DNA of 64,000 nucleotides from positions 620,001-684,000 of the forward strand of contig NZ_SWBO01000001.1 of the NCBI RefSeq assembly GCF_005116475.1. Direction: 5' to 3'. Each line of letters begins with the position of its first letter. The stretch's first letter is position 1. Below are positions 1 to 64,000 of this stretch, piece after piece. Source of the stretch: Pedobacter cryotolerans (lineage in GTDB: Bacteria; Bacteroidota; Bacteroidia; Sphingobacteriales; Sphingobacteriaceae). The translations under genes were made by a program, and so were the position numbers. The notes under the pieces are model-generated. The model had not been told where the DNA came from and made no database searches. It saw only the letters and a list, made by a program, of their open reading frames with translations.

Positions 1-1
1 T

Positions 2-655
2 TTTGAAATTCGGGATAATGGCATAGGCATTCCAAAAGATAAATTATCTTATATTTTTGAAACATTTACACAGGCCCGATCAGACATTTCTCGTAAATAT
101 GGTGGCACAGGTTTAGGCTTAGCCATTACAAAAAAACTATTGAAACTTTACCAATCTGAAATTTTGGTTGATAGTATTGAAGGCGAAGGAACATCCTTTT
201 CATTCGCAATTCATTTCAACAAGCTTCAGAGTTCTTACATCGCCTCTGAAAAAATGCCACTACCAGAATTTTTTACAGGGAAAAGAATTTTGGTTGTTGA
301 TGATAATGAAGTTAATATTTTAATTGCGAGAAGGTTTTTAAGTAAATGGGGTCTTGAATTAGACTTTGCCTATAATGGTGAAGAAGCAATCAATAAAATT
401 GTTAATCATACTTACGATTTGGTGTTTATGGACATTAGAATGCCTGGTATAGATGGTTTTGATGCCACAAAAATAATTCGTGAAATACCTGGAGATTATT
501 ATCAGCAAATACCTATTATTGCTTTAACAGCATCTACATTAAATGACGAAACTACCAAGTTTAAAGAGTCGGGGATGAATGGGCATATTTTAAAGCCATT
601 TAATCCAGAGGAAATAAAAAAGGTGCTTGCAGATTTTCTTAGTAAAAAAGACTAG
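2..655 (+). CDS. Hybrid sensor histidine kinase/response regulator, C-terminal part (5' end outside window)
   Basis: The reading frame is open from the window edge, so only the C-terminal part is seen. The first ~45 codons carry the end of a HATPase_c domain: the G1 box DNGIGIP, an F-box region (IFETF) and the G2 box GGTGLGLAI. After a short linker comes a receiver domain starting ILVVDDNEVN, with phospho-acceptor Asp in VFMDIRMPG and the conserved Lys in ILKPF. The gene therefore encodes a kinase that passes phosphate to its own receiver. No HTH or Hpt follows the receiver. The TTG at 140 is internal to the HATPase domain and is not the real start. The input signal and sensor domains cannot be judged from this window. 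Confidence 0.9.
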   Translation, partial: FEIRDNGIGIPKDKLSYIFETFTQARSDISRKYGGTGLGLAITKKLLKLYQSEILVDSIEGEGTSFSFAIHFNKLQSSYIASEKMPLPEFFTGKRILVVDDNEVNILIARRFLSKWGLELDFAYNGEEAINKIVNHTYDLVFMDIRMPGIDGFDATKIIREIPGDYYQQIPIIALTASTLNDETTKFKESGMNGHILKPFNPEEIKKVLADFLSKKD

Positions 656-709
656 ATATTAGTTGCTGCTCCATTGCTAACTCATCATTATAAATAGCCT
701 TAAAAGTAA

Positions 710-741
710 AGGGCCGATATTTCAGAAGAAATACCGACCCT
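710..741. terminator. Imperfect hairpin between convergent genes
   Basis: A 14-nt arm at 710-723 pairs with 728-741 around an AGAA loop, with two non-Watson-Crick positions (one can be G-U). It lies between the stop of the kinase at 655 and the stop of the minus-strand lipoprotein gene at 815. The minus-strand side is followed by a T-rich stretch, so it more likely terminates the lipoprotein gene, possibly both. Confidence 0.45.
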
Positions 742-814
742 TACCATCTAAATTAACGCTCTCGATTATATAAACGATATGCAGTATGATTTGTTTTAAA
801 AAAAGTTTAATTTT

Positions 815-2197
815 TTAATTCGCTTCGTAACAACCTGGTGTTGAAGGAAATATTCTAGATTTATTTTTTAAATCTTTTTTCAGAAAAGTAGAAAAGTAAT
901 TATCTGAACTAAGATTAAAACCTTTTTTTACAATTGCACTATTTGTAGCAATCTCAAAATTGTAGTTTTCGCTACTTAAAAAGGATGGATCAACATTCAT
1001 TAAATTATCAGCATAAATAACTTTGCTTGTTTTAATTAAGTTGTTTCTTAGCACAGTGGTTAAAACTGTTGTAGGTGATTTTTTGTCGATTGAAAATTCA
1101 TCGGCCAATGCCCCATAAATAATATTATTCGATAATTGTAAGGATAAATTACTAGCCTGTGTAGTGCTTATAAAATCTGATAGGTAAACCGCAGCAGTTT
1201 TTCGAGCAAATTTATTGTCTTGGTAGCCAGCAAAAGTGTTTTGTTTTAAGTTATAACTGCCGCCGCCAGCACCATACAACAGATACTGACCGCAATTAAA
1301 AAAAAGGTTGTTAAAAGCAGTAATATCGGTTTCATATCCTAATAGTCCAACAACCTCCATATTTTTAATAACGGTATTTGTTAATAATAATTTGGGTTCA
1401 GAGCCTGTAGATCTTCCATCAATGGTAAGTCCGGCGGTTGCATTTTTAATTACCGCATAATTGATGGTAGAATTTTTGCTTTCTGGATAGAGATGAATAC
1501 CATTCCATTGTCCAGTTTCATTTGCATAAACTCTTTCTAAACGATCACTGGTAAACAAAACCGTATCTGCTTTTGTGCCGTTTACATTTAATGTACCTCT
1601 TACACTCATGGTGCTATTGCCATGAAACAATATTTTAGTGCCCGGATTTACGGTTAATGTTGTGTTTTCTGCAACGGTTAAAGAGTTGTAAATAATATAA
1701 GGAAGTTTACTATCCCAAACCATATCGCTAACTATTGTACTGTTTTTGATGAAGTTTGCATTTTGACCATAAGCAACTAAAGGGATACTTCTTTTTTGCC
1801 CATTAAAATAAAAAAGAATAGAGTCTTGAACCACAAAAGGTAAGCTTTCTGTAGTTGGGTTGATGTTAACTTTTACAAAAACATTGATAGAATCGGTTCC
1901 GTTTAATTTAAGATTATTGATTTCTGCAAGGGGTTGCCCGTTAATATTTAAGCTGAATGCAGATGTATTGCCCCCGCTTAGTTTGATGTTGCTTAATATA
2001 ATTGCAGCTTCATTAGGGTTTGATATTTTTAACCTTCTACTGCTTGAGCCAATTGAAGTGAAAACAGTATCAAATAAAACGCTATCTGTTGAAAATGCAA
2101 GTTTGGCATTTGCATCAAAAGTAATCTCCTCATCCTTATTGCAAGCTGCAAAAAGAAAGCTAGTAAATAAGCTTAAGATGAGTAGTTTTAAACGCAT
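815..2197 (-). CDS. Lipoprotein with predicted right-handed parallel beta-helix
   Basis: The 460-residue product starts with a lipoprotein signal: a hydrophobic stretch ending LFAAC, with Cys19 as the acylated residue. Residues ~30-150 look like an immunoglobulin-like domain of the kind seen in Bacteroidetes surface proteins (LKISNPNEAAIILSNIKLSGG). Residues ~170-430 have irregular repeats of short strands (NTTLTVNPGTKILF, GTLNVNGTKADTVLFTS, GIHLYPESKNSTINYAVIKNA) typical of parallel beta-helix proteins. No catalytic motif was seen, so a carbohydrate- or surface-binding role is only an inference. The gene starts 2 nt after the comF stop, so the two are probably co-transcribed. Confidence 0.7.
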   Translation of the reverse strand: MRLKLLILSLFTSFLFAACNKDEEITFDANAKLAFSTDSVLFDTVFTSIGSSSRRLKISNPNEAAIILSNIKLSGGNTSAFSLNINGQPLAEINNLKLNGTDSINVFVKVNINPTTESLPFVVQDSILFYFNGQKRSIPLVAYGQNANFIKNSTIVSDMVWDSKLPYIIYNSLTVAENTTLTVNPGTKILFHGNSTMSVRGTLNVNGTKADTVLFTSDRLERVYANETGQWNGIHLYPESKNSTINYAVIKNATAGLTIDGRSTGSEPKLLLTNTVIKNMEVVGLLGYETDITAFNNLFFNCGQYLLYGAGGGSYNLKQNTFAGYQDNKFARKTAAVYLSDFISTTQASNLSLQLSNNIIYGALADEFSIDKKSPTTVLTTVLRNNLIKTSKVIYADNLMNVDPSFLSSENYNFEIATNSAIVKKGFNLSSDNYFSTFLKKDLKNKSRIFPSTPGCYEAN

Positions 2198-2199
2198 AA

Positions 2200-2898
2200 T
2201 TATTCTGCAAAAGCCACTGCGGCAATACTTAATTTTTTAATACCACTATTTAATAACGCGTTTCCACATGCCTCTAGTGTAGCGCCAGTTGTAATCACAT
2301 CATCAACCAATAAAACATGAAGGTTTTGTAAATCTTCTGTATGTTTAACATCAAAAACCGACTGCATGTTTTCGTAACGCGTATACCTGGTTTTTTTTGT
2401 TTGTGTTTCTGTAGATTTCGATCTGATTAAATGTTTAATACTTACAGTTTTACTTAAGGTTTCAGCAATTCCATCGGCAATGGTTTTACTTTGGTTGTAA
2501 CCACGTAATCGCTCTTTACTGTAGTGTAAAGGTACTGGGATAATTAAATCAATATCCTTATAATCATTACTAAGCTGCAATTTGTCGCCTAATAAGTTAC
2601 CAAGTTTAACACCAACAGCTGTTTTTCCTTTATATTTTAAACTATGCATCAAATTTTGCACTTTAGTTCCCTTTCTAAAATACAACATTGCCATTGCATT
2701 GGTGTTTGGCAATCTGCCCCAAAGTTGTTTCGCAACCCTGTTTTCCTCGTGCAAATGGAAATCTGTAAAAGGCAAATCTCTCAGGCATTTGATACAGATT
2801 TCTTTTTCGCCATAATATAAATGTGTACCACAAGCATTGCAAAGCTCTGGAAAAAGCAGCGCAACTACATCTAAAGCTAATCGATTGATGGTAAACAT
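2200..2898 (-). CDS. comF: ComF family phosphoribosyltransferase-like protein
   Basis: A zinc-ribbon-like N-terminus (CNACG ... CIKCL) is followed by a type I phosphoribosyltransferase fold with the PRPP-binding loop LLVDDVITTGAT near the C-terminus and the family signature IPVPLHYSKERLRGYNQS. This is the full ComF/GntX architecture. In transformable bacteria ComF helps handle incoming single-stranded DNA, and many other bacteria carry homologues of unclear role. The ATG at 2898 is preferred over an upstream TTG at 2913, giving 232 residues. It is the first gene of a likely pair with the downstream lipoprotein gene. Confidence 0.9.
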   Translation of the reverse strand: MFTINRLALDVVALLFPELCNACGTHLYYGEKEICIKCLRDLPFTDFHLHEENRVAKQLWGRLPNTNAMAMLYFRKGTKVQNLMHSLKYKGKTAVGVKLGNLLGDKLQLSNDYKDIDLIIPVPLHYSKERLRGYNQSKTIADGIAETLSKTVSIKHLIRSKSTETQTKKTRYTRYENMQSVFDVKHTEDLQNLHVLLVDDVITTGATLEACGNALLNSGIKKLSIAAVAFAE

Positions 2899-3067
2899 GT
2901 TCCAATTTAACAAAATTCTTAAGAAAAGAGAAGATTATGTTTAACTATACAATTTTATGATTGTTTTAGACGCTTGGTGTATTGGTTTTTAGAAAAACAA
3001 TGTAAATGGTTTTTGGCGAATGTAGCCCCGCCATACGCTACAAATTTTGTTTACTGGTCTTCGACTA

Positions 3068-3195
3068 CCTGCCTACCGCAGGCACAATCATTAAGTTAAG
3101 CGTTGGCGGGGACGCCAACGCTGGAAGTTTCTTATGTTGGCGTCCCCGCCAACGTGTTAATTTTTCTTAACTTAAGGACATTATCCGCAGGCAGG
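3068..3195. mobile_element. Miniature inverted-repeat element nested in another repeat
   Basis: This 128-bp unit begins CCTGCCTACCG and ends with the reverse complement of CCTGCCTGCGG. Inside it, TTAAGTTAAG (3091-3100) pairs with CTTAACTTAA (3166-3175), and GTTGGCGGGGACGCCAAC (3102-3119) pairs exactly with its complement at 3136-3153. The left flank ends CTTCGACTA and the right flank starts CGCTCAGACTGACA. Joined, they reproduce the uninterrupted repeat seen at 43634-43655. No target duplication and no transposase is visible, so non-autonomous mobility is an inference. Confidence 0.55.
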
Positions 3196-3446
3196 CGCTC
3201 AGACTGACACGTCACAAAATTTTCCGCTGCTGTCGGGTTTATATTACAAAGTGTGTGGTTCTTGGCGGTTTGCAGCACTAAATAGTAGCAAACAACTGCG
3301 TTGCTAAACCTGCCTGCCCAGCAAGCAGGCGGGATGGGAATGAAAATTCTTTTTGTTTTTTCTTTAGCTTTTACCACTTTAGTAGCGTATTAGAAAGAAA
3401 GTTGTAACGCTTAAAAACAAAAAGCTTCCTTTCTACGGTCAATGGT

Positions 3447-3532
3447 TAAACTTAGCGTTGGCGGGGACGCCAACTCAGGAGTTTTTCTCATTTTGGCGTC
3501 CTCGCCAACATTTTAATCATTCTTAGCTTAAT
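3447..3532. repeat. Second copy of the GTTGGCGGGGACGCCAAC inverted-repeat unit
   Basis: The 18-nt core recurs exactly at 3457-3474 and its partner at 3492-3509 has two changes. The flanking AT-rich arms resemble those of the copy at 3091-3175, but the CCTGCCT ends are missing. The inner stem-loop may therefore be a separate unit from the outer ends of the first copy. It lies just downstream of rlmN. Confidence 0.6.
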
Positions 3533-3570
3533 AATTGCCCTGCGGTGTGCTGGAAGATTACGCTGGCAAA

Positions 3571-4626
3571 TTAGTTATCAGCAGATTCTTTAACCGCTAA
3601 CTGACCACAAGCTGCATCAATATCTTTTCCTCGGCTTCGCCTGATGTTGGTATTTACACCATGGTTACGTAAGTATGTTGCAAAAGCATCAATTTTATCT
3701 CCTTCGGCATTAATAAAATCAGCAAATTGTATGGGGTTGTATTCGATTAGGTTTACTTTGCAAGGTACGTGTTTGCTAAATTTAACCAAATCCATGGCGT
3801 CTTCAATTTCATCATTAAAGCCATTAAATACAATGTATTCGTAGGTTACTGGGTTTTTGGTTTTTTGGAAATAGTATTTTAAAGCTTCGGCCAATGCCTT
3901 TAAAGAGTTGTGCTCGGTTATTGGCATAATTTCGTGGCGTTTGGTGTCATTAGCAGCATGTAACGACAGTGCTAAATTAAACTTTGCGCCATCATCGCCT
4001 AGCTTTTTGATCATTTTAGCAATACCGGCTGTAGAAACGGTAATGCGTTTGTACGACATGTTTAACCCATCTGGAGCTGTAATTCTTTCGATAGACTTCA
4101 TCATGTTTGCATAGTTAAGCAAAGGTTCGCCCATGCCCATGTAAACTATATTTGTAAGCGGAATATTGTAATTTTTTTTGGCTTGCTGATCAATTAAAAC
4201 AACTTGATCGTAAATTTCATCGGCATTTAAGTTACGTTTACGATCCATGTAGCCCGTAGCACAAAATTTGCAGGTTAAGCTGCAACCCACTTGCGAACTT
4301 ACACAAGCTGTCATGCGTTCTTCAGTAGGTATTAAAACACCTTCTACAATATTGCCATCATGTAAGCGGAAAGCATTTTTGATGGTATGATCGTTACTAA
4401 ATTGAGCACTATTAATTTCAACAACGTTGATGGTATAGTTTTCATCTAATTTTTTACGCAAATCTTTAGATAGATTACTCATCTCCTCAAAACTGCGGGC
4501 AGATTTTTCCCAAAGCCATTGATAAACTTGTTTTGCTCTATATGCAGGTTCCTTCATTTCGCTAAAATGTTGCTGCAATTGAGACAAATCTAATGAACGG
4601 ATATCTATTTTTTTGGTGTTGATCAT
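3571..4626 (-). CDS. rlmN: Dual-specificity RNA methyltransferase RlmN
   Basis: RlmN is a radical-SAM enzyme that methylates C2 of A2503 in 23S rRNA and A37 of some tRNAs. The 351-residue protein has the CxxxCxxC cluster motif at Cys115, Cys119 and Cys122 (CSLTCKFC), the following GYMDRKRNL region, the MGMGEPLLN motif, and the C-terminal Cys340 (DAACGQL) expected as the methyl-carrying cysteine. The N-terminal accessory domain (residues 1-90) is present. The ATG at 4626 lies 1 nt from the end of the upstream toxin frame if that frame were intact, so rlmN may be transcribed from the toxin-antitoxin promoter. Confidence 0.97.
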   Translation of the reverse strand: MINTKKIDIRSLDLSQLQQHFSEMKEPAYRAKQVYQWLWEKSARSFEEMSNLSKDLRKKLDENYTINVVEINSAQFSNDHTIKNAFRLHDGNIVEGVLIPTEERMTACVSSQVGCSLTCKFCATGYMDRKRNLNADEIYDQVVLIDQQAKKNYNIPLTNIVYMGMGEPLLNYANMMKSIERITAPDGLNMSYKRITVSTAGIAKMIKKLGDDGAKFNLALSLHAANDTKRHEIMPITEHNSLKALAEALKYYFQKTKNPVTYEYIVFNGFNDEIEDAMDLVKFSKHVPCKVNLIEYNPIQFADFINAEGDKIDAFATYLRNHGVNTNIRRSRGKDIDAACGQLAVKESADN

Positions 4627-4627
4627 A

Positions 4628-4908
4628 TTATTTGTCGCTGTAATGCCCTAAAGCTGAAATGATGAAAACGGTTACAATATTTTCATCAATTTTATAAATT
4701 ATCTATCTTTTTGATTTATTCTTCTTGACCAATATCCAGTAAATTCGTGTTTTAATGCTTCTGGATTTCCTATGCCTGTTTTTGGATGGACTTTTAGCTC
4801 TTCATAAATCTGGCCTATCCTATTAATGGTCGTTTTGTTGCCAGCTTTATGATGACGTTTAAGATCTTTTTCAGCCCTAGCTTCTAAAACTATAATATAT
4901 TCTCCCAT
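4628..4908 (-). pseudogene. yoeB: Txe/YoeB-family toxin, frameshifted near its 3' end
   Basis: The open frame gives 69 residues (4908 down to 4699), ending LKHEFTGYWSRRINQKDR, which is the YoeB core with the PEALKH and SRRI motifs. A stop follows at 4699-4701. In the frame shifted by one base the sequence continues IIYKIDENIVTVFIISALGHYSDK to a stop at 4628, which is the normal YoeB-family C-terminus including the HY pair needed for RNase activity. Restoring one T after codon 69 would rejoin the two. The truncated protein lacks the catalytic His-Tyr, so it should be inactive. It overlaps the antitoxin gene by 19 nt, as usual for such pairs. A sequencing error remains possible. Confidence 0.85.
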
Positions 4909-5132
4909 AAAGATTTCGACGGGTCTAATATTTTAACATTTCCAGCTTTGATAGATTTCTCCGCACGCTCTACAGTTTCTACCAAATCTTTACCGTATAA
5001 AGCGATTGTTTTTTCTCTTTCAGATAAATCTTTTGTTGATTTTTTCTCAAAGGGAACTTTCAAAGCTTTAGCAAATGCTTTTAAAGCGGCTAATTGCTCT
5101 TTGCTTTCAGGATGCATGATTAAAGTTTCCAT
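4890..5132 (-). CDS. DUF2683-like antitoxin
   Basis: The protein reads METLIMHPESKEQLAALKAFAKALKVPFEKK and then a charged C-terminus, like the DUF2683 proteins found beside YoeB-type toxins in Bacteroidetes. The N-terminal part probably dimerises or binds DNA, and the C-terminal part (ILDPSKSLWENIL) is where such antitoxins bind toxin. An ATG at 5159 would add nine residues (MNSLLNLIP). The family normally starts at METL, so 5132 (80 residues) is preferred. The stop lies inside the toxin gene. With the toxin broken, this may be an orphan antitoxin or simply the autorepressor of the locus. Confidence 0.7.
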   Translation of the reverse strand: METLIMHPESKEQLAALKAFAKALKVPFEKKSTKDLSEREKTIALYGKDLVETVERAEKSIKAGNVKILDPSKSLWENIL

Positions 5133-5348
5133 AGGTATAAGGTTTAATAAACTATTCATGCAAAGGTAATTAAAAAGCTTGAGGCATAAAAGCTACAAGT
5201 AATAAGATGAATTTATCTTGATACTCGATACACATTACTTTATGACTATTCGAAGTTGGCAGCTTGAAACAACAAAATATCTGTATACACTATTTGTGCA
5301 TTCCAGCTACTATTTGTTGGGGATAAATCAGTTTCCATCCGAACACAA

Positions 5349-5801
5349 TTACCGGCCAACAACTTTCTTAATTGTTTCCTTTTCGAGGAATTTTATCTCA
5401 TTTAGCAAGCAAGCACCATTTCCCCCTTCGATATTTCTGTAACCAACAACTATATCACTGGCTGTTTCTTCGATTTGGATAACAACAATTAATTCTTCTT
5501 TTTTTGTGTCGAAATCTGTCAGGTAAGCCAATTTAGGCAATTGTATTTCGTATGGTTTATGTGCAACACCATTGTTATTGATGTAATAAACTGCTAAACC
5601 ATTTTTTACATCAGTTTCGGTTGCAAGTCTGCCGTTTATTGCTGGTGTTTCGGCCCAAGCTTTTAAGTTTATTGACGGCCATAAGTCACTGCTGATTGTG
5701 TCTTTTGGGTTTTCATTTGTCATTTTATCTGTTGTTTTGCTGTTGTCTGAGCAACTTATCAAAAGGAATAATGAAATTATTATCGTGAATACTTTTTTCA
5801 T
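5349..5801 (-). CDS. Hypothetical lipoprotein
   Basis: The 150-residue product begins MKKVFTIIISLFLLISCS, a lipoprotein signal with Cys17. A polar linker to about residue 40 leads to a compact domain (LWPSINLKAWAETPAINGRLATETDV ... VVGYRNIEGGNGACLLNEIKFL). No family was recognised. It lies 37 nt downstream of rluF on the same strand and may be transcribed with it. The second cysteine near residue 130 has no obvious metal-site context. Confidence 0.65.
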   Translation of the reverse strand: MKKVFTIIISLFLLISCSDNSKTTDKMTNENPKDTISSDLWPSINLKAWAETPAINGRLATETDVKNGLAVYYINNNGVAHKPYEIQLPKLAYLTDFDTKKEELIVVIQIEETASDIVVGYRNIEGGNGACLLNEIKFLEKETIKKVVGR

Positions 5802-5838
5802 TTAGCCTGTATAACTAATTGATTAACTGTGCTAGCTT

Positions 5839-6831
5839 CTACTTCCTCTTCGGGCTTTTTATTTTTGCACCAGGAGCACCTTGTTTGCCATTAGATGGGC
5901 GTGTTGGCCTTTTGCTCGGGCCGTTACTTTTAAACCAATCGTTTGAAGCAGCATTGCTATTTCCTCTTGGTGCACCGCCACTTGATCTGTTATCTGGATT
6001 TGATTTAGCAGCAGCAGCTCTTCCTTTAGATTTGGCGAAACGTTGTGCAGGTTTCTCTAATTTTTCTTCAGCAGATTTTTTATTTACTCTTTTTGGGGCG
6101 GCGGGTTTCTCTGAACTAGATTTAGCCACCATTTTAAAAATTTCTGCCTGTTCTTCTTCTGTTAATTCCCTCCAATCGCCAACAGGCAAACCTTTTAAAG
6201 TAATGTTCATGATGCGGGTACGTTCTAGCTTGGTTACCTCAAAGCCAAAATGCTCGCACATTCGTCGTATTTGTCTGTTTAAACCTTGTATTAAAGTAAT
6301 TTTAAAAACGAAAGGACTTTCTTTAGTTACTTTACATTTTTTTGTCATTACACCTAAAACAGGTACGCCCTTACTCATTCCTTCAATAAACTGATCGGTT
6401 AGCGGTTTGTTTACTGTTACGATATATTCTTTTTCGTGGTTATTACCCGCACGAAGAATTTTATTAACTAAATCGCCATTATTAGTTAAGAAAATTAAAC
6501 CTGATGAATCTTTATCTAATCTCCCGATAGGAAAAACACGCTCGCTGTGGTTTACGTGATCTACAATATTGCCTTTTACGTTTGCTTCTGTAGTACTGGT
6601 AATGCCTACAGGTTTGTTATACGCTAAAAGGATAGAGTTTTCTGCTTGTTTAGGTTCAATTGTATTTCCATTTACGTTTACAATGTCTCCAAAAAACACT
6701 TTATCGCCAACTTTAGCTTTACGGCCATTAATAAAAACCTGACCAAGTTCTATAAATCTATCTGCCGCTCTTCTCGAGCATAAACCGCTTTCGCTTATGT
6801 ATTTGTTTAACCTTGTAGTTGGATCAGTCAT
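5839..6831 (-). CDS. rluF: 23S rRNA pseudouridine synthase, RluF type
   Basis: This enzyme isomerises uridine to pseudouridine in 23S rRNA (U2604 region for RluF). An N-terminal S4 RNA-binding domain ([21 protein letters not shown]) is followed by the RsuA-family catalytic domain with the motif [14 protein letters not shown], whose first Asp is the nucleophile, and by [10 protein letters not shown], which resembles RluF more than RluB. From about residue 240 the protein carries a ~90-residue Lys/Arg/Ser/Pro-rich tail ending KIKSPKRK, probably disordered and RNA-binding. Such tails are common in Bacteroidetes homologues. The ATG at 6831 is chosen over a TTG three codons upstream. Confidence 0.9.
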
Positions 6832-7051
6832 TGGGTACAATTAGTATGGAATGTTACAAAGTTAACATTTTAACACATCTATACATTATAACTAAGTAGA
6901 AACATAGCCCCATGGTAATAAACTTGAGGTGTTGATAAGATAATGGCCTAATCATTTGGATGATTTGTTGTTGCTGCATGAAATTTAGAGCGTAAATAAA
7001 TTATCAATCCTTTTTAGGTTGATAAAGCTTGGAGAGCTTTTTTAGATAAAA

Positions 7052-7082
7052 ACTTTGTCAATCTTTTAAAGATTGACAAAGT
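7052..7082 (-). terminator. Perfect inverted repeat downstream of dinB-like gene
   Basis: Fifteen bases at 7052-7066 pair exactly with 7068-7082. It sits 9 nt beyond the stop of the minus-strand DinB gene and is AT-rich. A second, weaker hairpin (AAAGCT/AGCTTT at 7024-7040, then a T run on the plus strand) and an imperfect one near 7000-7025 follow. It probably ends the WYL-regulator/DinB transcript. Confidence 0.6.
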
Positions 7083-7091
7083 AGCTTACTG

Positions 7092-7589
7092 CTAAAAAGT
7101 ATGATCATCGGCAGTAGGGCCGTAACTAGCTGGAACAGCAATGTTGAGTAAGCGAAAATAAACACCTAATTGAGCTCTATGGTGCGTAGTTTGACTAAAG
7201 GCAATCCTAATCATTTCATATACTGTAACATCTACATGTATAGTTTCTCCAGTTCTTAAAAGCCATCTTTCATTTAAATCTTCTTCTTTTGCATTTACTA
7301 AACTTTCATTTGCTTCAGTTAAACTTTTTTCTAATAAGGCTAAAAGATCATCGTTGCTTTTAACCGTTACAGGTTCATAAGGAGCAATGGCAAAATCAAG
7401 TTCTTTGGTTGTTAAAGCTAATTTTATCCAACCTGGTAATTCGGCAATATGAGTAGCTAAAGCTTGTATTTTCATGCTTTTTTCGTGGGGAGCCCAATCT
7501 GCTTTTTCCATTGGTACACTAGCGAAAAATTTACGTGTAGTTTGTGCTTCGCTTGCTAATTCTGTTGATAATAATTTTAAAATATCCAT
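7092..7589 (-). CDS. DinB family protein
   Basis: The 165-residue protein (MDILKLLSTELASEAQTTRKFF ...) is a DinB/YfiT-type four-helix bundle with the expected histidines: one in ATHIAELPGW and a pair in SQTTHHRAQLGVYF, which would hold a divalent metal. Relatives include metal-dependent thiol transferases, and the DNA-damage name is historical. The function here is not assignable. The ATG at 7589 is preferred over an upstream start at 7634, which would add 15 residues not typical of the family. It follows the WYL regulator on the same strand by about 80 nt, so the regulator probably controls it. Confidence 0.85.
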   Translation of the reverse strand: MDILKLLSTELASEAQTTRKFFASVPMEKADWAPHEKSMKIQALATHIAELPGWIKLALTTKELDFAIAPYEPVTVKSNDDLLALLEKSLTEANESLVNAKEEDLNERWLLRTGETIHVDVTVYEMIRIAFSQTTHHRAQLGVYFRLLNIAVPASYGPTADDHTF

Positions 7590-7669
7590 AATTTTCTGAG
7601 TTTGTACTACAAAGAAAACAGGCGGAACTGACAACCCTATGTCAGTGTAAAAAAAGATAAATAAAATAA

Positions 7670-8359
7670 TTAATAGTTAACAGGCAAAAGTTTCATGTAA
7701 TCATTTAAGGCCATGTGTGCTGCTTTTCTAAAAGGAATTTCTGTACATTTAACTAGAATGATGCTGCTTACTTTAAAGTCGCGGTATTCATTTCGTAAAT
7801 GGCACCAGGCAATTAAATGCCAGCTAAATGCATAAAAAATTAATCCGATAGGTTCAATTTCTCTTTTGCTAATTTCTTCTTTATTGTTTTTGTAATCTAT
7901 TTCAATTACGCATCTGGCGGATATCGCATTTTGCAAAACAGAAAGATGCCCGAAATCATTTGTTAAACGATTTGGTAATTGCAGTTTAATGTTTTCATTT
8001 AAACTTTCTAACTTTTCTTTTTGAGCAGTTTTGAGTACCGCTTTAACTTTATTTAGCGCAGTAGTGTAATTATTGGTAATAGATTTGTCTGCAAAACCTG
8101 CTATAAAGCGTTCCATCAATATCAATGCATTGGCTTCGTCAGAATTAAAAGATATTGGCGGTAAAAAATAACCCTGTACAATAAAATACCCTTTATTTTG
8201 CTCAAAACTTAAGGGAATGCCTTGCTCGCCAAGCGCTTTCATATCTCTATATACCGTACGTAAACTGATGTGATATTGGTTGGCAATTTTTTCTGCAGTT
8301 ACATATTTTTTAGATTGAAGTAGGATTAAAATTCCAAAAAGTCGGTCAATTCTATTCAT
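7670..8359 (-). CDS. YafY-type transcriptional regulator (HTH + WYL domain)
   Basis: Residues 1-60 form an HTH_11 winged helix (MNRIDRLFGILILLQSKKYVTAEKIANQYHISLRTVYRDM). Residues ~130-215 form a WYL domain (VIEIDYKNNKEEISKREIEPIGLIFYAFSWHLIAWC ... RDFKVSSI), a ligand-sensing fold that often binds nucleotides or nucleic acid. At 229 residues it has the short YafY length. It heads a probable two-gene operon with the DinB-like protein and is transcribed away from the hybrid kinase at 8432. An effector cannot be named from sequence. Confidence 0.88.
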   Translation of the reverse strand: MNRIDRLFGILILLQSKKYVTAEKIANQYHISLRTVYRDMKALGEQGIPLSFEQNKGYFIVQGYFLPPISFNSDEANALILMERFIAGFADKSITNNYTTALNKVKAVLKTAQKEKLESLNENIKLQLPNRLTNDFGHLSVLQNAISARCVIEIDYKNNKEEISKREIEPIGLIFYAFSWHLIAWCHLRNEYRDFKVSSIILVKCTEIPFRKAAHMALNDYMKLLPVNY

Positions 8360-8431
8360 GATATTTTAAAGATATGGCATTTTTAAAAACTAATTAGTAA
8401 TAAAAAATATTATATATAGTTATAAAAACAG

Positions 8432-10891
8432 ATGGTTAATCAGAAAAGGTTTATTGAAGCTACCAAAGGGAAAATCATCATTGGATTTTTGTTGGCTTGT
8501 TTTGCGCTGTTATTGGCTTGGGGTATCAGTAAATTTGTGTTTGGCGAAATGTTAAACACGGTTGAACAACTTTCGGCGCCAAACAATAGATTGCGCATTG
8601 TTAATGAACTTTCTCATCAAACCGCTAGATTAGATCAACTTCAAAAAGATCAGGCATTTAATAACGATGCCAATAAAAATAATTTTATTTTAAAAACTAG
8701 GCGTTTAAGAAAAAGCTTAGATACACTTTCTCAATTATACGAAAGAGATACTGCACAATTATTAAGAATAAAATCAATCAAAAAATTATTGGCAGATAGA
8801 GATAAGCAATTTTTAGCTTACCTAAAAGTGAGGGAAACGTTGGTGAATACCAAATCCTTTTCAAACGAAGTAAAAAAACTTAACGAACTGGTTTCGCAAA
8901 GATCAAGAGAGGCAGATAGTGCTGTTTTAACTACCAGAACGTCAACATCAACTACCACCATTGCTCCAGAAGATGATGGTAGATCTAAAGGATTTTTAAA
9001 TAGATTATTTGGTAAAAAGAAAGCTGAAGTTTATAAAATTATTGACGAAGAATTTCAGGTAAAAAGAGATACCCTAAATGCTGCGGTTGAAGATAGTGTT
9101 ATGATGGGCATCGAATCGTCTTTACTAACTATAGAAAAGGAACAGCAATATAAAAGTAACCGATTTTTAAAAAAAGAAGCTGAGTTAGCGAATGCCAGTA
9201 ACCTCATTACACAGCAAATGTTAACTTTATTAAGAGAGGTTGAGGCAGAAACGGTAGCTCAGATAGATGAAAGAAATACCGAAGCAAAAGATGTGGTTGG
9301 TGAAGGAATTATTCAAATTACCATCATTATTGTGGTGTTTTTTTTAATGACCTTAATTTTGGGTTATTGGATATTGAAAGATATCGGTAAAAGTAACCGT
9401 TATCGAATTGCTTTAGAGGAAGCTAAAGAGGAAGCAGAATATCATGGTTCGGCAAAACAACGCTTTTTATCGAACATGAGTCATGAAATTAGAACGCCCT
9501 TGCAATCAATTTTAGGTTATTCGGAATTGATCATGCGAGAGGAAAATCCTAATCCTAAACATATCAAAGCTATCCACAGCTCATCCACACATTTGCTGCA
9601 AATTGTAAATGAAGTGTTAGATTATAACCGAATTATCTCTGGAAAATTTAGTTTTAATCCGCAAGATTTTAATATGGCTAAGTTATTGGATGAAGTAACT
9701 GCTGGAATTATTCCATTAGCCGACAAAAAGCAGATTAAATTTATTAGAAACATCAGTATTGATGAACATCATTTTGTAAATGGAGATCCTTTTAGGCTGA
9801 AGCAGATTTTATTTAATGTTTTAGGTAATGCCGTTAAGTTTACGGTAAATGGTAGTGTGATATTTAAAGTAACTGCTAAGCAAACAGCTAAAGAAATTTA
9901 CTTCAATTTTATTGTAGAAGATACAGGAATTGGATTTGATGATGCCAACGTAAATGTGATTTTTAAAGAGTTTGAGCAAATAGAAAAACCAGCTCATCAC
10001 ATCGTAAATAAAGAGGGTACTGGTTTAGGCTTAGCGATTGTAAAAGAATTGGTAGATAACCAGGGCGGCAGAATTGAAGTGAAAAGCACGATTAATGTCG
10101 GCACTACTTTTAGTATCTCCTTGAAATATAATTTAGCAGAAGAAAATTTATCAGAAGCACAACTTGATGAGCCAAAAAATCATCTGTTTAAACCTAAAGT
10201 TTGGGTTATTGATGATGATTTATTGATTTTAGAATTATGCGCCTTAATATTTACACAACACCAGGTTCCGTTTGCTAAATTTAGTACAGCAGCTCAATGT
10301 TTAAACGCATCAGTTGACGATGACATTAAATATGTATTGCTTGATATGCGTTTGCCAGATATGTATGGGTTAGATTTATTCGCTTTGCTTAAAGAAAAAA
10401 TGCCCAATGATGTTAAATTTTATGCGATAACAGCCCAAGTTTTACCGAATGAAAAAGACCATGTTATTGCTGCAGGATTAGATGGATTGATTACAAAACC
10501 TTTTAAAGCAAGTGATCTACTTTCCATTTTTGATGAAACTTTAGTAGCCGATCAAGTAGCTTACGATTTAAATTCGTTGGAGCGAATGACGATGGGCGAT
10601 AAAGATATGCTCGCAAAAATATTAATACAATTTAAAAAGGATTGCTTAAACGACATAGATGAATTGCGTTTTAATGTTGATGGGCAGGATGTAGAAAAGG
10701 CAAGGTTAATTATCCATCGCCTTGCGGGCAGAATTGCACAAATTGGCGCAAATGAGCTAGGGACAGCATTTAGAATTTTAGAGCAGGAGGTAGCCGATAA
10801 GCAAAAAATTGAAGCGCAAGAGCAAAAACGAATGGAGATTTTGATTGCGAAACTAAATCAGTTAATAGATCAATTGCTTACAGCTAACTAA
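8432..10891 (+). CDS. Hybrid sensor histidine kinase with receiver and Hpt domains
   Basis: This 819-residue inner-membrane kinase has transmembrane segments at about 15-36 and 290-312 bounding a ~250-residue, charged, helix-rich extracytoplasmic region. It then has HisKA (FLSNMSHEIRTPLQS, phospho-His351), HATPase_c (NVLGNAVKFT, EDTGIGF, EGTGLGLAI), a receiver (VWVIDDD, phospho-Asp638 in LLDMRLPDMYG, Lys in TKPF) and a C-terminal Hpt (IIHRLAGRIAQIG, His762). The phosphorelay should therefore run His-Asp-His inside one protein. The region between the membrane helices has no recognised sensor domain. The stop overlaps the stop of the convergent NtrC-type regulator, which is a plausible partner. 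Confidence 0.95.
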   Translation: MVNQKRFIEATKGKIIIGFLLACFALLLAWGISKFVFGEMLNTVEQLSAPNNRLRIVNELSHQTARLDQLQKDQAFNNDANKNNFILKTRRLRKSLDTLSQLYERDTAQLLRIKSIKKLLADRDKQFLAYLKVRETLVNTKSFSNEVKKLNELVSQRSREADSAVLTTRTSTSTTTIAPEDDGRSKGFLNRLFGKKKAEVYKIIDEEFQVKRDTLNAAVEDSVMMGIESSLLTIEKEQQYKSNRFLKKEAELANASNLITQQMLTLLREVEAETVAQIDERNTEAKDVVGEGIIQITIIIVVFFLMTLILGYWILKDIGKSNRYRIALEEAKEEAEYHGSAKQRFLSNMSHEIRTPLQSILGYSELIMREENPNPKHIKAIHSSSTHLLQIVNEVLDYNRIISGKFSFNPQDFNMAKLLDEVTAGIIPLADKKQIKFIRNISIDEHHFVNGDPFRLKQILFNVLGNAVKFTVNGSVIFKVTAKQTAKEIYFNFIVEDTGIGFDDANVNVIFKEFEQIEKPAHHIVNKEGTGLGLAIVKELVDNQGGRIEVKSTINVGTTFSISLKYNLAEENLSEAQLDEPKNHLFKPKVWVIDDDLLILELCALIFTQHQVPFAKFSTAAQCLNASVDDDIKYVLLDMRLPDMYGLDLFALLKEKMPNDVKFYAITAQVLPNEKDHVIAAGLDGLITKPFKASDLLSIFDETLVADQVAYDLNSLERMTMGDKDMLAKILIQFKKDCLNDIDELRFNVDGQDVEKARLIIHRLAGRIAQIGANELGTAFRILEQEVADKQKIEAQEQKRMEILIAKLNQLIDQLLTAN

Positions 10892-12204
10892 TCAATACTG
10901 TATTTTTCCATTTTGCTATATAATGTTTTGCGATCTATATTGAGTATTTTGGCTGCTTTAGATTTATTGTGTTTAACTTTATTCAGCGTTTCAATAATTA
11001 GGTTTTTCTCGTTTACTTCGTTAATCGCTTTTAAATCTGATGAATTTGGCAACTGCACTTGCTCAACTGCTATCGTCATTTCTTCTGGTAAACTTTGTAT
11101 GGTAGCAACACCATCCGGACTTAGCAAAACCATTCTTTTAATTACATTTCGCAGCTCTCGTAAATTTCCTGGCCAGTCATATTTTAATAGTAAGGCTTTG
11201 GCATCTGCCGCAATTTCGCTTACATTTCTATTGAGCTCCTTGTTAGCTATATTTATAAAGTGTTGTATAAAAAGTTCTAAATCTTTTCCTCTTTCTCGCA
11301 GCGGCGGGATAATAATTTTAAATTCGTTTAAGCGATGATATAAATCTTCTCTAAACTCGCCAGTTTTCATGGTGTTGTTTAGTTCATCGTTTGTAGCTAC
11401 AATTATCCTAACATCAACATTTATCAATTTATTGCTGCCTAAAGGTTGTATCACTCTTTCTTGCAAAGCTCTTAAAAGTTTAATCTGTACTTCGTAGCTT
11501 AGGTTTCCAATTTCATCTAAAAAAAGAGTACCCCCATTAGCCATTTCAAACTGACCTTTTTTATCATTTACTGCACCAGTAAATGCGCCTTTTACATGGC
11601 CGAAAAGTTCACTAGCTGCTAAATCTTTAGATAAAGCGCCACAGTCTATTGCCACAAATGGTTTGTTCTTTCTTTTGCTCTCATTGTGTAAAGTTCTGGC
11701 TGCAAATTCTTTTCCAGTTCCGCTTTCGCCTTGTATAATTACAGACATGTCTGTTTGGGCAACTAAATCAATATGCGCATATAAGCGATCAGAGACATCG
11801 CTTTTACCTTTAATTAAATCTTTATTTTCGGTTTTTTGTGGCTCTTTTTTTTCAAGTAAACCTTTAATTACCATTAAAAGTTCATCAGGGTTAATGGGTT
11901 TGGTAATGTAATCGAAAGCGCCTAATTGTATAGATTTAACAGCTGTTCGAACATCATTAAAGCTAGTCATGATAATGATTGGAACTTGTTGCCCTTTATT
12001 GCGTACGTATTTCAATAAATCTAAACCGGTGCCGTCTGGTAATCTGTAATCAATTAATAGCAATTTATATTCTTGCTTTTCAACTAATTTAAATGCCTGA
12101 TTTAAATCTGCAGCAATTTCTACCACATAGTTGTTTTTGCTTAAAAATCCTTCAATTATTTGAGCAAAAGTGGCATCATCTTCAATAATTAGTATTTGAG
12201 ACAT
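10888..12204 (-). CDS. Sigma-54-dependent response regulator, NtrC family
   Basis: The 438-residue protein has a receiver domain (ILIIEDDATF, phospho-Asp52 in LLIDYRLPDG, TKPINPDE). It is followed by an AAA+ domain with Walker A GESGTGK at 159-165, the sigma-54-contacting GAFTGA at 206-211 and Walker B GGTLFLDEIG, and then a Fis-type HTH (NKSKAAKILNIDRKTLYSKM). It should activate sigma-54 promoters after phosphorylation. The ATG at 12204 is chosen over an upstream start at 12219, because a TATTTTTG promoter element ends only 3 nt before it. It is convergent with the hybrid kinase, with a 4-nt overlap of the two stop regions. Confidence 0.95.
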   Translation of the reverse strand: MSQILIIEDDATFAQIIEGFLSKNNYVVEIAADLNQAFKLVEKQEYKLLLIDYRLPDGTGLDLLKYVRNKGQQVPIIIMTSFNDVRTAVKSIQLGAFDYITKPINPDELLMVIKGLLEKKEPQKTENKDLIKGKSDVSDRLYAHIDLVAQTDMSVIIQGESGTGKEFAARTLHNESKRKNKPFVAIDCGALSKDLAASELFGHVKGAFTGAVNDKKGQFEMANGGTLFLDEIGNLSYEVQIKLLRALQERVIQPLGSNKLINVDVRIIVATNDELNNTMKTGEFREDLYHRLNEFKIIIPPLRERGKDLELFIQHFINIANKELNRNVSEIAADAKALLLKYDWPGNLRELRNVIKRMVLLSPDGVATIQSLPEEMTIAVEQVQLPNSSDLKAINEVNEKNLIIETLNKVKHNKSKAAKILNIDRKTLYSKMEKYSID

Positions 12205-12207
12205 ATA

Positions 12208-12215
12208 CAAAAATA
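12208..12215 (-). promoter_or_regulatory. -7 promoter element abutting the NtrC-type regulator start
   Basis: On the minus strand TATTTTTG matches the Bacteroidetes -7 consensus TAnnTTTG and is followed by 3 nt and then the ATG at 12204. No TTG is found 20 nt upstream, because that position is occupied by the terminator hairpin of the preceding gene. If used, transcription would start at or next to the A of the ATG. Confidence 0.45.
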
Positions 12216-12217
12216 AC

Positions 12218-12242
12218 AAAAGCCAGAGAGAATCTGGCTTTT
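12218..12242 (-). terminator. Intrinsic terminator of the small secreted protein gene
   Basis: AAAAGCCAGA (12218-12227) pairs perfectly with TCTGGCTTTT (12233-12242) around a 5-nt loop. On the minus strand it is 30 nt beyond the stop at 12273 and runs into a T-rich tract. It separates the secreted-protein gene from the regulator gene. Confidence 0.8.
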
Positions 12243-12272
12243 GTTATGATATAAGAATTAATTTTTGGGAAA

Positions 12273-12581
12273 TTATTCTACTGGTTTACCTTCTGCGTCA
12301 AATTTTAAAGAACCTACTTGTTCTTCTTTTTTAACATCAACTTGGTAATACATTTTGTCTCCATCTTTAACGCTAAACGCTGCAGTTGGTGTCCAAGTAG
12401 CATAAGGCTCAACCTTTAAAATGTCGGTAATAGGTTTAGGTAGTTCTTCTAATTTAATAGGTGTTTTAACTACACTGTCTTGTACTGTAACAACTTGGTT
12501 AACGTTTTTTACTTCTGAAGCTTGCGCTGTTGCAAATCCTGCGAATGCTAAAAATGCAGCTGATAAAATTAACTTTTTCAT
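12273..12581 (-). CDS. Small secreted protein, tandem paralogue 1
   Basis: A 102-residue product with a clear signal peptide (MKKLILSAAFLAFAGFATAQA, cleavage around residue 21). The mature part reads KLEELPKPITDILKVEPYATWTPTAAF and then VKDGDKMYYQVDVKK and LKFDAEGKPVE. The LPKPI...Y...FDAEGKP pattern resembles PepSY-like periplasmic proteins of Bacteroidetes, but I regard that as a weak match. It is nearly identical to the next gene upstream apart from residues ~22-38. No function is known to me. Confidence 0.75.
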   Translation of the reverse strand: MKKLILSAAFLAFAGFATAQASEVKNVNQVVTVQDSVVKTPIKLEELPKPITDILKVEPYATWTPTAAFSVKDGDKMYYQVDVKKEEQVGSLKFDAEGKPVE

Positions 12582-12656
12582 AATATGATTTTTTTAGTGT
12601 TGCATTAAAAGCAACTTTAAAATTTAATTGATTGAGCTTTTAGAAATGTGTACTAA

Positions 12657-12968
12657 TTATTCTACTGGTTTACCTTCTGCGTCAAATTTTAAAGAACCTA
12701 CTTGTTCTTCTTTTTTAACGTCAACTTGATAATACATTTTTTCTCCATCTTTAACACTAAATGCAGCAGTTGGTGTCCATGTAGCATAAGGTCCAACTTT
12801 TAAAATATCTGCAATTGGTTTTGGTAATTCTTCCAATTTGATTGGCGTTTTAACCACGCTATCTTGAACTGATGTGATTTCGATATTTTTAATTTTAGAA
12901 TCTGAAGCCTGTGCTGTTGTGAAACCTGCGAATGCTAAAAACGCAGCTGATAAAATTAATTTTTTCAT
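12657..12968 (-). CDS. Small secreted protein, tandem paralogue 2
   Basis: This 103-residue protein is the second member of a tandem pair. It shares almost the whole signal peptide and the mature C-terminal two-thirds with the product of 12273-12581, and diverges mainly at residues 22-36 just after signal cleavage (SDSKIKNIEITSVQDS against SEVKNVNQVVTVQDS). The same strand and a 75-nt gap suggest a recent duplication. A PepSY-like fold is possible. The upstream region up to 13184 is shared with the divergent amidohydrolase gene and holds an inverted repeat at 13107-13123. Confidence 0.75.
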   Translation of the reverse strand: MKKLILSAAFLAFAGFTTAQASDSKIKNIEITSVQDSVVKTPIKLEELPKPIADILKVGPYATWTPTAAFSVKDGEKMYYQVDVKKEEQVGSLKFDAEGKPVE

Positions 12969-13106
12969 AATGTATAATTTTTAAATTTTATTTGTGAAAC
13001 TATACTAGCCTATAGTACATAATGATGCCAAGGCATGCCAAAACATTTAAATCACTGATATTTAATATATTGCGTTTAATTGTTGAGTATGATAGTTGTA
13101 GAGATG

Positions 13107-13123
13107 TGCAACACTTTGTTGCA
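13107..13123. promoter_or_regulatory. Candidate operator, TGCAACA-ctt-TGTTGCA
   Basis: A perfect 7-bp inverted repeat with a 3-bp spacer lies in the divergent intergenic region, and a further partial half-site (GCAACA) follows at about 13128-13133. It is 28 nt upstream of the TTG of the amidohydrolase promoter. The spacing suits a dimeric regulator, but no regulator is identified. Confidence 0.4.
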
Positions 13124-13150
13124 ACACGCAACATAGTTTACTTTAAGCTT

Positions 13151-13181
13151 TTGGGTTTGGTAAAAGAATGCAGTTAATTTG
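13151..13181 (+). promoter_or_regulatory. Promoter of the amidohydrolase gene, predicted leaderless
   Basis: TTG (13151-13153), 20 nt, then TTAATTTG (13174-13181), one mismatch from TAnnTTTG. The ATG follows after 3 nt. The spacing equals that of the other consensus promoters in the window. Confidence 0.6.
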
Positions 13182-13184
13182 TAT

Positions 13185-14351
13185 ATGCAAAAATTCATTT
13201 CTGCCAATTGGATATTTCCTGTTACTGAACCTGCAATGCCTAATGGTGTATTAGAAATTGATGGCGAAGGAAAAATTCTTCAGGTATTAACTCAAATTGA
13301 AGCTAGGAGTAAAGGAGTAACTAACATTGAATTCTTTGAAGGAGCACTAGTTCCAGGTTTTGTAAATACCCATTGCCATTTAGAGTTATCCCATTTGTAT
13401 GGCAAAATTCCGGAGCGAACAGGCTTGCCCGCATTTGTAAAAGAAATTGTTGCACAGCGTACTGCAAGTGATGAAGTGGTGTTAAAAGCAATGGAACTTG
13501 CAGATGAACAAATGTATACAAATGGAATTGTTGCCGTGGGCGATATTTCTAATCAGTTGATATCTAAATATATCAAACAGAAAAGTAAATTATATTACCA
13601 CACATTTGTGGAAGTTTTTGGCTTCAATCGCCCATCAGAACCAATTATAAATGATGCAATAGATTTAAGGAATGATTTTTTGCCGCTAAAATCAAGTATA
13701 GTTCCTCATGCACCTTATTCTGTATCTGCTGATTTATTAAAAAGTATAGCAATCCACACAAGGGAAATTGATTTATTGAGCATTCATAATCAGGAAACAG
13801 CAGCTGAAAATGAGTTTTTTGAAGTAGGCACTGGCGATTTCGATTTAATGTATCAGCGCTTAAATATTCCAAAATCCGAAGTGCATGGCAACGGTAAAAA
13901 TTCTTTGAATTATCACTTGCCAAAACTTCCCAAAAATGTGAATACACTGTTGGTGCATAATACTTTTAGTAGCAAAGCTGATGTAGATTTCGCTGAAAAT
14001 CAGCATCAGAAACTATTTTGGTGTTTATGTCCGAATGCCAATTTATACATCGAAAATAATTTGCCAGATGTGGATGTGCTGAAATCAGAAAATGTGAAAA
14101 TTACTTTAGGGACAGATAGTTTGGCGAGCAATCATCAACTCAGTATTTTGTCTGAAATGAAAACTCTGCAAGACCATAAAAATGTTCATTTTGCAGATTT
14201 ATTAAAATGGGCAACTTTAAATGGTGCAGAGTTTTTAGGTATTGAGCAACAATATGGAAGTTTTGAAGTGGGTAAAAAGCCGGGGATTTTAAATATTGAC
14301 TTGGATTCAACGTTTAAAATTTTAAACAATAAAGTTAAAAGGGTTATCTAA
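13185..14351 (+). CDS. Amidohydrolase family protein (deaminase-like)
   Basis: The 388-residue protein has the metal-dependent hydrolase fold. The HxH pair is at 63/65 (PGFVNTHCHLELSH), a later His is in SIVPHAPYS, another in LSIHNQETAAENE, and the catalytic Asp is in ITLGTDSLASN, with CPNANLYI before it. This set fits the cytosine/guanine/aminofutalosine deaminase branch. The PGFVNTHCHLELS start is reminiscent of aminodeoxyfutalosine deaminases, but the substrate is not settled, and no futalosine-pathway gene lies nearby. The ATG at 13185 is chosen because the promoter overlaps the alternative TTG at 13179. The upstream end of the AbiF locus follows its stop. Confidence 0.85.
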   Translation: MQKFISANWIFPVTEPAMPNGVLEIDGEGKILQVLTQIEARSKGVTNIEFFEGALVPGFVNTHCHLELSHLYGKIPERTGLPAFVKEIVAQRTASDEVVLKAMELADEQMYTNGIVAVGDISNQLISKYIKQKSKLYYHTFVEVFGFNRPSEPIINDAIDLRNDFLPLKSSIVPHAPYSVSADLLKSIAIHTREIDLLSIHNQETAAENEFFEVGTGDFDLMYQRLNIPKSEVHGNGKNSLNYHLPKLPKNVNTLLVHNTFSSKADVDFAENQHQKLFWCLCPNANLYIENNLPDVDVLKSENVKITLGTDSLASNHQLSILSEMKTLQDHKNVHFADLLKWATLNGAEFLGIEQQYGSFEVGKKPGILNIDLDSTFKILNNKVKRVI

Positions 14352-14408
14352 ATTTTTGGTTACTTTTTAAGATCTTAGTTTTAATAAACAAATAAATTAT
14401 AGTTGTGA

Positions 14409-14440
14409 TTTGCTTTCATTCTTTGAATTATCTATATTTG
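14409..14440 (+). promoter_or_regulatory. Consensus promoter upstream of the abiF RNA and gene
   Basis: TTTG (14409-14412), 20 nt, then TATATTTG (14433-14440), a perfect match to the Bacteroidetes vegetative promoter. Transcription should begin around 14444-14446, about 80 nt before the AbiF start codon and directly before the folded leader. Confidence 0.8.
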
Positions 14441-14443
14441 CAG

Positions 14444-14500
14444 TAACAGTACACGCCACGCTACCCATAAGAACAGCGTCCCAGGGCGTGTCTTTTGCTT
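14444..14500 (+). ncRNA. Structured small RNA upstream of abiF (candidate RNA antitoxin)
   Basis: Starting from the predicted transcript start, ACACGCC (14451-14457) pairs perfectly with GGCGTGT (14485-14491). Directly inside, ACGCT (14458-14462) pairs with AGCGT (14475-14479), leaving a 12-nt loop and a 5-nt bulge (CCCAG) on the 3' side. A CTTTTG tract follows the outer stem and could end transcription. Loop bases AAGA (14469-14472) could pair with UCUU (14491-14494), allowing a pseudoknot. Conserved structured RNAs in just this position are known for AbiF genes (an abiF RNA motif is described), and an RNA-antitoxin role has been reported for them. I infer that this is a member. The ends are estimates. 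Confidence 0.8.
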
Positions 14501-14522
14501 TAATAGGCTTTTTATTTATTCT

Positions 14523-15428
14523 ATGTACAATAAAATTCCATTTACTATAGAAGAGCAAATCAATCAACTTCAACAAAGAGGTTTATTTATTTCAAATGCT
14601 GGTTTAGCCAAACATTTTTTATCCCATATTAGCTATTATCGCTTGGCTGGATATTGGTGGCCAATGCAAAAAGAGCCAAAAGATCTGCATATTTTTAAGG
14701 ATAATAGTAAGTTTGAAGATGTAATTGCGCTCTATAATTTTGATAGGGAACTTCGAGTTGTTATTTTTGATGCCATAGAAAAAATAGAAATTAGTTTACG
14801 TACTAAACTAATATATCACTTATCTCACGAGTTTGGGGCATGGTGGTTCCAAAATTTAGAAATTTTTATAAATGTTCCTGAAGCAATAAAAACTCTAGCA
14901 GTAATTGAGGAAGAAATAACTCGTTCTAAAGATGTTTTTATAAAATCGCATAAAACAAAACATAAAGATGATTTGCGTTTTCCTCCATCTTGGAAAACAT
15001 TAGAGCTAACTAGTTTTGGTTCATTATCAAAAATCTATGGCAACTTAAAAAACGATATAAAATCTAAAGATATTATTGCTAAAGAATTAGGTCTAGTTAA
15101 TCATACTTTTCTGCCTAGTTGGTTGCAATCATTGGCACAAATAAGAAACTATTGTGCACATCATAGTAGGCTATGGAATAAAAATTTGCCAGGAAGACCA
15201 AAGCTTTTACCGAATCCTCCTTGCTTATGGATTGAACAAGTTCCTGAGGCTAAAGATATGCATATGTTATATATACATTTATGTTGTATTAGATATCTTT
15301 TAAATATCATTCAACCTCAAAATAATTTTAGAACTCAATTGGTTGAACTTTTGGAGAAATACCCAAGTGTAGATTCCAATGCATTAGGATTAAAAATAAA
15401 TTGGCAAAATGAACCTTTATGGTTATAA
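14523..15428 (+). CDS. abiF: AbiF-type abortive infection protein (Abi_2 family, HEPN RNase)
   Basis: The 301-residue protein has the Abi_2 layout: an N-terminal region (TIEEQINQLQQRGLFI ... ISYYRLAGYWWPM), the LYNFDRELRVVIFDAIEKIEISLRTKLIYHLSHEFG helix region containing R93-x5-H99, and the C-terminal HEPN signature R208-NYCA-H213 followed by HSRLWN. The R-x4-H motif is the catalytic signature of HEPN RNases, so the enzyme looks intact. AbiF proteins are phage-defence toxins that cleave or sequester RNA, and they have been linked to the ancestry of Cas13. A folded RNA lies between its promoter and its ATG. The last 10 nt overlap the start of the nitronate monooxygenase gene, so the two are probably co-translated. 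Confidence 0.92.
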   Translation: MYNKIPFTIEEQINQLQQRGLFISNAGLAKHFLSHISYYRLAGYWWPMQKEPKDLHIFKDNSKFEDVIALYNFDRELRVVIFDAIEKIEISLRTKLIYHLSHEFGAWWFQNLEIFINVPEAIKTLAVIEEEITRSKDVFIKSHKTKHKDDLRFPPSWKTLELTSFGSLSKIYGNLKNDIKSKDIIAKELGLVNHTFLPSWLQSLAQIRNYCAHHSRLWNKNLPGRPKLLPNPPCLWIEQVPEAKDMHMLYIHLCCIRYLLNIIQPQNNFRTQLVELLEKYPSVDSNALGLKINWQNEPLWL

Positions 15429-16372
15429 AAAACTTAATCTGTAAACTTTTCAATATTCAATACCCTATTATCCAAGCCGGTATGGTTTGGTGTAGCGGTT
15501 GGCGCTTAGCTGCTGCAGTTTCTAATGCAGGTGGATTGGGAATTATTGGCGCTGGTTCCATGTACCCTGAAGTTTTGCGAACACATATCCAAAAATGTAA
15601 ACAAACTACTTCAAAACCATTTGCAGTTAATGTTCCTTTGCTATATCCAAATGTGAAAGAAATTATTGATATTCTGGTTGAAGAAAAGGTGAAAATCGTT
15701 TTTACTTCGGCTGGCAATCCTGCTACATGGACTTCATTTTTAAAAGAACATGGAATGATTGTAGTTCATGTTATTGCGAATACGAAATTTGCTTTAAAAG
15801 CGCAAGATTGTGGTATTGATGCTTTGGTAGCCGAAGGTTTTGAAGCAGGCGGGCATAATGGAAGAGAAGAAACTACCACTTTATGTTTAATTCCGATGAT
15901 TAGAGCTGTAGTAAAAATCCCAGTTATTGCCGCTGGCGGAATTGCAAGCGGAAAATCAATGTTGGCCGCCTTTGCTTTAGGTGCCGATGCTGTACAAGTT
16001 GGTTCTGCCTTCGCAGTGGCTGAAGAATCATCAGCTCATCCTAATTTCAAAGCAAAAATCATTACTTCCGCCGAAGGCGATACCAAATTGCGCATGAAAA
16101 AGTTAGTGCCAGTTCGTTTATTAAAAAATGAGTTTGCAGATGCAGTAGCACAAGCTGAGGCTGAAGGGGCTAATGCCGAAAAATTAGTCCAATTGTTAGG
16201 TAGAGCAAGAGCAAAATTGGGTATGTTTGAAGGTGATATGATACAAGGTGAATTAGAAATTGGTCAAGTATCAGCTATGCTGAATAAAATAAAACCTGCT
16301 GCAGAAATTTTGAACGATATTTGGAATGAATTTTTGCAGGAGAAGAAAAATTTAGAAAAATTGGAGTTTTAA
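15419..16372 (+). CDS. Nitronate monooxygenase (2-nitropropane dioxygenase family)
   Basis: This is a 317-residue FMN-dependent TIM-barrel enzyme. Visible signatures are the N-terminal YPIIQAGMVWCSGWRLAAAVSNAGGLGIIG, the substrate-site AEGFEAGGHNGR and the phosphate-binding IPVIAAGGIASGKSMLAAFALGADAVQVGS. Members oxidise alkyl nitronates, and FabK-type enoyl-ACP reductases share the fold, so the exact reaction is open. The ATG at 15419 lies inside the last codons of abiF (overlap ATGGTTATAA), which suggests translational coupling. The next gene starts 3 nt after its stop. Confidence 0.9.
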   Translation: MVIKNLICKLFNIQYPIIQAGMVWCSGWRLAAAVSNAGGLGIIGAGSMYPEVLRTHIQKCKQTTSKPFAVNVPLLYPNVKEIIDILVEEKVKIVFTSAGNPATWTSFLKEHGMIVVHVIANTKFALKAQDCGIDALVAEGFEAGGHNGREETTTLCLIPMIRAVVKIPVIAAGGIASGKSMLAAFALGADAVQVGSAFAVAEESSAHPNFKAKIITSAEGDTKLRMKKLVPVRLLKNEFADAVAQAEAEGANAEKLVQLLGRARAKLGMFEGDMIQGELEIGQVSAMLNKIKPAAEILNDIWNEFLQEKKNLEKLEF

Positions 16373-16374
16373 TT

Positions 16375-16497
16375 ATGCTTTTTAAAAGAATATTAGCCGT
16401 TGTAACCGTAATTTTAGTGATTTTAGCAATTGTGTTGCTTAAAAATAAAGGTAAGCAAGTGCATGTTAAACAGCCACAACAAGAAGTTAAGCAATGA
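16375..16497 (+). CDS. 40-residue single-pass membrane peptide
   Basis: ATG at 16375 opens a 40-codon frame: MLFKRILAVVTVILVILAIV, then LLKNKGKQVHVKQPQQEVKQ. One transmembrane helix (about residues 5-22) is followed by a basic/polar tail. The stop overlaps the acylphosphatase start as ATGA, and the ATG sits 3 nt after the previous stop, so it is tightly packed between two genes on the same strand. The packing supports it being a real gene. The function is unknown. Confidence 0.65.
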   Translation: MLFKRILAVVTVILVILAIVLLKNKGKQVHVKQPQQEVKQ

Positions 16498-16778
16498 AAC
16501 ACATCAATATAAAAGTAATAGGGAAGGTTCAAGGTGTTTTTTTTAGGGCAAGCACTAAAGCAGTAGCTGACCAAATGGGGGTTAAAGGCTTAGTGAAAAA
16601 TGAAAAAGATGGTTCAGTTTACATAGAAGCAGAGGCAGATGCAACAACTTTAGAAATGTTTTTGGAATGGTGCAATGAAGGTCCTGATAAATCTAAAGTA
16701 GAAAGTGTTGAAGTTGAAGATGGAGAGTTTAAAAATTATCGCAACTTTGAAGTGGTAAAAAAGAACTTACTTTGGTAG
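16494..16778 (+). CDS. acyP: Acylphosphatase
   Basis: A 94-residue enzyme that hydrolyses acyl phosphates. The catalytic pair is present: Arg18 in GKVQGVFFRAST and Asn36 in GLVKNEKDGSV. The acylphosphatase beta-alpha-beta fold is complete (VYIEAEADATTLEMFLEWCNEGP ... FEVV). The length is normal for the family. Its start overlaps the stop of the small membrane-peptide gene by 4 nt. It is the last gene of the run abiF, nitronate monooxygenase, peptide, acyP. Confidence 0.95.
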   Translation: MKHINIKVIGKVQGVFFRASTKAVADQMGVKGLVKNEKDGSVYIEAEADATTLEMFLEWCNEGPDKSKVESVEVEDGEFKNYRNFEVVKKNLLW

Positions 16779-16814
16779 CTTATAAATTGTTTGATTGTTT
16801 GATTGTTGGGATTG

Positions 16815-16850
16815 ATCTCACATCTCACATCTCAATACTCAAATCTAAGA
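16815..16850 (+). repeat. CT-rich dispersed repeat directly before the flippase start
   Basis: The stretch is built from the unit ATCTCAC repeated with variation, followed by AATACTCAAATCTAA. It ends exactly at the ATG at 16851. Similar stretches occur at 18336-18369, 62336-62374, 48901-48928 and, inverted, 60431-60466. Confidence 0.7.
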
Positions 16851-18332
16851 ATGTCTGTATATAAAAAATTTCTGGGGCAAACGGCAGTATATGGTTTAAG
16901 CACCGTATTTTCTAGGCTATTCAATTTTATTTTAACCCCAATTTATACTTCGGTTTACCAAAAAGGGGTGTATGGTATATTTACGAATATGTATGCCAAT
17001 GCTTCACTGATCAATGCAGTTTTGGCATTTGGTATGGAAAGTACTTATTTTAGATACCTCAATAAATTTGAAGATAAAAAGCAAGAGGTTTACAACAACT
17101 CATTTTTGTGCATCGCCTTTGTCTCAACTTTGTTTTTGGCAACAGGGTTGATTTTTTCTACATCCATTGCAACTTATTTAGCTACAGATGTTTCTGAAAT
17201 AGCCGATTATAAACAATATGTAAGCTTCTTTTTATGGATTTTATACATTGATGCAATTTGTGTAATTCCTTTTGCAAAACTGCGTGCCGATGGTAGACCA
17301 TTTAAATATAGTGTAGCCAAATTTTTAAATATTGGATGTTTTGTTGGCTTTAATCTGCTATTTATTTATGTTGTTCCAGCTATCATTAAAAACGATTGGT
17401 TAGGCGCTTCATGGTTTTCGTCATGGTACCGCTTCCAGTGGATTGGTTATGTTTTTTTATCAAACCTAATTGCTAGTGTTGCTACATTTATTTATCTATT
17501 GCCAGAGTTTTTAAAACTGCAGCTAAAATTTGACAGCAAGCTATTCAAAAATATGTTTGGCTACAGTTGGCCAATTTTAGTTGCTAATTTATCTTTTATC
17601 ATTAATGAGAATTTAGATAAAATTGTACTCAAAAAGTTATTACCAGATGATATTGCAGATGGAGAAGTAGGTATTTATGGGGCAGTTTGTAAAATCGCAA
17701 TTTTCTTGAGCATTTTTATAACCGCATTTAGATTGGGTGCCGAACCGTTTTTCTTCAGCCATGCGAAACAAGAAAATGCAAAACAAACTTACGCCACAAT
17801 TTTAAAGTACTTTGTAATTGCTTTGGCTATTCTTTTTGTTGGCATAATTGCCAATATCGAATTGTTAAAATATTTTATCCAAAAAGAAGAATATTGGGTG
17901 GGCTTACCAGCAGTGCCTTATTTACTATTAGGGTATGTTTGTTTGGGCATTTATATGAATTTATCTATTTGGTATCGCTTATCAGATCAAACCAAATTTG
18001 GCTTGTATATTTCGGTAACAGGAGCTGTAATTACAATTGTTTTAAACTTAGTTTTAATTCCTAAGTACAGTTATATGGGCTCGGCTTGGGTAAGTATGCT
18101 AGCCTATTTTGTAATGATGGTATTATCATATGTTTTAGGTCAAAAACATTACCCAATACCTTATAACCTAAAAAAAATATCGATTTATTTAATCATTTCT
18201 ACAGCGATTGTTTTCTCTTCATTTTTTCTCTTTAATCGAAATATCTACATCGGTAATGCCTTGTTAATTGCTTTTGTTGCTGGAGTTGCTTATTTTGAAA
18301 AAAATGATTTAAGGAAAATGCTAAAACGATAA
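16851..18332 (+). CDS. Oligosaccharide flippase family protein (Wzx/MOP superfamily)
   Basis: A 493-residue polytopic membrane protein with about 12-14 hydrophobic segments. The start [36 protein letters not shown] is typical of polysaccharide exporters (glycine/serine-rich first helix, then PIYT). It would flip lipid-linked oligosaccharides across the inner membrane. The ATG at 16851 is preferred over 16803, because the extra residues would come from the CT-rich repeat. No glycosyltransferases lie next to it, so the substrate is unknown. dut follows on the same strand after another repeat copy. Confidence 0.88.
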
Positions 18333-18335
18333 ATT

Positions 18336-18369
18336 TCTCAAATCTCACATCACAATACTCATATCTAAA
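18336..18369 (+). repeat. CT-rich dispersed repeat directly before dut
   Basis: A copy of the repeat seen at 16815 (TCTCAAATCTCACATCACAA, then TACTCATATCTAAA), again ending at the start codon, here the ATG at 18370. Confidence 0.7.
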
Positions 18370-18801
18370 ATGAATATCAAAATCATCAACCATTCTACGC
18401 ATCCTTTACCAGCTTACGAAACTGCTCATGCAGCGGGTATGGATTTAAGAGCTTTTACGCCAGAGCAAATAACAATTAAACCATTGCAACGTTTATTGGT
18501 TCCAACTGGTTTGCATATCGAGTTACCAATTGGTTACGAAGCACAAATTAGACCGCGTAGTGGATTGGCATTTAAGCATGGGATTGGTATTGTTAATTCT
18601 CCAGGCACAATTGATGCCGATTATAGAGGGGAGATTAAGGTATTATTGGTAAATTTATCTGATACCGAATTTGTAATTAATGATGGAGATCGAATTGCAC
18701 AAATGGTAATTGCAAAACACGAAACGATTAGCTGGGATAGTGTTGATGAATTAAGTGATACTGCTCGTGGAGCAGGTGGCTATGGGCACACTGGCAAATA
18801 A
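18370..18801 (+). CDS. dut: dUTP diphosphatase
   Basis: This trimeric enzyme splits dUTP to dUMP and pyrophosphate, keeping uracil out of DNA and feeding thymidylate synthesis. All five family motifs are present in 143 residues: [39 protein letters not shown] and [12 protein letters not shown] at the C-terminus. It lies between the flippase and a TPR protein on the same strand. Confidence 0.97.
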
Positions 18802-18910
18802 TGATAGAAGGAAAGAATGATTGAATGAGGGAATGAGAGAATGAATGGATATTAAGATCGCTTATTATTCAGTCATTCAAAATTCATTCCTTCAAAATTT
18901 TAATAAAAGC

Positions 18911-20608
18911 ATGAACTTTAAACTACTATTTTTCCTTTTCTGTTTGTTAAGCATAAAGAGTTTTGCGCAAGAGATGCCTGTTTCTAATGCAAGGGAAGAA
19001 AATGTAGTTAAGGAATTGTTTTTTACTGGATTGAAGGATAAAATGGCCGAAAATTATGTAAAAGCCAGTGTTAGCTTTAACAAAATTATTGCGCTCGATC
19101 CAAAAAATGATGCCGCTTATTTCGAGTTGGCTTCTATGAATTATCGGCAGAATAAATGGTTAGATGCCGAAATAAATATTAAAAAAGCGATTGCTTTAAA
19201 ATCTCAAAATATTTGGTACTTACGCCTCAACGCAGAAATTTATAAGCGTAATGGAAATATGGATGCACTGGTAAGTGTATTTAATCAACTAATAGCATTG
19301 TCTCCAGAAACTGAGGATTTTTATTTCGACAAAGCAAATGCCCTATTTATTTCGGGTAAGGTTGATGAAGCTAAAGCAGCTTATGACTTATTAGAGCAAA
19401 AATTTGGTAGCTCAAAAGAATTAATAATGGCTAAACAGCGCATTACCTTACAGGATAAAGGCGCAAAAAACGATAATGCTGTAGAGAAATTAATCGCCGA
19501 GAACCCCACCGATGTTAAAAATTACCTTTATTTAAGTGGTGTTTTATTAGAAAAAAATAAACCAGAAGAAGCATTACAACTGTTACAAAAGGCTAAAGTT
19601 ATAGAACCCAATAACTTTGAGATCGATTTGGCATTGGCCGATGTTTATCAATCTCAACGGAAAAATGAATTAGCAATTGTTCCATTAAAATCTGCTTTTG
19701 CACATGCTGAAATGCCTGTTGCCAATAAGCTTAAAATTATTGCAGCTATGTTGCCTCGCTTTAATAATCAATTGGTTGCCAAAGATGCTACAGATTTAAT
19801 AGAGATTGCCATAAAAGCACAGCCTAATACTGCTAAATTGTTGCTGATGTATGGCGATGTATTATATCAACAAGGCAACTATAGCAGCGCAAAAGAGCAA
19901 TATGCCGCCGTATTAAAATTAGAAGAGCAAAATTATTTAGCATTAGAGAAACTTTTGGCCGTACAAACTTTATTGGGACAATATAATGAAGCTATTAAAA
20001 CTGGTGAAGATGCACTAACCATTTATCCTAACCAAGCCGTATTATATTATTACAGGGCTTTTGCTTTACACAGAAATGGACAAAACGCAGAAGCTGGTCT
20101 TGAAATTAAATCAGCTTTGCTTTTAGATGCTGATGATGACAATCTGAAAGCAATGATTTTTGCTTTGCAAGCCGAGGTATTAATTGATCAAGAGAAACTA
20201 AAGGAAGCCGATGCCGCATTTGAAAAGGCAATTACATTGGCGCCAAACAATTATTTAACCTTAAGCAATTATGCCTATTATTTGGCCTTAAGAAATCAAA
20301 ACTTGCCAAAGGCAGAAATGCTGGCCGAAAAGGCAGCAAAAGCTTTACCAAAAAATGCCTCTGTTTTAGATACTTATGCAATGGTTTTGCTAAAACAAGG
20401 TAAGTACGATTTAGCTTTAAAACATATAGAACTAGCCTTGCAAAACAATGAGGCGTCAAATCCTGTTTATTTGGAGCATTACGGCGATATACTTTTTTTT
20501 AAGGGAGAAAAGGAAAATGCTGTTGTGCAATGGCAAAAAGCCAAACAAGCCGGAAATGGATCCGAAAAATTAATTAAGAAAATCAATGAAAAGAAATATT
20601 TTAAATAG
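18911..20608 (+). CDS. Secreted tetratricopeptide repeat protein
   Basis: The 565-residue protein has a signal peptide (MNFKLLFFLFCLLSIKSFAQ) and then about 12-14 TPR units through the whole length, e.g. NYVKASVSFNKIIALDPKN, DAAYFELASMNYRQNKWLDA and QNYLALEKLLAVQTLLGQY. TPR arrays hold protein complexes together, and this one should act in the periplasm. The ATG at 18911 is chosen because the earlier 18845 start adds a non-signal leader. Its end overlaps the DUF4292 gene by 23 nt, so the two are probably translated together. Confidence 0.88.
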   Translation: MNFKLLFFLFCLLSIKSFAQEMPVSNAREENVVKELFFTGLKDKMAENYVKASVSFNKIIALDPKNDAAYFELASMNYRQNKWLDAEINIKKAIALKSQNIWYLRLNAEIYKRNGNMDALVSVFNQLIALSPETEDFYFDKANALFISGKVDEAKAAYDLLEQKFGSSKELIMAKQRITLQDKGAKNDNAVEKLIAENPTDVKNYLYLSGVLLEKNKPEEALQLLQKAKVIEPNNFEIDLALADVYQSQRKNELAIVPLKSAFAHAEMPVANKLKIIAAMLPRFNNQLVAKDATDLIEIAIKAQPNTAKLLLMYGDVLYQQGNYSSAKEQYAAVLKLEEQNYLALEKLLAVQTLLGQYNEAIKTGEDALTIYPNQAVLYYYRAFALHRNGQNAEAGLEIKSALLLDADDDNLKAMIFALQAEVLIDQEKLKEADAAFEKAITLAPNNYLTLSNYAYYLALRNQNLPKAEMLAEKAAKALPKNASVLDTYAMVLLKQGKYDLALKHIELALQNNEASNPVYLEHYGDILFFKGEKENAVVQWQKAKQAGNGSEKLIKKINEKKYFK

Positions 20609-21380
20609 CCTGATTTTAGCTTCATTAACTATCATCGCTGTTAGTTGTAAACCTAAAAAGGTAATTGTTGCCACCCCTACTGTAAGCACAGAAAAAGTTG
20701 AAGTTGGTGCAGATAAGAAAAAGGAGAATTTGGCGTTACTAAAAGGTAAAGATTTAGCTTTCAACACACTTTCGCTTAAAGGTAAAACTAGTTTAGATGT
20801 AGATGGCGATGTAAATAATGTTACCATGAACATTAGGATAGAAAAGGATAAGAAAATTTGGGTAAGTGTTACAGGTTTAGCTGGTATAGAAGGTGTTAGA
20901 GCAGTAATTACTCCAGATAGTTTATTGATGAGGAATAATTTGCAAAAAACATTTGTTCAAAAACCATTTAGTTACATTTATGGCTTTACCAATAAACAAG
21001 TAAATTTTGGTTTATTGCAAGCTATACTATCTGGTAACACTATTGATGAATTTATGACAGAAAAATCTAATTTAGATCAAGAAGGTGGTGTATGGGCTTT
21101 GAGCGGAAGTGCTAGCGATTTAGTTTACAAAGTTTTATTTAATACTTTATTAAAACCTGCAGAAGTAAATTTAAATGATGCTAAAAGTGGTCAGGCATTA
21201 AAAGTAGTGTACGGAGATCACACTCAGATAAACAATGCTTTATTTCCATCTAATCTAAAATTGAACTCTATGGCAGGAGCAAAAAAAATCAATATAGCTA
21301 TAGAGTTTAATAAAATTGATACAAATGTTCCTTTAACGTTTCCGTTCTCAATACCTAAAAATTTTGAGCGAGTAAACTAA
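20586..21380 (+). CDS. DUF4292 lipoprotein
   Basis: A 264-residue lipoprotein with signal MKRNILNSLILASLTIIAVSC (Cys21). The mature part matches the DUF4292 family of Bacteroidetes: LAFNTLSLKGKTSLDVDGDVNNVTMNIRIEKDKKIWVSVTG and then ITPDSLLM. This resembles a LolA/LolB-like lipid-binding barrel, but that fold assignment is an inference. It starts inside the TPR gene and is followed 20 nt later by the EnvC-like gene, an arrangement suggesting a shared cell-envelope task. Confidence 0.85.
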   Translation: MKRNILNSLILASLTIIAVSCKPKKVIVATPTVSTEKVEVGADKKKENLALLKGKDLAFNTLSLKGKTSLDVDGDVNNVTMNIRIEKDKKIWVSVTGLAGIEGVRAVITPDSLLMRNNLQKTFVQKPFSYIYGFTNKQVNFGLLQAILSGNTIDEFMTEKSNLDQEGGVWALSGSASDLVYKVLFNTLLKPAEVNLNDAKSGQALKVVYGDHTQINNALFPSNLKLNSMAGAKKINIAIEFNKIDTNVPLTFPFSIPKNFERVN

Positions 21381-21394
21381 TTTTTATATTTTTG
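21364..21394 (+). promoter_or_regulatory. Promoter of the EnvC-like gene
   Basis: TTG (21364-21366), 20 nt, TATTTTTG (21387-21394), a full match to the Bacteroidetes consensus. The -33 TTG lies within the 3' end of the DUF4292 gene. The ATG at 21401 is only 6 nt past the -7 box, leaving almost no leader. Confidence 0.65.
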
Positions 21395-21400
21395 ACGTAA

Positions 21401-22687
21401 ATGAAGTTAAACAAACTATTTCTTTCACTGCTATTTATAGCCTTAGCTAACACTGCTTTTGCACAACAAGACAGTAAACAACTTAAAGCGTTAAAGCAAA
21501 AAAAAGAAGCCATAGAGCGTCAAATAGAGCTTGCTCAAAAAAACCTTAACAAAACGGCAAGCGGCAAAAAACTTACTTTGGGGCAAATTAATACCATAAA
21601 AGCTCAGGTACGTTTAATGCAAGATAAAATATCTACCATTAACTCAGAAATGAGGAGTTTAGATAATCAAATTACAGAAAATACGGGTAAAGTTCATAAT
21701 CTTCAATCTCGTTTAAGTGATTTGAAGAAAGAATATGCAGGTATGATTAGGTTTGCGCAGCGTAACCAAAACTCTTATGATAAAATGATGTTTATTTTTG
21801 CAGCGAAGGATTTTAACCAAGCCTATAAAAGAATTAAATATTTACAGCAGTTTGGTCAATATCGTAAAAAGCAGGCTGCTTACATACAAGGAACAGAAAA
21901 AGATTTAAATAATCAGATTTCTGTATTGGATAGAGATTTGAAGAACAAGCTTAATTTGCTTAAACAACAAGAAGGTGAAAAAAGCAGGTTAGATCGCAAG
22001 AAAAACGAGCAGGCCAAAGTTTTAACCAGTTTAACTCGCGACGAAAGAAAATATAAACAAGACATTCAAAAAAATAGGCAACAACAAGTTGCTATTGACC
22101 GCCAAATGAGGGCTGAAATTGCTCGTATTATTGCCGAAGAAAAAAGAAAAGAAGAAGCGAGGATTAAAGAAGCTGAAAGATTAGCAGCCGCTAAAGCAAA
22201 AGCTGAAGGTAAAGAACCACCAGCAACAGTGACTGCAAAACCTAAAACTACAAGTCAGATTTTACGAAATAGTCCTGAGAACGCTAAACTTTCAGATGCT
22301 TTCGAAAGTAATAAAGGTAACTTACCTTGGCCTGTGGCTAGTGGTGTAATTACAAGTAGGTTTGGGCCGTATTCTGTTGGTACTGCCAAAGGGCATAATG
22401 ATGGAATTACTTATCAGACTGCTGAAGGAGCAAGTGTAAGAGCGGTTTTTAATGGAACGGTAAGTCGCGTTGGAGATATGTTTGGTAAATATTATGTGTT
22501 AATTAGGCATGGAGAATATATCACAATTTATCAAAACTTAAAAAGCGTTAGTGTATCATCAGGACAAGCTGTAAGTACTAGACAAACCATTGGTACAGCA
22601 GCTATAAATGATGGTATGCCAGAAGTTAGTTTTCAGATTAGTAGAAGCGGAGTGCCATTAAATCCAGAAAGTTGGGTAGCAAGATAA
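21401..22687 (+). CDS. envC: EnvC-like murein hydrolase activator (degenerate LytM domain)
   Basis: Signal peptide (MKLNKLFLSLLFIALANTAFAQ), a long coiled coil (residues ~25-270), a Lys/Ala/Glu-rich linker and a C-terminal M23/LytM domain (~310-428). Active LytM peptidases need HxxxD and HxH zinc ligands. Here the first site reads KGHNDGITYQ, and the HLHFE region reads PEVSFQISRSG, so both later histidines are lost. The protein is thus probably a non-catalytic activator of amidases at division, as EnvC is in E. coli. It follows the DUF4292 gene and has its own promoter. Confidence 0.88.
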   Translation: MKLNKLFLSLLFIALANTAFAQQDSKQLKALKQKKEAIERQIELAQKNLNKTASGKKLTLGQINTIKAQVRLMQDKISTINSEMRSLDNQITENTGKVHNLQSRLSDLKKEYAGMIRFAQRNQNSYDKMMFIFAAKDFNQAYKRIKYLQQFGQYRKKQAAYIQGTEKDLNNQISVLDRDLKNKLNLLKQQEGEKSRLDRKKNEQAKVLTSLTRDERKYKQDIQKNRQQQVAIDRQMRAEIARIIAEEKRKEEARIKEAERLAAAKAKAEGKEPPATVTAKPKTTSQILRNSPENAKLSDAFESNKGNLPWPVASGVITSRFGPYSVGTAKGHNDGITYQTAEGASVRAVFNGTVSRVGDMFGKYYVLIRHGEYITIYQNLKSVSVSSGQAVSTRQTIGTAAINDGMPEVSFQISRSGVPLNPESWVAR

Positions 22688-22708
22688 ACCTAAAGCTATA
22701 TTATTACG

Positions 22709-22716
22709 TATATTTG
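22709..22716 (+). promoter_or_regulatory. -7 element before the first tatA
   Basis: TATATTTG matches TAnnTTTG and lies 17 nt before the ATG at 22734. No TTG is found at the right distance upstream, so this is a weaker candidate. Confidence 0.4.
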
Positions 22717-22733
22717 TATAAAATCGATTTAAA

Positions 22734-23123
22734 ATGTATCAGAGTACACTATTAGACTTCTTGAACATGGGTGGCGGAGAGATGATGATGATCTTAGTAG
22801 CCGTTCTTTTGTTGTTTGGTGGTAAAAAATTACCCGAATTAGCAAGAGGTTTAGGAAAAGGGATCAGAGAATTTAAAGATGCATCAGAAGGGGTTAAAAG
22901 AGAAATCCATCGCAACATTAATTCCGTAACTAATGAAGAGGAATTGAAAAAAGAAGATGAAAACCATGCTTTGCGTCATCATCCAGTTGAAGAGGAAGTA
23001 GCAGTTGTTGATCCTTATTCTGCACCAATTGATCAAATAGATTTAGAGCAAGATCAAACATCAAAACCCCAAGAAGAAGAAAAAATTAAAGTTGAGAACA
23101 AGAGCAATGAAACTCATTCTTAA
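22734..23123 (+). CDS. tatA: Twin-arginine translocase subunit, TatA/TatB type
   Basis: The 129-residue protein has one N-terminal transmembrane helix ([25 protein letters not shown]) with the FGG(K)KLPEL hinge and amphipathic helix typical of TatA/B, then an acidic disordered tail of ~70 residues. The long tail makes it more TatB-like in size. A second, short TatA lies 30 nt downstream. Both would join TatC (encoded at 51268-52152) to export folded proteins. Confidence 0.9.
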
Positions 23124-23153
23124 CATTTGTTAAAATATTTTAAATAAATAATC

Positions 23154-23357
23154 ATGGTACAACCAACAATTTTAGCCGCTATTGGCCCAATGGAAATTAC
23201 ACTAATTGTAGTAGTGTTATTGTTACTTTTTGGCGGTAAAAAAATTCCTGAATTAATGCGTGGTTTAGGTAGAGGAATGAAAGAGTTTAAAGAAGGAAAA
23301 GATGGAGTTGATGGTGAAAACACAACAACCAATAATCCTAACCAAACTAAACCTTAA
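23154..23357 (+). CDS. tatA: Twin-arginine translocase subunit TatA
   Basis: A 67-residue canonical TatA: a membrane helix ([23 protein letters not shown]), then the amphipathic helix [16 protein letters not shown] and a short polar tail. It sits directly after the longer paralogue, and gatA starts 24 nt after its stop. Having a short and a long form side by side suggests a TatA/TatB-like division of labour. Confidence 0.93.
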
Positions 23358-23380
23358 TTCGTACAAAAAAATCTCCAATT

Positions 23381-24802
23381 TTGAAGAAATATACCTCTTT
23401 AACAGAGATACAAGGACTACTTACGCAAAATCAGCTTAACTTAAAAGATTTATTGTCCTACTATTTTGAGCAGATTAAGCAAAATCAACACCTCAATGCT
23501 TTTAATGAGGTGTTTTTTGATTCTGCAACAAATCAAGCCAATGTTGTGCAACAAAAGTTAACAAATGGCACTGCAGGTAAACTTGCAGGCATGGTTATCG
23601 GTATAAAAGATAACATTTGCTACAAAGACCATCAGGTTTCTGCTTCCTCAAAAATGCTCGAAGGTTTTGTTTCGCCTTATTCATCAACAGTTGTTGAGCG
23701 TTTAATTGAACAAGACGCCATCATCATTGGTCGCTTAAATTGCGATGAATTTGCAATGGGAGGATCTAATGAAACCTCATATTATGGCGTAGTAAAAAAT
23801 GCCGCAGATCAAGAGAGAGTAGCTGGTGGTTCATCCGGTGGTTCTGCAGTAGCAGTACAAGCAGATATGTGTTTAGCTGCGTTAGGTACAGACACAGGTG
23901 GTTCAGTTCGTCAGCCAGCAGCTTTTTGTGGTAATATTGGTTTTAAACCAACTTATGGTCGTATTTCTAGATACGGTGTAATAGCTTATGCTTCTTCATT
24001 TGATCAAGTAGGAACAATCACTTCTTCGGTTAGTGATGCAGCCTTATTGTTAGAAGTTCTTGCTGGTAAAGATGATGCAGATAGCACCGTTTCTACATTA
24101 CCCGTACCAAACTACTCACAAAATTTAGCGCAAAGCGGAAATAAAAAAATAGCCGTTTTAAAAGAAACCATTGATAACGAAGCGCTAGATCCTGAGATAA
24201 AAGCAGCTATTTTAAAAGCAATTGAAAAGTTTAAAGCGCAAGGTCATCAAATTGAATATGTTTCTTTTGATATGTTAGCTTATTTGGTGCCAGCTTATTA
24301 TGTGTTAACCACAGCAGAGGCTTCATCAAATTTATCAAGGTACGATGGTGTGCATTATGGATACAGAAACACACAAGCAGAAAGCTTAAATAAATTGTAT
24401 AAAACATCTAGAGCCGAAGGTTTTGGCGAGGAAGTAAAGCGTAGAATTTTATTAGGTACTTTTGTTCTAAGTGCCGGATATTATGATGCCTACTACCAGA
24501 AAGCTCAACAGGTAAGAAGGTTGATCAGGGAAAAAATAGAAAATTTATTTAATGATTATGATTTTCTCTTGAGCCCAGTTACGCCAACACCAGCGTTTAA
24601 AATTGGCGAAAATATGCAAGATCCGTTGGTAATGTACATGGCAGATATTTATACCGTTTTGGCCTCATTGGCTGGTATACCGGCAGTTGCATTACCTTTG
24701 GGCAATAATGCAAGCGGTTTACCGTTAAGTGTTCAATTAATGACCAAACATTTTAATGAAGAAGGTTTGCTCAATTTATCAGATCGTTTTTTAAAGGAAT
24801 AA
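23381..24802 (+). CDS. gatA: Asp-tRNA(Asn)/Glu-tRNA(Gln) amidotransferase subunit A
   Basis: The glutaminase subunit of GatCAB, which makes Gln-tRNA(Gln) and/or Asn-tRNA(Asn) from misacylated precursors. The amidase-signature Ser-cisSer-Lys triad is in GIKDNICYKD (Lys) and AGGSSGGSAVAVQADMCLAA ... GTDTGGSVRQPAAF (the two Ser). The 473-residue length is normal. The start is TTG at 23381. No in-frame ATG exists between this point and the preceding tatA, and the protein aligns from MKKYTSLTEIQ. Confidence 0.96.
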   Translation: MKKYTSLTEIQGLLTQNQLNLKDLLSYYFEQIKQNQHLNAFNEVFFDSATNQANVVQQKLTNGTAGKLAGMVIGIKDNICYKDHQVSASSKMLEGFVSPYSSTVVERLIEQDAIIIGRLNCDEFAMGGSNETSYYGVVKNAADQERVAGGSSGGSAVAVQADMCLAALGTDTGGSVRQPAAFCGNIGFKPTYGRISRYGVIAYASSFDQVGTITSSVSDAALLLEVLAGKDDADSTVSTLPVPNYSQNLAQSGNKKIAVLKETIDNEALDPEIKAAILKAIEKFKAQGHQIEYVSFDMLAYLVPAYYVLTTAEASSNLSRYDGVHYGYRNTQAESLNKLYKTSRAEGFGEEVKRRILLGTFVLSAGYYDAYYQKAQQVRRLIREKIENLFNDYDFLLSPVTPTPAFKIGENMQDPLVMYMADIYTVLASLAGIPAVALPLGNNASGLPLSVQLMTKHFNEEGLLNLSDRFLKE

Positions 24803-24809
24803 AAGTTTA

Positions 24810-24900
24810 CGTCATTTCGACAGAGCGCACTTGTTCCGATTTTACATCGGAAGCGACGAGAAATCTTTTTCATCTCTTCGCACCGCAATCGAATTGACGA
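24810..24900. repeat. CGTCAT-ended intergenic repeat
   Basis: CGTCATTTCGA (24810-24820) and TCGAATTGACG (24889-24899) form imperfect terminal inverted repeats (10 of 11). Internal palindromes such as TTCCGATTTTACATCGGAA lie between them. The unit fills the gatA-mltD gap. Confidence 0.6.
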
Positions 24901-24914
24901 AATACAAACAGCCT

Positions 24915-26324
24915 ATGAGAAGAATAATACTAACCACATTAAGTTTTCTTGCTTTTTTAACTGCAGCCGCACAGGTGGTTACAAAAACAGCACAGGTAGA
25001 TACATTGTTAAAGCGAATTGTACAAAATTCAACTCCAGATAGCATTCAGGTTCCAGTTGCATCACCTGTTTTATTTTACAATCAAAATTTTCTGCATCAA
25101 CTTAGGCTAGATTCTATTCAAAAAACTGTTCCGTTAAGCTACAATGAGTATGTTCAAAATTTTATTGATGCTTTAGGTAAGCAGAAAAATAGAATGGGCC
25201 AAATGTTGGGCCTATCGGGATATTATTTTCCGATTTTCGAAAAAGCTTTAAAGGCCTACAACATTCCCGAAGAAATTAAATATTTGCCGATTATAGAATC
25301 TTCTATGAATCCTCATGCCATTTCTAAAGTTGGTGCAACCGGTATGTGGCAATTTATGTTTGGTACTGCAAAAGCCTATGGCTTAAATATGGATAATTTT
25401 GAGGATGAACGTAAAGATCCGATACAAGCTAGTTATGCTGCGGCGGCTTACTTTAGAGATGCTTACGAAGAATTGGGTGATTGGCTTTTGGCCATAGCCG
25501 CTTATAATTGTGGCAAAGGCAATGTAACAAGAGCTATCACAAAAGCAGGTTCACGAGATTTTTGGGAAATCCGTAAGTTTTTACCAAAAGAAACTAGAGA
25601 TTATGTGCCAGCTTTTATTGCCGCTGTTTATTTGATGAATTATCCAGAACAACATGGTATTGCTACCAAAAACGCAGTAATTAATTTTAAAACAGATACA
25701 GTTCAAGTTAATCATTTTGTGGCATTGGCCGATGTAGCCAAAGCGATCAATTATGAGGAGGAAACTTTAGCGGTTTTAAATCCATCGTATAAAAAACGTA
25801 TTGTAAACGGAACCGAACTTACGCCTAAGCGAATTATTTTACCTCAAGTTGCACAAATGGATTATACGCAATTGTATAATGTGCTTAACAATGACGCAGT
25901 GGTAGAAAAAAATATCATCTTAGCATCAACCGATGATGTGAGGGATTTAAGAAAGCTTGCCGCAGTTAGAAAAAGACCTGTTACGCAAATCTTAGCTACC
26001 ACACATAAAGTAAAAACGGGTCAAAATTTAAGCCAGATTGCAAATCTTTATAAAATAGAAGTTCAGGATTTGAAAGTTTGGAATAATTTAAAAAGTAGTA
26101 CAGTTATACCCGGACAAAATCTTAAAATACAAGGTAGCAAAGTTAAGTTAAGTAGCAAACCAATTGAAAAACCAGATTTTGTGATGTATAAAGTTAAAGT
26201 GGGAGATACACTTTCTAGCATAGCTGAAAAATTTGATGGAGCTACTGTTGCTAACATTAAAAAAGCCAATAATTTGTCTAAAGCAACCATACAGCCAGGT
26301 ATGGTTTTAAAGATTAAGGGTTAG
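24915..26324 (+). CDS. mltD: Lytic murein transglycosylase with LysM domains (MltD-like)
   Basis: The 469-residue protein has a signal peptide (MRRIILTTLSFLAFLTAAAQ), a family-1 lytic transglycosylase domain (~100-250) with catalytic Glu128 in LPIIESSMNPHAISKVGATGMWQF and the AAYNCGKGNV motif, and two C-terminal LysM domains (HKVKTGQNLSQIANLYKI; YKVKVGDTLSSIAEKFDG). It cleaves peptidoglycan glycan strands with 1,6-anhydro product formation while bound by LysM. The ATG at 24915 gives the signal peptide. The 24831 start would translate repeat sequence. Confidence 0.93.
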   Translation: MRRIILTTLSFLAFLTAAAQVVTKTAQVDTLLKRIVQNSTPDSIQVPVASPVLFYNQNFLHQLRLDSIQKTVPLSYNEYVQNFIDALGKQKNRMGQMLGLSGYYFPIFEKALKAYNIPEEIKYLPIIESSMNPHAISKVGATGMWQFMFGTAKAYGLNMDNFEDERKDPIQASYAAAAYFRDAYEELGDWLLAIAAYNCGKGNVTRAITKAGSRDFWEIRKFLPKETRDYVPAFIAAVYLMNYPEQHGIATKNAVINFKTDTVQVNHFVALADVAKAINYEEETLAVLNPSYKKRIVNGTELTPKRIILPQVAQMDYTQLYNVLNNDAVVEKNIILASTDDVRDLRKLAAVRKRPVTQILATTHKVKTGQNLSQIANLYKIEVQDLKVWNNLKSSTVIPGQNLKIQGSKVKLSSKPIEKPDFVMYKVKVGDTLSSIAEKFDGATVANIKKANNLSKATIQPGMVLKIKG

Positions 26325-26362
26325 CTAATACTTAGGCAAGCAAGTAACCAACTATCTTGAAG

Positions 26363-26510
26363 CGTCATTCCGAACGAGTTTTTTACGAGGAGGAATCTCT
26401 AAGTTTTTTTGGCAGAATCTTATGTTAGAGCAGTAAAGATTGGAAAGAGATATCTCCCCGAAATAAAATCGGGGCAGGCTCTCGCTGCGCTGCGTTCGAT
26501 ACGAAAGACT
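26363..26510. repeat. CGTCATTCCGA-type intergenic repeat
   Basis: The unit starts CGTCATTCCGAACGAG, contains GAGGAATCTC and a CCCCGAAATAAAATCGGGG hairpin, and ends TTCGATACGAAAGAC, close to an inverted copy of the start. The left end and the GGAATCTC motif recur at 43333-43375. Confidence 0.6.
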
Positions 26511-26553
26511 TTAGTCTAACGCTTAGTTAATTGCTACAATTGCTTTGTTCTTA

Positions 26554-26637
26554 AGCCTGATTTAGCGTAAATACTTTTACCAAAGTCCCAGCCACGGCTG
26601 GGATTTAGGGGTAAAAGATTGCAGCGATAGCAGGGCT
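26554..26637. repeat. AGCC(C)TGATTTAGCG palindromic repeat, copy 1
   Basis: Left end AGCCTGATTTAGCG and right end CGATAGCAGGGCT are imperfect inverted repeats. Inside is a perfect CCCAGCC/GGCTGGG hairpin flanked by CTTTTACC/GGTAAAAG. A related unit lies at 57413-57527 with a different centre. Confidence 0.6.
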
Positions 26638-26825
26638 AAATTTTCCGAAGATTTACTTGCTTTCACTTTCTAATTATTAAAATAAACACTGAATAAAAGG
26701 AATATCTTTTTATAGCTAAGTGTTTAAACAGCTATTATTTTCTTTGCTTATATTTCTATGATGAGATGTTTAAAATATGGAATTGCTTTTCTAATTCTTT
26801 AAATATAATTACTCGTTAAAAGTCG

Positions 26826-26833
26826 TAACTTTG
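26826..26833 (+). promoter_or_regulatory. -7 promoter element of maeB
   Basis: TAACTTTG matches TAnnTTTG and lies 21 nt before the ATG at 26855. No clear -33 TTG is visible. Confidence 0.45.
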
Positions 26834-26854
26834 CCCCTTACCAATAAGTATTTT

Positions 26855-29170
26855 ATGAGTAAAACGAATAGAAAACAAGACGCTTTAGATTATCATTCGC
26901 AAGGGCGACCAGGAAAAATTCAGGTTGTACCTACTAAACCATATTCATCGCAAAGAGATTTAACTTTGGCCTATTCACCAGGTGTTGCTGAGCCTTGTTT
27001 AAAAATTGCCGAAAATGTTGAAGATGTATATAAATATACTGCAAAAGGCAATTTGGTAGCTGTAATTAGTAATGGTACAGCTGTTTTAGGCTTGGGAGAT
27101 ATTGGTCCGGAGGCTGGGAAACCAGTAATGGAAGGCAAAGGCTTGTTGTTTAAAATATTTGCTGATATAGATGTTTTTGACTTAGAACTTGACACTAAAA
27201 ATGTTGATGATTTTGTAAAAATTGTTAAGGCTTTAGAACCAACTTTTGGTGGCGTAAACTTAGAAGATATTAAAGCGCCAGAGTGTTTTGAAATTGAGCG
27301 TCGTTTAAAAGAGGAAATGAATATTCCGGTAATGCATGATGACCAACATGGTACGGCAATTATATCGGCTGCGGCGTTGTTAAACGCTTGCGATTTACAA
27401 AAGAAAAAAATAGATAAAGTTAAAATTGTAGTTAATGGCGCTGGTGCGGCTGCAATTTCTTGTTCTCGTTTATATGTTTCGCTAGGAGCTAAAAAAGAGA
27501 ATATTGTAATGTGTGATAGAAGTGGCGTAATTCGTCATGATAGAGATAATTTAGATGCTATAAAGAGAGAATTTGCTACTACACGTAATTTAGATACTTT
27601 AGCAGAAGCCTTAAAAGATGCAGATGTGTTTATCGGTTTATCATCTGCAGATTGCGTTACCGTAGAGATGTTAAAATCTATGGCTAAAAACCCAATTGTT
27701 TTTGCCATGGCTAATCCAAACCCGGAAATTGCTTATGATTTGGCAATTAGCTCACGTAAGGATTTGATTATGGCAACTGGCCGTTCAGATTATCCTAACC
27801 AAGTGAATAACGTTTTAGGATTTCCGTATATTTTTAGAGGTGCTTTAGATGTTAGAGCAACAAGTATTAACGAAGCAATGAAGATTGCCGCTGTTAAAGC
27901 GATTGCAGAATTGGCTCGGAAATCTGTTCCTGAAGCTGTAAATATGGCTTATAACGAACGTAATATCAAATTTGGTAAAGAATACATTATTCCGAAGCCA
28001 ATGGATTTTCGTTTAATGACCAACGTTTCTATGGCAGTTGCAAAAGCAGCGATTGAAAGTGGTGTTGCCCGTAAAGTAATTACCGATTGGGATGCTTACG
28101 CAGAAGAATTGAAACGCCGTTTAGGTATGGACGATTCGATTATGCGTGCTTTAACTAACAAAGCTAAATCGGCACCAAAACGTGTAGTTTTTGCAGAGGC
28201 TGATAACTATAAAATTTTAAAAGCAGCGCAAATAGTTAAGGATGATAATATCGCCATTCCAATTTTATTAGGAAATAAAGAAATCATTCAGCAAATTATT
28301 GAAGAAAATGGTTTAGAGTTAGAAGGAGTTGAAATTATTGAAACTGCTTTAGAGCCAGCAAGAATGAAAAAATATGCTGATGCTTTATTCCAAAAAAGAC
28401 AACGCAGAGGTATTACTTTATTCGAAGCACAAAAATTAATGCGTGATCGTAATTATTTTGGCGCTTCTATGGTTGAGTTTGGCGAAGCCGATGCCATGAT
28501 TTCAGGCTTAACAAAAAACTATGTTTCTACCATAAAACCAGCTTTACAAGTAATTGGAACTGAAGCAGGTGTTAATCGTGTGGCAGGTATGTACATGATG
28601 ATGACCCAAAAAGGACCAGTGTTTTTTGGAGATACTACGGTAAACGTAGACCCAACTGCCGAAGAATTGGTAGACTTAACCTTGTTGCTAGAAAAATCGG
28701 TAAGGAAATTTAACATACAACCACGTATAGCTTTATTGTCTTACAGTAACTTTGGTTCAAACGAAGGTATTGTGCCAGAAAAAGTAAGAAAAGCGGTAAA
28801 AATCTTACACGATCAACATCCTCAAATTGTAGTGGATGGCGATATGCAAGGAAACTTTGCCATGAATAATTCGCTTTTGAAAGAGAACTTTCCTTTTAGT
28901 AGTTTAGTAGATGCGCCTGCAAACACACTTGTTTTCCCTAACTTAGAATCAGGTAACATTGCTTATAAATTATTACAAGAATTGGGTGGTGCAGAAGCAG
29001 TAGGTCCAATTTTGTTAGGATTAAAAAAACCTGTTCATATTGTTCAATTAGGAAGTTCGGTGAGAGAGATTGTAAATATGGTTACTATTGCAGTGTTGGA
29101 TGTGCAGGGTAAAGAAGAGGCCGCTAACCCAAAAAGAAAAGGTATTTTAAATAAATTAGTTAAAAAATAA
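26855..29170 (+). CDS. maeB: NADP-dependent malic enzyme with C-terminal phosphotransacetylase-like domain
   Basis: The enzyme decarboxylates malate to pyruvate with NADP. The malic enzyme part (~1-430) carries YSPGVAEPC, GTAVLGLGDIGPEAGKPVMEGK and MHDDQHGTAIISAAALLNA, plus a nucleotide-binding VVNGAGAAAISCSRL. The C-terminal ~330 residues are a phosphate acetyltransferase-like domain (RVVFAEADNYKILKAAQIV), usually a regulatory module in MaeB. The 771-residue length fits MaeB. The ATG at 26855 (MSKTNRKQDALDYH) is preferred over a TTG at 26831, which overlaps the -7 element. ruvA follows after 5 nt. Confidence 0.95.
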   Translation: MSKTNRKQDALDYHSQGRPGKIQVVPTKPYSSQRDLTLAYSPGVAEPCLKIAENVEDVYKYTAKGNLVAVISNGTAVLGLGDIGPEAGKPVMEGKGLLFKIFADIDVFDLELDTKNVDDFVKIVKALEPTFGGVNLEDIKAPECFEIERRLKEEMNIPVMHDDQHGTAIISAAALLNACDLQKKKIDKVKIVVNGAGAAAISCSRLYVSLGAKKENIVMCDRSGVIRHDRDNLDAIKREFATTRNLDTLAEALKDADVFIGLSSADCVTVEMLKSMAKNPIVFAMANPNPEIAYDLAISSRKDLIMATGRSDYPNQVNNVLGFPYIFRGALDVRATSINEAMKIAAVKAIAELARKSVPEAVNMAYNERNIKFGKEYIIPKPMDFRLMTNVSMAVAKAAIESGVARKVITDWDAYAEELKRRLGMDDSIMRALTNKAKSAPKRVVFAEADNYKILKAAQIVKDDNIAIPILLGNKEIIQQIIEENGLELEGVEIIETALEPARMKKYADALFQKRQRRGITLFEAQKLMRDRNYFGASMVEFGEADAMISGLTKNYVSTIKPALQVIGTEAGVNRVAGMYMMMTQKGPVFFGDTTVNVDPTAEELVDLTLLLEKSVRKFNIQPRIALLSYSNFGSNEGIVPEKVRKAVKILHDQHPQIVVDGDMQGNFAMNNSLLKENFPFSSLVDAPANTLVFPNLESGNIAYKLLQELGGAEAVGPILLGLKKPVHIVQLGSSVREIVNMVTIAVLDVQGKEEAANPKRKGILNKLVKK

Positions 29171-29175
29171 AAATA

Positions 29176-29760
29176 ATGTTTGCGTATATTGATGGGAAAC
29201 TGACCTTTAAGTGTCCAACTTATGTAGTAGTAGAGGCTGGAGGTGTGGGTTATCACATCAATATATCGCTAAACACCTATTCTGCTATTGGTAATGCAGA
29301 GCGATGCAAAATTTATACATGGCTCCATGTAAAAGAAGATGCACATACACTTTATGGCTTTGCTGATGAAGGCGAAAGAAGGTTGTTTCTACATTTAATT
29401 TCGGTTTCTGGTATCGGACCAACAACCTGTAGAATGATGCTTTCATCCATTACGCCAGTAGAAATACAGAATGCCATTATACAAGCAGATGTGGCATTAA
29501 TACAGCAGATTAAGGGAATTGGGGTAAAATCTGCCCAACGTATCGTTTTAGAGTTACAAGATAAACTTAAAAAGGAAGGCCCAGATTCACTGATTTCTAT
29601 GCCTTTACACAATACTACCCGTGATGAAGCGTTATCTGCGTTGATTATGTTAGGCTTTGGCAAACAAATTGCAGATAAGGCATTGGATAATGCTATAAAA
29701 AAGGCCGACCAAGATTTAACGGTTGAGCAAATGATAAAAGTGGCTTTAAAAAACTTATAA
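29176..29760 (+). CDS. ruvA: Holliday junction branch migration protein RuvA
   Basis: This tetrameric protein binds Holliday junctions and recruits the RuvB motor. The 194-residue sequence has the N-terminal OB fold (MFAYIDGKLTFKCPTYVVVEAGGVGYHINIS), the helix-hairpin-helix pair (LISVSGIGPTTCRMML and QQIKGIGVKSAQRIVLEL) and the C-terminal domain III that contacts RuvB (RDEALSALIMLGFGKQIADKAL). It lies 5 nt after maeB and 9 nt before sprA. Confidence 0.97.
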   Translation: MFAYIDGKLTFKCPTYVVVEAGGVGYHINISLNTYSAIGNAERCKIYTWLHVKEDAHTLYGFADEGERRLFLHLISVSGIGPTTCRMMLSSITPVEIQNAIIQADVALIQQIKGIGVKSAQRIVLELQDKLKKEGPDSLISMPLHNTTRDEALSALIMLGFGKQIADKALDNAIKKADQDLTVEQMIKVALKNL

Positions 29761-29769
29761 AATTCGCGA

Positions 29770-32700
29770 TTGAGAAATAAATTTACGTTAGTTGTACTTC
29801 TACTGTTTATTTTTGTTGGTCGCGAAACCTTTGCTCAGGTAACTCCAACAAAAGCAGGAGTAGATACGCTTAAAAATTCTTTTAATATTCGTGAAAAACA
29901 GGGCTTGGGTTTAAGAACAAACTCAAATCCGTTTTTAGGTTTACCAGATAATGTAAAACGTGTTGTAGAGTACGATGCCCAAAACAGGCGCTACATTATT
30001 ACCGAGCGTATTGGCGATCGACTATTTTCTGCACCGCAATATTTAACCATAGAGCAATATTTAAGGTTAGTAAATAGCGAAGTAAAACGCGAAAATTGGC
30101 GTACACTCTCTAACGCAGAAATTAATGAGGTTAGGCAAACTGGAATTATTCCGCCAGTAAAAATTAACAGTAGAGTTTTTGAGAAAATATTTGGCGGTAC
30201 AACCATTGATATACAGCCAAGGGGCGATGCTGAGCTTACGTTTTTAGGGCGTATCAATAAAAATGAAAATCCGCTTTTTAACGAACGCCAACGTGTTCAA
30301 AGCAATTTTGATTTTAACCAGCGCATCCAAATGGATGTTACTGGTAATATTGGTAACAATTTAAAAATTAAAATGAACTACAATACCGAGGCTCAGTTTG
30401 ATTTCGAAAACCAGATCAAGTTAGATTATACTGGCGGTAAAGACGATATCATTAAAAAAATTGAGGCAGGTAACGTTAGTTTGCCTTTAAATAGTACGTT
30501 AATAAACGGTACACAAGCGCTGTTTGGTATAAAAACGCAAATGCAGTTTGGTAAGTTAGCTGTTTCTACCGTTTTTAGTCAGCAAAAATCTCAATCAAGA
30601 GAGCTTCAAATAAATAATGGTGCTCAACAAAATGAATACAGGGTTATTGGTAGCGATTATGAGGCCAATAAACACTATTTTTTAGCTAAGTATTTTAGAG
30701 ATAATTACAACAGGGCTTTATCAAATCCTCCAACTATACTTTCGGGTATTTTAGTAACAAAAATTGAAGTTTGGATTACCAACAAAACAGGTAATACTCA
30801 AGATTCAAGAGATGTGTTGGGATTTTTAGATTTAGGTGAAAATCAACCTTATAATACTGCACAAGTAACAGGTGGTGGTTCGGTACTTCCATCTGGTTTT
30901 ACCAATCCAACTTTTCCCAATCAGTCTAATAATTTACTGGCAAACTTACCAGCAAATGCTCGCCAAACCAATAGCAATGGCGTTATTTCTTATTTTGCTG
31001 CCAACGGATCTACAGATAATTTTGCCAAGCTAACTTACGCCAGAAAACTTACAGAAAGAGAGTATACCTTTCAGCCACAATTGGGTTATATTTCTTTAAA
31101 TAACGCCTTAAATGCTGATGAAATTTTAACAGTTGCTTATCGTTATACGTTTAATGGTGTAGAGTATCAAGTTGGAGAGTTTTCTACAGATGTTGCATTT
31201 GATCAGGCTGTGCCAAACGTACTTTATACAAAATTATTAAAAAACGAAACCATTAAAACCAATTTGCCAACTTGGGATTTGATGATGAAAAATATTTACG
31301 CTATTGGCGGTTATCAAATTAGTCCGCAAAATTTTAAGTTAGATATTTTTAGAATTGATGATAAAACTGGAGTAGAAACACCCTTGCTTAGAGAAGGATC
31401 TAGAACCGCACTTAAGCAATTTATATCCTTAACCAATTTAGATCAACTCAATCAGCAGAAAGAGAAAAAACCAGATGGGATTTTTGATTTTGAGGCAGAA
31501 AATAAACCATTTGTAAATACGCAGCAACAATACCAAAGCAGCTTGCCCAACTCAAATACTTTAAATAGCTCAAATGCAAGTGCCATTCTTAATAATACCA
31601 ATAATGGCTACGTAACTATTGATCCATTAAATGGAAGAGTTATTTTTCCGTTAATTGAGCCTTTTGGGAAAGATTTGGCCGATAAATTTAGCCTGCCGGG
31701 AGAACAGCCATTGGCAGATAAATATACCTATCCAGAGTTATATGATTCTACCAAGGTAGTCGCTCAACAGCTTTTTGCTAAAAAGGATTTATACATTATT
31801 AAGGGAGCTTATCAATCAGAAATTGCTTCAGAATTTTCACTAAATTCTATCAACGTAACCGAAGGTTCGGTTAAAGTTTTTGCAGGCACAATTCCTTTGC
31901 AAGAAGGGGCTGATTATACCGTAGATTACCAAGGAGGAAGAGTAAAGATTGTAAATACCGCAGTGCTAATTTCTGGTCAGCCGATTAGAATTACCACTGA
32001 AAATAACGAATTATTTGGCTTACAACAAAGGTCTCTTTTTGGTGCAAGGTTCGATTATCGGGTAAATCCCAAATTAACTTTGGGGGGTACTTTCATGAAT
32101 TTATCTGAGAAACCTCTTACCCAAAAAGTAAACTATCGTGAAGAACCCATTTCTAATACCATTTTTGGTTTCGATGCAAATTACAGCTCGCCATCCAGAT
32201 TTTTGACAAAATTGGTTGACAAAATTCCGTTTATCTCAACCAAAGCACCTTCAAGTATTACTTTTGCAGGAGAGTATGCGAAGTTAGTACCAGGCCATCC
32301 GAGCGCAATAAATTCTGGTGTTGATAAAGGTGGAGCAAGTTATTTAGATGATTTTGAAGCATCTCGTTCTATAATCGATTTAAAAAGTGCAGTGCCTTGG
32401 CAAATTTCAAACACGCCGCAGTTTTTTACCGAATCGCAATTAATAGATGATTTAGCCTACGGATACAACAGAGCTAAACTGGCTTTTTACAACATCGATC
32501 CAATATTTTATAACCAAACCTCAACAGATTTACCATCTAGTTTAAGGAATAACAGAAACGAACTTTCTAATCACTATGTGAGAGAAATTTTAGAACAAGA
32601 GGTTTTTCCTTTTAAGGAAATTGCCACTGGTCAGCAAATTAACTTGCCGACTTTAAATTTGGCCTATTATCCCATGCTTCGTGGTCCTTATAATTATGCA

Positions 32701-35700
32701 ACAACAGGTTTTTCGAGTAATGGCTTTTTAAACAATCCACGTTCGCGTTGGGGAGGTATTTCTAGAAGGGTTGATGTAAATGATTTTGAGGCTAATAATA
32801 TTGAATATATTGAGTTGTGGATGATGGATCCATTTATGTATAAACCAGCTTCGCAAGGGGGAGATTTATATTTTAACATCGGTAATATTTCAGAAGATAT
32901 TTTGCGTGATGGAAGAAAATCTCTGGAAAATGGCTTGCCGGCAAATGAAGATCCAAGCAAATACGATGAAACAAGTTGGGGTAGGGTAACTAAATTACAG
33001 CCAGTAATACAAGCTTTCGACAATGATCCTGCGGCAAGAAGAGCACAGGATGTGGGTTTAGATGGTTTGTCTAACGCCAACGAAAAAGCCAAGTTTGCAG
33101 CATTAATCAGTCAAATTACAACGCAATTAAATCCAGATGCGGCTTTGGCTTTCGGTAACGATCCATCGTCTGATGACTATTCTTACTTTAGGGGTGGCAA
33201 TTTAGATATTTCAAATGCAGGGATTTTAGAGCGCTACAAAAACTTTAATGGGCCAGAGGGAAACTCTAAAACTTCGCAACAATCATTAGATGAGTTGGGT
33301 TTACAAAATTCTGCATCAACCGCTTTGCCAGATGGCGAGGATATCAACAGAGATAACAACATGACTCAGTCTGATGAATATTTTCAGTATAAAATATCGA
33401 TGAGGCCATCAGATTTAATTGTTGGACAAAACTTTGTAACTGATAAAGTGGTAACTCCAGTTAAACTAGCAAATGGACAAACCCAAAATGCAACTTGGTA
33501 TCAAATTCGTATTCCGTTAGCGCAATACCAGCAAAAGGTTGGTGGTATTCAAGATTTTAAATCGATAAGATTTGTAAGAATGTTCATGACAAATTTTGCT
33601 GATACTGCAATTTTAAGGTTTGCGAAAGTGCAATTTGTAAGAGGAGATTGGCGACAGTTTAACGCTAAAAATGAATCGATTAATGTAATTGCAGATCAAT
33701 CTTTAATTCCGGCTACGCCAGATAATTCAACTATAGAAGTAGCAACTGTAAATATCGAAGAAAACGGAAAGCGTTCTCCAATTCCTTATGTTGTGCCACC
33801 AGGTATTATCAGAGAAAGAGATTTCAGTAATTTTAGAGGAGATACCCGCCAAAATGAGCAATCATTATCGGTTATTGTTAAAGGTTTAAGAGATGGATAT
33901 GGAAGAGCTGCCTTTAAAACAGCAATAAACGATTTTAGATCTTACAAACGTTTAGAAATGTTTGTCCATTTAGAGGATTTGCCAAACAATGATCCATTAG
34001 ATGATTATGATTTGCAAGCCTTTTTAAGAATAGGAACGGATAATTTAGATAACTATTACGAATACAACCAGCCCTTAAAAGTCACACAACCATTTACAAG
34101 CGATCCGGCAGCAATTTGGCCAGACGAAAATAAAATGGATATAGAGTTGGAGCTTTTTCAAAGGGCTAAAACTGCCAGAAATCAGGCACGTACTAGCGGC
34201 GGTTTGCCTTGGCCAATTAATGTTCCTTTTACTTATAGCGATGGTAGAAATACGATTGTAGTAAAAGGACAGCCAGACATGAGTAAAGTTAGGGTTTACA
34301 TGTTGGGTGTTAAAAATCCATTGCGTAATCCTGCATCACCAGCCGGAGATGATGGATTAGATAAAAGTGCAATGGTGTGGTTTAATGAGTTACGTTTAAC
34401 AGAGTTTGATGAACGTGGTGGTTGGGCGGCAACGGCAAGAATGAATGCAAAATTAGCCGATTTTGCCGATTTGAATATATCAGGCAGTAAATCTACCATC
34501 GGTTTTGGTTCTTTAGAGAAAAGAGTTAGTGAGCGTAACCGTGCTGACAATGAATTTATCGATGTGTCATCAAGCATTGAATTAGGGAAGTTTTTACCTC
34601 AAAAATCAGGCATTAAAATCCCGATGTATGTGAGTTATTCTAAACAGGTAGCTACCCCACAATTTGATCCGCGTACACCAGATATCGAATTAAAAACTGC
34701 ATTAGCATCCGCATCTAAAGCGCAAAGAGATTCGATATTAAACTTTGCACAAGATTACACAACCAGAAACAGCATTAACTTTACCAACGTTCGTAAAGAG
34801 CGAACTAACCTAGAAAAAAAGGTACAGTTATGGGATATAGAAAACTTTAATGTTTCTTACGCACAAACTAAATTTGCGCATCGCGATTTTATAAATGAGC
34901 GAAGCATCCAGCGTAATTACCGTGGTTCTATAGCTTACAATTACGCCCGAACGCCTAAAAACTATATGCCTTTTGATAAGATTATTAAATCTAATAGCCT
35001 TAAATTGTTAAAGGATTTTAACATTACCTTAATGCCAAGTGCCATTAATTTCAGACTAGATGTAGATCGTTTTTATGCAGAAAATACATTGAGAAATAAT
35101 GATCCCAATAATTTTCTTCCGATTAATACCACTTTCAATAAAAACTTTTTGGTATCAAGAGTTTATGGTATCGCATGGGATTTAACCAACTCATTAAGTT
35201 TAGATTTTGATGCTACAAACTTCTCGATTATAGATGAGCCAGATGGCAGAATTGAAGGTTTAAAAAGAGATACACTTTGGCAGAATTTAAAAACATTAGG
35301 TAGAACTACAGACTACAACCACAATTTAAATGTAAGATATAATTTGCCAATTGGAAAAATACCGGGTATGGATTGGTTAACAGTAGCAACAATTTATGGT
35401 ACTAACTTTAACTGGCAAACCGAACCGCTTTCTACCTTAAGAGATCCGAATATTAATTTGGGTAACACCATTCAAAACTCCAGAACTATACAAGTAAATC
35501 CTACATTATCGTTAACTAAGCTTTACAATAAATTTGGTTTTATTCGTAAAAGTTTAAACAGAACCGATTCTACCACAACTTTTTCTGATATGCTTTTGGG
35601 GCTGTTAACAAGTGTAAAAAATGTTAATGTTGCATTTACTCAAACCAAAGGAACATTCTTGCCAGGATATTTACCACGTACAAAATATTTTGGGGTTGAT

Positions 35701-36936
35701 GATGTTACCGGGGCACCTGGTTTGGGCTTTGTTTTTGGTAGCCAGCGAGATATTAGAGATTTAGCTTTTGGGAGTGGTTGGTTAACTACTGATGAATTGC
35801 AAACACAGTTGTACATTAATACTTTAAGAGAAGATTTTCAGTTGACAGGAACAATTGAACCTTTACGAGATTTTAAAATTACTTTGAGTGCGGTTAGAAA
35901 TCAAACCTTAAATTACGCTACTAATTTCAGGTACGATAACAGCATCAGTACATTCAGAAATTTAAGTCCAACAACTACTGGTGATTACAGCGTGTCTATC
36001 ATTAGTTTAAGAACTGCATTTAAAGACAAAAATGGAAGTACGGTTTCTTCATTATTTAACGAGTTTATGGCGAATAGACAAACTATTTCAAATAGATTGG
36101 GTGCTCAAAATCCAAATTCATCGGGTAATGCAAATGGTTTCGCCGATGGATATGATAAGCGTTCGCAAGATGTAATCATCTCTTCTTTTTTAGCAGCATA
36201 CACAGGTAAAAAGGCAAATTCATCTAGCTTAAATAACTTGCCAAAAATACCGCTTCCGAATTGGAGAATTACTTATGGAGGTTTATCTAAAATCCCTTTT
36301 ATAGCAGATCGGCTTTCTGAATTGAGTTTAAGACACGGCTATCGTTCTACGTATAGTGTAAATGGTTTTAATAGTTTAATCAAATATCAAGAGAATAATG
36401 GCGCTGTATCAAGTAGGGATGTAAATCAGAATTTTTTACCATTTTATCAATTTGGTCAAGCAAATATTTCAGAACAATTTGCCCCATTAATAGGAATTGA
36501 CACCAGATTAAAAAACAACCTTACGGCTAACTTCGAGATAAATAAAACCAGAATTATGGCTTTAAGTTTAGCCAATAGTCAGCTCGCTCAATTATCAGAA
36601 AATAACTTGGTTTTTGGTTTAGGTTACCGAACTACAAAATTCCGTTTGCCATTTGGATGGTTCAGTAATCTAAAATTAGACAACAACATGGATTTCAAAT
36701 TGGATGTTTCTGTTAGAGATAACAAAACGGTAATTTACAGAGCAGATATTGAGGAAGCAGAAGTTTCATCGGGTGCTAAAAATATCTCGTTGAGGCCAAC
36801 TGTAGATTATGTGCTTAATCAACGTTTTAATGTGAGGCTATTTTACGATTCGAATATTACCAAACCTTATACCTCGCAATCATTTAACACCTCTTTTAGC
36901 AATTTTGGTTTTAGTTTAAGGATGACACTGAATTAG
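29770..36936 (+). CDS. sprA: Type IX secretion outer-membrane translocon SprA (Sov)
   Basis: SprA forms the giant outer-membrane beta-barrel through which type IX cargo crosses; in gliding species it is also needed for motility. The 2388 residues match the family's very large size (about 2400). A signal peptide (MRNKFTLVVLLLFIFVGRETFAQ) is followed by conserved stretches such as IFGGTTIDIQPRGDAELTF, the DDFEASRS motif and the C-terminal barrel strands ending NFGFSLRMTLN. The start codon is TTG at 29770, 9 nt after ruvA. The ruvA-sprA-gcvH order is, to my knowledge, widespread in Bacteroidetes. No other type IX genes are in the window. Confidence 0.97.
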   Translation: MRNKFTLVVLLLFIFVGRETFAQVTPTKAGVDTLKNSFNIREKQGLGLRTNSNPFLGLPDNVKRVVEYDAQNRRYIITERIGDRLFSAPQYLTIEQYLRLVNSEVKRENWRTLSNAEINEVRQTGIIPPVKINSRVFEKIFGGTTIDIQPRGDAELTFLGRINKNENPLFNERQRVQSNFDFNQRIQMDVTGNIGNNLKIKMNYNTEAQFDFENQIKLDYTGGKDDIIKKIEAGNVSLPLNSTLINGTQALFGIKTQMQFGKLAVSTVFSQQKSQSRELQINNGAQQNEYRVIGSDYEANKHYFLAKYFRDNYNRALSNPPTILSGILVTKIEVWITNKTGNTQDSRDVLGFLDLGENQPYNTAQVTGGGSVLPSGFTNPTFPNQSNNLLANLPANARQTNSNGVISYFAANGSTDNFAKLTYARKLTEREYTFQPQLGYISLNNALNADEILTVAYRYTFNGVEYQVGEFSTDVAFDQAVPNVLYTKLLKNETIKTNLPTWDLMMKNIYAIGGYQISPQNFKLDIFRIDDKTGVETPLLREGSRTALKQFISLTNLDQLNQQKEKKPDGIFDFEAENKPFVNTQQQYQSSLPNSNTLNSSNASAILNNTNNGYVTIDPLNGRVIFPLIEPFGKDLADKFSLPGEQPLADKYTYPELYDSTKVVAQQLFAKKDLYIIKGAYQSEIASEFSLNSINVTEGSVKVFAGTIPLQEGADYTVDYQGGRVKIVNTAVLISGQPIRITTENNELFGLQQRSLFGARFDYRVNPKLTLGGTFMNLSEKPLTQKVNYREEPISNTIFGFDANYSSPSRFLTKLVDKIPFISTKAPSSITFAGEYAKLVPGHPSAINSGVDKGGASYLDDFEASRSIIDLKSAVPWQISNTPQFFTESQLIDDLAYGYNRAKLAFYNIDPIFYNQTSTDLPSSLRNNRNELSNHYVREILEQEVFPFKEIATGQQINLPTLNLAYYPMLRGPYNYATTGFSSNGFLNNPRSRWGGISRRVDVNDFEANNIEYIELWMMDPFMYKPASQGGDLYFNIGNISEDILRDGRKSLENGLPANEDPSKYDETSWGRVTKLQPVIQAFDNDPAARRAQDVGLDGLSNANEKAKFAALISQITTQLNPDAALAFGNDPSSDDYSYFRGGNLDISNAGILERYKNFNGPEGNSKTSQQSLDELGLQNSASTALPDGEDINRDNNMTQSDEYFQYKISMRPSDLIVGQNFVTDKVVTPVKLANGQTQNATWYQIRIPLAQYQQKVGGIQDFKSIRFVRMFMTNFADTAILRFAKVQFVRGDWRQFNAKNESINVIADQSLIPATPDNSTIEVATVNIEENGKRSPIPYVVPPGIIRERDFSNFRGDTRQNEQSLSVIVKGLRDGYGRAAFKTAINDFRSYKRLEMFVHLEDLPNNDPLDDYDLQAFLRIGTDNLDNYYEYNQPLKVTQPFTSDPAAIWPDENKMDIELELFQRAKTARNQARTSGGLPWPINVPFTYSDGRNTIVVKGQPDMSKVRVYMLGVKNPLRNPASPAGDDGLDKSAMVWFNELRLTEFDERGGWAATARMNAKLADFADLNISGSKSTIGFGSLEKRVSERNRADNEFIDVSSSIELGKFLPQKSGIKIPMYVSYSKQVATPQFDPRTPDIELKTALASASKAQRDSILNFAQDYTTRNSINFTNVRKERTNLEKKVQLWDIENFNVSYAQTKFAHRDFINERSIQRNYRGSIAYNYARTPKNYMPFDKIIKSNSLKLLKDFNITLMPSAINFRLDVDRFYAENTLRNNDPNNFLPINTTFNKNFLVSRVYGIAWDLTNSLSLDFDATNFSIIDEPDGRIEGLKRDTLWQNLKTLGRTTDYNHNLNVRYNLPIGKIPGMDWLTVATIYGTNFNWQTEPLSTLRDPNINLGNTIQNSRTIQVNPTLSLTKLYNKFGFIRKSLNRTDSTTTFSDMLLGLLTSVKNVNVAFTQTKGTFLPGYLPRTKYFGVDDVTGAPGLGFVFGSQRDIRDLAFGSGWLTTDELQTQLYINTLREDFQLTGTIEPLRDFKITLSAVRNQTLNYATNFRYDNSISTFRNLSPTTTGDYSVSIISLRTAFKDKNGSTVSSLFNEFMANRQTISNRLGAQNPNSSGNANGFADGYDKRSQDVIISSFLAAYTGKKANSSSLNNLPKIPLPNWRITYGGLSKIPFIADRLSELSLRHGYRSTYSVNGFNSLIKYQENNGAVSSRDVNQNFLPFYQFGQANISEQFAPLIGIDTRLKNNLTANFEINKTRIMALSLANSQLAQLSENNLVFGLGYRTTKFRLPFGWFSNLKLDNNMDFKLDVSVRDNKTVIYRADIEEAEVSSGAKNISLRPTVDYVLNQRFNVRLFYDSNITKPYTSQSFNTSFSNFGFSLRMTLN

Positions 36937-36939
36937 TAA

Positions 36940-36970
36940 TTGCGATAGCGCAGTTTAATAATTATCTTTG
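36940..36970 (+). promoter_or_regulatory. Promoter of gcvH
   Basis: TTG (36940-36942), 20 nt, TATCTTTG (36963-36970), a full consensus match. Transcription would start near 36974, leaving a ~40-nt leader before the ATG at 37014. Confidence 0.75.
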
Positions 36971-37013
36971 TTCATTAAATATTTACTAAAAAAGATTTTT
37001 AAAATATAATACA

Positions 37014-37394
37014 ATGAATTTTCCATCAGAATTAAAGTACACAAAAGACCACGAATGGGTTAGAGTAGAAGGAAACGAAGCTTATATCGGTATTACCGAT
37101 TTCGCTCAGCGTGAATTAGGCGATATTGTTTATTTAGATATCAATACCGTTGGTGAAGAAGTAGAGCAAGAAAAAGAATTTGGAACAGTAGAAGCAGTAA
37201 AAACAGTTTCTGATTTATTTATGCCAGTTACAGCAACTGTTTTGGAAGTTAATACTGCATTAAATGACAACCCTGAATTGGTAAATTCTGATCCTTATGG
37301 CGAAGGCTGGATGGTGAAAGTTACTTTAAGCGACGCTGCTCAAGTTGATGCTTTATTAAGCGCTGATGATTATAAAGCTTTAGTTGGCGCTTAA
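37014..37394 (+). CDS. gcvH: Glycine cleavage system H protein
   Basis: This is the lipoyl carrier that shuttles the aminomethyl group between the P, T and L proteins. The 126-residue protein has the lipoylation site Lys63 in [16 protein letters not shown] and the usual N-terminus ([14 protein letters not shown]). It has its own consensus promoter. No other glycine cleavage genes are nearby, and this separate position next to sprA appears conserved in the phylum. The VanZ-like gene starts 3 nt after its stop. Confidence 0.97.
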
Positions 37395-37397
37395 TTG

Positions 37398-37805
37398 ATG
37401 AAAATATATGAAGCACTAAAGTCGCAACGCTGGTCTATTTTATGGGCGGTTATAACTTTAGTGCTTTGCAATATAAAAATGCCTGAAGGCGATGAAGGTT
37501 CGGGCATTTTTTTTAAAGGATTTGATAAAATGGCACATTTAGGATTTTTCTATGTGTTAACTGTTTTATTATTTTATGGTAAAATCAATTATCAGCATAA
37601 TTTCAGCTTTCGCTCACTCACCATTTTCAAAATTATTTTAATTTGCGTATTTATTGGTGGCGGAATAGAAATACTGCAATGGAAAGTTTTCACTTACCGA
37701 TCTGCAGAGTGGTGGGATTTTATTAGCGATATGATGGGTTGCTTTATGGGCGTTTTTAGTTATGCTTTACTCCATTTATCAAACTACAATGAAAAGAAGG
37801 TTTAA
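37398..37805 (+). CDS. VanZ-like membrane protein
   Basis: A 135-residue protein with four predicted membrane segments and the VanZ-like pattern: KMAHLGFFYVLTVLLFYG in the middle (conserved H) and GGGIEILQ ... RSAEWWDFISDMMGCFMG toward the end (conserved E and D). Relatives include VanZ, linked to teicoplanin resistance, but the family is broad and its biochemistry is unclear. The ATG at 37398 is used; the TTG one codon earlier is less likely. The next gene overlaps its end by 17 nt. Confidence 0.82.
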   Translation: MKIYEALKSQRWSILWAVITLVLCNIKMPEGDEGSGIFFKGFDKMAHLGFFYVLTVLLFYGKINYQHNFSFRSLTIFKIILICVFIGGGIEILQWKVFTYRSAEWWDFISDMMGCFMGVFSYALLHLSNYNEKKV

Positions 37806-37911
37806 TTTCTTTTTAATTTTATTAATGGCAGCAGTATTAAGTTCTTGCGGATTGTTTAAGCCGTCTTGCTATTGTCCAAAAATGCCAAAATCACGCTTTA
37901 AAGTGTATTAA
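37789..37911 (+). CDS. Tiny lipoprotein (40 residues)
   Basis: ATG at 37789 opens a 40-codon frame: MKRRFNFFLILLMAAVLSSC, then GLFKPSCYCPKMPKSRFKVY. It has a full lipoprotein signal with the lipobox LSSC (Cys20), so the mature peptide would be only 21 residues with two more cysteines in SCYC. It overlaps the 3' end of the VanZ gene. The well-formed lipobox argues for a real gene. The function is unknown. Confidence 0.65.
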   Translation: MKRRFNFFLILLMAAVLSSCGLFKPSCYCPKMPKSRFKVY

Positions 37912-38026
37912 CAAAGGGTTTTATACCTCAAATTTTTTTAACGCTCCTTCTCAAAAACTACTCTGTAACGATAAAGTTAGTTGTATTTAAAATGTTACCC
38001 ATTTTTTATCATGTGCTAACAAACTT

Positions 38027-38060
38027 TTGCGGTTAACCGTAGTCTGATAGGGTAACTTTA
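38027..38060 (+). promoter_or_regulatory. Probable promoter of the outer-membrane barrel gene
   Basis: TTG (38027-38029), 23 nt, TAACTTTA (38053-38060), one mismatch from TAnnTTTG. The spacing is 3 nt longer than in the other promoters here. The ATG is at 38080. Confidence 0.5.
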
Positions 38061-38079
38061 CAAAATTATAAATTAACAA

Positions 38080-40869
38080 ATGAAGACAATTTTACAAAAA
38101 ACAATAATTTTTGCTTTACTTTTTATAAGCTATTATGCAAATGCTCAAACGGGAGGATCGGCCACTGGTAAAGTTTTAAATGGTAAAGATAAAACACCCG
38201 TTGATTATGCATCAGTAGCTGTAAAGCGTTTATCAGATTCGGTTACAGTTGGTGGCACGAATACCAATGCAAACGGAACTTTTACAGTTAGCGGTTTAGC
38301 GCCAGGTAAGTACAAATTATATGTTGCTTACATTGGTTTAAAAACTATTAATAGAGATTTTGAAGTAACAGCAGCCAAACCAAGCATAGCTTTTGGAGAT
38401 TTGGTAATGGAGAATACTGGTGTACAATTAAATACTGTTATTGTACAAGGCGAAATCCCGCCAGTAGTAGTTAAAAAAGATACGTTAGAGTTTGATGCAA
38501 AAACCATTAAGGTTAAGGAAAACTCTGTAGTAGAAGATTTATTGAAGAAAGTACCTGGCGTTGAAGTTTCAAAAGATGGTACAGTTACTACACAAGGTGA
38601 GAGCATTAAAAGAGTAAGGGTTGATGGTAAAGATTTTATGGGTAGCGATCCATTATTGGCTACTAGGAATTTACCTGCTGATATGGTTGATAAAATTCAG
38701 ATCATTGATGACATGTCTGACCAAGCAAAATTCTCTGGTGTAGATGATGGTACCCGTGAAAAAATCATCAACATTGTTACTAAAAATGGAGTTAAAAATA
38801 AAGGTTTTGTAGGGAACAACACAGTTGGTTACGGCTCAAACGATAGATACGATGTAAATTTAAGTGTAACTAGATTTAATGAAAATCAACAAATCTCATT
38901 ATTAGGTCAGTTTAATAATGTAAACAAACAAAACTTTGGTGGTGGAGTTGGCGGCGGTGGCGGCGGTCGTGGACAAAATTTTGGTGGTGGTAACGGTCAA
39001 CAAGCAGGTATTACTACAACTAATGCTGCAGGTATTAACTTTGCTGATACTTATAAAAATGGTACACAGTTTAATGGTAGTTATTTCTTTAACAAAACAT
39101 CGTTGTTTAATACCAACAGTTCATTCTCGCAAACATTTTTGGGTAACAATACCAACTCTAACAGAAGCGATTTAGAAAGTACTACAGAACGTTTAAACCA
39201 CCGTTTAGATTTTACTTTAGATACAAAAATAGATTCAAGTACCTCAATTAGAATCAGACCAAACTTTTCTTTTAGTGATAACAGCGCTGAAAGCATGAAC
39301 ACTTACAACAGAATTTCGTTAATTGGAGATGCTGTGGGTTCACAAAGTTTCAATAGTAATTCTAAATCTCCGGCTTTGAGCAACAATATGTTGATTAGGA
39401 AAAAGTTTCAACGTAGAGGTCGTACTTTATCATTAAATGTGAATACAAATTACAATGATAATGATGCCGATAATATCAATATCAACCCAGAGACTTTAAC
39501 TTCTCCAACAAATGTAGTTTCACAAAGAAACTTAAATCAATTAATTGATAATACCTCTACTTCTTTTAGTAACAGTGCCAGATTGGTATTTACCGAGCCA
39601 CTTTCTAAAACATTAAACTTAGAGTTAAACTACCAAAACGGATTTAATTTTGATAATCAAAGTAGATTTGTATATGATTTTAACAACACCACACAACAAT
39701 ATGATGTAGTTAATGTTGACTTTAGTAATGAGTTTGAGAATAAAACATTGACTAATGCATTGGGTTTCAGTTTCAGTAAAAATGAAAAGAAATATAACTG
39801 GAATGTGGGCTTAGCGGCTCAGCAAACACACCGCGAAAATGCCAACTTAACTACTGATAATGTATTTACACAAAACTTTATCAATCTTACACCTTCTGCA
39901 AATTACAGGTATAATTTCAGTAATACCAAGCGTTTAAACATTAGATACGATGGTCGTACCAATCAACCAAGTATTACACAAATTCAGCCAATACCTGATA
40001 ATACCAATACACAAACCATATTTTTAGGTAATCCGAATTTAAAACCATCATTCTCTAACAACTTAAGAATTTTCTATAACAATTTCGATTTTAAAAGCTA
40101 TCGTCAATTGTTTTTAGGCGCATTTATTACGCAAACTATTAATGGGTTCGGTAATAGTCAGACTTTAATAACTGATCAAGCAGATCCAAATTTTGGTAAA
40201 ATTGCTAATAGTTTTGTAAATGTTGATGGAAATATTAATGCTAATGTATTTGGTACGCTTGGTTTACCAATTATTAAAGGTAATAAGCTAACGCTAAACA
40301 TAGATGGTCGTGCTAATTATAATAGAAATACAAACATTACAACTAACCTAGAAAATATTACCAACGAATATATTTTTACAAACGGTTATAGATTGGTTTC
40401 TAACTTAGATAAATTAGATATGGTTGCTGGTATTTCAGGTACAATGACTAGAGCAACTTACACTATTGGTAACAATACTAAGTTTTATAGACTTTCACCT
40501 AATGTAGATATAAGTTATTTATTCCCAGGTAATATTCGTTTACAAGCGGATTTAAGCTATATTAAACAAACAGGTGGAGGTGTAGGTTACGATACCGATT
40601 TCACATTAGTAAATGGATATATTAGTCGTCAATTCTTTAAAAATAGAGGAACATTCAAGTTAGCTGTAAACGATTTATTTAATCAAAACACTGGTATTTC
40701 AAGAAGTGCTGGTAGTAACTCAATTACCGATTCGAACTTTAACGTGTTAAAACGTTACTATATGTTCTCATTTACTTATTCTTTAAGTAATATCGCAGGT
40801 GTAGCAGGCAGAGGTCAACAGCAAGGTGGCCCAGGAGCAAGAGGTATGAGAATGGGTGGAATGATGTAA
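38080..40869 (+). CDS. Outer-membrane beta-barrel protein with carboxypeptidase-regulatory-like domain (TonB-receptor-like)
   Basis: 929 residues: signal peptide (MKTILQKTIIFALLFISYYANAQ), a CarboxypepD_reg-like domain (GKVLNGKDKTPVDYASVAVK ... SGLAPGKYKLYVAYIG), a plug-like region (VEDLLKKVPGVEVSKDGTVTTQGESIKRVRVDGKDF) and a long barrel rich in Asn. Two glycine-rich stretches stand out: GGGVGGGGGGRGQNFGGGNG (~286-306) and the C-terminus GRGQQQGGPGARGMRMGGMM. It matches the OMP_b-brl_3 group rather than SusC, and no SusD partner is present. The ligand is unknown. A strong terminator follows. Confidence 0.88.
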   Translation: MKTILQKTIIFALLFISYYANAQTGGSATGKVLNGKDKTPVDYASVAVKRLSDSVTVGGTNTNANGTFTVSGLAPGKYKLYVAYIGLKTINRDFEVTAAKPSIAFGDLVMENTGVQLNTVIVQGEIPPVVVKKDTLEFDAKTIKVKENSVVEDLLKKVPGVEVSKDGTVTTQGESIKRVRVDGKDFMGSDPLLATRNLPADMVDKIQIIDDMSDQAKFSGVDDGTREKIINIVTKNGVKNKGFVGNNTVGYGSNDRYDVNLSVTRFNENQQISLLGQFNNVNKQNFGGGVGGGGGGRGQNFGGGNGQQAGITTTNAAGINFADTYKNGTQFNGSYFFNKTSLFNTNSSFSQTFLGNNTNSNRSDLESTTERLNHRLDFTLDTKIDSSTSIRIRPNFSFSDNSAESMNTYNRISLIGDAVGSQSFNSNSKSPALSNNMLIRKKFQRRGRTLSLNVNTNYNDNDADNININPETLTSPTNVVSQRNLNQLIDNTSTSFSNSARLVFTEPLSKTLNLELNYQNGFNFDNQSRFVYDFNNTTQQYDVVNVDFSNEFENKTLTNALGFSFSKNEKKYNWNVGLAAQQTHRENANLTTDNVFTQNFINLTPSANYRYNFSNTKRLNIRYDGRTNQPSITQIQPIPDNTNTQTIFLGNPNLKPSFSNNLRIFYNNFDFKSYRQLFLGAFITQTINGFGNSQTLITDQADPNFGKIANSFVNVDGNINANVFGTLGLPIIKGNKLTLNIDGRANYNRNTNITTNLENITNEYIFTNGYRLVSNLDKLDMVAGISGTMTRATYTIGNNTKFYRLSPNVDISYLFPGNIRLQADLSYIKQTGGGVGYDTDFTLVNGYISRQFFKNRGTFKLAVNDLFNQNTGISRSAGSNSITDSNFNVLKRYYMFSFTYSLSNIAGVAGRGQQQGGPGARGMRMGGMM

Positions 40870-40889
40870 CCTTAATTTAAAAATTTATA

Positions 40890-40921
40890 AAGTCGCTGCC
40901 TTTTGGTTAGCGACTTTTTTT
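40890..40921 (+). terminator. Intrinsic terminator after the barrel gene
   Basis: AAGTCGCT (40890-40897) pairs with AGCGACTT (40909-40916), followed by a T run to 40921. It lies 21 nt after the stop of the barrel gene and isolates it from feoAB. Confidence 0.9.
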
Positions 40922-40944
40922 ATGAGATTATGCGCTCTTGTTAT

Positions 40945-40975
40945 TTGGATTTAATATAAATAAAGGCTAAATTGC
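40945..40975 (+). promoter_or_regulatory. Weak promoter candidate for feoAB
   Basis: TTG (40945-40947), 20 nt, TAAATTGC (40968-40975), which keeps the spacing but has two mismatches in the -7 box. No clear Fur site was recognised. Confidence 0.3.
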
Positions 40976-40990
40976 GCCATATTTAAGTAT

Positions 40991-41206
40991 ATGAAACTTT
41001 CGCAGTTAAACCCAGGAGAACAAGGTACAATCGTTGCTTTTACAGATTTAGAAATGTCTGTAAAGTTAATGGAAATGGGCTGTTTACCTGGTGAAGTTGT
41101 AGAGGTAGAGCGTTTAGCTCCACTCGGCGATCCAATAGCCATCCGCGTTGCGGGATATCAACTTTGTTTACGTAAAAGCGAAGCAGCTGTCATTATAATT
41201 CAGTAA
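40991..41206 (+). CDS. feoA: Ferrous iron transport protein FeoA
   Basis: A 71-residue SH3-like cytosolic protein (LSQLNPGEQGTIVAFTDLEMSVKLMEMGCLPGEVVEVERLAPLGDPIAIRV) that supports FeoB. Sequence and length are typical. feoB starts 4 nt after its stop. Confidence 0.96.
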   Translation: MKLSQLNPGEQGTIVAFTDLEMSVKLMEMGCLPGEVVEVERLAPLGDPIAIRVAGYQLCLRKSEAAVIIIQ

Positions 41207-41210
41207 CACC

Positions 41211-43322
41211 TTGGCCGATATTAAAGTTGCATTAGTTGGTAATCCTAATACCGGAAAATCTACCTTATTTAATCTCTTAACAGGATTAAATCAGAAAGTA
41301 GGAAACTTCCCAGGTATCACAGTCGACAAAAAAGTTGGCTATTGTAAACTTGCTGAAGGCAGAACAGCAGAAATCATTGATCTTCCCGGTACCTATAGTT
41401 TATACCCAAAAAGTAAAGATGAGGGCATTGTATTTCAGGTACTAGCCGATAAAAGCAATTCAAGTTACCCTGATATAATTGTTCTGGTTGCCGATGCTAC
41501 AAATTTAAGGCGTAACCTTTTGCTTTGCTCGCAAGTTGCAGATTTAGGTTTACCGATGTTATTAGTGCTCAATATGACAGATATGGCTCGTAAAGAGGGT
41601 ATACATATCAACGTTAATATGCTTGCCAAGCGTTTGGGTATCCAGGTTGTAGCCATGTCGGCACGCAAAAATGATGGTTTAGAGACACTTAAAAAAGCGC
41701 TTGCAAACACTACAAACATTAGCACACAAATTAACGGTGTAGATGCGAATTTATTTGCTTCAGAAGCAATCAGCGCTGTAAAACAAAAAATAAATATCGA
41801 TAATGATTATTATGCTTTGCAAGTTTTACATCAGCACGAGCATTTAACTTTTTTTACTCCACAAGAGCAACAAGAAATTGAAGCCATTGAAAAAGAATTT
41901 GGTTTCGAATCTTCTAAATTACAGGGAGCAGAAACCGTTGCTCGTTACCGCTATTTAAGTACTGTATTAACAGATGTTATTTTTGATACTGGCGCTGAAC
42001 GTAAGTTCAAAAACACGGATAAATTAGATCGGATTTTAACGCATAAATTTTGGGGTTTTGCCATATTTTTGCTTATTCTTTTTGTTATTTTCAATGCAAT
42101 TTTCTCTTGGGCATCTTACCCGATGGATATTATTGAAGGTGCTTTTGGCTGGTTAACTACAGTTGGGCATGAGCGTTTACCAGATGGTTTATTAACCGAT
42201 TTATTGTTAGATGGAGTAGTTGCTGGTTTAGGTGGTATCGTAATTTTCGTGCCACAAATCGCTATTCTGTTTGCTTTTATCTCCATTTTAGAAGATACTG
42301 GTTATATGGCCAGAGTTACTTTTATGATGGATAAAATGATGAGCAAAGTTGGTTTAAGTGGTAAATCTGTTGTACCTATGATTGGCGGTTTGGCTTGTGC
42401 AGTTCCTTCTATAATGGCGGCCAGAAACATAGAGAGCTGGAAAGACAGAATGATTACCATTATGGTTACTCCGCTGGTAAGTTGCTCAGCAAGACTTCCC
42501 GTTTATATTTTAATCATTTCCATTATTATCCCATCAGAAAGTGTTTGGGGTATCATCAATAAACAAGCTATTGCTTTAATGTTTATGTATTTGGTGGGTA
42601 TTGCAGCTGCTGTTATTGTAGCATGGCTCATGAAATTTTTGATCAAAGCGAAAGAAAAATCTTACTTCATTATGGAGTTGCCAGTTTACCGTATGCCACG
42701 ATGGAAGAATGTAGCTTTAACGGTTTATGAAAAATCTAAAACTTTTATTTTTGAAGCTGGTAAGGTAATTATTGCCATTTCAATTGTACTTTGGGTAATG
42801 GCATCATTTGGCCCAGGAGATCGTTTCGAAAAGATTGATCAAAAATATGCTACAGCATTGGCTGATACCACCCAAAATACCGATCACATTAACTCTTTAA
42901 TTAGTAGCGAGAAACTCGAAAACTCTTACGTAGGTATACTTGGTCATGCGATAGAACCTGCCATTAGACCATTAGGTTACGATTGGAAAATAGGCATTGC
43001 TCTAATAACTTCTTTTGCAGCTCGTGAGGCTTTTGTAGGTACAATGGCTACAATTTACAGTGTTGATGGCGGAGATGAAGATACTGGCACTATTAGAGAA
43101 AGAATGATTGCTTCTAAGAATAGTGTTACAGGTTTGCCAATTTATACTTTTGCCACAGGTATTTCTTTGATGTTGTTTTATGCCTTTGCTATGCAATGTA
43201 TGAGTACAGTTGCAGTGGTATACCGTGAAACTAAATCATGGAAATGGCCAATGATCCAACTGGTTTACATGACGGCGATGGCTTATGTAGCGGCGTTAGT
43301 TGCGTATCAATTTTTGAAGTAA
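41211..43322 (+). CDS. feoB: Ferrous iron transporter FeoB
   Basis: This inner-membrane Fe(II) transporter is coupled to a G protein. The N-terminal GTPase domain has G1 GNPNTGKST, G3 DLPG and G4 NMTD. It is followed by the helical spacer and the C-terminal membrane domain with paired Gate motifs (VVPMIGGLACAVPSIMAARNIE and the VTPLVSCSARLPVY segment). The 703 residues are near the family norm. The start codon is TTG at 41211, giving MADIKVALVG, with no better ATG. The feoA-feoB pair forms the operon; feoC is not present. Confidence 0.97.
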   Translation: MADIKVALVGNPNTGKSTLFNLLTGLNQKVGNFPGITVDKKVGYCKLAEGRTAEIIDLPGTYSLYPKSKDEGIVFQVLADKSNSSYPDIIVLVADATNLRRNLLLCSQVADLGLPMLLVLNMTDMARKEGIHINVNMLAKRLGIQVVAMSARKNDGLETLKKALANTTNISTQINGVDANLFASEAISAVKQKINIDNDYYALQVLHQHEHLTFFTPQEQQEIEAIEKEFGFESSKLQGAETVARYRYLSTVLTDVIFDTGAERKFKNTDKLDRILTHKFWGFAIFLLILFVIFNAIFSWASYPMDIIEGAFGWLTTVGHERLPDGLLTDLLLDGVVAGLGGIVIFVPQIAILFAFISILEDTGYMARVTFMMDKMMSKVGLSGKSVVPMIGGLACAVPSIMAARNIESWKDRMITIMVTPLVSCSARLPVYILIISIIIPSESVWGIINKQAIALMFMYLVGIAAAVIVAWLMKFLIKAKEKSYFIMELPVYRMPRWKNVALTVYEKSKTFIFEAGKVIIAISIVLWVMASFGPGDRFEKIDQKYATALADTTQNTDHINSLISSEKLENSYVGILGHAIEPAIRPLGYDWKIGIALITSFAAREAFVGTMATIYSVDGGDEDTGTIRERMIASKNSVTGLPIYTFATGISLMLFYAFAMQCMSTVAVVYRETKSWKWPMIQLVYMTAMAYVAALVAYQFLK

Positions 43323-43404
43323 TAGCTCTTTTCGTCATTGCGAAAACTTGCAATTCCGACTTGGAGGAATCTCATAGTTGATTTCAGTATTTATTATTTA
43401 TTTG

Positions 43405-43510
43405 GGCGTGTCCCAAGCTGCGCAAGGGTCAGGCTATTCGCTACAATCTTTTTGGCGAGGCTGCGCCTATAACGCCAAAAAGTATTTTCACTACTATCCT
43501 TCACGCTAGC
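43405..43510. repeat. Intergenic repeat with CTTTTTGGCG hairpin
   Basis: CTTTTTGGCG (43448-43457) pairs exactly with CGCCAAAAAG (43473-43482). The surrounding sequence (GGGCGTGTCCCAAGCTGCGC, then TCAGGCTATTCGCTACAATC on the left; ACTACTATCC on the right) looks like a REP-type unit I associate with Sphingobacteria and Flavobacteria. The outer limits are estimates. Confidence 0.5.
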
Positions 43511-43578
43511 ACGATGGAATTCTGCTCCCTTGGAGGGGTGCCCAATGTCCTTAAGTTAAGGAGAAAATAAAAAGTAAT

Positions 43579-43656
43579 TGTCATCCTGAGCGTAGTCGAA
43601 GGACAAATTATTTTTTTTTGACCATTGAAAGATCTTCGACTACGCTCAGACTGACA
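43579..43656. repeat. CTGAGCGTAGTCGAAG inverted repeat
   Basis: The 16-nt arm at 43586-43601 pairs exactly with 43634-43649, with TGTCA ends outside. The right arm is the uninterrupted form of the sequence split by the element at 3068-3195. Confidence 0.75.
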
Positions 43657-43874
43657 GCGTTTGTATTTAACTAAAGGATTGTAGGATGCCCGACGCGGCG
43701 AGCGGGGTGGTTAATCTATAGTTTGTAAGTAAAAAAAAGCTTTAACCTACACAATCTTTATTAGTTGTTTCAAACTTTGGCAATCCAAAACAGGATTTAC
43801 AAAGTGGAAATGGATCCTGTTAAAAAGTAGCAAGCACTATGTTTCTATGTGGTAAATTATCTTAATTAAATCCT

Positions 43875-43882
43875 TAAATTTG
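43875..43882 (+). promoter_or_regulatory. -7 element abutting the SprT-like gene
   Basis: TAAATTTG matches TAnnTTTG and ends 4 nt before the GTG start at 43887. No TTG is visible at -33. Confidence 0.4.
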
Positions 43883-43886
43883 TATC

Positions 43887-44498
43887 GTGAACAAAATCGA
43901 AGTTTTAGCACAATATTTACCTGAACAAGCCGCTCCAATTATAGCCAAATGGATCGACTATTTTCAGTGTGAGTTTAAAATTTCAAAAAATAGAGCCACA
44001 AAACTAGGTGATTATCGCCATCCCTTTAAAGGCAATGGGCATAAAATTTCAGTTAACAACGATTTAAATTCTTACGCCTTTTTAGTAACCACCGTTCATG
44101 AGTTTGCACATTTGCTCACATGGAACGATCATAAAAATAAGGTAAAACCTCACGGCGCAGAGTGGAAAAATAATTTTAAGCGGATGATGAAACCTTTTTT
44201 TGAGTTAAATATTTTTCCCGAAGATATCCACCACACCATTACCAATTATTTAAATAATCCAGCAGCATCTAGCTGTACAGATTTAACTTTAGCAAGAGCT
44301 TTAAAAAAGTACGATGCCTATTTAGCCACTAATCGGATAGAAGAAATTCCTATCAACGCTGTTTTTACGCTAAAAGATGGTAGAAAGTTTAAAAAAGGCG
44401 AAAGAATTAGAAAGCGTTACAGATGTTTGTGTTTAGATAATGGTAATATCTATCTATTTAATCCTTTGGCAGAAGTATTATTGGCGACAGGCACATAA
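43887..44498 (+). CDS. SprT-like zinc metalloprotein
   Basis: The 203-residue protein has the HExxH zinc motif at 71-75 (TTVHEFAHLLTW) and a third ligand His89 in VKPHGAEWKNNFKRMM, as in SprT/Spartan-like domains. A C-terminal basic segment (KKGERIRKRYRCLCLDNG) is present. Spartan-type proteases digest DNA-protein crosslinks; for the bacterial members this is only an analogy. The start is GTG at 43887 with no nearby ATG. Its 3' end overlaps the convergent lipoprotein gene by 49 nt. Confidence 0.88.
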   Translation: MNKIEVLAQYLPEQAAPIIAKWIDYFQCEFKISKNRATKLGDYRHPFKGNGHKISVNNDLNSYAFLVTTVHEFAHLLTWNDHKNKVKPHGAEWKNNFKRMMKPFFELNIFPEDIHHTITNYLNNPAASSCTDLTLARALKKYDAYLATNRIEEIPINAVFTLKDGRKFKKGERIRKRYRCLCLDNGNIYLFNPLAEVLLATGT

Positions 44499-45265
44499 AC
44501 AGCTTCTCTATCAATTACTTTCCAATTAAGATTTAATTTCACGTCTTTAAAATCTATTGGGTTGTTTAGTAAACTATCTACCAATTCATCTTTTTGTTGA
44601 ACCAAAATGCTTGCTGTGTAGCTATTTTGTACTTTACTTCTTAAAATAATATACCTACTATCTGGGTAAGTGGTTATATTTTCGAAAACCATATCAAATC
44701 TATCTTTCCCTTCCAAAACCTCGTTCAAGGTTTTTACAGTTTCTAGATAAGTTTTATCGTTTTTTGAGCTCACACTTAATGGAACATCAACATAAGGTAA
44801 GGCTTCAATCGCGTCCTCGGCAGATGCTGTTCTGTTTTCAGTTTTAAAAACGGTGTTGCTACGTAGAAATGTTCGGCTATTTTTAATAATTTTTCCTTCA
44901 TTGTTAGATAGTTCGTTTTTTACTTTCTCTAAAACTAAACTGTCGTTTCTAAAATAATAGGCTTTTAAAGTATGGCTTGCGCCACCATTGTAGGCGTTTT
45001 CTGTAATTAAAACTGTGTTACCATTTTCTGTAAATTTTTCTACATAAAATGATAAATCACCTAGCATATAAACCAAGCTGGTTTTTTTGTTCAATTTTAA
45101 TTGTTTCTGATCTATTTGGTTGCTGTATTCGATAATAGATTTTGCAGTTAAATCTGTTGCAAATTCATCACTTAATGCTGCTTCTGGATGGTCGGATTTA
45201 AATTGATTACAGCCTAAAATTGTACTAAAATAAGCGATTAAAATTAAAAAAGTATACAATTTCAT
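44450..45265 (-). CDS. Hypothetical lipoprotein
   Basis: The 271-residue product starts MKLYTFLILIAYFSTILGCN, a lipoprotein signal with Cys19. The rest is a mixed alpha/beta region (LVYMLGDLSFYVEKFTENGNTVLITENAYNGGASHTLKAYYF ... WKVIDREAVYVPV). No family was recognised. It lies 56 nt downstream of the fused E1 gene on the same strand, and its last 49 nt overlap the end of the SprT-like gene on the other strand. Confidence 0.7.
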   Translation of the reverse strand: MKLYTFLILIAYFSTILGCNQFKSDHPEAALSDEFATDLTAKSIIEYSNQIDQKQLKLNKKTSLVYMLGDLSFYVEKFTENGNTVLITENAYNGGASHTLKAYYFRNDSLVLEKVKNELSNNEGKIIKNSRTFLRSNTVFKTENRTASAEDAIEALPYVDVPLSVSSKNDKTYLETVKTLNEVLEGKDRFDMVFENITTYPDSRYIILRSKVQNSYTASILVQQKDELVDSLLNNPIDFKDVKLNLNWKVIDREAVYVPVANNTSAKGLNR

Positions 45266-45321
45266 AAGGCATCCATAAATTAGGTATCTTATTTACAGAC
45301 GGACTATTATCGTGCCAAGGG

Positions 45322-47298
45322 TTAGTAAGCCAATACTTTCTCTACCGCTTTTCCCAATTTACTTTTCGCTAAAAAACTATCTTCTAAAACCTTGCTCATT
45401 GGTATGGCGGTATCTAAACTGGCACAACGCAAAACTGGCGCATCCAAATATTCGAAACAATGTTCTGCTATCCAAGCAGCAATCTCAGCACCAAAACCAC
45501 TGCTCAAGGTATCTTCATGCAAAATAATTACTCGCCCGGTTGCTTTTACTGCATTGGCAACAGTTTCTTTGTCCCACGGTTGTAAGCTTATTAAATCCAC
45601 CAATGTAACAGAAATTTCTGGATGTTGGTTTAAATATGCTAATGCCCAGTGTACGCCTAAACCATAAGTAATGATAGTTAATTGTTCGCCTTGCTTTAAG
45701 ATATTTGCTTTGCCGATTTCAACGGTATAGTAGCCATCAGGCACTAAACCAGTAAGGCTGCGGTACAAATACTTATGCTCAAAATAAATTACTGGATTAG
45801 GATCTTCAATAGCAGCCATTAACAAACCTTTCGCATCATGTGGGAATGCTGGATATACTACCTTTAAGCCTGGGGTTTTTGTAAACCAAGCTTCGTTACT
45901 TTGCGAGTGAAATGGACCAGCTCCAGTGCCTGCACCCGTAGGCATCCGCACAACAACATCTGCTTTCTCGCCCCAGCGGTAATGTGTTTTAGCTAAATTA
46001 TTTACAATTTGGTTAAAACCACAAGTTACAAAATCGGCAAATTGCATTTCTACAACTGCTTTGTAGCCATTTATAGATAAACCTAAACCAGCACCCACAA
46101 TTGCAGACTCGCAAATAGGTGTATTGCGAACTCTCGCTTTACCAAATTGCGCTACAAAACCATCGGTTATTTTAAAAGCACCACCATACTCTCCAATGTC
46201 TTGTCCCATAATTACCAAGTTATCGTAACGTTGCATGCCTTCTTTTAAACCAGCGGTAATGGCATCGAGATAACGCAGTTCAGTTTTTGCCTCTACAGGT
46301 GCTACAACTTGTTGTTGGTAAGGATAAAACATATCATCCAACTCTGTTACATCATTGGCAATAGGTTCTGGTTCATTAAAAGCAAATTCAACATCTGCTT
46401 CAATTTCAGCTTTAAATTTGCTTTTTATCGTTGCAATTGTATCTTCATTTATTACATTTTCGCTCAACAAATAATTCTCAAAATTCTGAACGGGATCTTT
46501 CTTCACCCATTCATCAAACAAATGTTGAGGAACATATTTTGTGCCTGAAGCTTCTTCGTGGCCACGCATTCTAAAAGTTAAACACTCTACCAAAATTGGG
46601 CGTGGGTTTTCGCGGATGCTGCTAGCCAATTCGCTTAGTTTATCGTATACAGCTAAAATATTATTTCCATCTAACTGTAAACCTTCAATACCATAACCAA
46701 GCGCCCGATCGACTAAATTTTTGCATTTATATTGTTCGTTAGTTGGGGTAGATAAGCCATAACCATTGTTTTCTATCAAAAAGATTACTGGTAAATTCCA
46801 TACTGCTGCCACATTAATTGCCTCATGAAAATCGCCTTCGCTGGTTGCACCTTCGCCTGTAAAAACTAAGGTTGCATTTTTTTTGTTGGCAATTAAATCT
46901 GCTAATGCTATCCCATCGGCCAATGCCATTTGTGGCCCCAGATGCGAAATCATTCCAATAATTTTATAATCTTGTGTGCCGAAGTGAAAAGAACGGTCGC
47001 GACCTTTGGTAAAGCCTGTTACTTTACCTTGCCATTGTGCCATCAACTTTGTTAATGGGATGTTTCTGCTGGTAAAAACACCTAAATTTCTGTGCATTGG
47101 CAAAATGTATTCATCGCTCTGCATAGCTAAGGTGCTACCAACGGCAATGGCTTCTTGTCCAATACCCGAAAACCATTTGCCAATTCTGCCTTGTCGTAAA
47201 AGAATAAGCATTTTTTCCTCTACCATACGTGGGTAAAGTAATGTTTTATACAATGCTAAAAGCTCAGCATCATCTTTATCTTTTCTATCGAACTGCAT
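45322..47298 (-). CDS. Fused alpha/beta E1 component of a 2-oxoacid dehydrogenase (branched-chain type)
   Basis: In one 658-residue chain, the N-terminal half is the E1-alpha subunit with the thiamine diphosphate motif GEGATSEGDFHEAINVA...ENNGYGLST, and the C-terminal half (~340 on, TELRYLDAITAGLKEGMQRYDN) is E1-beta with QDIGEYGGAFKITDGF and RMPTGAGTGAGPFHSQSNEAWF. It decarboxylates 2-oxoacids and passes the acyl group to E2. The branched-chain substrate is inferred from similarity. The ATG at 47298 (MQFDRKDKDD) is preferred over the upstream 47346 start. E2/E3 genes are not in the window. lutB lies 69 nt upstream on the same strand. Confidence 0.92.
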   Translation of the reverse strand: MQFDRKDKDDAELLALYKTLLYPRMVEEKMLILLRQGRIGKWFSGIGQEAIAVGSTLAMQSDEYILPMHRNLGVFTSRNIPLTKLMAQWQGKVTGFTKGRDRSFHFGTQDYKIIGMISHLGPQMALADGIALADLIANKKNATLVFTGEGATSEGDFHEAINVAAVWNLPVIFLIENNGYGLSTPTNEQYKCKNLVDRALGYGIEGLQLDGNNILAVYDKLSELASSIRENPRPILVECLTFRMRGHEEASGTKYVPQHLFDEWVKKDPVQNFENYLLSENVINEDTIATIKSKFKAEIEADVEFAFNEPEPIANDVTELDDMFYPYQQQVVAPVEAKTELRYLDAITAGLKEGMQRYDNLVIMGQDIGEYGGAFKITDGFVAQFGKARVRNTPICESAIVGAGLGLSINGYKAVVEMQFADFVTCGFNQIVNNLAKTHYRWGEKADVVVRMPTGAGTGAGPFHSQSNEAWFTKTPGLKVVYPAFPHDAKGLLMAAIEDPNPVIYFEHKYLYRSLTGLVPDGYYTVEIGKANILKQGEQLTIITYGLGVHWALAYLNQHPEISVTLVDLISLQPWDKETVANAVKATGRVIILHEDTLSSGFGAEIAAWIAEHCFEYLDAPVLRCASLDTAIPMSKVLEDSFLAKSKLGKAVEKVLAY

Positions 47299-47366
47299 AT
47301 TTGGTTGGTGTTGTAAATGTTTATTATTTCGAATGTAACACTCCAAACGCTACTCTCCAAACTTAT

Positions 47367-48755
47367 TTAAGACTCGGGATTTTTCTGTTTATCTTCCCAT
47401 TGTTTTGAGAAAGATTTTTGTGCAATTTCTGGCATATCGCGGTATTTACCCCAACTTTTTTTGAAGAAGGTTTTTAAAAAGAAGTTTTTCATTTTTCCAC
47501 CAACCATATCCATCATCGAACGTTTTTTCATTCCTTTTTTCCACAATCCCCATCCAATTTCTTCAATTTTGGTATTTTCATGGCTTGCTGCTGCATCTCT
47601 TCTGTTCAACAACAGCATTTTATGAATGTCTATTTTAACCGGACAAACTTCAGAACATTTTCCGCATAGGCTAGAAGCATAGCTTAAATGTTTAAATTCC
47701 TTCATCCCTTTAAAATGAGGCGTAATAATAGAACCAATTGGTCCGCTATAAGTGGTATCGTAAGTGTGGCCACCAATGTTTTTGTAAACCGGACAAGCAT
47801 TTAAACATGCTCCACAACGAATGCAATATAATGCTTGGCGTTGTTCTTTTTGGGCCAATAGATTTGTTCTGCCATTATCTAAAAGGATAACATACATTTC
47901 CTCTGGTCCATCGGTTTCGTTAGCCTGTCTGGGTCCGCTAAGCAATGTATTGTAAACCGTTAAATTTTGTCCTGTACCATGGCTAGCTAAAAGTGGCCAG
48001 TATAAATCTAAGTCGGCAATAGATGGAATAACCTTTTCTATGCCAACAATGGCGATGTGTATTTTCGGAAATGTAGTGCATAAACGAGCATTACCTTCAT
48101 TCTCTGTCAAAGCTACACTACCAGTATCAGCTACTAAAAAATTACCGCCAGAAATACCAATATCAGCGCTTAAATATTTTTCGCGTAATAATTCTCTTGC
48201 TTTTTGGGTGAGCTGTTCAGGCGTTGCATCAATTGGTGTTCCAAATCTCTCATTAAATAATTTAGCAATTTCTACCTTGCTCAGGTGCATGGCAGGAGTA
48301 ACAATGTGATAAGGTTTTTGCCCAAGTAGTTGAACAATGTATTCGCCCAAATCACTTTCTAATGATTGGATATTGTTTTTCTCTAAAAACTCATTTAAAT
48401 GAATTTCTTCGGTAGTCATCGATTTTGATTTGATGACTGTTTTGCCTCCGTTTTTTTGGATGATGTTTAGGATTTCTTTTTGTGCTTCTTCTACATCATT
48501 TGCCCAAATCACTTTTCCACCTCTTTTCTGAAAATTGGACTCGAATTCTGGTAAAAACTTATCTAAGTTTTCCATCACACGCCATTTAATTACATGCGCT
48601 TTTTTCTTCGAAGCATCTAAGTTTTCGAATTTTGATAAGCCACGTTCTACCGCTACATTATATTTTCCGATATTATGGTTAATCGTTTTGCGGTGAGGTA
48701 AATCGAAAGCTTTTTCATCAGCTTTTATCAAAAAATCTTCGGCGGTAGTGCTCAT
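47367..48755 (-). CDS. lutB: LutB-like iron-sulfur protein (lactate utilisation)
   Basis: The 462-residue protein has an N-terminal LutB/LutC-type domain (residues ~70-300: KSMTTEEIHLNEFLEKNNIQ, DIGISGGNFLVADTGSVALTENEGN) and two [4Fe-4S] motifs, CIRCGACLNACP and CGKCSEVCP, near residues 310-370. In Bacillus LutABC oxidises L-lactate, and LutB is the electron-transfer subunit. lutA and lutC are absent here, so the partners must be elsewhere. The ATG at 48755 is chosen over a TTG at 48761, which lies inside the promoter box. Confidence 0.9.
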   Translation of the reverse strand: MSTTAEDFLIKADEKAFDLPHRKTINHNIGKYNVAVERGLSKFENLDASKKKAHVIKWRVMENLDKFLPEFESNFQKRGGKVIWANDVEEAQKEILNIIQKNGGKTVIKSKSMTTEEIHLNEFLEKNNIQSLESDLGEYIVQLLGQKPYHIVTPAMHLSKVEIAKLFNERFGTPIDATPEQLTQKARELLREKYLSADIGISGGNFLVADTGSVALTENEGNARLCTTFPKIHIAIVGIEKVIPSIADLDLYWPLLASHGTGQNLTVYNTLLSGPRQANETDGPEEMYVILLDNGRTNLLAQKEQRQALYCIRCGACLNACPVYKNIGGHTYDTTYSGPIGSIITPHFKGMKEFKHLSYASSLCGKCSEVCPVKIDIHKMLLLNRRDAAASHENTKIEEIGWGLWKKGMKKRSMMDMVGGKMKNFFLKTFFKKSWGKYRDMPEIAQKSFSKQWEDKQKNPES

Positions 48756-48758
48756 GCT

Positions 48759-48789
48759 CAAATATACGAGCCTAAAGCTGAAAGACCAA
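48759..48789 (-). promoter_or_regulatory. Promoter of lutB, predicted leaderless
   Basis: On the minus strand TTG (48789-48787), 20 nt, TATATTTG (48766-48759), a perfect consensus. The ATG begins 3 nt later at 48755, so the expected transcription start coincides with the start codon. Confidence 0.8.
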
Positions 48790-48829
48790 AGTTTTCAAAT
48801 CATAGTTATAGAATGAAAAAACTTATGAC

Positions 48830-48868
48830 AAAAAAAATCCCGATAGCTTATGTTGCCATCGGGATTTT
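48830..48868 (-). terminator. Terminator of the M28 peptidase gene
   Basis: AAAATCCCGAT (48834-48844) pairs perfectly with ATCGGGATTTT (48858-48868), and on the minus strand a run of T follows. It lies about 60 nt beyond the peptidase stop. Confidence 0.9.
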
Positions 48869-48900
48869 ATCGAAACATTCGTTATGGATCTATTCTACTA

Positions 48901-48928
48901 TCTCACAACTCAATACGCATATCTAAAA
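48901..48928 (+). repeat. CT-rich dispersed repeat after the M28 gene
   Basis: TCTCACAACTCAATACGCAT then ATCTAAAA resembles the repeats before the flippase, dut and osmC genes, but here it lies just past the 3' end of a minus-strand gene. Confidence 0.55.
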
Positions 48929-48929
48929 A

Positions 48930-50555
48930 CTAATTAGTTTTAGGCGTACCATCCTCATTTTTGTTCACAACTGGACGATTTGCGCCATTAGCTAATTCCC
49001 ATGCTGTAAAATATACCAACTGTGCTCTTTTAGCTAACATAGGGAAATCAATTTTGCTCACTTCATCTCCTGGTTGGTGGTAATCTTTATGTACACCATT
49101 AAAATAGAAAATTACAGGAATACCGAACTTGGCGAAGTTATAGTGATCTGAACGGTAATAGAATTGGTTTGGATCAGTACGGTTGTTATATTTTTCGTCT
49201 AAAACAATGTTTACATAATCTTCATTTGCTTTTTTTCCAATACGATCTAAATCATCGCTAAGCATGTTAGATCCAATAATATAAACGAAGTTATTATCGC
49301 CTGGACGGTCATCATCACCACGTCCAATCATGTCGATATTTAAATTTGTGATAGTGTTCTCAATTGAGAAAATTGGATGCTCTGCATACCATTCAGAACC
49401 CAATAGGCCTTTTTCTTCTCCAACAACGGTCATAAATAAAACACTTCTTTTTGGGCCTTTACCAGCTTTTGCAGCCTTAGCGAATGCCTCTGCTAGCATT
49501 AAAACTCCTGTAGTACCAGAACCATCGTCATCTGCACCATTGTTAACTTTATCTGTAGCATTAGGGTCTGCAACTAAACCAATATGGTCATAGTGACTTG
49601 TAACTACTAAAACTTCATTTTTAAGTATAGGATCAGAACCTTCTAAAAAGCCTAAAACATTTTCGCCACGGTGAGTAGTTTCTTTTTTCTGAGCTGCAAC
49701 CATTAAAGCTGTATTTGCAGTAATTGAAGCTGGTTTACCGCTTTCTTTAATTTTTTGAGCCAATGCTTCAACAGTTGTATTGCTAGTTTTTAAAATTTCG
49801 TTAGCAGTTGCTGGAGAAATTGTTAAAGTTGTTAAAGTTGGTCTGGCAGGAGCTGCGGTTGCAGGGGCATCTTTTTTCAACATGATTCTGCCAGATGCAG
49901 CTGCAATTTTAGCATATTCTGGCATTTTATCAAAGTTCATATCAACCAAAAGAATAGCTTTAGGTTTAGCTTTCATTAAAGTTGTCATCATTTTTTGTCT
50001 GGCCATCATAGCCGCTCTACCGGTTAACTCAGGCTCGCCTGCTTTAATAGTTGGGTCTCCAGCAGAAAAAATCATGATTACTTTGCCCTCTGCATTAATG
50101 CCAGCAAAATCATCATAACCGTCTTTGGTAAGTCCGTAACCAGCAAAAATCACTTCATTTACGTTAATAGCAATAGGAGCGTTGGCTACACTATTACTTG
50201 GTATCATGAAATCGGCATTTAACTTTCTAGCTTTGCCATTAACTGCTAATGAAGCGCCAGCAACATCATTAGTAATTAACCCAACATTTTGAAAGTATTT
50301 ATCTTTACCATCTTTAACTGGGCCTTTTAAACCAAAGCTTTTAAACTGTTTTTTGATATATTCAGCAGCCATCCAAGCGCCTTTTTTGCCTGTTTCTCTA
50401 CCTTCATATTCATCAGAAGCTAAAACAGATAGGTGACTAAATCCTCTATCTTTAGTAATGGTTTCGCTAAATTTTATGGCGTCAGAGTTTTTCTGAGCCG
50501 ATGCACCAACACTTAGCAATATAGCTAAGCCAGTGTATAGAAATGTTTTTTTCAT
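48930..50555 (-). CDS. Secreted M28-family zinc peptidase with PA-like insert
   Basis: 541 residues: signal peptide (MKKTFLYTGLAILLSVGASAQ), a protease-associated-like domain (~120-290) and the M28 catalytic part with HYDH at 321-324, NGADDDGSGTTG (339-350), the catalytic Glu pair GEEKG (380-383), NIDMIGRGDDD and the final zinc His in YYRSDHYNFAKFGIP. All ligands of the two-zinc site appear to be present, so it is probably an active aminopeptidase or carboxypeptidase in the periplasm or outside the cell. It is monocistronic by its own terminator. Confidence 0.93.
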   Translation of the reverse strand: MKKTFLYTGLAILLSVGASAQKNSDAIKFSETITKDRGFSHLSVLASDEYEGRETGKKGAWMAAEYIKKQFKSFGLKGPVKDGKDKYFQNVGLITNDVAGASLAVNGKARKLNADFMIPSNSVANAPIAINVNEVIFAGYGLTKDGYDDFAGINAEGKVIMIFSAGDPTIKAGEPELTGRAAMMARQKMMTTLMKAKPKAILLVDMNFDKMPEYAKIAAASGRIMLKKDAPATAAPARPTLTTLTISPATANEILKTSNTTVEALAQKIKESGKPASITANTALMVAAQKKETTHRGENVLGFLEGSDPILKNEVLVVTSHYDHIGLVADPNATDKVNNGADDDGSGTTGVLMLAEAFAKAAKAGKGPKRSVLFMTVVGEEKGLLGSEWYAEHPIFSIENTITNLNIDMIGRGDDDRPGDNNFVYIIGSNMLSDDLDRIGKKANEDYVNIVLDEKYNNRTDPNQFYYRSDHYNFAKFGIPVIFYFNGVHKDYHQPGDEVSKIDFPMLAKRAQLVYFTAWELANGANRPVVNKNEDGTPKTN

Positions 50556-50667
50556 CAGTTTTATTAAGTGTTTGTTAGTTCGTTAAGCAAATTTAAATTA
50601 TTACAACGGCTTTAAATAAATATTAGTTCACATTATGCGAATATAAATAGGTGTATTTTTTATATCC

Positions 50668-51108
50668 TTAGCAAGACATTTTATTCACTCTGTTTTGGTG
50701 TCGTCCACCTTCAAATGCTGTGGTTAAAAAAGTAGTGACCATTTCTTTTGCCAAATCGGTAGAAACAAACCTAGCAGGAATGCAAATTACATTAGCATTG
50801 TTATGTTGTCTTGCTAAAGCTGCAATTTCATTTTCCCAGCAAATGGCAGCTCTAGTACCTTGATGTTTGTTGGCTGTAATAGCAACACCATTCGCACTGC
50901 CGCAAACTAGAATTCCAAAATCAAATTCATTTTTTTCTACTCCTGCTGCAACAGGATGTGCAAAGTCTGGATAATCTACAGAATCTGCAGAATAGGTTCC
51001 AAAATCTTTAATTTCGTAACCGTTTAAAAAAGATTTTAACATTTCTTTATAATCGAAACCAGCATGATCAGAGCCAAGGGCGATTTTTAATTTGTTTTCT
51101 AAAGGCAT
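50668..51108 (-). CDS. rpiB: Ribose 5-phosphate isomerase B
   Basis: This enzyme interconverts ribose 5-phosphate and ribulose 5-phosphate in the pentose phosphate pathway. The 146-residue protein has the family N-terminus KIALGSDHAGFDYKE, the active-site Cys in ILVCGSANGVAITANKHQGTRAA, and the C-terminal EGGRHQNRVNKM. The ATG at 51108 is used; the TTG two codons earlier is less likely. It follows tatC on the same strand, separated by a large hairpin. Confidence 0.95.
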   Translation of the reverse strand: MPLENKLKIALGSDHAGFDYKEMLKSFLNGYEIKDFGTYSADSVDYPDFAHPVAAGVEKNEFDFGILVCGSANGVAITANKHQGTRAAICWENEIAALARQHNNANVICIPARFVSTDLAKEMVTTFLTTAFEGGRHQNRVNKMSC

Positions 51109-51213
51109 TTTCAAATTTATGTAGAATAAAGCAGCTTATGCGTAAATTTTTTGTTGCGAGATGAAGCTTAGGGTTAAAGAAATTTAATTTGGGCGATGTA
51201 GTAAACATATAGA

Positions 51214-51261
51214 GGATTTGTTAACTTTTTAGACGTTTAACACAAAAAGTTAACAAAATCC
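51214..51261 (-). terminator. Long hairpin between tatC and rpiB
   Basis: A 17-nt arm at 51214-51230 pairs with 51244-51261 (one extra A) around a 13-nt loop. It starts 6 nt past the tatC stop. The stem is AT-rich and not followed by a clear T run on the minus strand, so it may terminate inefficiently or protect the mRNA end. Confidence 0.6.
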
Positions 51262-51267
51262 AATTAA

Positions 51268-52152
51268 TTAGTTTTTATATAATGCAGTTTCAGCTTTTAG
51301 TTTTTTGCGTTGGATATTTGCCGAAATCATGATACTCAATTCGTACAATAAGAAAAGCGGGAAAGCAACGATAAGCATTGTATAAGGATCTGCAGTAGGA
51401 GTAACAACAGAAGCTACAATTAAGATAAGTACAATGGCATATCTTCTGCTCTTTCTCATAAATTGAGGTGTCATGATACCCAACTTGCTAAGGATATAAA
51501 TTACTACAGGAAGCTGGAAAATAATACCAGAACCTAATGCTAAAGTTAATATTAGCGATAAATAGGAATCGATTGTAATGGTATTAGCAATACTAGGATC
51601 TACAGTAAAAGTTAATAAGAAGTTAATAGACAGTGGCGCAATAATATAGTAGCCAAATAAAACTCCAGCAAAAAATAACATCGAAGCAAAAAATACAAAT
51701 CCACTAGCCGATTTTTTTTCAGTGTCTAACAATGCTGGTTTTATAAATAGCCAAATCTCAAAAAGAAGATACGGCACGCCTAAAATTAAACCTGCGGTGA
51801 TACTTGAGTTCATTAAGAGGGTAAACTGACCAGCCATTTCTAAATTGATCAGCTTTGCATCAATTACTTTAATACAAAATTCTTGAGGTATTAATGAGGG
51901 TAGTGTTTCTACTAAATTACACATCATTCTGTAAGTCCAGAAATCTGCCTTTTTTGGTCCCATGATGATATCAGACCATATAAATTCACTAAAATAAAAG
52001 GATGCACAAACAAAAACTGTTACAACAGCTAAAGTTCTTAATAAGTGCTTACGTAAAACATCTAAATGGTCAAAAAAAGACATTTCTGCCTCTAAGCTTT
52101 TTCCTTTTTTCTTTATCGAATCAATTAGATCCTTTGCCTTGTTATCGCTCAT
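51268..52152 (-). CDS. tatC: Sec-independent protein translocase TatC
   Basis: The 294-residue TatC is the receptor for twin-arginine signal peptides, with six predicted membrane helices. The family signature MSFFDHLDVLRKHLLRTLAV lies near residue 20, followed by the conserved GPKKADFWTYRM loop region and the FVTPTADPY-like SVVTPTADPYTMLIVAFPLFLLYELSI segment. The tatA genes are about 28 kb away at 22734-23357, so the Tat genes are split in this genome. Confidence 0.96.
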   Translation of the reverse strand: MSDNKAKDLIDSIKKKGKSLEAEMSFFDHLDVLRKHLLRTLAVVTVFVCASFYFSEFIWSDIIMGPKKADFWTYRMMCNLVETLPSLIPQEFCIKVIDAKLINLEMAGQFTLLMNSSITAGLILGVPYLLFEIWLFIKPALLDTEKKSASGFVFFASMLFFAGVLFGYYIIAPLSINFLLTFTVDPSIANTITIDSYLSLILTLALGSGIIFQLPVVIYILSKLGIMTPQFMRKSRRYAIVLILIVASVVTPTADPYTMLIVAFPLFLLYELSIMISANIQRKKLKAETALYKN

Positions 52153-52171
52153 TGAAATTATTTGTAAACAA

Positions 52172-52204
52172 AAATACCATTCTATTTGATATAGAATGGT
52201 ATTT
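52172..52204 (-). terminator. Terminator of the acc/fab operon
   Basis: A 14-nt arm (52172-52185) pairs perfectly with 52191-52204 around a 5-nt loop and is followed on the minus strand by a T-rich tract. It lies 27 nt past the accC stop. Confidence 0.9.
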
Positions 52205-52231
52205 ACGGTTAATATCTAATAAAAGATTATA

Positions 52232-53572
52232 TTATTCTGAAAATTCGAAAGTTTCCATGAATTTAGTGGTAAAATTACCTGCCCTAAAATTCGGGTCTTT
52301 CATTAATTTTAGGTGAAAAGGAATAGTTGTTTTAACACCTTCAATAACAAATTCACTTAAGGCACGTTCCATGGTACAAATAGCTTCTTCACGAGTTTGG
52401 GCCACGCAAATCAGCTTTGCGATCATCGAATCGTAGTTAGATGGAATTTGATAACCTGCATAAACATGTGTGTCTACACGTACGCCATGTCCGCCTGGTG
52501 AATGGAAATTTGTAATTTTTCCTGGAGATGGTCTGAAATTATTAAATGGATCTTCAGCATTGATACGACATTCAATCGCATGCATATTTGGTAGATAATT
52601 GTTTCCTGATATTGGAATACCAGCGGCAACTTTAATCTGCTCCTTAATTAAATCGAAATTAATTACTTCTTCCGTTACTGGATGCTCTACTTGGATACGG
52701 GTATTCATTTCCATAAAGTAGAAGTTGCGGTGTTTATCTACTAAAAATTCTACCGTTCCAGCTCCTTCATAATTTACAGCTAAAGCTCCTTTAATGGCAG
52801 CTTCGCCCATTTTTTCACGCAATTCTGGTGTCATAAATGGAGATGGAGCTTCTTCAACTAATTTTTGGTGACGACGTTGAATAGAACAATCTCTTTCTGA
52901 TAAATGGCAAGCTTTGCCAAACTGATCTCCAATTACTTGGATTTCAATGTGACGAGGATCTTCAATATATTTTTCTAAATAAAGGCCATCATTACCAAAG
53001 GCGGCACCAGATTCTTGACGGGCGCTATCCCAAGCATTTTCAAAGTCTTCATCTTTCCAAACGATACGCATCCCGCGGCCACCACCACCTGCTGTAGCTT
53101 TTAAAATTACAGGGTAACCCATGTCATTTGCAATTTCAATTCCTTCTTTTACGCTGGTTAATAAACCTTCAGAACCTGGAATTGTTGGTACACCTGCAAT
53201 TTTCATGGTTGCTTTTGCAGAGGCTTTATCGCCCATGCCATTAATTTGTTCAGGTGTTGCTCCAATAAATTTAATTCCATAATCGCGGCAAACCGAAGAA
53301 AATTTTGCATTTTCTGAAAGGAAACCGTAACCTGGGTGTATGGCATCTGCATTGGTTAATTCTGCTGCAGAAATAATATTTGGAATACTTAAATAGGAAT
53401 CTTTACTTGGTGGCGGACCGATACAAACAGCCTCATCGGCAAAACGTACGTGTAAACTCTCTCTATCTGCAGTTGAGTAAACAGCTACCGTTTTTATGCC
53501 CATTTCTTTACAGGTACGTATAATACGCAAAGCGATTTCACCCCTGTTGGCAATTAATATTTTTTTAAACAT
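52232..53572 (-). CDS. accC: Acetyl-CoA carboxylase, biotin carboxylase subunit
   Basis: This enzyme carboxylates the biotin on AccB using ATP and bicarbonate, the first step of fatty-acid synthesis. The 446 residues have the N-terminal [20 protein letters not shown], the ATP-grasp loop [14 protein letters not shown], and the catalytic-site motifs [15 protein letters not shown] and [15 protein letters not shown]. It is the last gene of the yceD-rpmF-plsX-fabH-accB-accC run. An 88-nt gap filled by a stem-loop repeat separates it from accB. Confidence 0.97.
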
Positions 53573-53585
53573 AATATATTGTTTT

Positions 53586-53657
53586 CGTCATCCTGTCCCG
53601 AAAGTTCGGGATCATGATCAGTTATACAAAAGATGCTGAAACAAGTTCAGCATGACG
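53586..53657. repeat. CGTCAT-ended repeat between accB and accC
   Basis: CGTCATCCTG (53586-53595) and CAGCATGACG (53648-53657) are inverted ends with one mismatch. Two inner hairpins lie between: TCCCGAA/TTCGGGA (from 53595) and GCTGAA/TTCAGC. It fills an intra-operon gap. Confidence 0.65.
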
Positions 53658-53660
53658 GGT

Positions 53661-54137
53661 TTAAATTGGTTCTACTAAAAATAATGGTTGATCGTACTCA
53701 ATTGGCGAAGCATTATCTACCAATACTTTAACAATACGGCCTGATACTTCACTTTCAATTTCATTAAATAATTTCATTGCCTCTACAATACAAATTACTT
53801 TACCTACGCCAATCTCATCGCCAACATTTACAAATAATGGTTTATCAGGGCTAGATGAACGGTAAAAAGTACCAATCATTGGCGATTTTATAGTGATGTA
53901 TTTAGAAGTATCTTCAGCTGCAGGAGCGGTTGATTTGATTTCTACTGTTGGCTGTGCTGCTGCAGCCGTTGGCGTTACTGGCTGTGGAGCCGGTGCTGCT
54001 GGTAATGCTGCATTTACATAAACAGGTGCTTGGTTAGTTTTAATGGTAATTTTGAAGTTTTCTTGCTCAATAGCAACTTCATTTACGCCCGACCGCGAGA
54101 CAAACTTAATGAGTTCCTGAATTTGTTTGATATCCAT
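53661..54137 (-). CDS. accB: Acetyl-CoA carboxylase biotin carboxyl carrier protein
   Basis: A 158-residue carrier: N-terminal helix (MDIKQIQELIKFVSRSGVNEVAIEQ), an Ala/Pro-rich flexible linker (~45-80), and the C-terminal biotinyl domain with the target Lys122 in IVEAMKLFNEI. Biotin attached there swings between AccC and the carboxyltransferase. The gene is in its usual place next to accC. Confidence 0.96.
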   Translation of the reverse strand: MDIKQIQELIKFVSRSGVNEVAIEQENFKITIKTNQAPVYVNAALPAAPAPQPVTPTAAAAQPTVEIKSTAPAAEDTSKYITIKSPMIGTFYRSSSPDKPLFVNVGDEIGVGKVICIVEAMKLFNEIESEVSGRIVKVLVDNASPIEYDQPLFLVEPI

Positions 54138-54294
54138 TCTTTTGTTGTTATGTTAAAAAAATTGGTGTCTTTATGAATTAACTAAGTTATAGTTTTTTTG
54201 TTTTAAATTAAAAGGGAAATAAGGTTGATAGTCTATGGTTGATAGATTTTAGTCTAATAACTTAGGCAATAGACCATTAACCATCAACTTTGAA

Positions 54295-55290
54295 CTAACT
54301 ATTATAAGCCCATTTCAAGTAAATAGAGCCCCAAGTAAAGCCTCCGCCAAATGCGGCTATAATAATATTATCGCCTTTTTTCATTTTACTTTCCCATTCC
54401 CATAAACAAAGTGGAATGGTTCCGTTTGTTGTATTTCCGTAACGTTCAATATTAATCATTACTTTATCAGAATCTACACCCATGCGTGATGCAGTTGCAT
54501 CAATAATGCGCTTATTTGCTTGATGTGGAACTAACCAGGCTACATCATTGGCAGTTAGGTTGTTTCGTTCCATAATCTCTGCAGCTACATCTGCCATATT
54601 CGTAACGGCAAATTTAAATACAGTTGGCCCTTCTTGGTGTACTGCATGTAAATTGGCATCAATGGTTTCGTGAGTTGCAGGCAGAACAGAGCCTCCAGCT
54701 TTCATGCCTAAAAACTCTTTACCCGAACCATCAGATCTTAAAATAGAATCTTGAATTCCAAAGCCTTCTTCGTTTGGTTCTAATAAGGCGCAACCACAAC
54801 CATCACCAAAAATAATGCAGGTAGTTCTATCTTTATAATTGATAATTGATGACATTTTATCGCCACCAACAACTAAAACTTTTTTATGTTTGCCCGACTC
54901 GATAAATTGTGCTCCAGTGCTTAAGCCGAAAATAAAACCAGAACAAGCTGCTTGTAAATCGTAACCCCAAGCATTTCTAGCGCCAATTTTATCTGCTAAA
55001 ACATTCGCAGTAGCCGGAAAAGTGAAATCTGGAGTTGTTGTACAGAAAATGATCAAATCAATTTCCATCGCATCAATTCCACGTTTTTTTAGTAATCCAT
55101 TTACAGCGTGTACAGCCATATCTGAAGTGCCCAAACCTTCCCCTTTTAATATTCGTCGCTCTCTAATGCCAGTTCTGCTAGTTATCCATTCATCAGATGT
55201 ATCAACTAGGGTTTCCATTTCCTTATTAGTCATGATGTAATCAGGAACGTAACCGTTAACAGCTGTAATAGCAGCGTGAATTTTGTTCAT
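54295..55290 (-). CDS. fabH: 3-oxoacyl-ACP synthase III (FabH)
   Basis: FabH starts fatty-acid chains by condensing acyl-CoA with malonyl-ACP. The Cys-His-Asn triad is visible: Cys116 in DLQAACSGFIFGLS, His in WLVPHQANKRI, and Asn in RYGNTTNGTIPL. Length (331) and fold are typical, including GDGCGCALLEP. Only 15 nt separate it from plsX, so they are co-transcribed. The 157-nt gap before accB may carry an extra promoter, though none was recognised. Confidence 0.97.
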   Translation of the reverse strand: MNKIHAAITAVNGYVPDYIMTNKEMETLVDTSDEWITSRTGIRERRILKGEGLGTSDMAVHAVNGLLKKRGIDAMEIDLIIFCTTTPDFTFPATANVLADKIGARNAWGYDLQAACSGFIFGLSTGAQFIESGKHKKVLVVGGDKMSSIINYKDRTTCIIFGDGCGCALLEPNEEGFGIQDSILRSDGSGKEFLGMKAGGSVLPATHETIDANLHAVHQEGPTVFKFAVTNMADVAAEIMERNNLTANDVAWLVPHQANKRIIDATASRMGVDSDKVMINIERYGNTTNGTIPLCLWEWESKMKKGDNIIIAAFGGGFTWGSIYLKWAYNS

Positions 55291-55305
55291 TGTATTTTTT
55301 TTAAA

Positions 55306-56244
55306 TTATTGGAATGCAGCTTGTATTTTTCCAACCAAGTTAGAGGTAATCATATCCCTCGATTGAAAAATCATATTTTTAATAGCCAACGGACTAGAAA
55401 TACCATGCCCAATTAAAACTGGAGCATTTACACCTAAAACAGGGCTACCACCATAGTTTTCGTAATTAAAACGATCAAAAAATTCGTCTTTTAATCCTTT
55501 TTTAATGGTAATTACATAAAATGATTCTGCCAATTTTAACATCACATTTCCTGTAAAACCATCACACACAATTACATCGGCTTTATCATTAAATAAGTCT
55601 CTACCTTCAACGTTTCCTACAAAATTAAACTGATTGCTCTCTTTCATCAACGGAAAAGCTGCTAAAGAAAGCATATTGCCTTTTTCATCCTCTTCGCCAA
55701 TATTCATTAAAGCCACTTTAGGGTTTTCAATTTGCATCACGTGTTCTGCATACAAACTTCCTAAAATACCAAACTGCTGTAAAAACTCAGGTTTACAATC
55801 AGCATTTGCGCCAACATCAAGCATTAAGCCTAAACCGCCTTTAAGTTTAGGGACAATACTTGTTAAACAAGGACGAAGAATACCAGGAATTGTTTTAACG
55901 CTAAAAACAGCGCCAACTAACATTGCGCCAGAATTACCCGCACTTGCGAAAGAATCTAATTTACCTTCTTTAAGCATTTGAAAGCCTACCGCAATGCTTG
56001 AATTTGGCTTTTGAACAATAGCCTTTGTAGGATGTTCGCCCATACCAATCACTTCGTCGGTATGTACGTATTCGAATAGCTCAGGGTCGAATCCCTGTTC
56101 TATAAGTAGAGGTTTAATCTGCTGTGTATCACCAATAAGCACCAAGTGCTCATCAGCTTTTAGGGATTGATGAGCTGCTATTGCACCCAAGACGTTAGCC
56201 TTGGGCGCATAGTCTCCGCCCATAATATCGAGACCTATTTTCAT
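55306..56244 (-). CDS. plsX: Phosphate acyltransferase PlsX
   Basis: PlsX makes acyl-phosphate from acyl-ACP for glycerolipid synthesis. The 312-residue protein begins MKIGLDIMGGDYAPKANVLGAI and contains ASAGNSGAMLVGAVF, LDVGANADCKPEFL, NIGEEDEKGN and CDGFTGNVMLKLAE, all PlsX signatures. Position between rpmF and fabH is the classic bacterial arrangement. Confidence 0.97.
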   Translation of the reverse strand: MKIGLDIMGGDYAPKANVLGAIAAHQSLKADEHLVLIGDTQQIKPLLIEQGFDPELFEYVHTDEVIGMGEHPTKAIVQKPNSSIAVGFQMLKEGKLDSFASAGNSGAMLVGAVFSVKTIPGILRPCLTSIVPKLKGGLGLMLDVGANADCKPEFLQQFGILGSLYAEHVMQIENPKVALMNIGEEDEKGNMLSLAAFPLMKESNQFNFVGNVEGRDLFNDKADVIVCDGFTGNVMLKLAESFYVITIKKGLKDEFFDRFNYENYGGSPVLGVNAPVLIGHGISSPLAIKNMIFQSRDMITSNLVGKIQAAFQ

Positions 56245-56337
56245 AGTAAAAATCTTTTGTGTTAATTTAATTGCTTCGCAATTATTAATCTAAGTTAAAC
56301 TTAAACCAATAATAAACACAAAAATTTTCTTAGAAAA

Positions 56338-56529
56338 TTAACCTATTGAAGTGTTTTCGATAACTAATTTACCGTTGTAGTACAAGTTACCATCAACATT
56401 GTAAGCTGTATGAGGAACATGTATCGCACCAGTAGTTTGGCATGTAGCCAAAGAAGGAGCTACTGCTTTATAGTGAGTTCTTCTTTTATCTCTTCTTTGT
56501 TTAGAAATCTTGCGTTTTGGATGTGCCAT
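56338..56529 (-). CDS. rpmF: Ribosomal protein bL32
   Basis: A 63-residue large-subunit protein starting [21 protein letters not shown]. Only one cysteine ([11 protein letters not shown]) is present, so the zinc-binding four-Cys form is absent and this is a zinc-independent L32. It lies 17 nt downstream of the YceD gene. Confidence 0.97.
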
Positions 56530-56546
56530 TGCTGATTTGTTTTATT

Positions 56547-57080
56547 TTATTTTAATTTTTTTAATGCTTCCCAACGTGGGTCGTCATTTTTTTCTTCTTC
56601 ATTTTCTGCACTACCGGTAGCCAATTTTTCCAAGGTTGCTAGCATTTCTGGGTCGCATTTTTGGTCGGTGCCTGCCTGTTCGCAGTTATTTATGTAAGGT
56701 ATTGCTACATTAATGAATTCGTAAATCATTTCCGAAACATCAATTTCGCTTTCCTTTCTGTTTAAAACAATGATTTCTAAATCATCGCTCTCTAACTCAT
56801 CTTCTGCAAATTTAACAATCTGCCTTTCTTTAATCTCAATCGGTTGTCCAAATTCAGCTAAACATTTATCGCAATTTAATTGTATTGTTCCCCAAATATG
56901 GAAGTTCAATAACAACATCGTCTCCTGTTTATCTAAATCTAGTTTAGCTTTAAGTGCTCCATCTTTAACCAAAGAGTACTCAAATGCATCAAAAAAGCTT
57001 TTATCAATTTCAAAATCGAATTGATGTTTGCCCAATTTTAAGCCTGTAAACGGGATTGAAAATTGTTTTAATGCCTTCAA
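56547..57080 (-). CDS. YceD/DUF177 family protein
   Basis: The 177-residue protein belongs to the DUF177 (YceD) family, which is almost always upstream of rpmF and is implicated in 23S rRNA handling. A CxxC-type pair is seen in QLNCDKCLAEFGQPI, with further cysteines in INNCEQAGTDQKCDPEM. The C-terminus DDPRWEALKKLK is the conserved family ending. The start is TTG at 57080, with no nearby in-frame ATG. Confidence 0.9.
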   Translation of the reverse strand: MKALKQFSIPFTGLKLGKHQFDFEIDKSFFDAFEYSLVKDGALKAKLDLDKQETMLLLNFHIWGTIQLNCDKCLAEFGQPIEIKERQIVKFAEDELESDDLEIIVLNRKESEIDVSEMIYEFINVAIPYINNCEQAGTDQKCDPEMLATLEKLATGSAENEEEKNDDPRWEALKKLK

Positions 57081-57101
57081 TTGTAACTAAATTTTAGCCT
57101 G

Positions 57102-57109
57102 CAAAGGTA
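57102..57109 (-). promoter_or_regulatory. -7 element of the yceD-rpmF-plsX-fabH-acc operon
   Basis: TACCTTTG on the minus strand matches TAnnTTTG and gives a leader of about 17 nt before the TTG at 57080. The -33 position reads TTT rather than TTG. Confidence 0.45.
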
Positions 57110-57284
57110 GGAAATATTTTAATAAAATGAAATCTTTTTGTAAAAATGAATGCGAATTTATCATTCTGACACTTGTAAAGAATCTGTTCGGTTAAACTAG
57201 AGATTTAAAATCTGGTTTATTTAATTAATTTGAAAAACATTGTCAGTGCTTTTCGCATCATTAAGCCCTTCTTTCCGCTGTATC

Positions 57285-57320
57285 TTTACCACTAAATCCC
57301 CTAAAGGGGACTTTGGTAAA
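57285..57320. repeat. CCCCTAAAGGGG-centred palindrome
   Basis: TTTACCA (57285-57291) pairs with TGGTAAA (57314-57320) around a CCCCTAAAGGGG centre. The same centre sequence, CCCCTAAAGGGG, occurs at 63473-63484. Confidence 0.55.
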
Positions 57321-57412
57321 AAAGATGCCGCTTCAATAAGGTTTAGGTAATTAAGGTAGTGGTTCTTTTGCGGCTTTGCAACCTCTCATAGTTGCAAGAT
57401 AGTTTGTTATAT

Positions 57413-57527
57413 AGCCCTGATTTTAGCGGGAAATACTTTTTGTTGCAGAACCATTTAAACTACGTAAGTTTTTAAAACTTACGAAATTTGCAGCGCCAAT
57501 CACAAAAAGATTGGAGCGAAAGCAGGA
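57413..57527. repeat. AGCCCTGATTTTAGCG repeat, copy 2
   Basis: The left arm AGCCCTGATTTTAGCGGG then AAATACTTTT matches the unit at 26554. The right arm GCAGCG ... GCGAAAGCAGG is the matching end. The centre differs: CGTAAGTTTT pairs with AAAACTTACG (57463-57483), and CCAATC pairs with GATTGG (57496-57513). Confidence 0.55.
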
Positions 57528-57640
57528 ACCTCCATTAATTATAGCTCAGCAATTGCGCTTCAAATCTAATTTAAAGTGTATCTCTATTCTTGTCAAACCC
57601 TTGCTTAGGTTTTCTTCGGTTTCTTAGGTGGTTTAAAAAG

Positions 57641-58477
57641 CTATTGCTCTGCCAAAATCATATCTTTATCATTTCTGCTCCACTCACTCCAAGAGCCCAC
57701 ATACAACTTCGGAATAGCTAAACCTGCATAATCCATCGCTAACAATAACTGGCAAGCTGTTACACCCGAGCCGCAATGCACAATCAGATTTTCTGCATTT
57801 GCATCTGCCAATTCCATATCTAACACTTTCTTTAATACTTTAGGGTTAAAGAAAGAACCATTTTCATCTAAGCTATTGGTAAATGGAATGTTAATCGCTC
57901 CCGGAATATGCCCTGCAATTAAATCGATAGGTTCGGTTAAACCAGCAAAGCGCTTGGCATCTCTAACATCAACAATGGTTTGGTTGCCAGTTTTGCTTGC
58001 AATTTCAACCTCATCTATATCAGCAAGTGATAATTGCCAACCTGTATTGGGGTAGGATTTTTTAGCATTAGCTTTTGGAATTTCATTATTCGTTGCAAAA
58101 CCGGCATTAACGGCGGCATCAAATCCACCATTTAAAACTTGTACTTTTTCATGGCCAATGGCTTTAAGCATCCACCAAAAACGAGCTGCTGCATTGCTAC
58201 CATTTTTATCATCGTATATAATTACATGATTTTGAGGTTCAATGCCAAAATTGCCCAACGTTGAGGCAAATTGTTCAATAGTAGGTAATGGATGTCTTCC
58301 GCCAATGGCGAAATCTCCAATATTGGCTAAGTCTGTATTTAAGTCGATATAAAATGCACCAGCTAAATGATTTTCATCGTATCGAGCTTTTGAACCAGCA
58401 CTTGCATCAAATAAAATATAATCATCAGGGTTTAGGTTGATAAGTTCTGCTGGTTGTATAATTGGAAGTAATCTCAT
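57641..58477 (-). CDS. sseA: Sulfurtransferase (two rhodanese domains, mercaptopyruvate type)
   Basis: 278 residues with two rhodanese domains; the N-terminal one is inactive and the C-terminal one carries Cys235 in VHCGSGVTACQ. The CGSGVTA loop fits 3-mercaptopyruvate sulfurtransferases better than thiosulfate rhodaneses. The first domain has SKARYDENHLAGAFYIDLNTDL and GGRHPLP. The enzyme moves sulfane sulfur to cyanide or thiols. Its ATG overlaps the stop of the upstream DUF4412 gene by 4 nt. Confidence 0.9.
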   Translation of the reverse strand: MRLLPIIQPAELINLNPDDYILFDASAGSKARYDENHLAGAFYIDLNTDLANIGDFAIGGRHPLPTIEQFASTLGNFGIEPQNHVIIYDDKNGSNAAARFWWMLKAIGHEKVQVLNGGFDAAVNAGFATNNEIPKANAKKSYPNTGWQLSLADIDEVEIASKTGNQTIVDVRDAKRFAGLTEPIDLIAGHIPGAINIPFTNSLDENGSFFNPKVLKKVLDMELADANAENLIVHCGSGVTACQLLLAMDYAGLAIPKLYVGSWSEWSRNDKDMILAEQ

Positions 58478-59196
58478 TGTTTAGTTTGTGCTTTCATCAT
58501 TTTCATGATCATTTCTTTGCGCTCTTGAGCGGTCATGTTTTTCATTTTATCAACATCCATAGTCATGCTGTTTTTACTATAGCCTGCTGGTATAGCAAAT
58601 AATGATGATGCTAAAGGTTTTTGTTCATATTTAGTGAGTAACATCGTCATCATTATGGTTGTGGTATTTGGCTTATAAAGCACTATTTTAGCAGGCATAC
58701 CTGTAATGCCTTTGCTTTTAAGTTGGGCCATAATTTTCTGATTTACAATTGCATCGTTTCCTGTAATGGGAAGATTTGTAGCGGGTAAATCTTTTGCATA
58801 CCAAATATCCCAAGTTTTTCCTTCAGCAGTCATCTTAACCCTGGTGCAATTGTAATTGCCCACTTTTTCGTTCCCCATAACTTTTATTTCTGGGTTTTTA
58901 GCTGTTGTAGCAGAGGTACTCTTTGTTTCTGTGTAAGTTTTGTTTAATGAGTTAAAAACCAATACCACATTAGGCTTACTTTTAAGCATTAATGTAATGG
59001 TATTCATTTTGGTTCCAGCAATATCCATATTTACTTCAGTTCTCACATCTCCATTTTTGATGTACATTTTGCTAACAATAGGCTTATTGCCCATGCCAGT
59101 CATTTTATATTCGGCATAAACATCAGAAGCGAAGGTATGATTTGCAAAAATTGAAGAAAGAATTAGGGTAGCAAATAAAAGCAAAGATTTTTTCAT
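58474..59196 (-). CDS. DUF4412 periplasmic protein
   Basis: The 240-residue protein has a signal peptide (MKKSLLLFATLILSSIFANHTFAS) and the DUF4412 pattern: EYKMTGMGNKPIVSKMYIKNGDVRTEVNM, VLVFNSLNKTYTE, WDIWYAKDLP. The C-terminus is Met- and Lys-rich (MDVDKMKNMTAQERKEMIMK). The fold resembles LolA-like lipoprotein carriers in general shape, but this is a guess. It overlaps the sulfurtransferase gene by 4 nt. Confidence 0.82.
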   Translation of the reverse strand: MKKSLLLFATLILSSIFANHTFASDVYAEYKMTGMGNKPIVSKMYIKNGDVRTEVNMDIAGTKMNTITLMLKSKPNVVLVFNSLNKTYTETKSTSATTAKNPEIKVMGNEKVGNYNCTRVKMTAEGKTWDIWYAKDLPATNLPITGNDAIVNQKIMAQLKSKGITGMPAKIVLYKPNTTTIMMTMLLTKYEQKPLASSLFAIPAGYSKNSMTMDVDKMKNMTAQERKEMIMKMMKAQTKQ

Positions 59197-59314
59197 GATT
59201 TAGGTATTTAAGTTTTCTTAAAAATGAGAAATTTTTAGGAGAATGTAAATACCATATTTGTGGTATGTAGAAAGATTGCCTTTTCCTAAACCCTAACCTC
59301 TAAACCTTTAACCT

Positions 59315-60394
59315 TTAATTCGCATCATCTTTTACATCACTTGCAGTTTCAATTAACTTTCCGCCGCTGCGTAATTGTGTTTTTAATAGGTTTTCTTGCT
59401 CACGGCGATGCTCTACAATATGAACTGCTGCAAAAACAGCTTCCATAAATGATGTTGGGTCTGCCAAGTTTTTACCTGCAATATCGTAACCAGTACCATG
59501 ATCTGGCGAAGTGCGTACAAATTTTAATCCGGCTGTATAATTTATACCCGTATCAAAAGCGATGGTTTTAAAAGGGATTAAGCCTTGATCGTGGTACATC
59601 GCTAAAACTGCATCGAATTTTTTGTAAGTGCCATTACCAAAAAAGCCATCGGCAGGGTAAGGGCCAAAACAAATTATGCCTTTGTCAAATGCCTCTTGTA
59701 TGGCTGGCGATATAATTTCAGCTTCTTCTTTGCCTAACAAACCATTGTCACTAGCATGAGGATTTAATCCTAAAATTGCAATTTTCGGTTTTTCGATCCA
59801 GAAATCTTTCTTTAAACTTTCGTTTATGAGTTGAATTTTTTTAACGATTTTCTCTTTGGTAATCGCCGTTGGCACCTCTAAAACAGGAATATGACCAGTA
59901 ACTACACCAACACGTAAAGTTTCGCTAATCAAAAACATCAACACATCATTACTGCCACTACGTTCTTGCAAATATTCTGTATGACCAGGGAAACTGAAAT
60001 TTTCTGATTGGATATTGTTTTTATTGATTGGAGCGGTAACTAAAGCATCAATGGAGCCATTAACTAAATCATCGGTAGCTTTTTGTAAAGAAAGGAAAGC
60101 ATATTTTCCGCCAGTTTCATTGGCAACCCCTAATTCAATTTTCACATCTTCTTCCCAAGCGTTAATCATGTTTACTTTGCGTGGGTTTGCATCGGCAGGA
60201 GAAGTGATTACATTGAACATAAAATCGCCGATATTTAAAGCTTTTCTATGAAAAGAAGCTACTTTTGTATGCCCGTAAACAATTGGTGTACAATAATCTA
60301 GCATTTTGGTTTCCATAAAAGTTTTCAAAATCACTTCTAAACCAATACCGTTAATATCACCTACGCTTATGCCTATTTTAATTTTATCGCTCAT
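59315..60394 (-). CDS. pdxA: 4-hydroxythreonine-4-phosphate dehydrogenase
   Basis: PdxA works in the DXP-dependent pyridoxal phosphate pathway, oxidising 4-phosphohydroxythreonine with NAD. The 359-residue protein carries KIGISVGDINGIGLEVILK, VTAPINKNNIQ, FPGHTEYLQ (metal His), LNPHASDNGLLGKEE (metal His), YHDQGLIPFK (metal His) and the C-terminal HGTGYDIAGKNLADPTSF. The length is normal. A CT-rich repeat lies upstream. It is divergent from rsmA. Confidence 0.96.
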   Translation of the reverse strand: MSDKIKIGISVGDINGIGLEVILKTFMETKMLDYCTPIVYGHTKVASFHRKALNIGDFMFNVITSPADANPRKVNMINAWEEDVKIELGVANETGGKYAFLSLQKATDDLVNGSIDALVTAPINKNNIQSENFSFPGHTEYLQERSGSNDVLMFLISETLRVGVVTGHIPVLEVPTAITKEKIVKKIQLINESLKKDFWIEKPKIAILGLNPHASDNGLLGKEEAEIISPAIQEAFDKGIICFGPYPADGFFGNGTYKKFDAVLAMYHDQGLIPFKTIAFDTGINYTAGLKFVRTSPDHGTGYDIAGKNLADPTSFMEAVFAAVHIVEHRREQENLLKTQLRSGGKLIETASDVKDDAN

Positions 60395-60430
60395 GCTTTT
60401 TTGATAGAATTTAGCGCAAATTAACGAATA

Positions 60431-60466
60431 GATGTGAGATATGAGAAATGAGATTTGAGAAATGAG
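60431..60466 (-). repeat. CT-rich dispersed repeat upstream of pdxA (inverted)
   Basis: Read on the minus strand it is a run of TCTCATTTCTCA / TCTCAAATCTCA units, the same kind of sequence as at 16815, 18336 and 62336, about 40 nt upstream of the pdxA start. Confidence 0.6.
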
Positions 60467-60547
60467 TCTTGGTAGCTTTCCTAATGAGATTGGTTTGGCT
60501 GCTTAATCGCTAAACGCTAACCCCTAAACTCTACCCTTAAAAATACT

Positions 60548-60555
60548 TACCTTTG
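60548..60555 (+). promoter_or_regulatory. -7 element abutting rsmA
   Basis: TACCTTTG matches TAnnTTTG and ends 5 nt before the ATG at 60561. No TTG is present at -33. The region upstream is a CTAAACCCTAACC-like tract. Confidence 0.4.
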
Positions 60556-60560
60556 GCATT

Positions 60561-61346
60561 ATGAGTTTAGTAAAAGCGAAAAAACATTTAGGTCAGCATT
60601 TTTTAACCGATAAAAGAATTGCCGAACGAATTGTAGATGGATTAGTCCATACCGATCAGTATCGCCAAGTTTTAGAGGTTGGACCAGGAATGGGCATACT
60701 TACAGATATCCTTTTAGAAAGAGAAAATTTAGAAACTTTTTTGATTGATATTGATGTTGAGTCTGTTGCTTTTTTGGCTCAAAAATATCCCCAGTTGGGA
60801 GAAAGATTAATTAGTGGCGATTTTTTGAAACTCGATTTAACTTCCATTTTTAAAGGCAAATTTGCTGTAATTGGAAATTTCCCCTACAATATTTCATCTC
60901 AAATTCTATTTAAAATTTTAGAACATAAAGATCATTGCGTAGAAATGGTGGGCATGTTTCAGAAAGAAGTTGCCGAGCGTTGTGCATCAAAATCTGGTAC
61001 CAAAGAATATGGTATTTTAAGTGTGTTGATACAGGCTTATTACGATATCGAATATTTGTTTACGGTAAAACCAGGTACTTTTAATCCACCACCGAAAGTA
61101 AACTCTGGAGTTATCAGACTAAGCAGAAATAAAATGGAAACCTTACCATGCGATGAAAAATTATTTTGGCGTGCGGTAAAAGGCGGCTTTAACCAAAGAC
61201 GAAAAACTTTGCGTAATGCTTTATCGGGTACAATTCCTAAAGATAAAATGGATGATCATCTGTTTTTTGATAAACGAGCTGAGCAATTAAGTGTAGAAGA
61301 TTTTATTGAGTTGACTAATCATTTAACAAAATTGGTGGAGGTTTAA
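60561..61346 (+). CDS. rsmA: 16S rRNA dimethyladenosine methyltransferase RsmA (KsgA)
   Basis: This enzyme dimethylates two adjacent adenines near the 3' end of 16S rRNA. The 261-residue protein has the SAM-binding LEVGPGMGILTDILL, the catalytic NFPYNISSQILFKIL (NxPY motif) and the C-terminal RRKTLRNAL. The upstream N-terminus KKHLGQHFLTDKRIAERIVD is standard. The next gene starts 3 nt after its stop. Confidence 0.97.
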   Translation: MSLVKAKKHLGQHFLTDKRIAERIVDGLVHTDQYRQVLEVGPGMGILTDILLERENLETFLIDIDVESVAFLAQKYPQLGERLISGDFLKLDLTSIFKGKFAVIGNFPYNISSQILFKILEHKDHCVEMVGMFQKEVAERCASKSGTKEYGILSVLIQAYYDIEYLFTVKPGTFNPPPKVNSGVIRLSRNKMETLPCDEKLFWRAVKGGFNQRRKTLRNALSGTIPKDKMDDHLFFDKRAEQLSVEDFIELTNHLTKLVEV

Positions 61347-61349
61347 TTT

Positions 61350-62279
61350 ATGCCTGAAAAGATATTAATCATAGACGATCTTCATCTTGCATTTGCAGAA
61401 AAAGCAAAAGCTTTAGGTTTTGAGGTTGATGACCGACCACAAATTACCCGAGCAGAAACTTTAGCCATAATTAAAGATTACGTAGGCATCGCAGTGCGAA
61501 CCAAGTTTAGGATTGATCAAGAACTATTCGATGTTGCACCAAATTTAAAATTTGTAGCAAGGGCAGGAGCAGGTTTAGATAATATAGATGTTGCTATTGC
61601 CAATGAAAGAAATATCCAACTAATTAATGCGCCAGAAGGGAATAGAGATGCAGTTGGCGAGCACGCAATTGGTTTATTGTTGGCTTTAATGAATAATTTC
61701 CGCAATGCGGATGCAGAAATTAGAAATGGTGTTTGGAACAGGGAAAGTAACCGCGGTTATGAGTTGAAAGGCAAAACCGTGGGTATAATTGGTTACGGTT
61801 TTATGGGGCAACAAATGGCTCGTAAATTGGCTGGATTTGAGGTAAATGTAATTGCTTACGATAAGTATAAAACTGGCTTTGGTAATGAGTTTGTTAGAGA
61901 AGTGAGTATGGAAGAAATTGTAAAACACAGCGATGTGCTCAGTTTACATATTCCACTAACCAAAGAAACCAAACAAATGGTAGATGATGAATATTTTTTC
62001 CATTTTAAAAAACCCATATTTTTCATCAATACTGCTAGGGGCGAAATTGTAAATACATCAGCTGTGCTAAAAAACATTAAAAATGGTAAAATTTTAGGTG
62101 CTGGCTTGGATGTTTTGGAGGCTGAAAAATTTCCAATATTGGCTGAGCAAACTTGGTTTGAAGATTTAAAAGCTAATGGGAAGGTAATTTTAACACCTCA
62201 TGTTGGCGGCTGGACTTTCGAATCATACCGTAAAATTTCTGAAGTTTTAGCGGAAAAGCTGGGCGAAATGAAATTATAA
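61350..62279 (+). CDS. 2-hydroxyacid dehydrogenase (phosphoglycerate-dehydrogenase-like)
   Basis: 309 residues of the D-isomer-specific dehydrogenase family: catalytic residues are an Arg in NTARGEIV, a Glu after LDVLE, and a His in LTPHVGGWTF; the Rossmann motif is GKTVGIIGYGFMGQQMARKL. It resembles short SerA-type enzymes without an ACT domain, but could act on other 2-hydroxyacids. It starts 3 nt after rsmA, so the two share a transcript. Confidence 0.87.
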   Translation: MPEKILIIDDLHLAFAEKAKALGFEVDDRPQITRAETLAIIKDYVGIAVRTKFRIDQELFDVAPNLKFVARAGAGLDNIDVAIANERNIQLINAPEGNRDAVGEHAIGLLLALMNNFRNADAEIRNGVWNRESNRGYELKGKTVGIIGYGFMGQQMARKLAGFEVNVIAYDKYKTGFGNEFVREVSMEEIVKHSDVLSLHIPLTKETKQMVDDEYFFHFKKPIFFINTARGEIVNTSAVLKNIKNGKILGAGLDVLEAEKFPILAEQTWFEDLKANGKVILTPHVGGWTFESYRKISEVLAEKLGEMKL

Positions 62280-62335
62280 TTCTTAAATTGCTCCTAACAA
62301 ATATAAGCTATTTGAGTGTTAGACTATGGGCTGTG

Positions 62336-62374
62336 TCTCAAATCTCACATCTCAATACTCAAATCTAATAAAGT
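62336..62374 (+). repeat. CT-rich dispersed repeat directly before the OsmC gene
   Basis: TCTCAAATCTCACATCTCAA, then TACTCAAATCTAATAAAGT, ends exactly at the ATG at 62375. It is almost identical to the copy at 16815-16850. Confidence 0.7.
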
Positions 62375-62851
62375 ATGGCAAAAGAACATCAATATAAAAC
62401 CAATTTGGTTTGGGCGGGCAATAAAGGCTCTGGTACAATGGATTATCGTTCTTACGATAGAGATTTTGTAGTTTCCATAGCAAATAAAGAACCGATTTCT
62501 GGTTCGTCTGATTCTATTTTTTTAGGTGATAAAACTAAATACAATCCCGAAGATTTGTTATTGGCATCGGTATCTTCTTGCCACATGCTTTGGTATTTGC
62601 ATTTGTGCTCTAAACATGAAATTGTGGTGATGGAATACAAAGACAATGCAGTTGGTACAATGGTAGAAAACACGGACGGAAGTGGGCAGTTTTCTTCAAT
62701 TTTATTACAACCTGAAGTGCTGATTTCTAAAAAAGAACAGATTGAACTTGCCAATACCTTACATGAGGAAGCTAATAAAATGTGTTTTATTGCTAATTCG
62801 TTAAATTTTCCGGTTAAGCATGAGCCAAATTGTTATGCCATAAACGCGTAA
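62375..62851 (+). CDS. OsmC family protein
   Basis: A 158-residue OsmC/Ohr-fold protein, typically a thiol-dependent peroxidase for organic peroxides or a redox protein. The first family Cys is in LLLASVSSCHMLWYLHLC and the second in ANKMCFIANSLNFPV. The N-terminal strand layout (HQYKTNLVWAGNKGSGTMDYRSYDRDF) is also typical. The start lies immediately after a CT-rich dispersed repeat. Confidence 0.88.
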   Translation: MAKEHQYKTNLVWAGNKGSGTMDYRSYDRDFVVSIANKEPISGSSDSIFLGDKTKYNPEDLLLASVSSCHMLWYLHLCSKHEIVVMEYKDNAVGTMVENTDGSGQFSSILLQPEVLISKKEQIELANTLHEEANKMCFIANSLNFPVKHEPNCYAINA

Positions 62852-62876
62852 CCTTATGCTTTTTAAATTAAATTAT

Positions 62877-62907
62877 TTGCTTTTGTAAAAATAGGCTTAT
62901 ATCTTCG
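62877..62907 (+). promoter_or_regulatory. Promoter of greA
   Basis: TTG (62877-62879), 20 nt, TATCTTCG (62900-62907), one mismatch from TAnnTTTG. The start site would be near 62911, giving a leader of about 81 nt that contains a terminator-like hairpin. Confidence 0.6.
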
Positions 62908-62919
62908 TTTTGATTGAAG

Positions 62920-62964
62920 CAAGACTATGTAGGCTAATGGCCGATGTAGTCTTGTTTGTTTTTT
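62920..62964 (+). promoter_or_regulatory. Terminator-like hairpin in the greA leader
   Basis: CAAGACTA (62920-62927) pairs perfectly with TAGTCTTG (62947-62954), with an inner GGC/GCC pair, and is followed by TTTGTTTTTT. The shape is that of an intrinsic terminator placed 28 nt before the greA ATG, so it may attenuate transcription and release a short leader RNA. E. coli greA also has a terminating leader, although the sequences are unrelated. Confidence 0.6.
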
Positions 62965-62991
62965 AGAGGATTTACAACAAAATAACCAAGT

Positions 62992-63465
62992 ATGTCAGAC
63001 GTAACTTATTATACCCAAGAAGGTTTAGATAAACTAAAAGAGGAATTACATAAACTAAAAACTGTAGATAGAGCGGCAATTTCTAAACAAATTGCAGAAG
63101 CAAGGGACAAAGGGGATTTATCAGAAAACGCTGAGTATGATGCTGCCAAAGAGGCTCAAGGAATGCATGAAGCAAAGATTGCCAAGATGGAAAACACCTT
63201 ATCTACGGCTAGGTTAATTGATGAAAGCAAACTTGACTTAACAAAAGTATTAGCCTTATCAATTGTTAAAATCAAAAATGTTAAAAATGGTGCTTCAATG
63301 ACTTATCAATTGGTGCCAGAAACTGAAGCAGATTTAAAAACTGGTAAAATATCTGTAAAATCGCCTATTGCACAAGGTTTATTAGGCAAATCTGTTGGCG
63401 ATAAAACGGAAATACAAGTGCCTGCCGGAAAAATGGAATTTGAAATATTAGAGATATCTAGATAA
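62992..63465 (+). CDS. greA: Transcription elongation factor GreA
   Basis: GreA stimulates RNA polymerase to cleave backtracked transcripts. The 157-residue protein has the N-terminal coiled coil (YYTQEGLDKLKEELHKLK ... AEARDKGDLSENAEYDAAKEAQG), with the acidic tip residues Asp and Glu in GDLSENAEYDAA, and the C-terminal FKBP-like domain. The length is normal. Its leader has a hairpin with a U run. Confidence 0.96.
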   Translation: MSDVTYYTQEGLDKLKEELHKLKTVDRAAISKQIAEARDKGDLSENAEYDAAKEAQGMHEAKIAKMENTLSTARLIDESKLDLTKVLALSIVKIKNVKNGASMTYQLVPETEADLKTGKISVKSPIAQGLLGKSVGDKTEIQVPAGKMEFEILEISR

Positions 63466-63470
63466 ACCCC

Positions 63471-63490
63471 AACCCCTAAAGGGGGTTTTA
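63471..63490 (+). terminator. Hairpin after greA
   Basis: AACCCC (63471-63476), TAAA loop, GGGGGTT (63481-63487) and then T residues. It lies 5 nt past the greA stop and 10 nt before the HIT gene start, so it probably ends greA transcription. Confidence 0.65.
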
Positions 63491-63500
63491 AACTTCTAAA

Positions 63501-63890
63501 ATGAGTGTATTTTCGAAAATAGTAAGCGGAGAAATCCAAGCGCATGTGGTAGCAGAAACTACCGAATTTTTAGCTTTTTTGGATGTAAGTCCGTTAGTGA
63601 TGGGACATGTTTTGGTGATCCCTAAAAAGGAAATTGATTACATTTTCGATATGGATGAAGAAAGCTATTTCGGCTTAACTTTATTTGCGAAAATTGTTGC
63701 TGTTGGCTTAAAAAAAGCTTTTCCTTGTAAAAAGGTTGGTGTTGCCGTAATTGGTTTAGAAGTACCTCATGCACATATTCATTTGATACCAATGAATAAT
63801 GTGGGAGATATGAATTTTAGCAAGGAGAAATTATCACCTTCACAAGAAGAATTGGCTGAAGCAGCTGCTAAGATTAAAGCGGAGTTGTAG
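63501..63890 (+). CDS. HIT family protein
   Basis: A 129-residue histidine-triad nucleotide-binding protein with the motif HAHIHLIP (HxHxH) near residue 93-98 and the N-terminal FSKIVSGEIQAHVVAETTEFLAFLDVSPLVMGHVLVIPK. HINT-type members hydrolyse nucleoside phosphoramidates. The gene follows greA on the same strand, with a hairpin between them. Confidence 0.94.
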   Translation: MSVFSKIVSGEIQAHVVAETTEFLAFLDVSPLVMGHVLVIPKKEIDYIFDMDEESYFGLTLFAKIVAVGLKKAFPCKKVGVAVIGLEVPHAHIHLIPMNNVGDMNFSKEKLSPSQEELAEAAAKIKAEL

Positions 63891-64000
63891 TTTTTGTAAG
63901 AAACCATATGGCGTCAGCCTGAATTTATTTTTCTTCGTAGCTTTCAGCCTCGCTATAGGATAGGCTCTGCTCTATAAAAAATGCAATACAGATGCTGAAA
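63891..64000. other. Window end, no feature recognised
   Basis: The last 110 nt contain no credible gene start and no clear repeat match. It may be the beginning of another intergenic repeat (TTCAGCCTCGCTATAGGATA), but the window ends before this can be judged. Confidence 0.4.

Follow-up and report, generated by a model that had tools for sequence, protein, structure and literature searches.

The 99-bp element between comF and rlmN of Pedobacter cryotolerans is very probably a MITE whose parent insertion sequence (IS) belongs to the IS4 family (subgroup IS4); it was inserted with a 10-bp duplication into a hairpin (M) that lies within a repeat (O) within a longer repeat (R). The MITE explanation was reached from the duplication length, the identical ends, an empty paralogue, insertions into M in both orientations, and IS partners with the same duplication length. 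Through their identical ends and the length of their duplication, the orphan MITEs of this Pedobacter genome can be assigned to a named family of transposases, and the nest gives a clean relative chronology of stacked repeats.

Structure of the nested repeats

The window, which is the whole stretch of 64,000 nucleotides analysed here, belongs to a 4.25-Mb draft assembly in 32 contigs. Four nested repeat layers were found in the 675-bp gap between comF and rlmN, just downstream of rlmN, in the nesting order R > O > M > MITE (Table 1). Uninterrupted O is the CTTCGACTACGCTCAG repeat, and M is a 19-bp hairpin. As the initial annotation had described, O is split with 128 bp (3068-3195) between its halves, the uninterrupted form is present at 43634-43656, and a second palindrome is present inside the insert. 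The uninterrupted form lies in a type-B MITE, and the palindrome consists of two inner hairpins that are exact inverted copies (19 nt, 100%). The further copy of the inner palindrome without CCTGCCT is also present, about 250 bp on. Chance does not account for these repeats: the pattern CTTCGACTANNCT had 120 matches in the genome versus 0 for the reversed control, the 128-bp region with its flanks had 73 matches in the genome, and the GTTGGCG palindrome was found 4 times in the window versus 0.01 expected. When folded as single-stranded DNA, 3028-3245 gave a stem-within-stem fold (-48.7 kcal/mol, z -6.5) in which O pairing was weak, and the fold of 3058-3202 had a z of -8.1.

Table 1. Positions of the genes and repeat layers in the window
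Feature	Position	Strand	Basis
comF	2200-2898	minus	name read from sequence
rlmN	3571-4626	minus	name read from sequence
R, longer dispersed intergenic repeat enclosing all other layers	3007-3266		homologous parts 3007-3084 + 3196-3266; 90% identity over 153 columns to L023
O, left half CTTCGACTA	3059-3067	plus	continuous O pattern, 120 matches genome-wide
O, right half CGCTCAGACTGACA	3196-3209	plus	comparison with paralogue
M, left part: CCTGCCT + first copy of the 10-bp duplication (3075-3084, ACCGCAGGCA)	3068-3084	plus	intact M at the same position in other O copies
M, right part: second copy of the duplication (3184-3193, TCCGCAGGCA, 1 mismatch) + GG	3184-3195	plus	comparison with paralogue
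Type-A MITE, 99 bp; left end 3085-3100 (CAATCATTAAGTTAAG, decayed), right end 3166-3183 (CTTAACTTAAGGACATTA)	3085-3183	plus	10-bp duplications, 18 copies in the same genome
MITE, first inner hairpin (CGTTGGCGGGGACGCCAACG)	3101-3120	plus	sequence comparison
MITE, second inner hairpin, inverted copy of the first	3136-3154	minus	sequence comparison
Type-A MITE copy, older and decayed, outside M and O; ends CAATGGTTAAACTTAG / CTTAGCTTAATAATTG; duplication blurred	3440-3537	plus	
Type-B MITE, decayed; same ends, right end much changed; inverted O pair inside	43543-43681		
O pair within the type-B MITE	43586-43601; 43634-43649	minus; plus	

Other repeats were also observed in the window. A dispersed intergenic TCTCACATCTCAATACTCAAATCTA-like repeat occurs in at least five places (16807-16857, 18327-18377, 48885-48935, 62327-62377, and 60429-60479 on the minus strand). 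Two tandem duplications with a period of approximately 385 bp are 86-89% identical (12271-12487/12655-12871 and 12514-12596/12901-12983), and the tandem duplications of 12271-12983 are apparently small paralogous genes.

Ends and target duplication of the MITE

The copies in this genome have common 18-bp ends with the consensus CAATGTCATTAAGTTAAG / CTTAACTTAATGACATTG. In total, 21 end pairs located 60-260 bp apart were collected, and 18 were scored for duplication; L015, L067, and L119 were left out for their decayed ends, with L119 being chance-like. The flank identity of the 18 copies was 0.87 at 10 bp versus 0.14-0.29 at 5-9 and 11-16 bp, and 0.43 at 4 bp. For L001 (the copy at 3085-3183) and L004, which are both among these 18, the duplication was already visible when the ends were placed. 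Identity of at least 80% at 10 bp was observed in 14 of the 18 copies. The duplication of the window copy contains 1 mismatch, and its left end contains 3 mismatches. The type-A elements of this genome are 99-104 bp long and carry no transposase; they are short, non-coding, and multicopy, with IS ends and a duplication, as MITEs are. Type-A copies with 10-bp duplications were also found in a second genome (G033).

An IS of a kind found in other Pedobacter genomes, but not here, would have provided the transposase in trans. This transposase may bind the 18-bp ends, excise the element, and join it to the target with a 10-bp stagger, which repair would turn into the 10-bp duplication. The target would have been the loop and one arm of the pre-existing hairpin M in O in R, and the order would be R and O, then M, and then the MITE. 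By analogy with the IS4 family, the chemistry of the MITE is presumably cut-and-paste.

Order of the layers

The locus L023 (contig C29), which emerged when the joined flanks of the window copy were compared to four further loci, holds R, O, and M (with one extra base) without the MITE, and is 90% identical over 153 columns. This paralogue is the empty site for which the initial annotation had proposed to search. O without M accounts for most of the 120 genome matches, and O with M but no MITE also occurs in this genome. Since both forms exist, the MITE is the youngest layer. A second nest of O, M, and MITE is located on contig C28 (L003/L007). M is also dispersed independently at 28 distinct places (counted from 46 match rows), some of which are in R-type repeats and not in O. 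Neither a lack of intact empty sites nor a chance match of the flanks, the two objections named by the initial annotation, refuted its reading. Its view of mobile, non-autonomous repeats nested in a legible order was borne out, with the MITE as the youngest layer and with an empty paralogue. M itself may have reached O by transposition.

M likely entered O, as opposed to having been lost from the other O copies. It carries no target duplication, and the O copies that have M and those that lack it could be variants of a single repeat. It is possible, without being the favoured reading, that both O and M belong to the REPs, that transposases of the Y1 (RAYT) type mobilised them, and that M came into O in that way. 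This genome has four Y1_Tnp matches, and M is preceded by CTA at most of its sites, with no duplication; in O and several R-type repeats, it is also followed by C. Single-strand insertion beside a short motif would give such a placement. However, some M sites follow bases other than CTA, and neither O nor M was found within about 1.5 kb of any of the four Y1 genes, so that the Y1 gene flanked by the repeat, as expected of RAYT/GTAG REPs, was seen at 0 of 4 loci within the 1.5 kb scanned. Moreover, the RAYT route concerns only the older layers and not the MITE. Of the Y1 loci, L112, L113, and L114 (G000:C12, C1, and C32) encode larger, RAYT-sized Y1_Tnp proteins of 184-207 aa, with none of the studied repeats within about 1.5 kb. 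L111 (G000:C23, ~440493-440831) is a 145-aa Y1 (IS200-like) gene beside a tandem array, in which a unit of approximately 24 residues (QLKQTAINKADCNEQTDGNEQIHK) is repeated several times in frame.

A match to rlmN was found in 143 genomes, and 30 loci were fetched, one of which was the genome studied here, leaving 29 relatives. comF adjoins rlmN in 20 of the 29, in some at low identity. No orthologous empty site with R, O, and M was found among the 29 relatives, in which the whole block is missing. The RNA fold of the MITE is very stable (-52 kcal/mol, z -8.7), and the MITE lies just downstream of rlmN. This would suit a nested hairpin retained because it serves the rlmN-comF interval, for instance by terminating transcription or stabilising mRNA, with mobility being secondary. 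We consider this function improbable, because the type-A hairpin, M, and O (within 3 mismatches) were absent from the fetched rlmN region in all 29 relatives and copies occur at many unrelated places of the genome. An O-like GGTCTTCGACAAGCTCAG in the comF-rlmN gap of two genomes (G098 and G016) was taken up as a candidate empty site; it was suggestive only and was not counted. In the same gap of G077 (L210), an O-like repeat is split by another O-like hairpin, with an M-like CCTGCCTGTCGGACAGGCAGG nearby, and here hairpin nesting has arisen independently at the orthologous gap.

Repeated insertion into M

The initial annotation took the whole 128-bp block with CCTGCCT ends as the inserted unit. 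The mobile part is the inner 99 bp, and M is older and separate. CCTGCCT represents the arms of M and not transposon ends, because M without the MITE occupies the identical place in other O copies. A single 128-bp mobile element composed of M and the MITE, which entered O whole, would account for the fact that this arrangement is seen four times in different surroundings (L001, L002, L003, and L006). Nevertheless, it is very improbable and has been largely refuted: M lacking the MITE is found in R-type repeats as well as at the corresponding position within O, the MITE alone is found outside M with its own 10-bp duplications, and M received the MITE in both orientations. The MITE is at the identical base of M in all four loci, and the M-located copies do not form a clade: L001 shares 96% identity with L004, a copy outside M, and 95% with L002 and L003.

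Of the 18 insertions, 4 are in M; when M is taken to total 475 bp, the chance of this is approximately 5e-13 for the whole genome, or 5e-9 if one tenth of it is available. When only the two events demanded by the orientations are counted, the chance is 2e-6 (whole genome) or 2e-4 (one tenth).

Partner insertion sequences

No cognate transposase was found in the P. cryotolerans genome (0/1), where the best match had an E value of 0.05 to a short stretch, and no IS was found at contig ends of the draft (49 of the 64 ends). The partner was therefore assigned across species. A relic can do without a resident transposase, and only a draft of this genome was searched; the transposase was presumably once present in this genome. 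The transposase with matching ends that the initial annotation had suggested looking for was found in relatives, in IS4-family ISs, by a search with PF01609 across 59 genomes and end scans of 30 loci.

Three ISs (L158, L183, and L163) have the ends CAATGCTATTAAGTTAAG, and a fourth (L182) has the ends CAATGTCATTTAGTTAAG. Each of the four has an exact 10-bp duplication and ends with 1-2 mismatches from the MITE consensus. The transposase of L182 had matches in 13 of the 145 genomes of the genus. G144 contains three IS copies, two of which (L187 and L199) have both ends identical to the MITE consensus (18/18). The duplications of L199 and L192 are exact over 10 bp, and those of L195 and L204 have 1 and 2 mismatches, respectively; none was found in the IS copies L186, L187, and L188. 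Overall, clean ends with a duplication were present in 12 of the 27 related loci (4 known copies and 8 new), and all duplications were 10 bp.

The terminal pattern of the IS4 subgroup, -AATR--------WTW----, is found in CAATGTCATTAAGTTAAG, with AATG at 2-5 and TTA at 14-16. The 10-bp duplication of every cleanly duplicated IS copy is within the subgroup range of 10-13 bp, and the Y(2)R(3)E(6)K motif is present in the partner transposases (YFKRWAIETYYNRFK). D122, D198, and E306 are invariant in a four-sequence alignment, with spacers of 75 and 107 that fit D(60-110)D(100-150)E; from this spacing, D122 and D198 are putative catalytic residues. The NCBIfam model NF033592 (IS4) was matched with 125 and 151.5 bits, both passing the cut-off of 115, and the Pfam model PF01609 was matched by L158 above its cut-off and by L182 below it. 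The IS length is 1391-1477 bp in the Pedobacter copies and 1387-1795 bp in the relatives, compared with 1400-1650 bp for subgroup IS4.

Target choice for palindromes

The palindromes were first noticed at the first IS sites, and therefore the later sites served as the test; an earlier form of the hairpin test took in the sites that had prompted the idea. A perfect stem of at least 6, centred within 6 bases of the duplication centre, was found at 4 of 8 independent IS sites, and a stem of at least 8 at 3 of 8. The background was 4.7% and 0.4%, respectively, for all positions (37,370), and 10.1% and 1.6% for ORF-free positions in the same loci (2,764). The p values for the IS preference were 0.0002 and 0.0017, which are approximate because background positions overlap. 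At L265 and L280, the duplication lies exactly at the centre of a 24-bp dyad. At the first 8 IS sites, the same stem lengths were found in 5/8 and 2/8.

The MITE sites of this genome gave 4/15 (p = 0.006; 0.05 versus ORF-free positions), with three of the 15 being M sites, and the MITE sites of G033 gave 0/4, which was not significant. No symmetric dyad beyond the duplication was seen in the average over 27 sites centred on the duplication, which did not include L062 (a member of the 18-copy duplication count). The preference was visible only in the free-centre hairpin test, strong for the ISs and weak for the MITEs. At least three dispersed-repeat matches were found for 8 of 17 MITE targets versus 18 of 43 intergenic controls of the window, a comparison that is non-discriminating with a database of loci fetched for repeats. 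The single MITE targets that can be named as repeats are M, the O-like repeat of L011, and the pairs L004/L012 and L036/L098. The MITE of subgroup IS4 probably came to be nested in hairpin repeats through a preference of its transposase for palindromes.

Hairpin cargoes between the same ends

The same ends enclose three hairpin cargoes. Type A has GTTGGCG hairpins. Type B has inverted O pairs, which are intact in L062 and L064, shortened in L071, and decayed in the element at 43543-43681 of the window. Type C has inverted GTCATTGCGAGG-type pairs (L036, L096, L098, and L100). Because three hairpin cargoes lie between the same ends and the IS targets are centred on palindromes, it is possible, though less likely than not, that IS4-subgroup elements of Bacteroidota seek palindromes and that, by way of MITEs with inverted CGTC-type REP pairs, they are one of the borrowed transposases that spread REPs otherwise lacking a transposase, building hairpins within hairpins. 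This spreading is weakened as the main route because O mostly lies outside such elements: among 30 O loci inspected out of the 120, none has MITE ends on both sides, and ends on one side were found in 4/30.

Two short type-B-like loci, L067 (G000:C1:96011-96081) and L071 (G000:C23:410302-410411), carry M between two O left halves (TGAGCG-M-CGCTCA). Deletion between inverted O copies would give this symmetric form. L134 (G000:C27:354215-354622) is a head-to-tail O array of four copies in the same orientation with a spacing of ~125-135 bp.

Comparison with known systems

Searches of the open-access literature on MITEs, REPs, and IS4 in Pedobacter/Bacteroidetes found no description of this MITE family, and nothing related was retrieved with the sequences of O and similar repeats. 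According to the available text of De Palmenaer et al. (2008, PMC2266710), subgroup IS4 has ends of the pattern given above, duplications of 10-13 bp, and a transposase of a single ORF with Y(2)R(3)E(6)K, in elements of ~1.4 kb. The partners share the ends, the 10-bp duplication, the YREK motif, and the single ORF with that subgroup, whereas the element in the window has only 99 bp and is a derivative without coding capacity. The partners differ in occurring in Bacteroidota, a word absent from the available text of that paper, and some are slightly under or over its size range.

In the description by Di Nocera et al. (2013, PMC3733652), CGTC-tagged REPs have a CGTC/TGTC tag and an 8-9 bp stem starting with AT, form inverted dimers within palindromes, and have no dedicated transposase. 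Judged by that text description, O (TGTC-ATCCTGAG..CGAAGGA) and cargo C (CGTC-ATTGCGAGG..) resemble tagged inverted-pair hairpins and are candidate members: the tag, the AT start, and the inverted pairs are seen, with a GA/AG mismatch in the stem. Unlike those REP dimers, some inverted pairs here lie between IS4-type ends that are flanked by 10-bp duplications, and IS4 ends with a CGTC-type REP dimer as cargo are possibly new. If the REP cargo is mobile, it would be a testable answer to how CGTC REPs spread without a dedicated transposase.

ISRm22 of Sinorhizobium, an IS4-family element of subgroup IS4Sa, is described with all copies in palindromic repeats (Tobes and Pareja 2006, PMC1525189). 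As with ISRm22, an IS4-family element is seen here landing in palindromic repeats; unlike ISRm22, it is a MITE that targets palindromes, and the ISs prefer palindromes without one fixed sequence. IS4-subgroup elements show palindrome target choice, and a MITE nested in hairpin repeats fits the known behaviour of the IS4 subgroup and of elements that target REPs.
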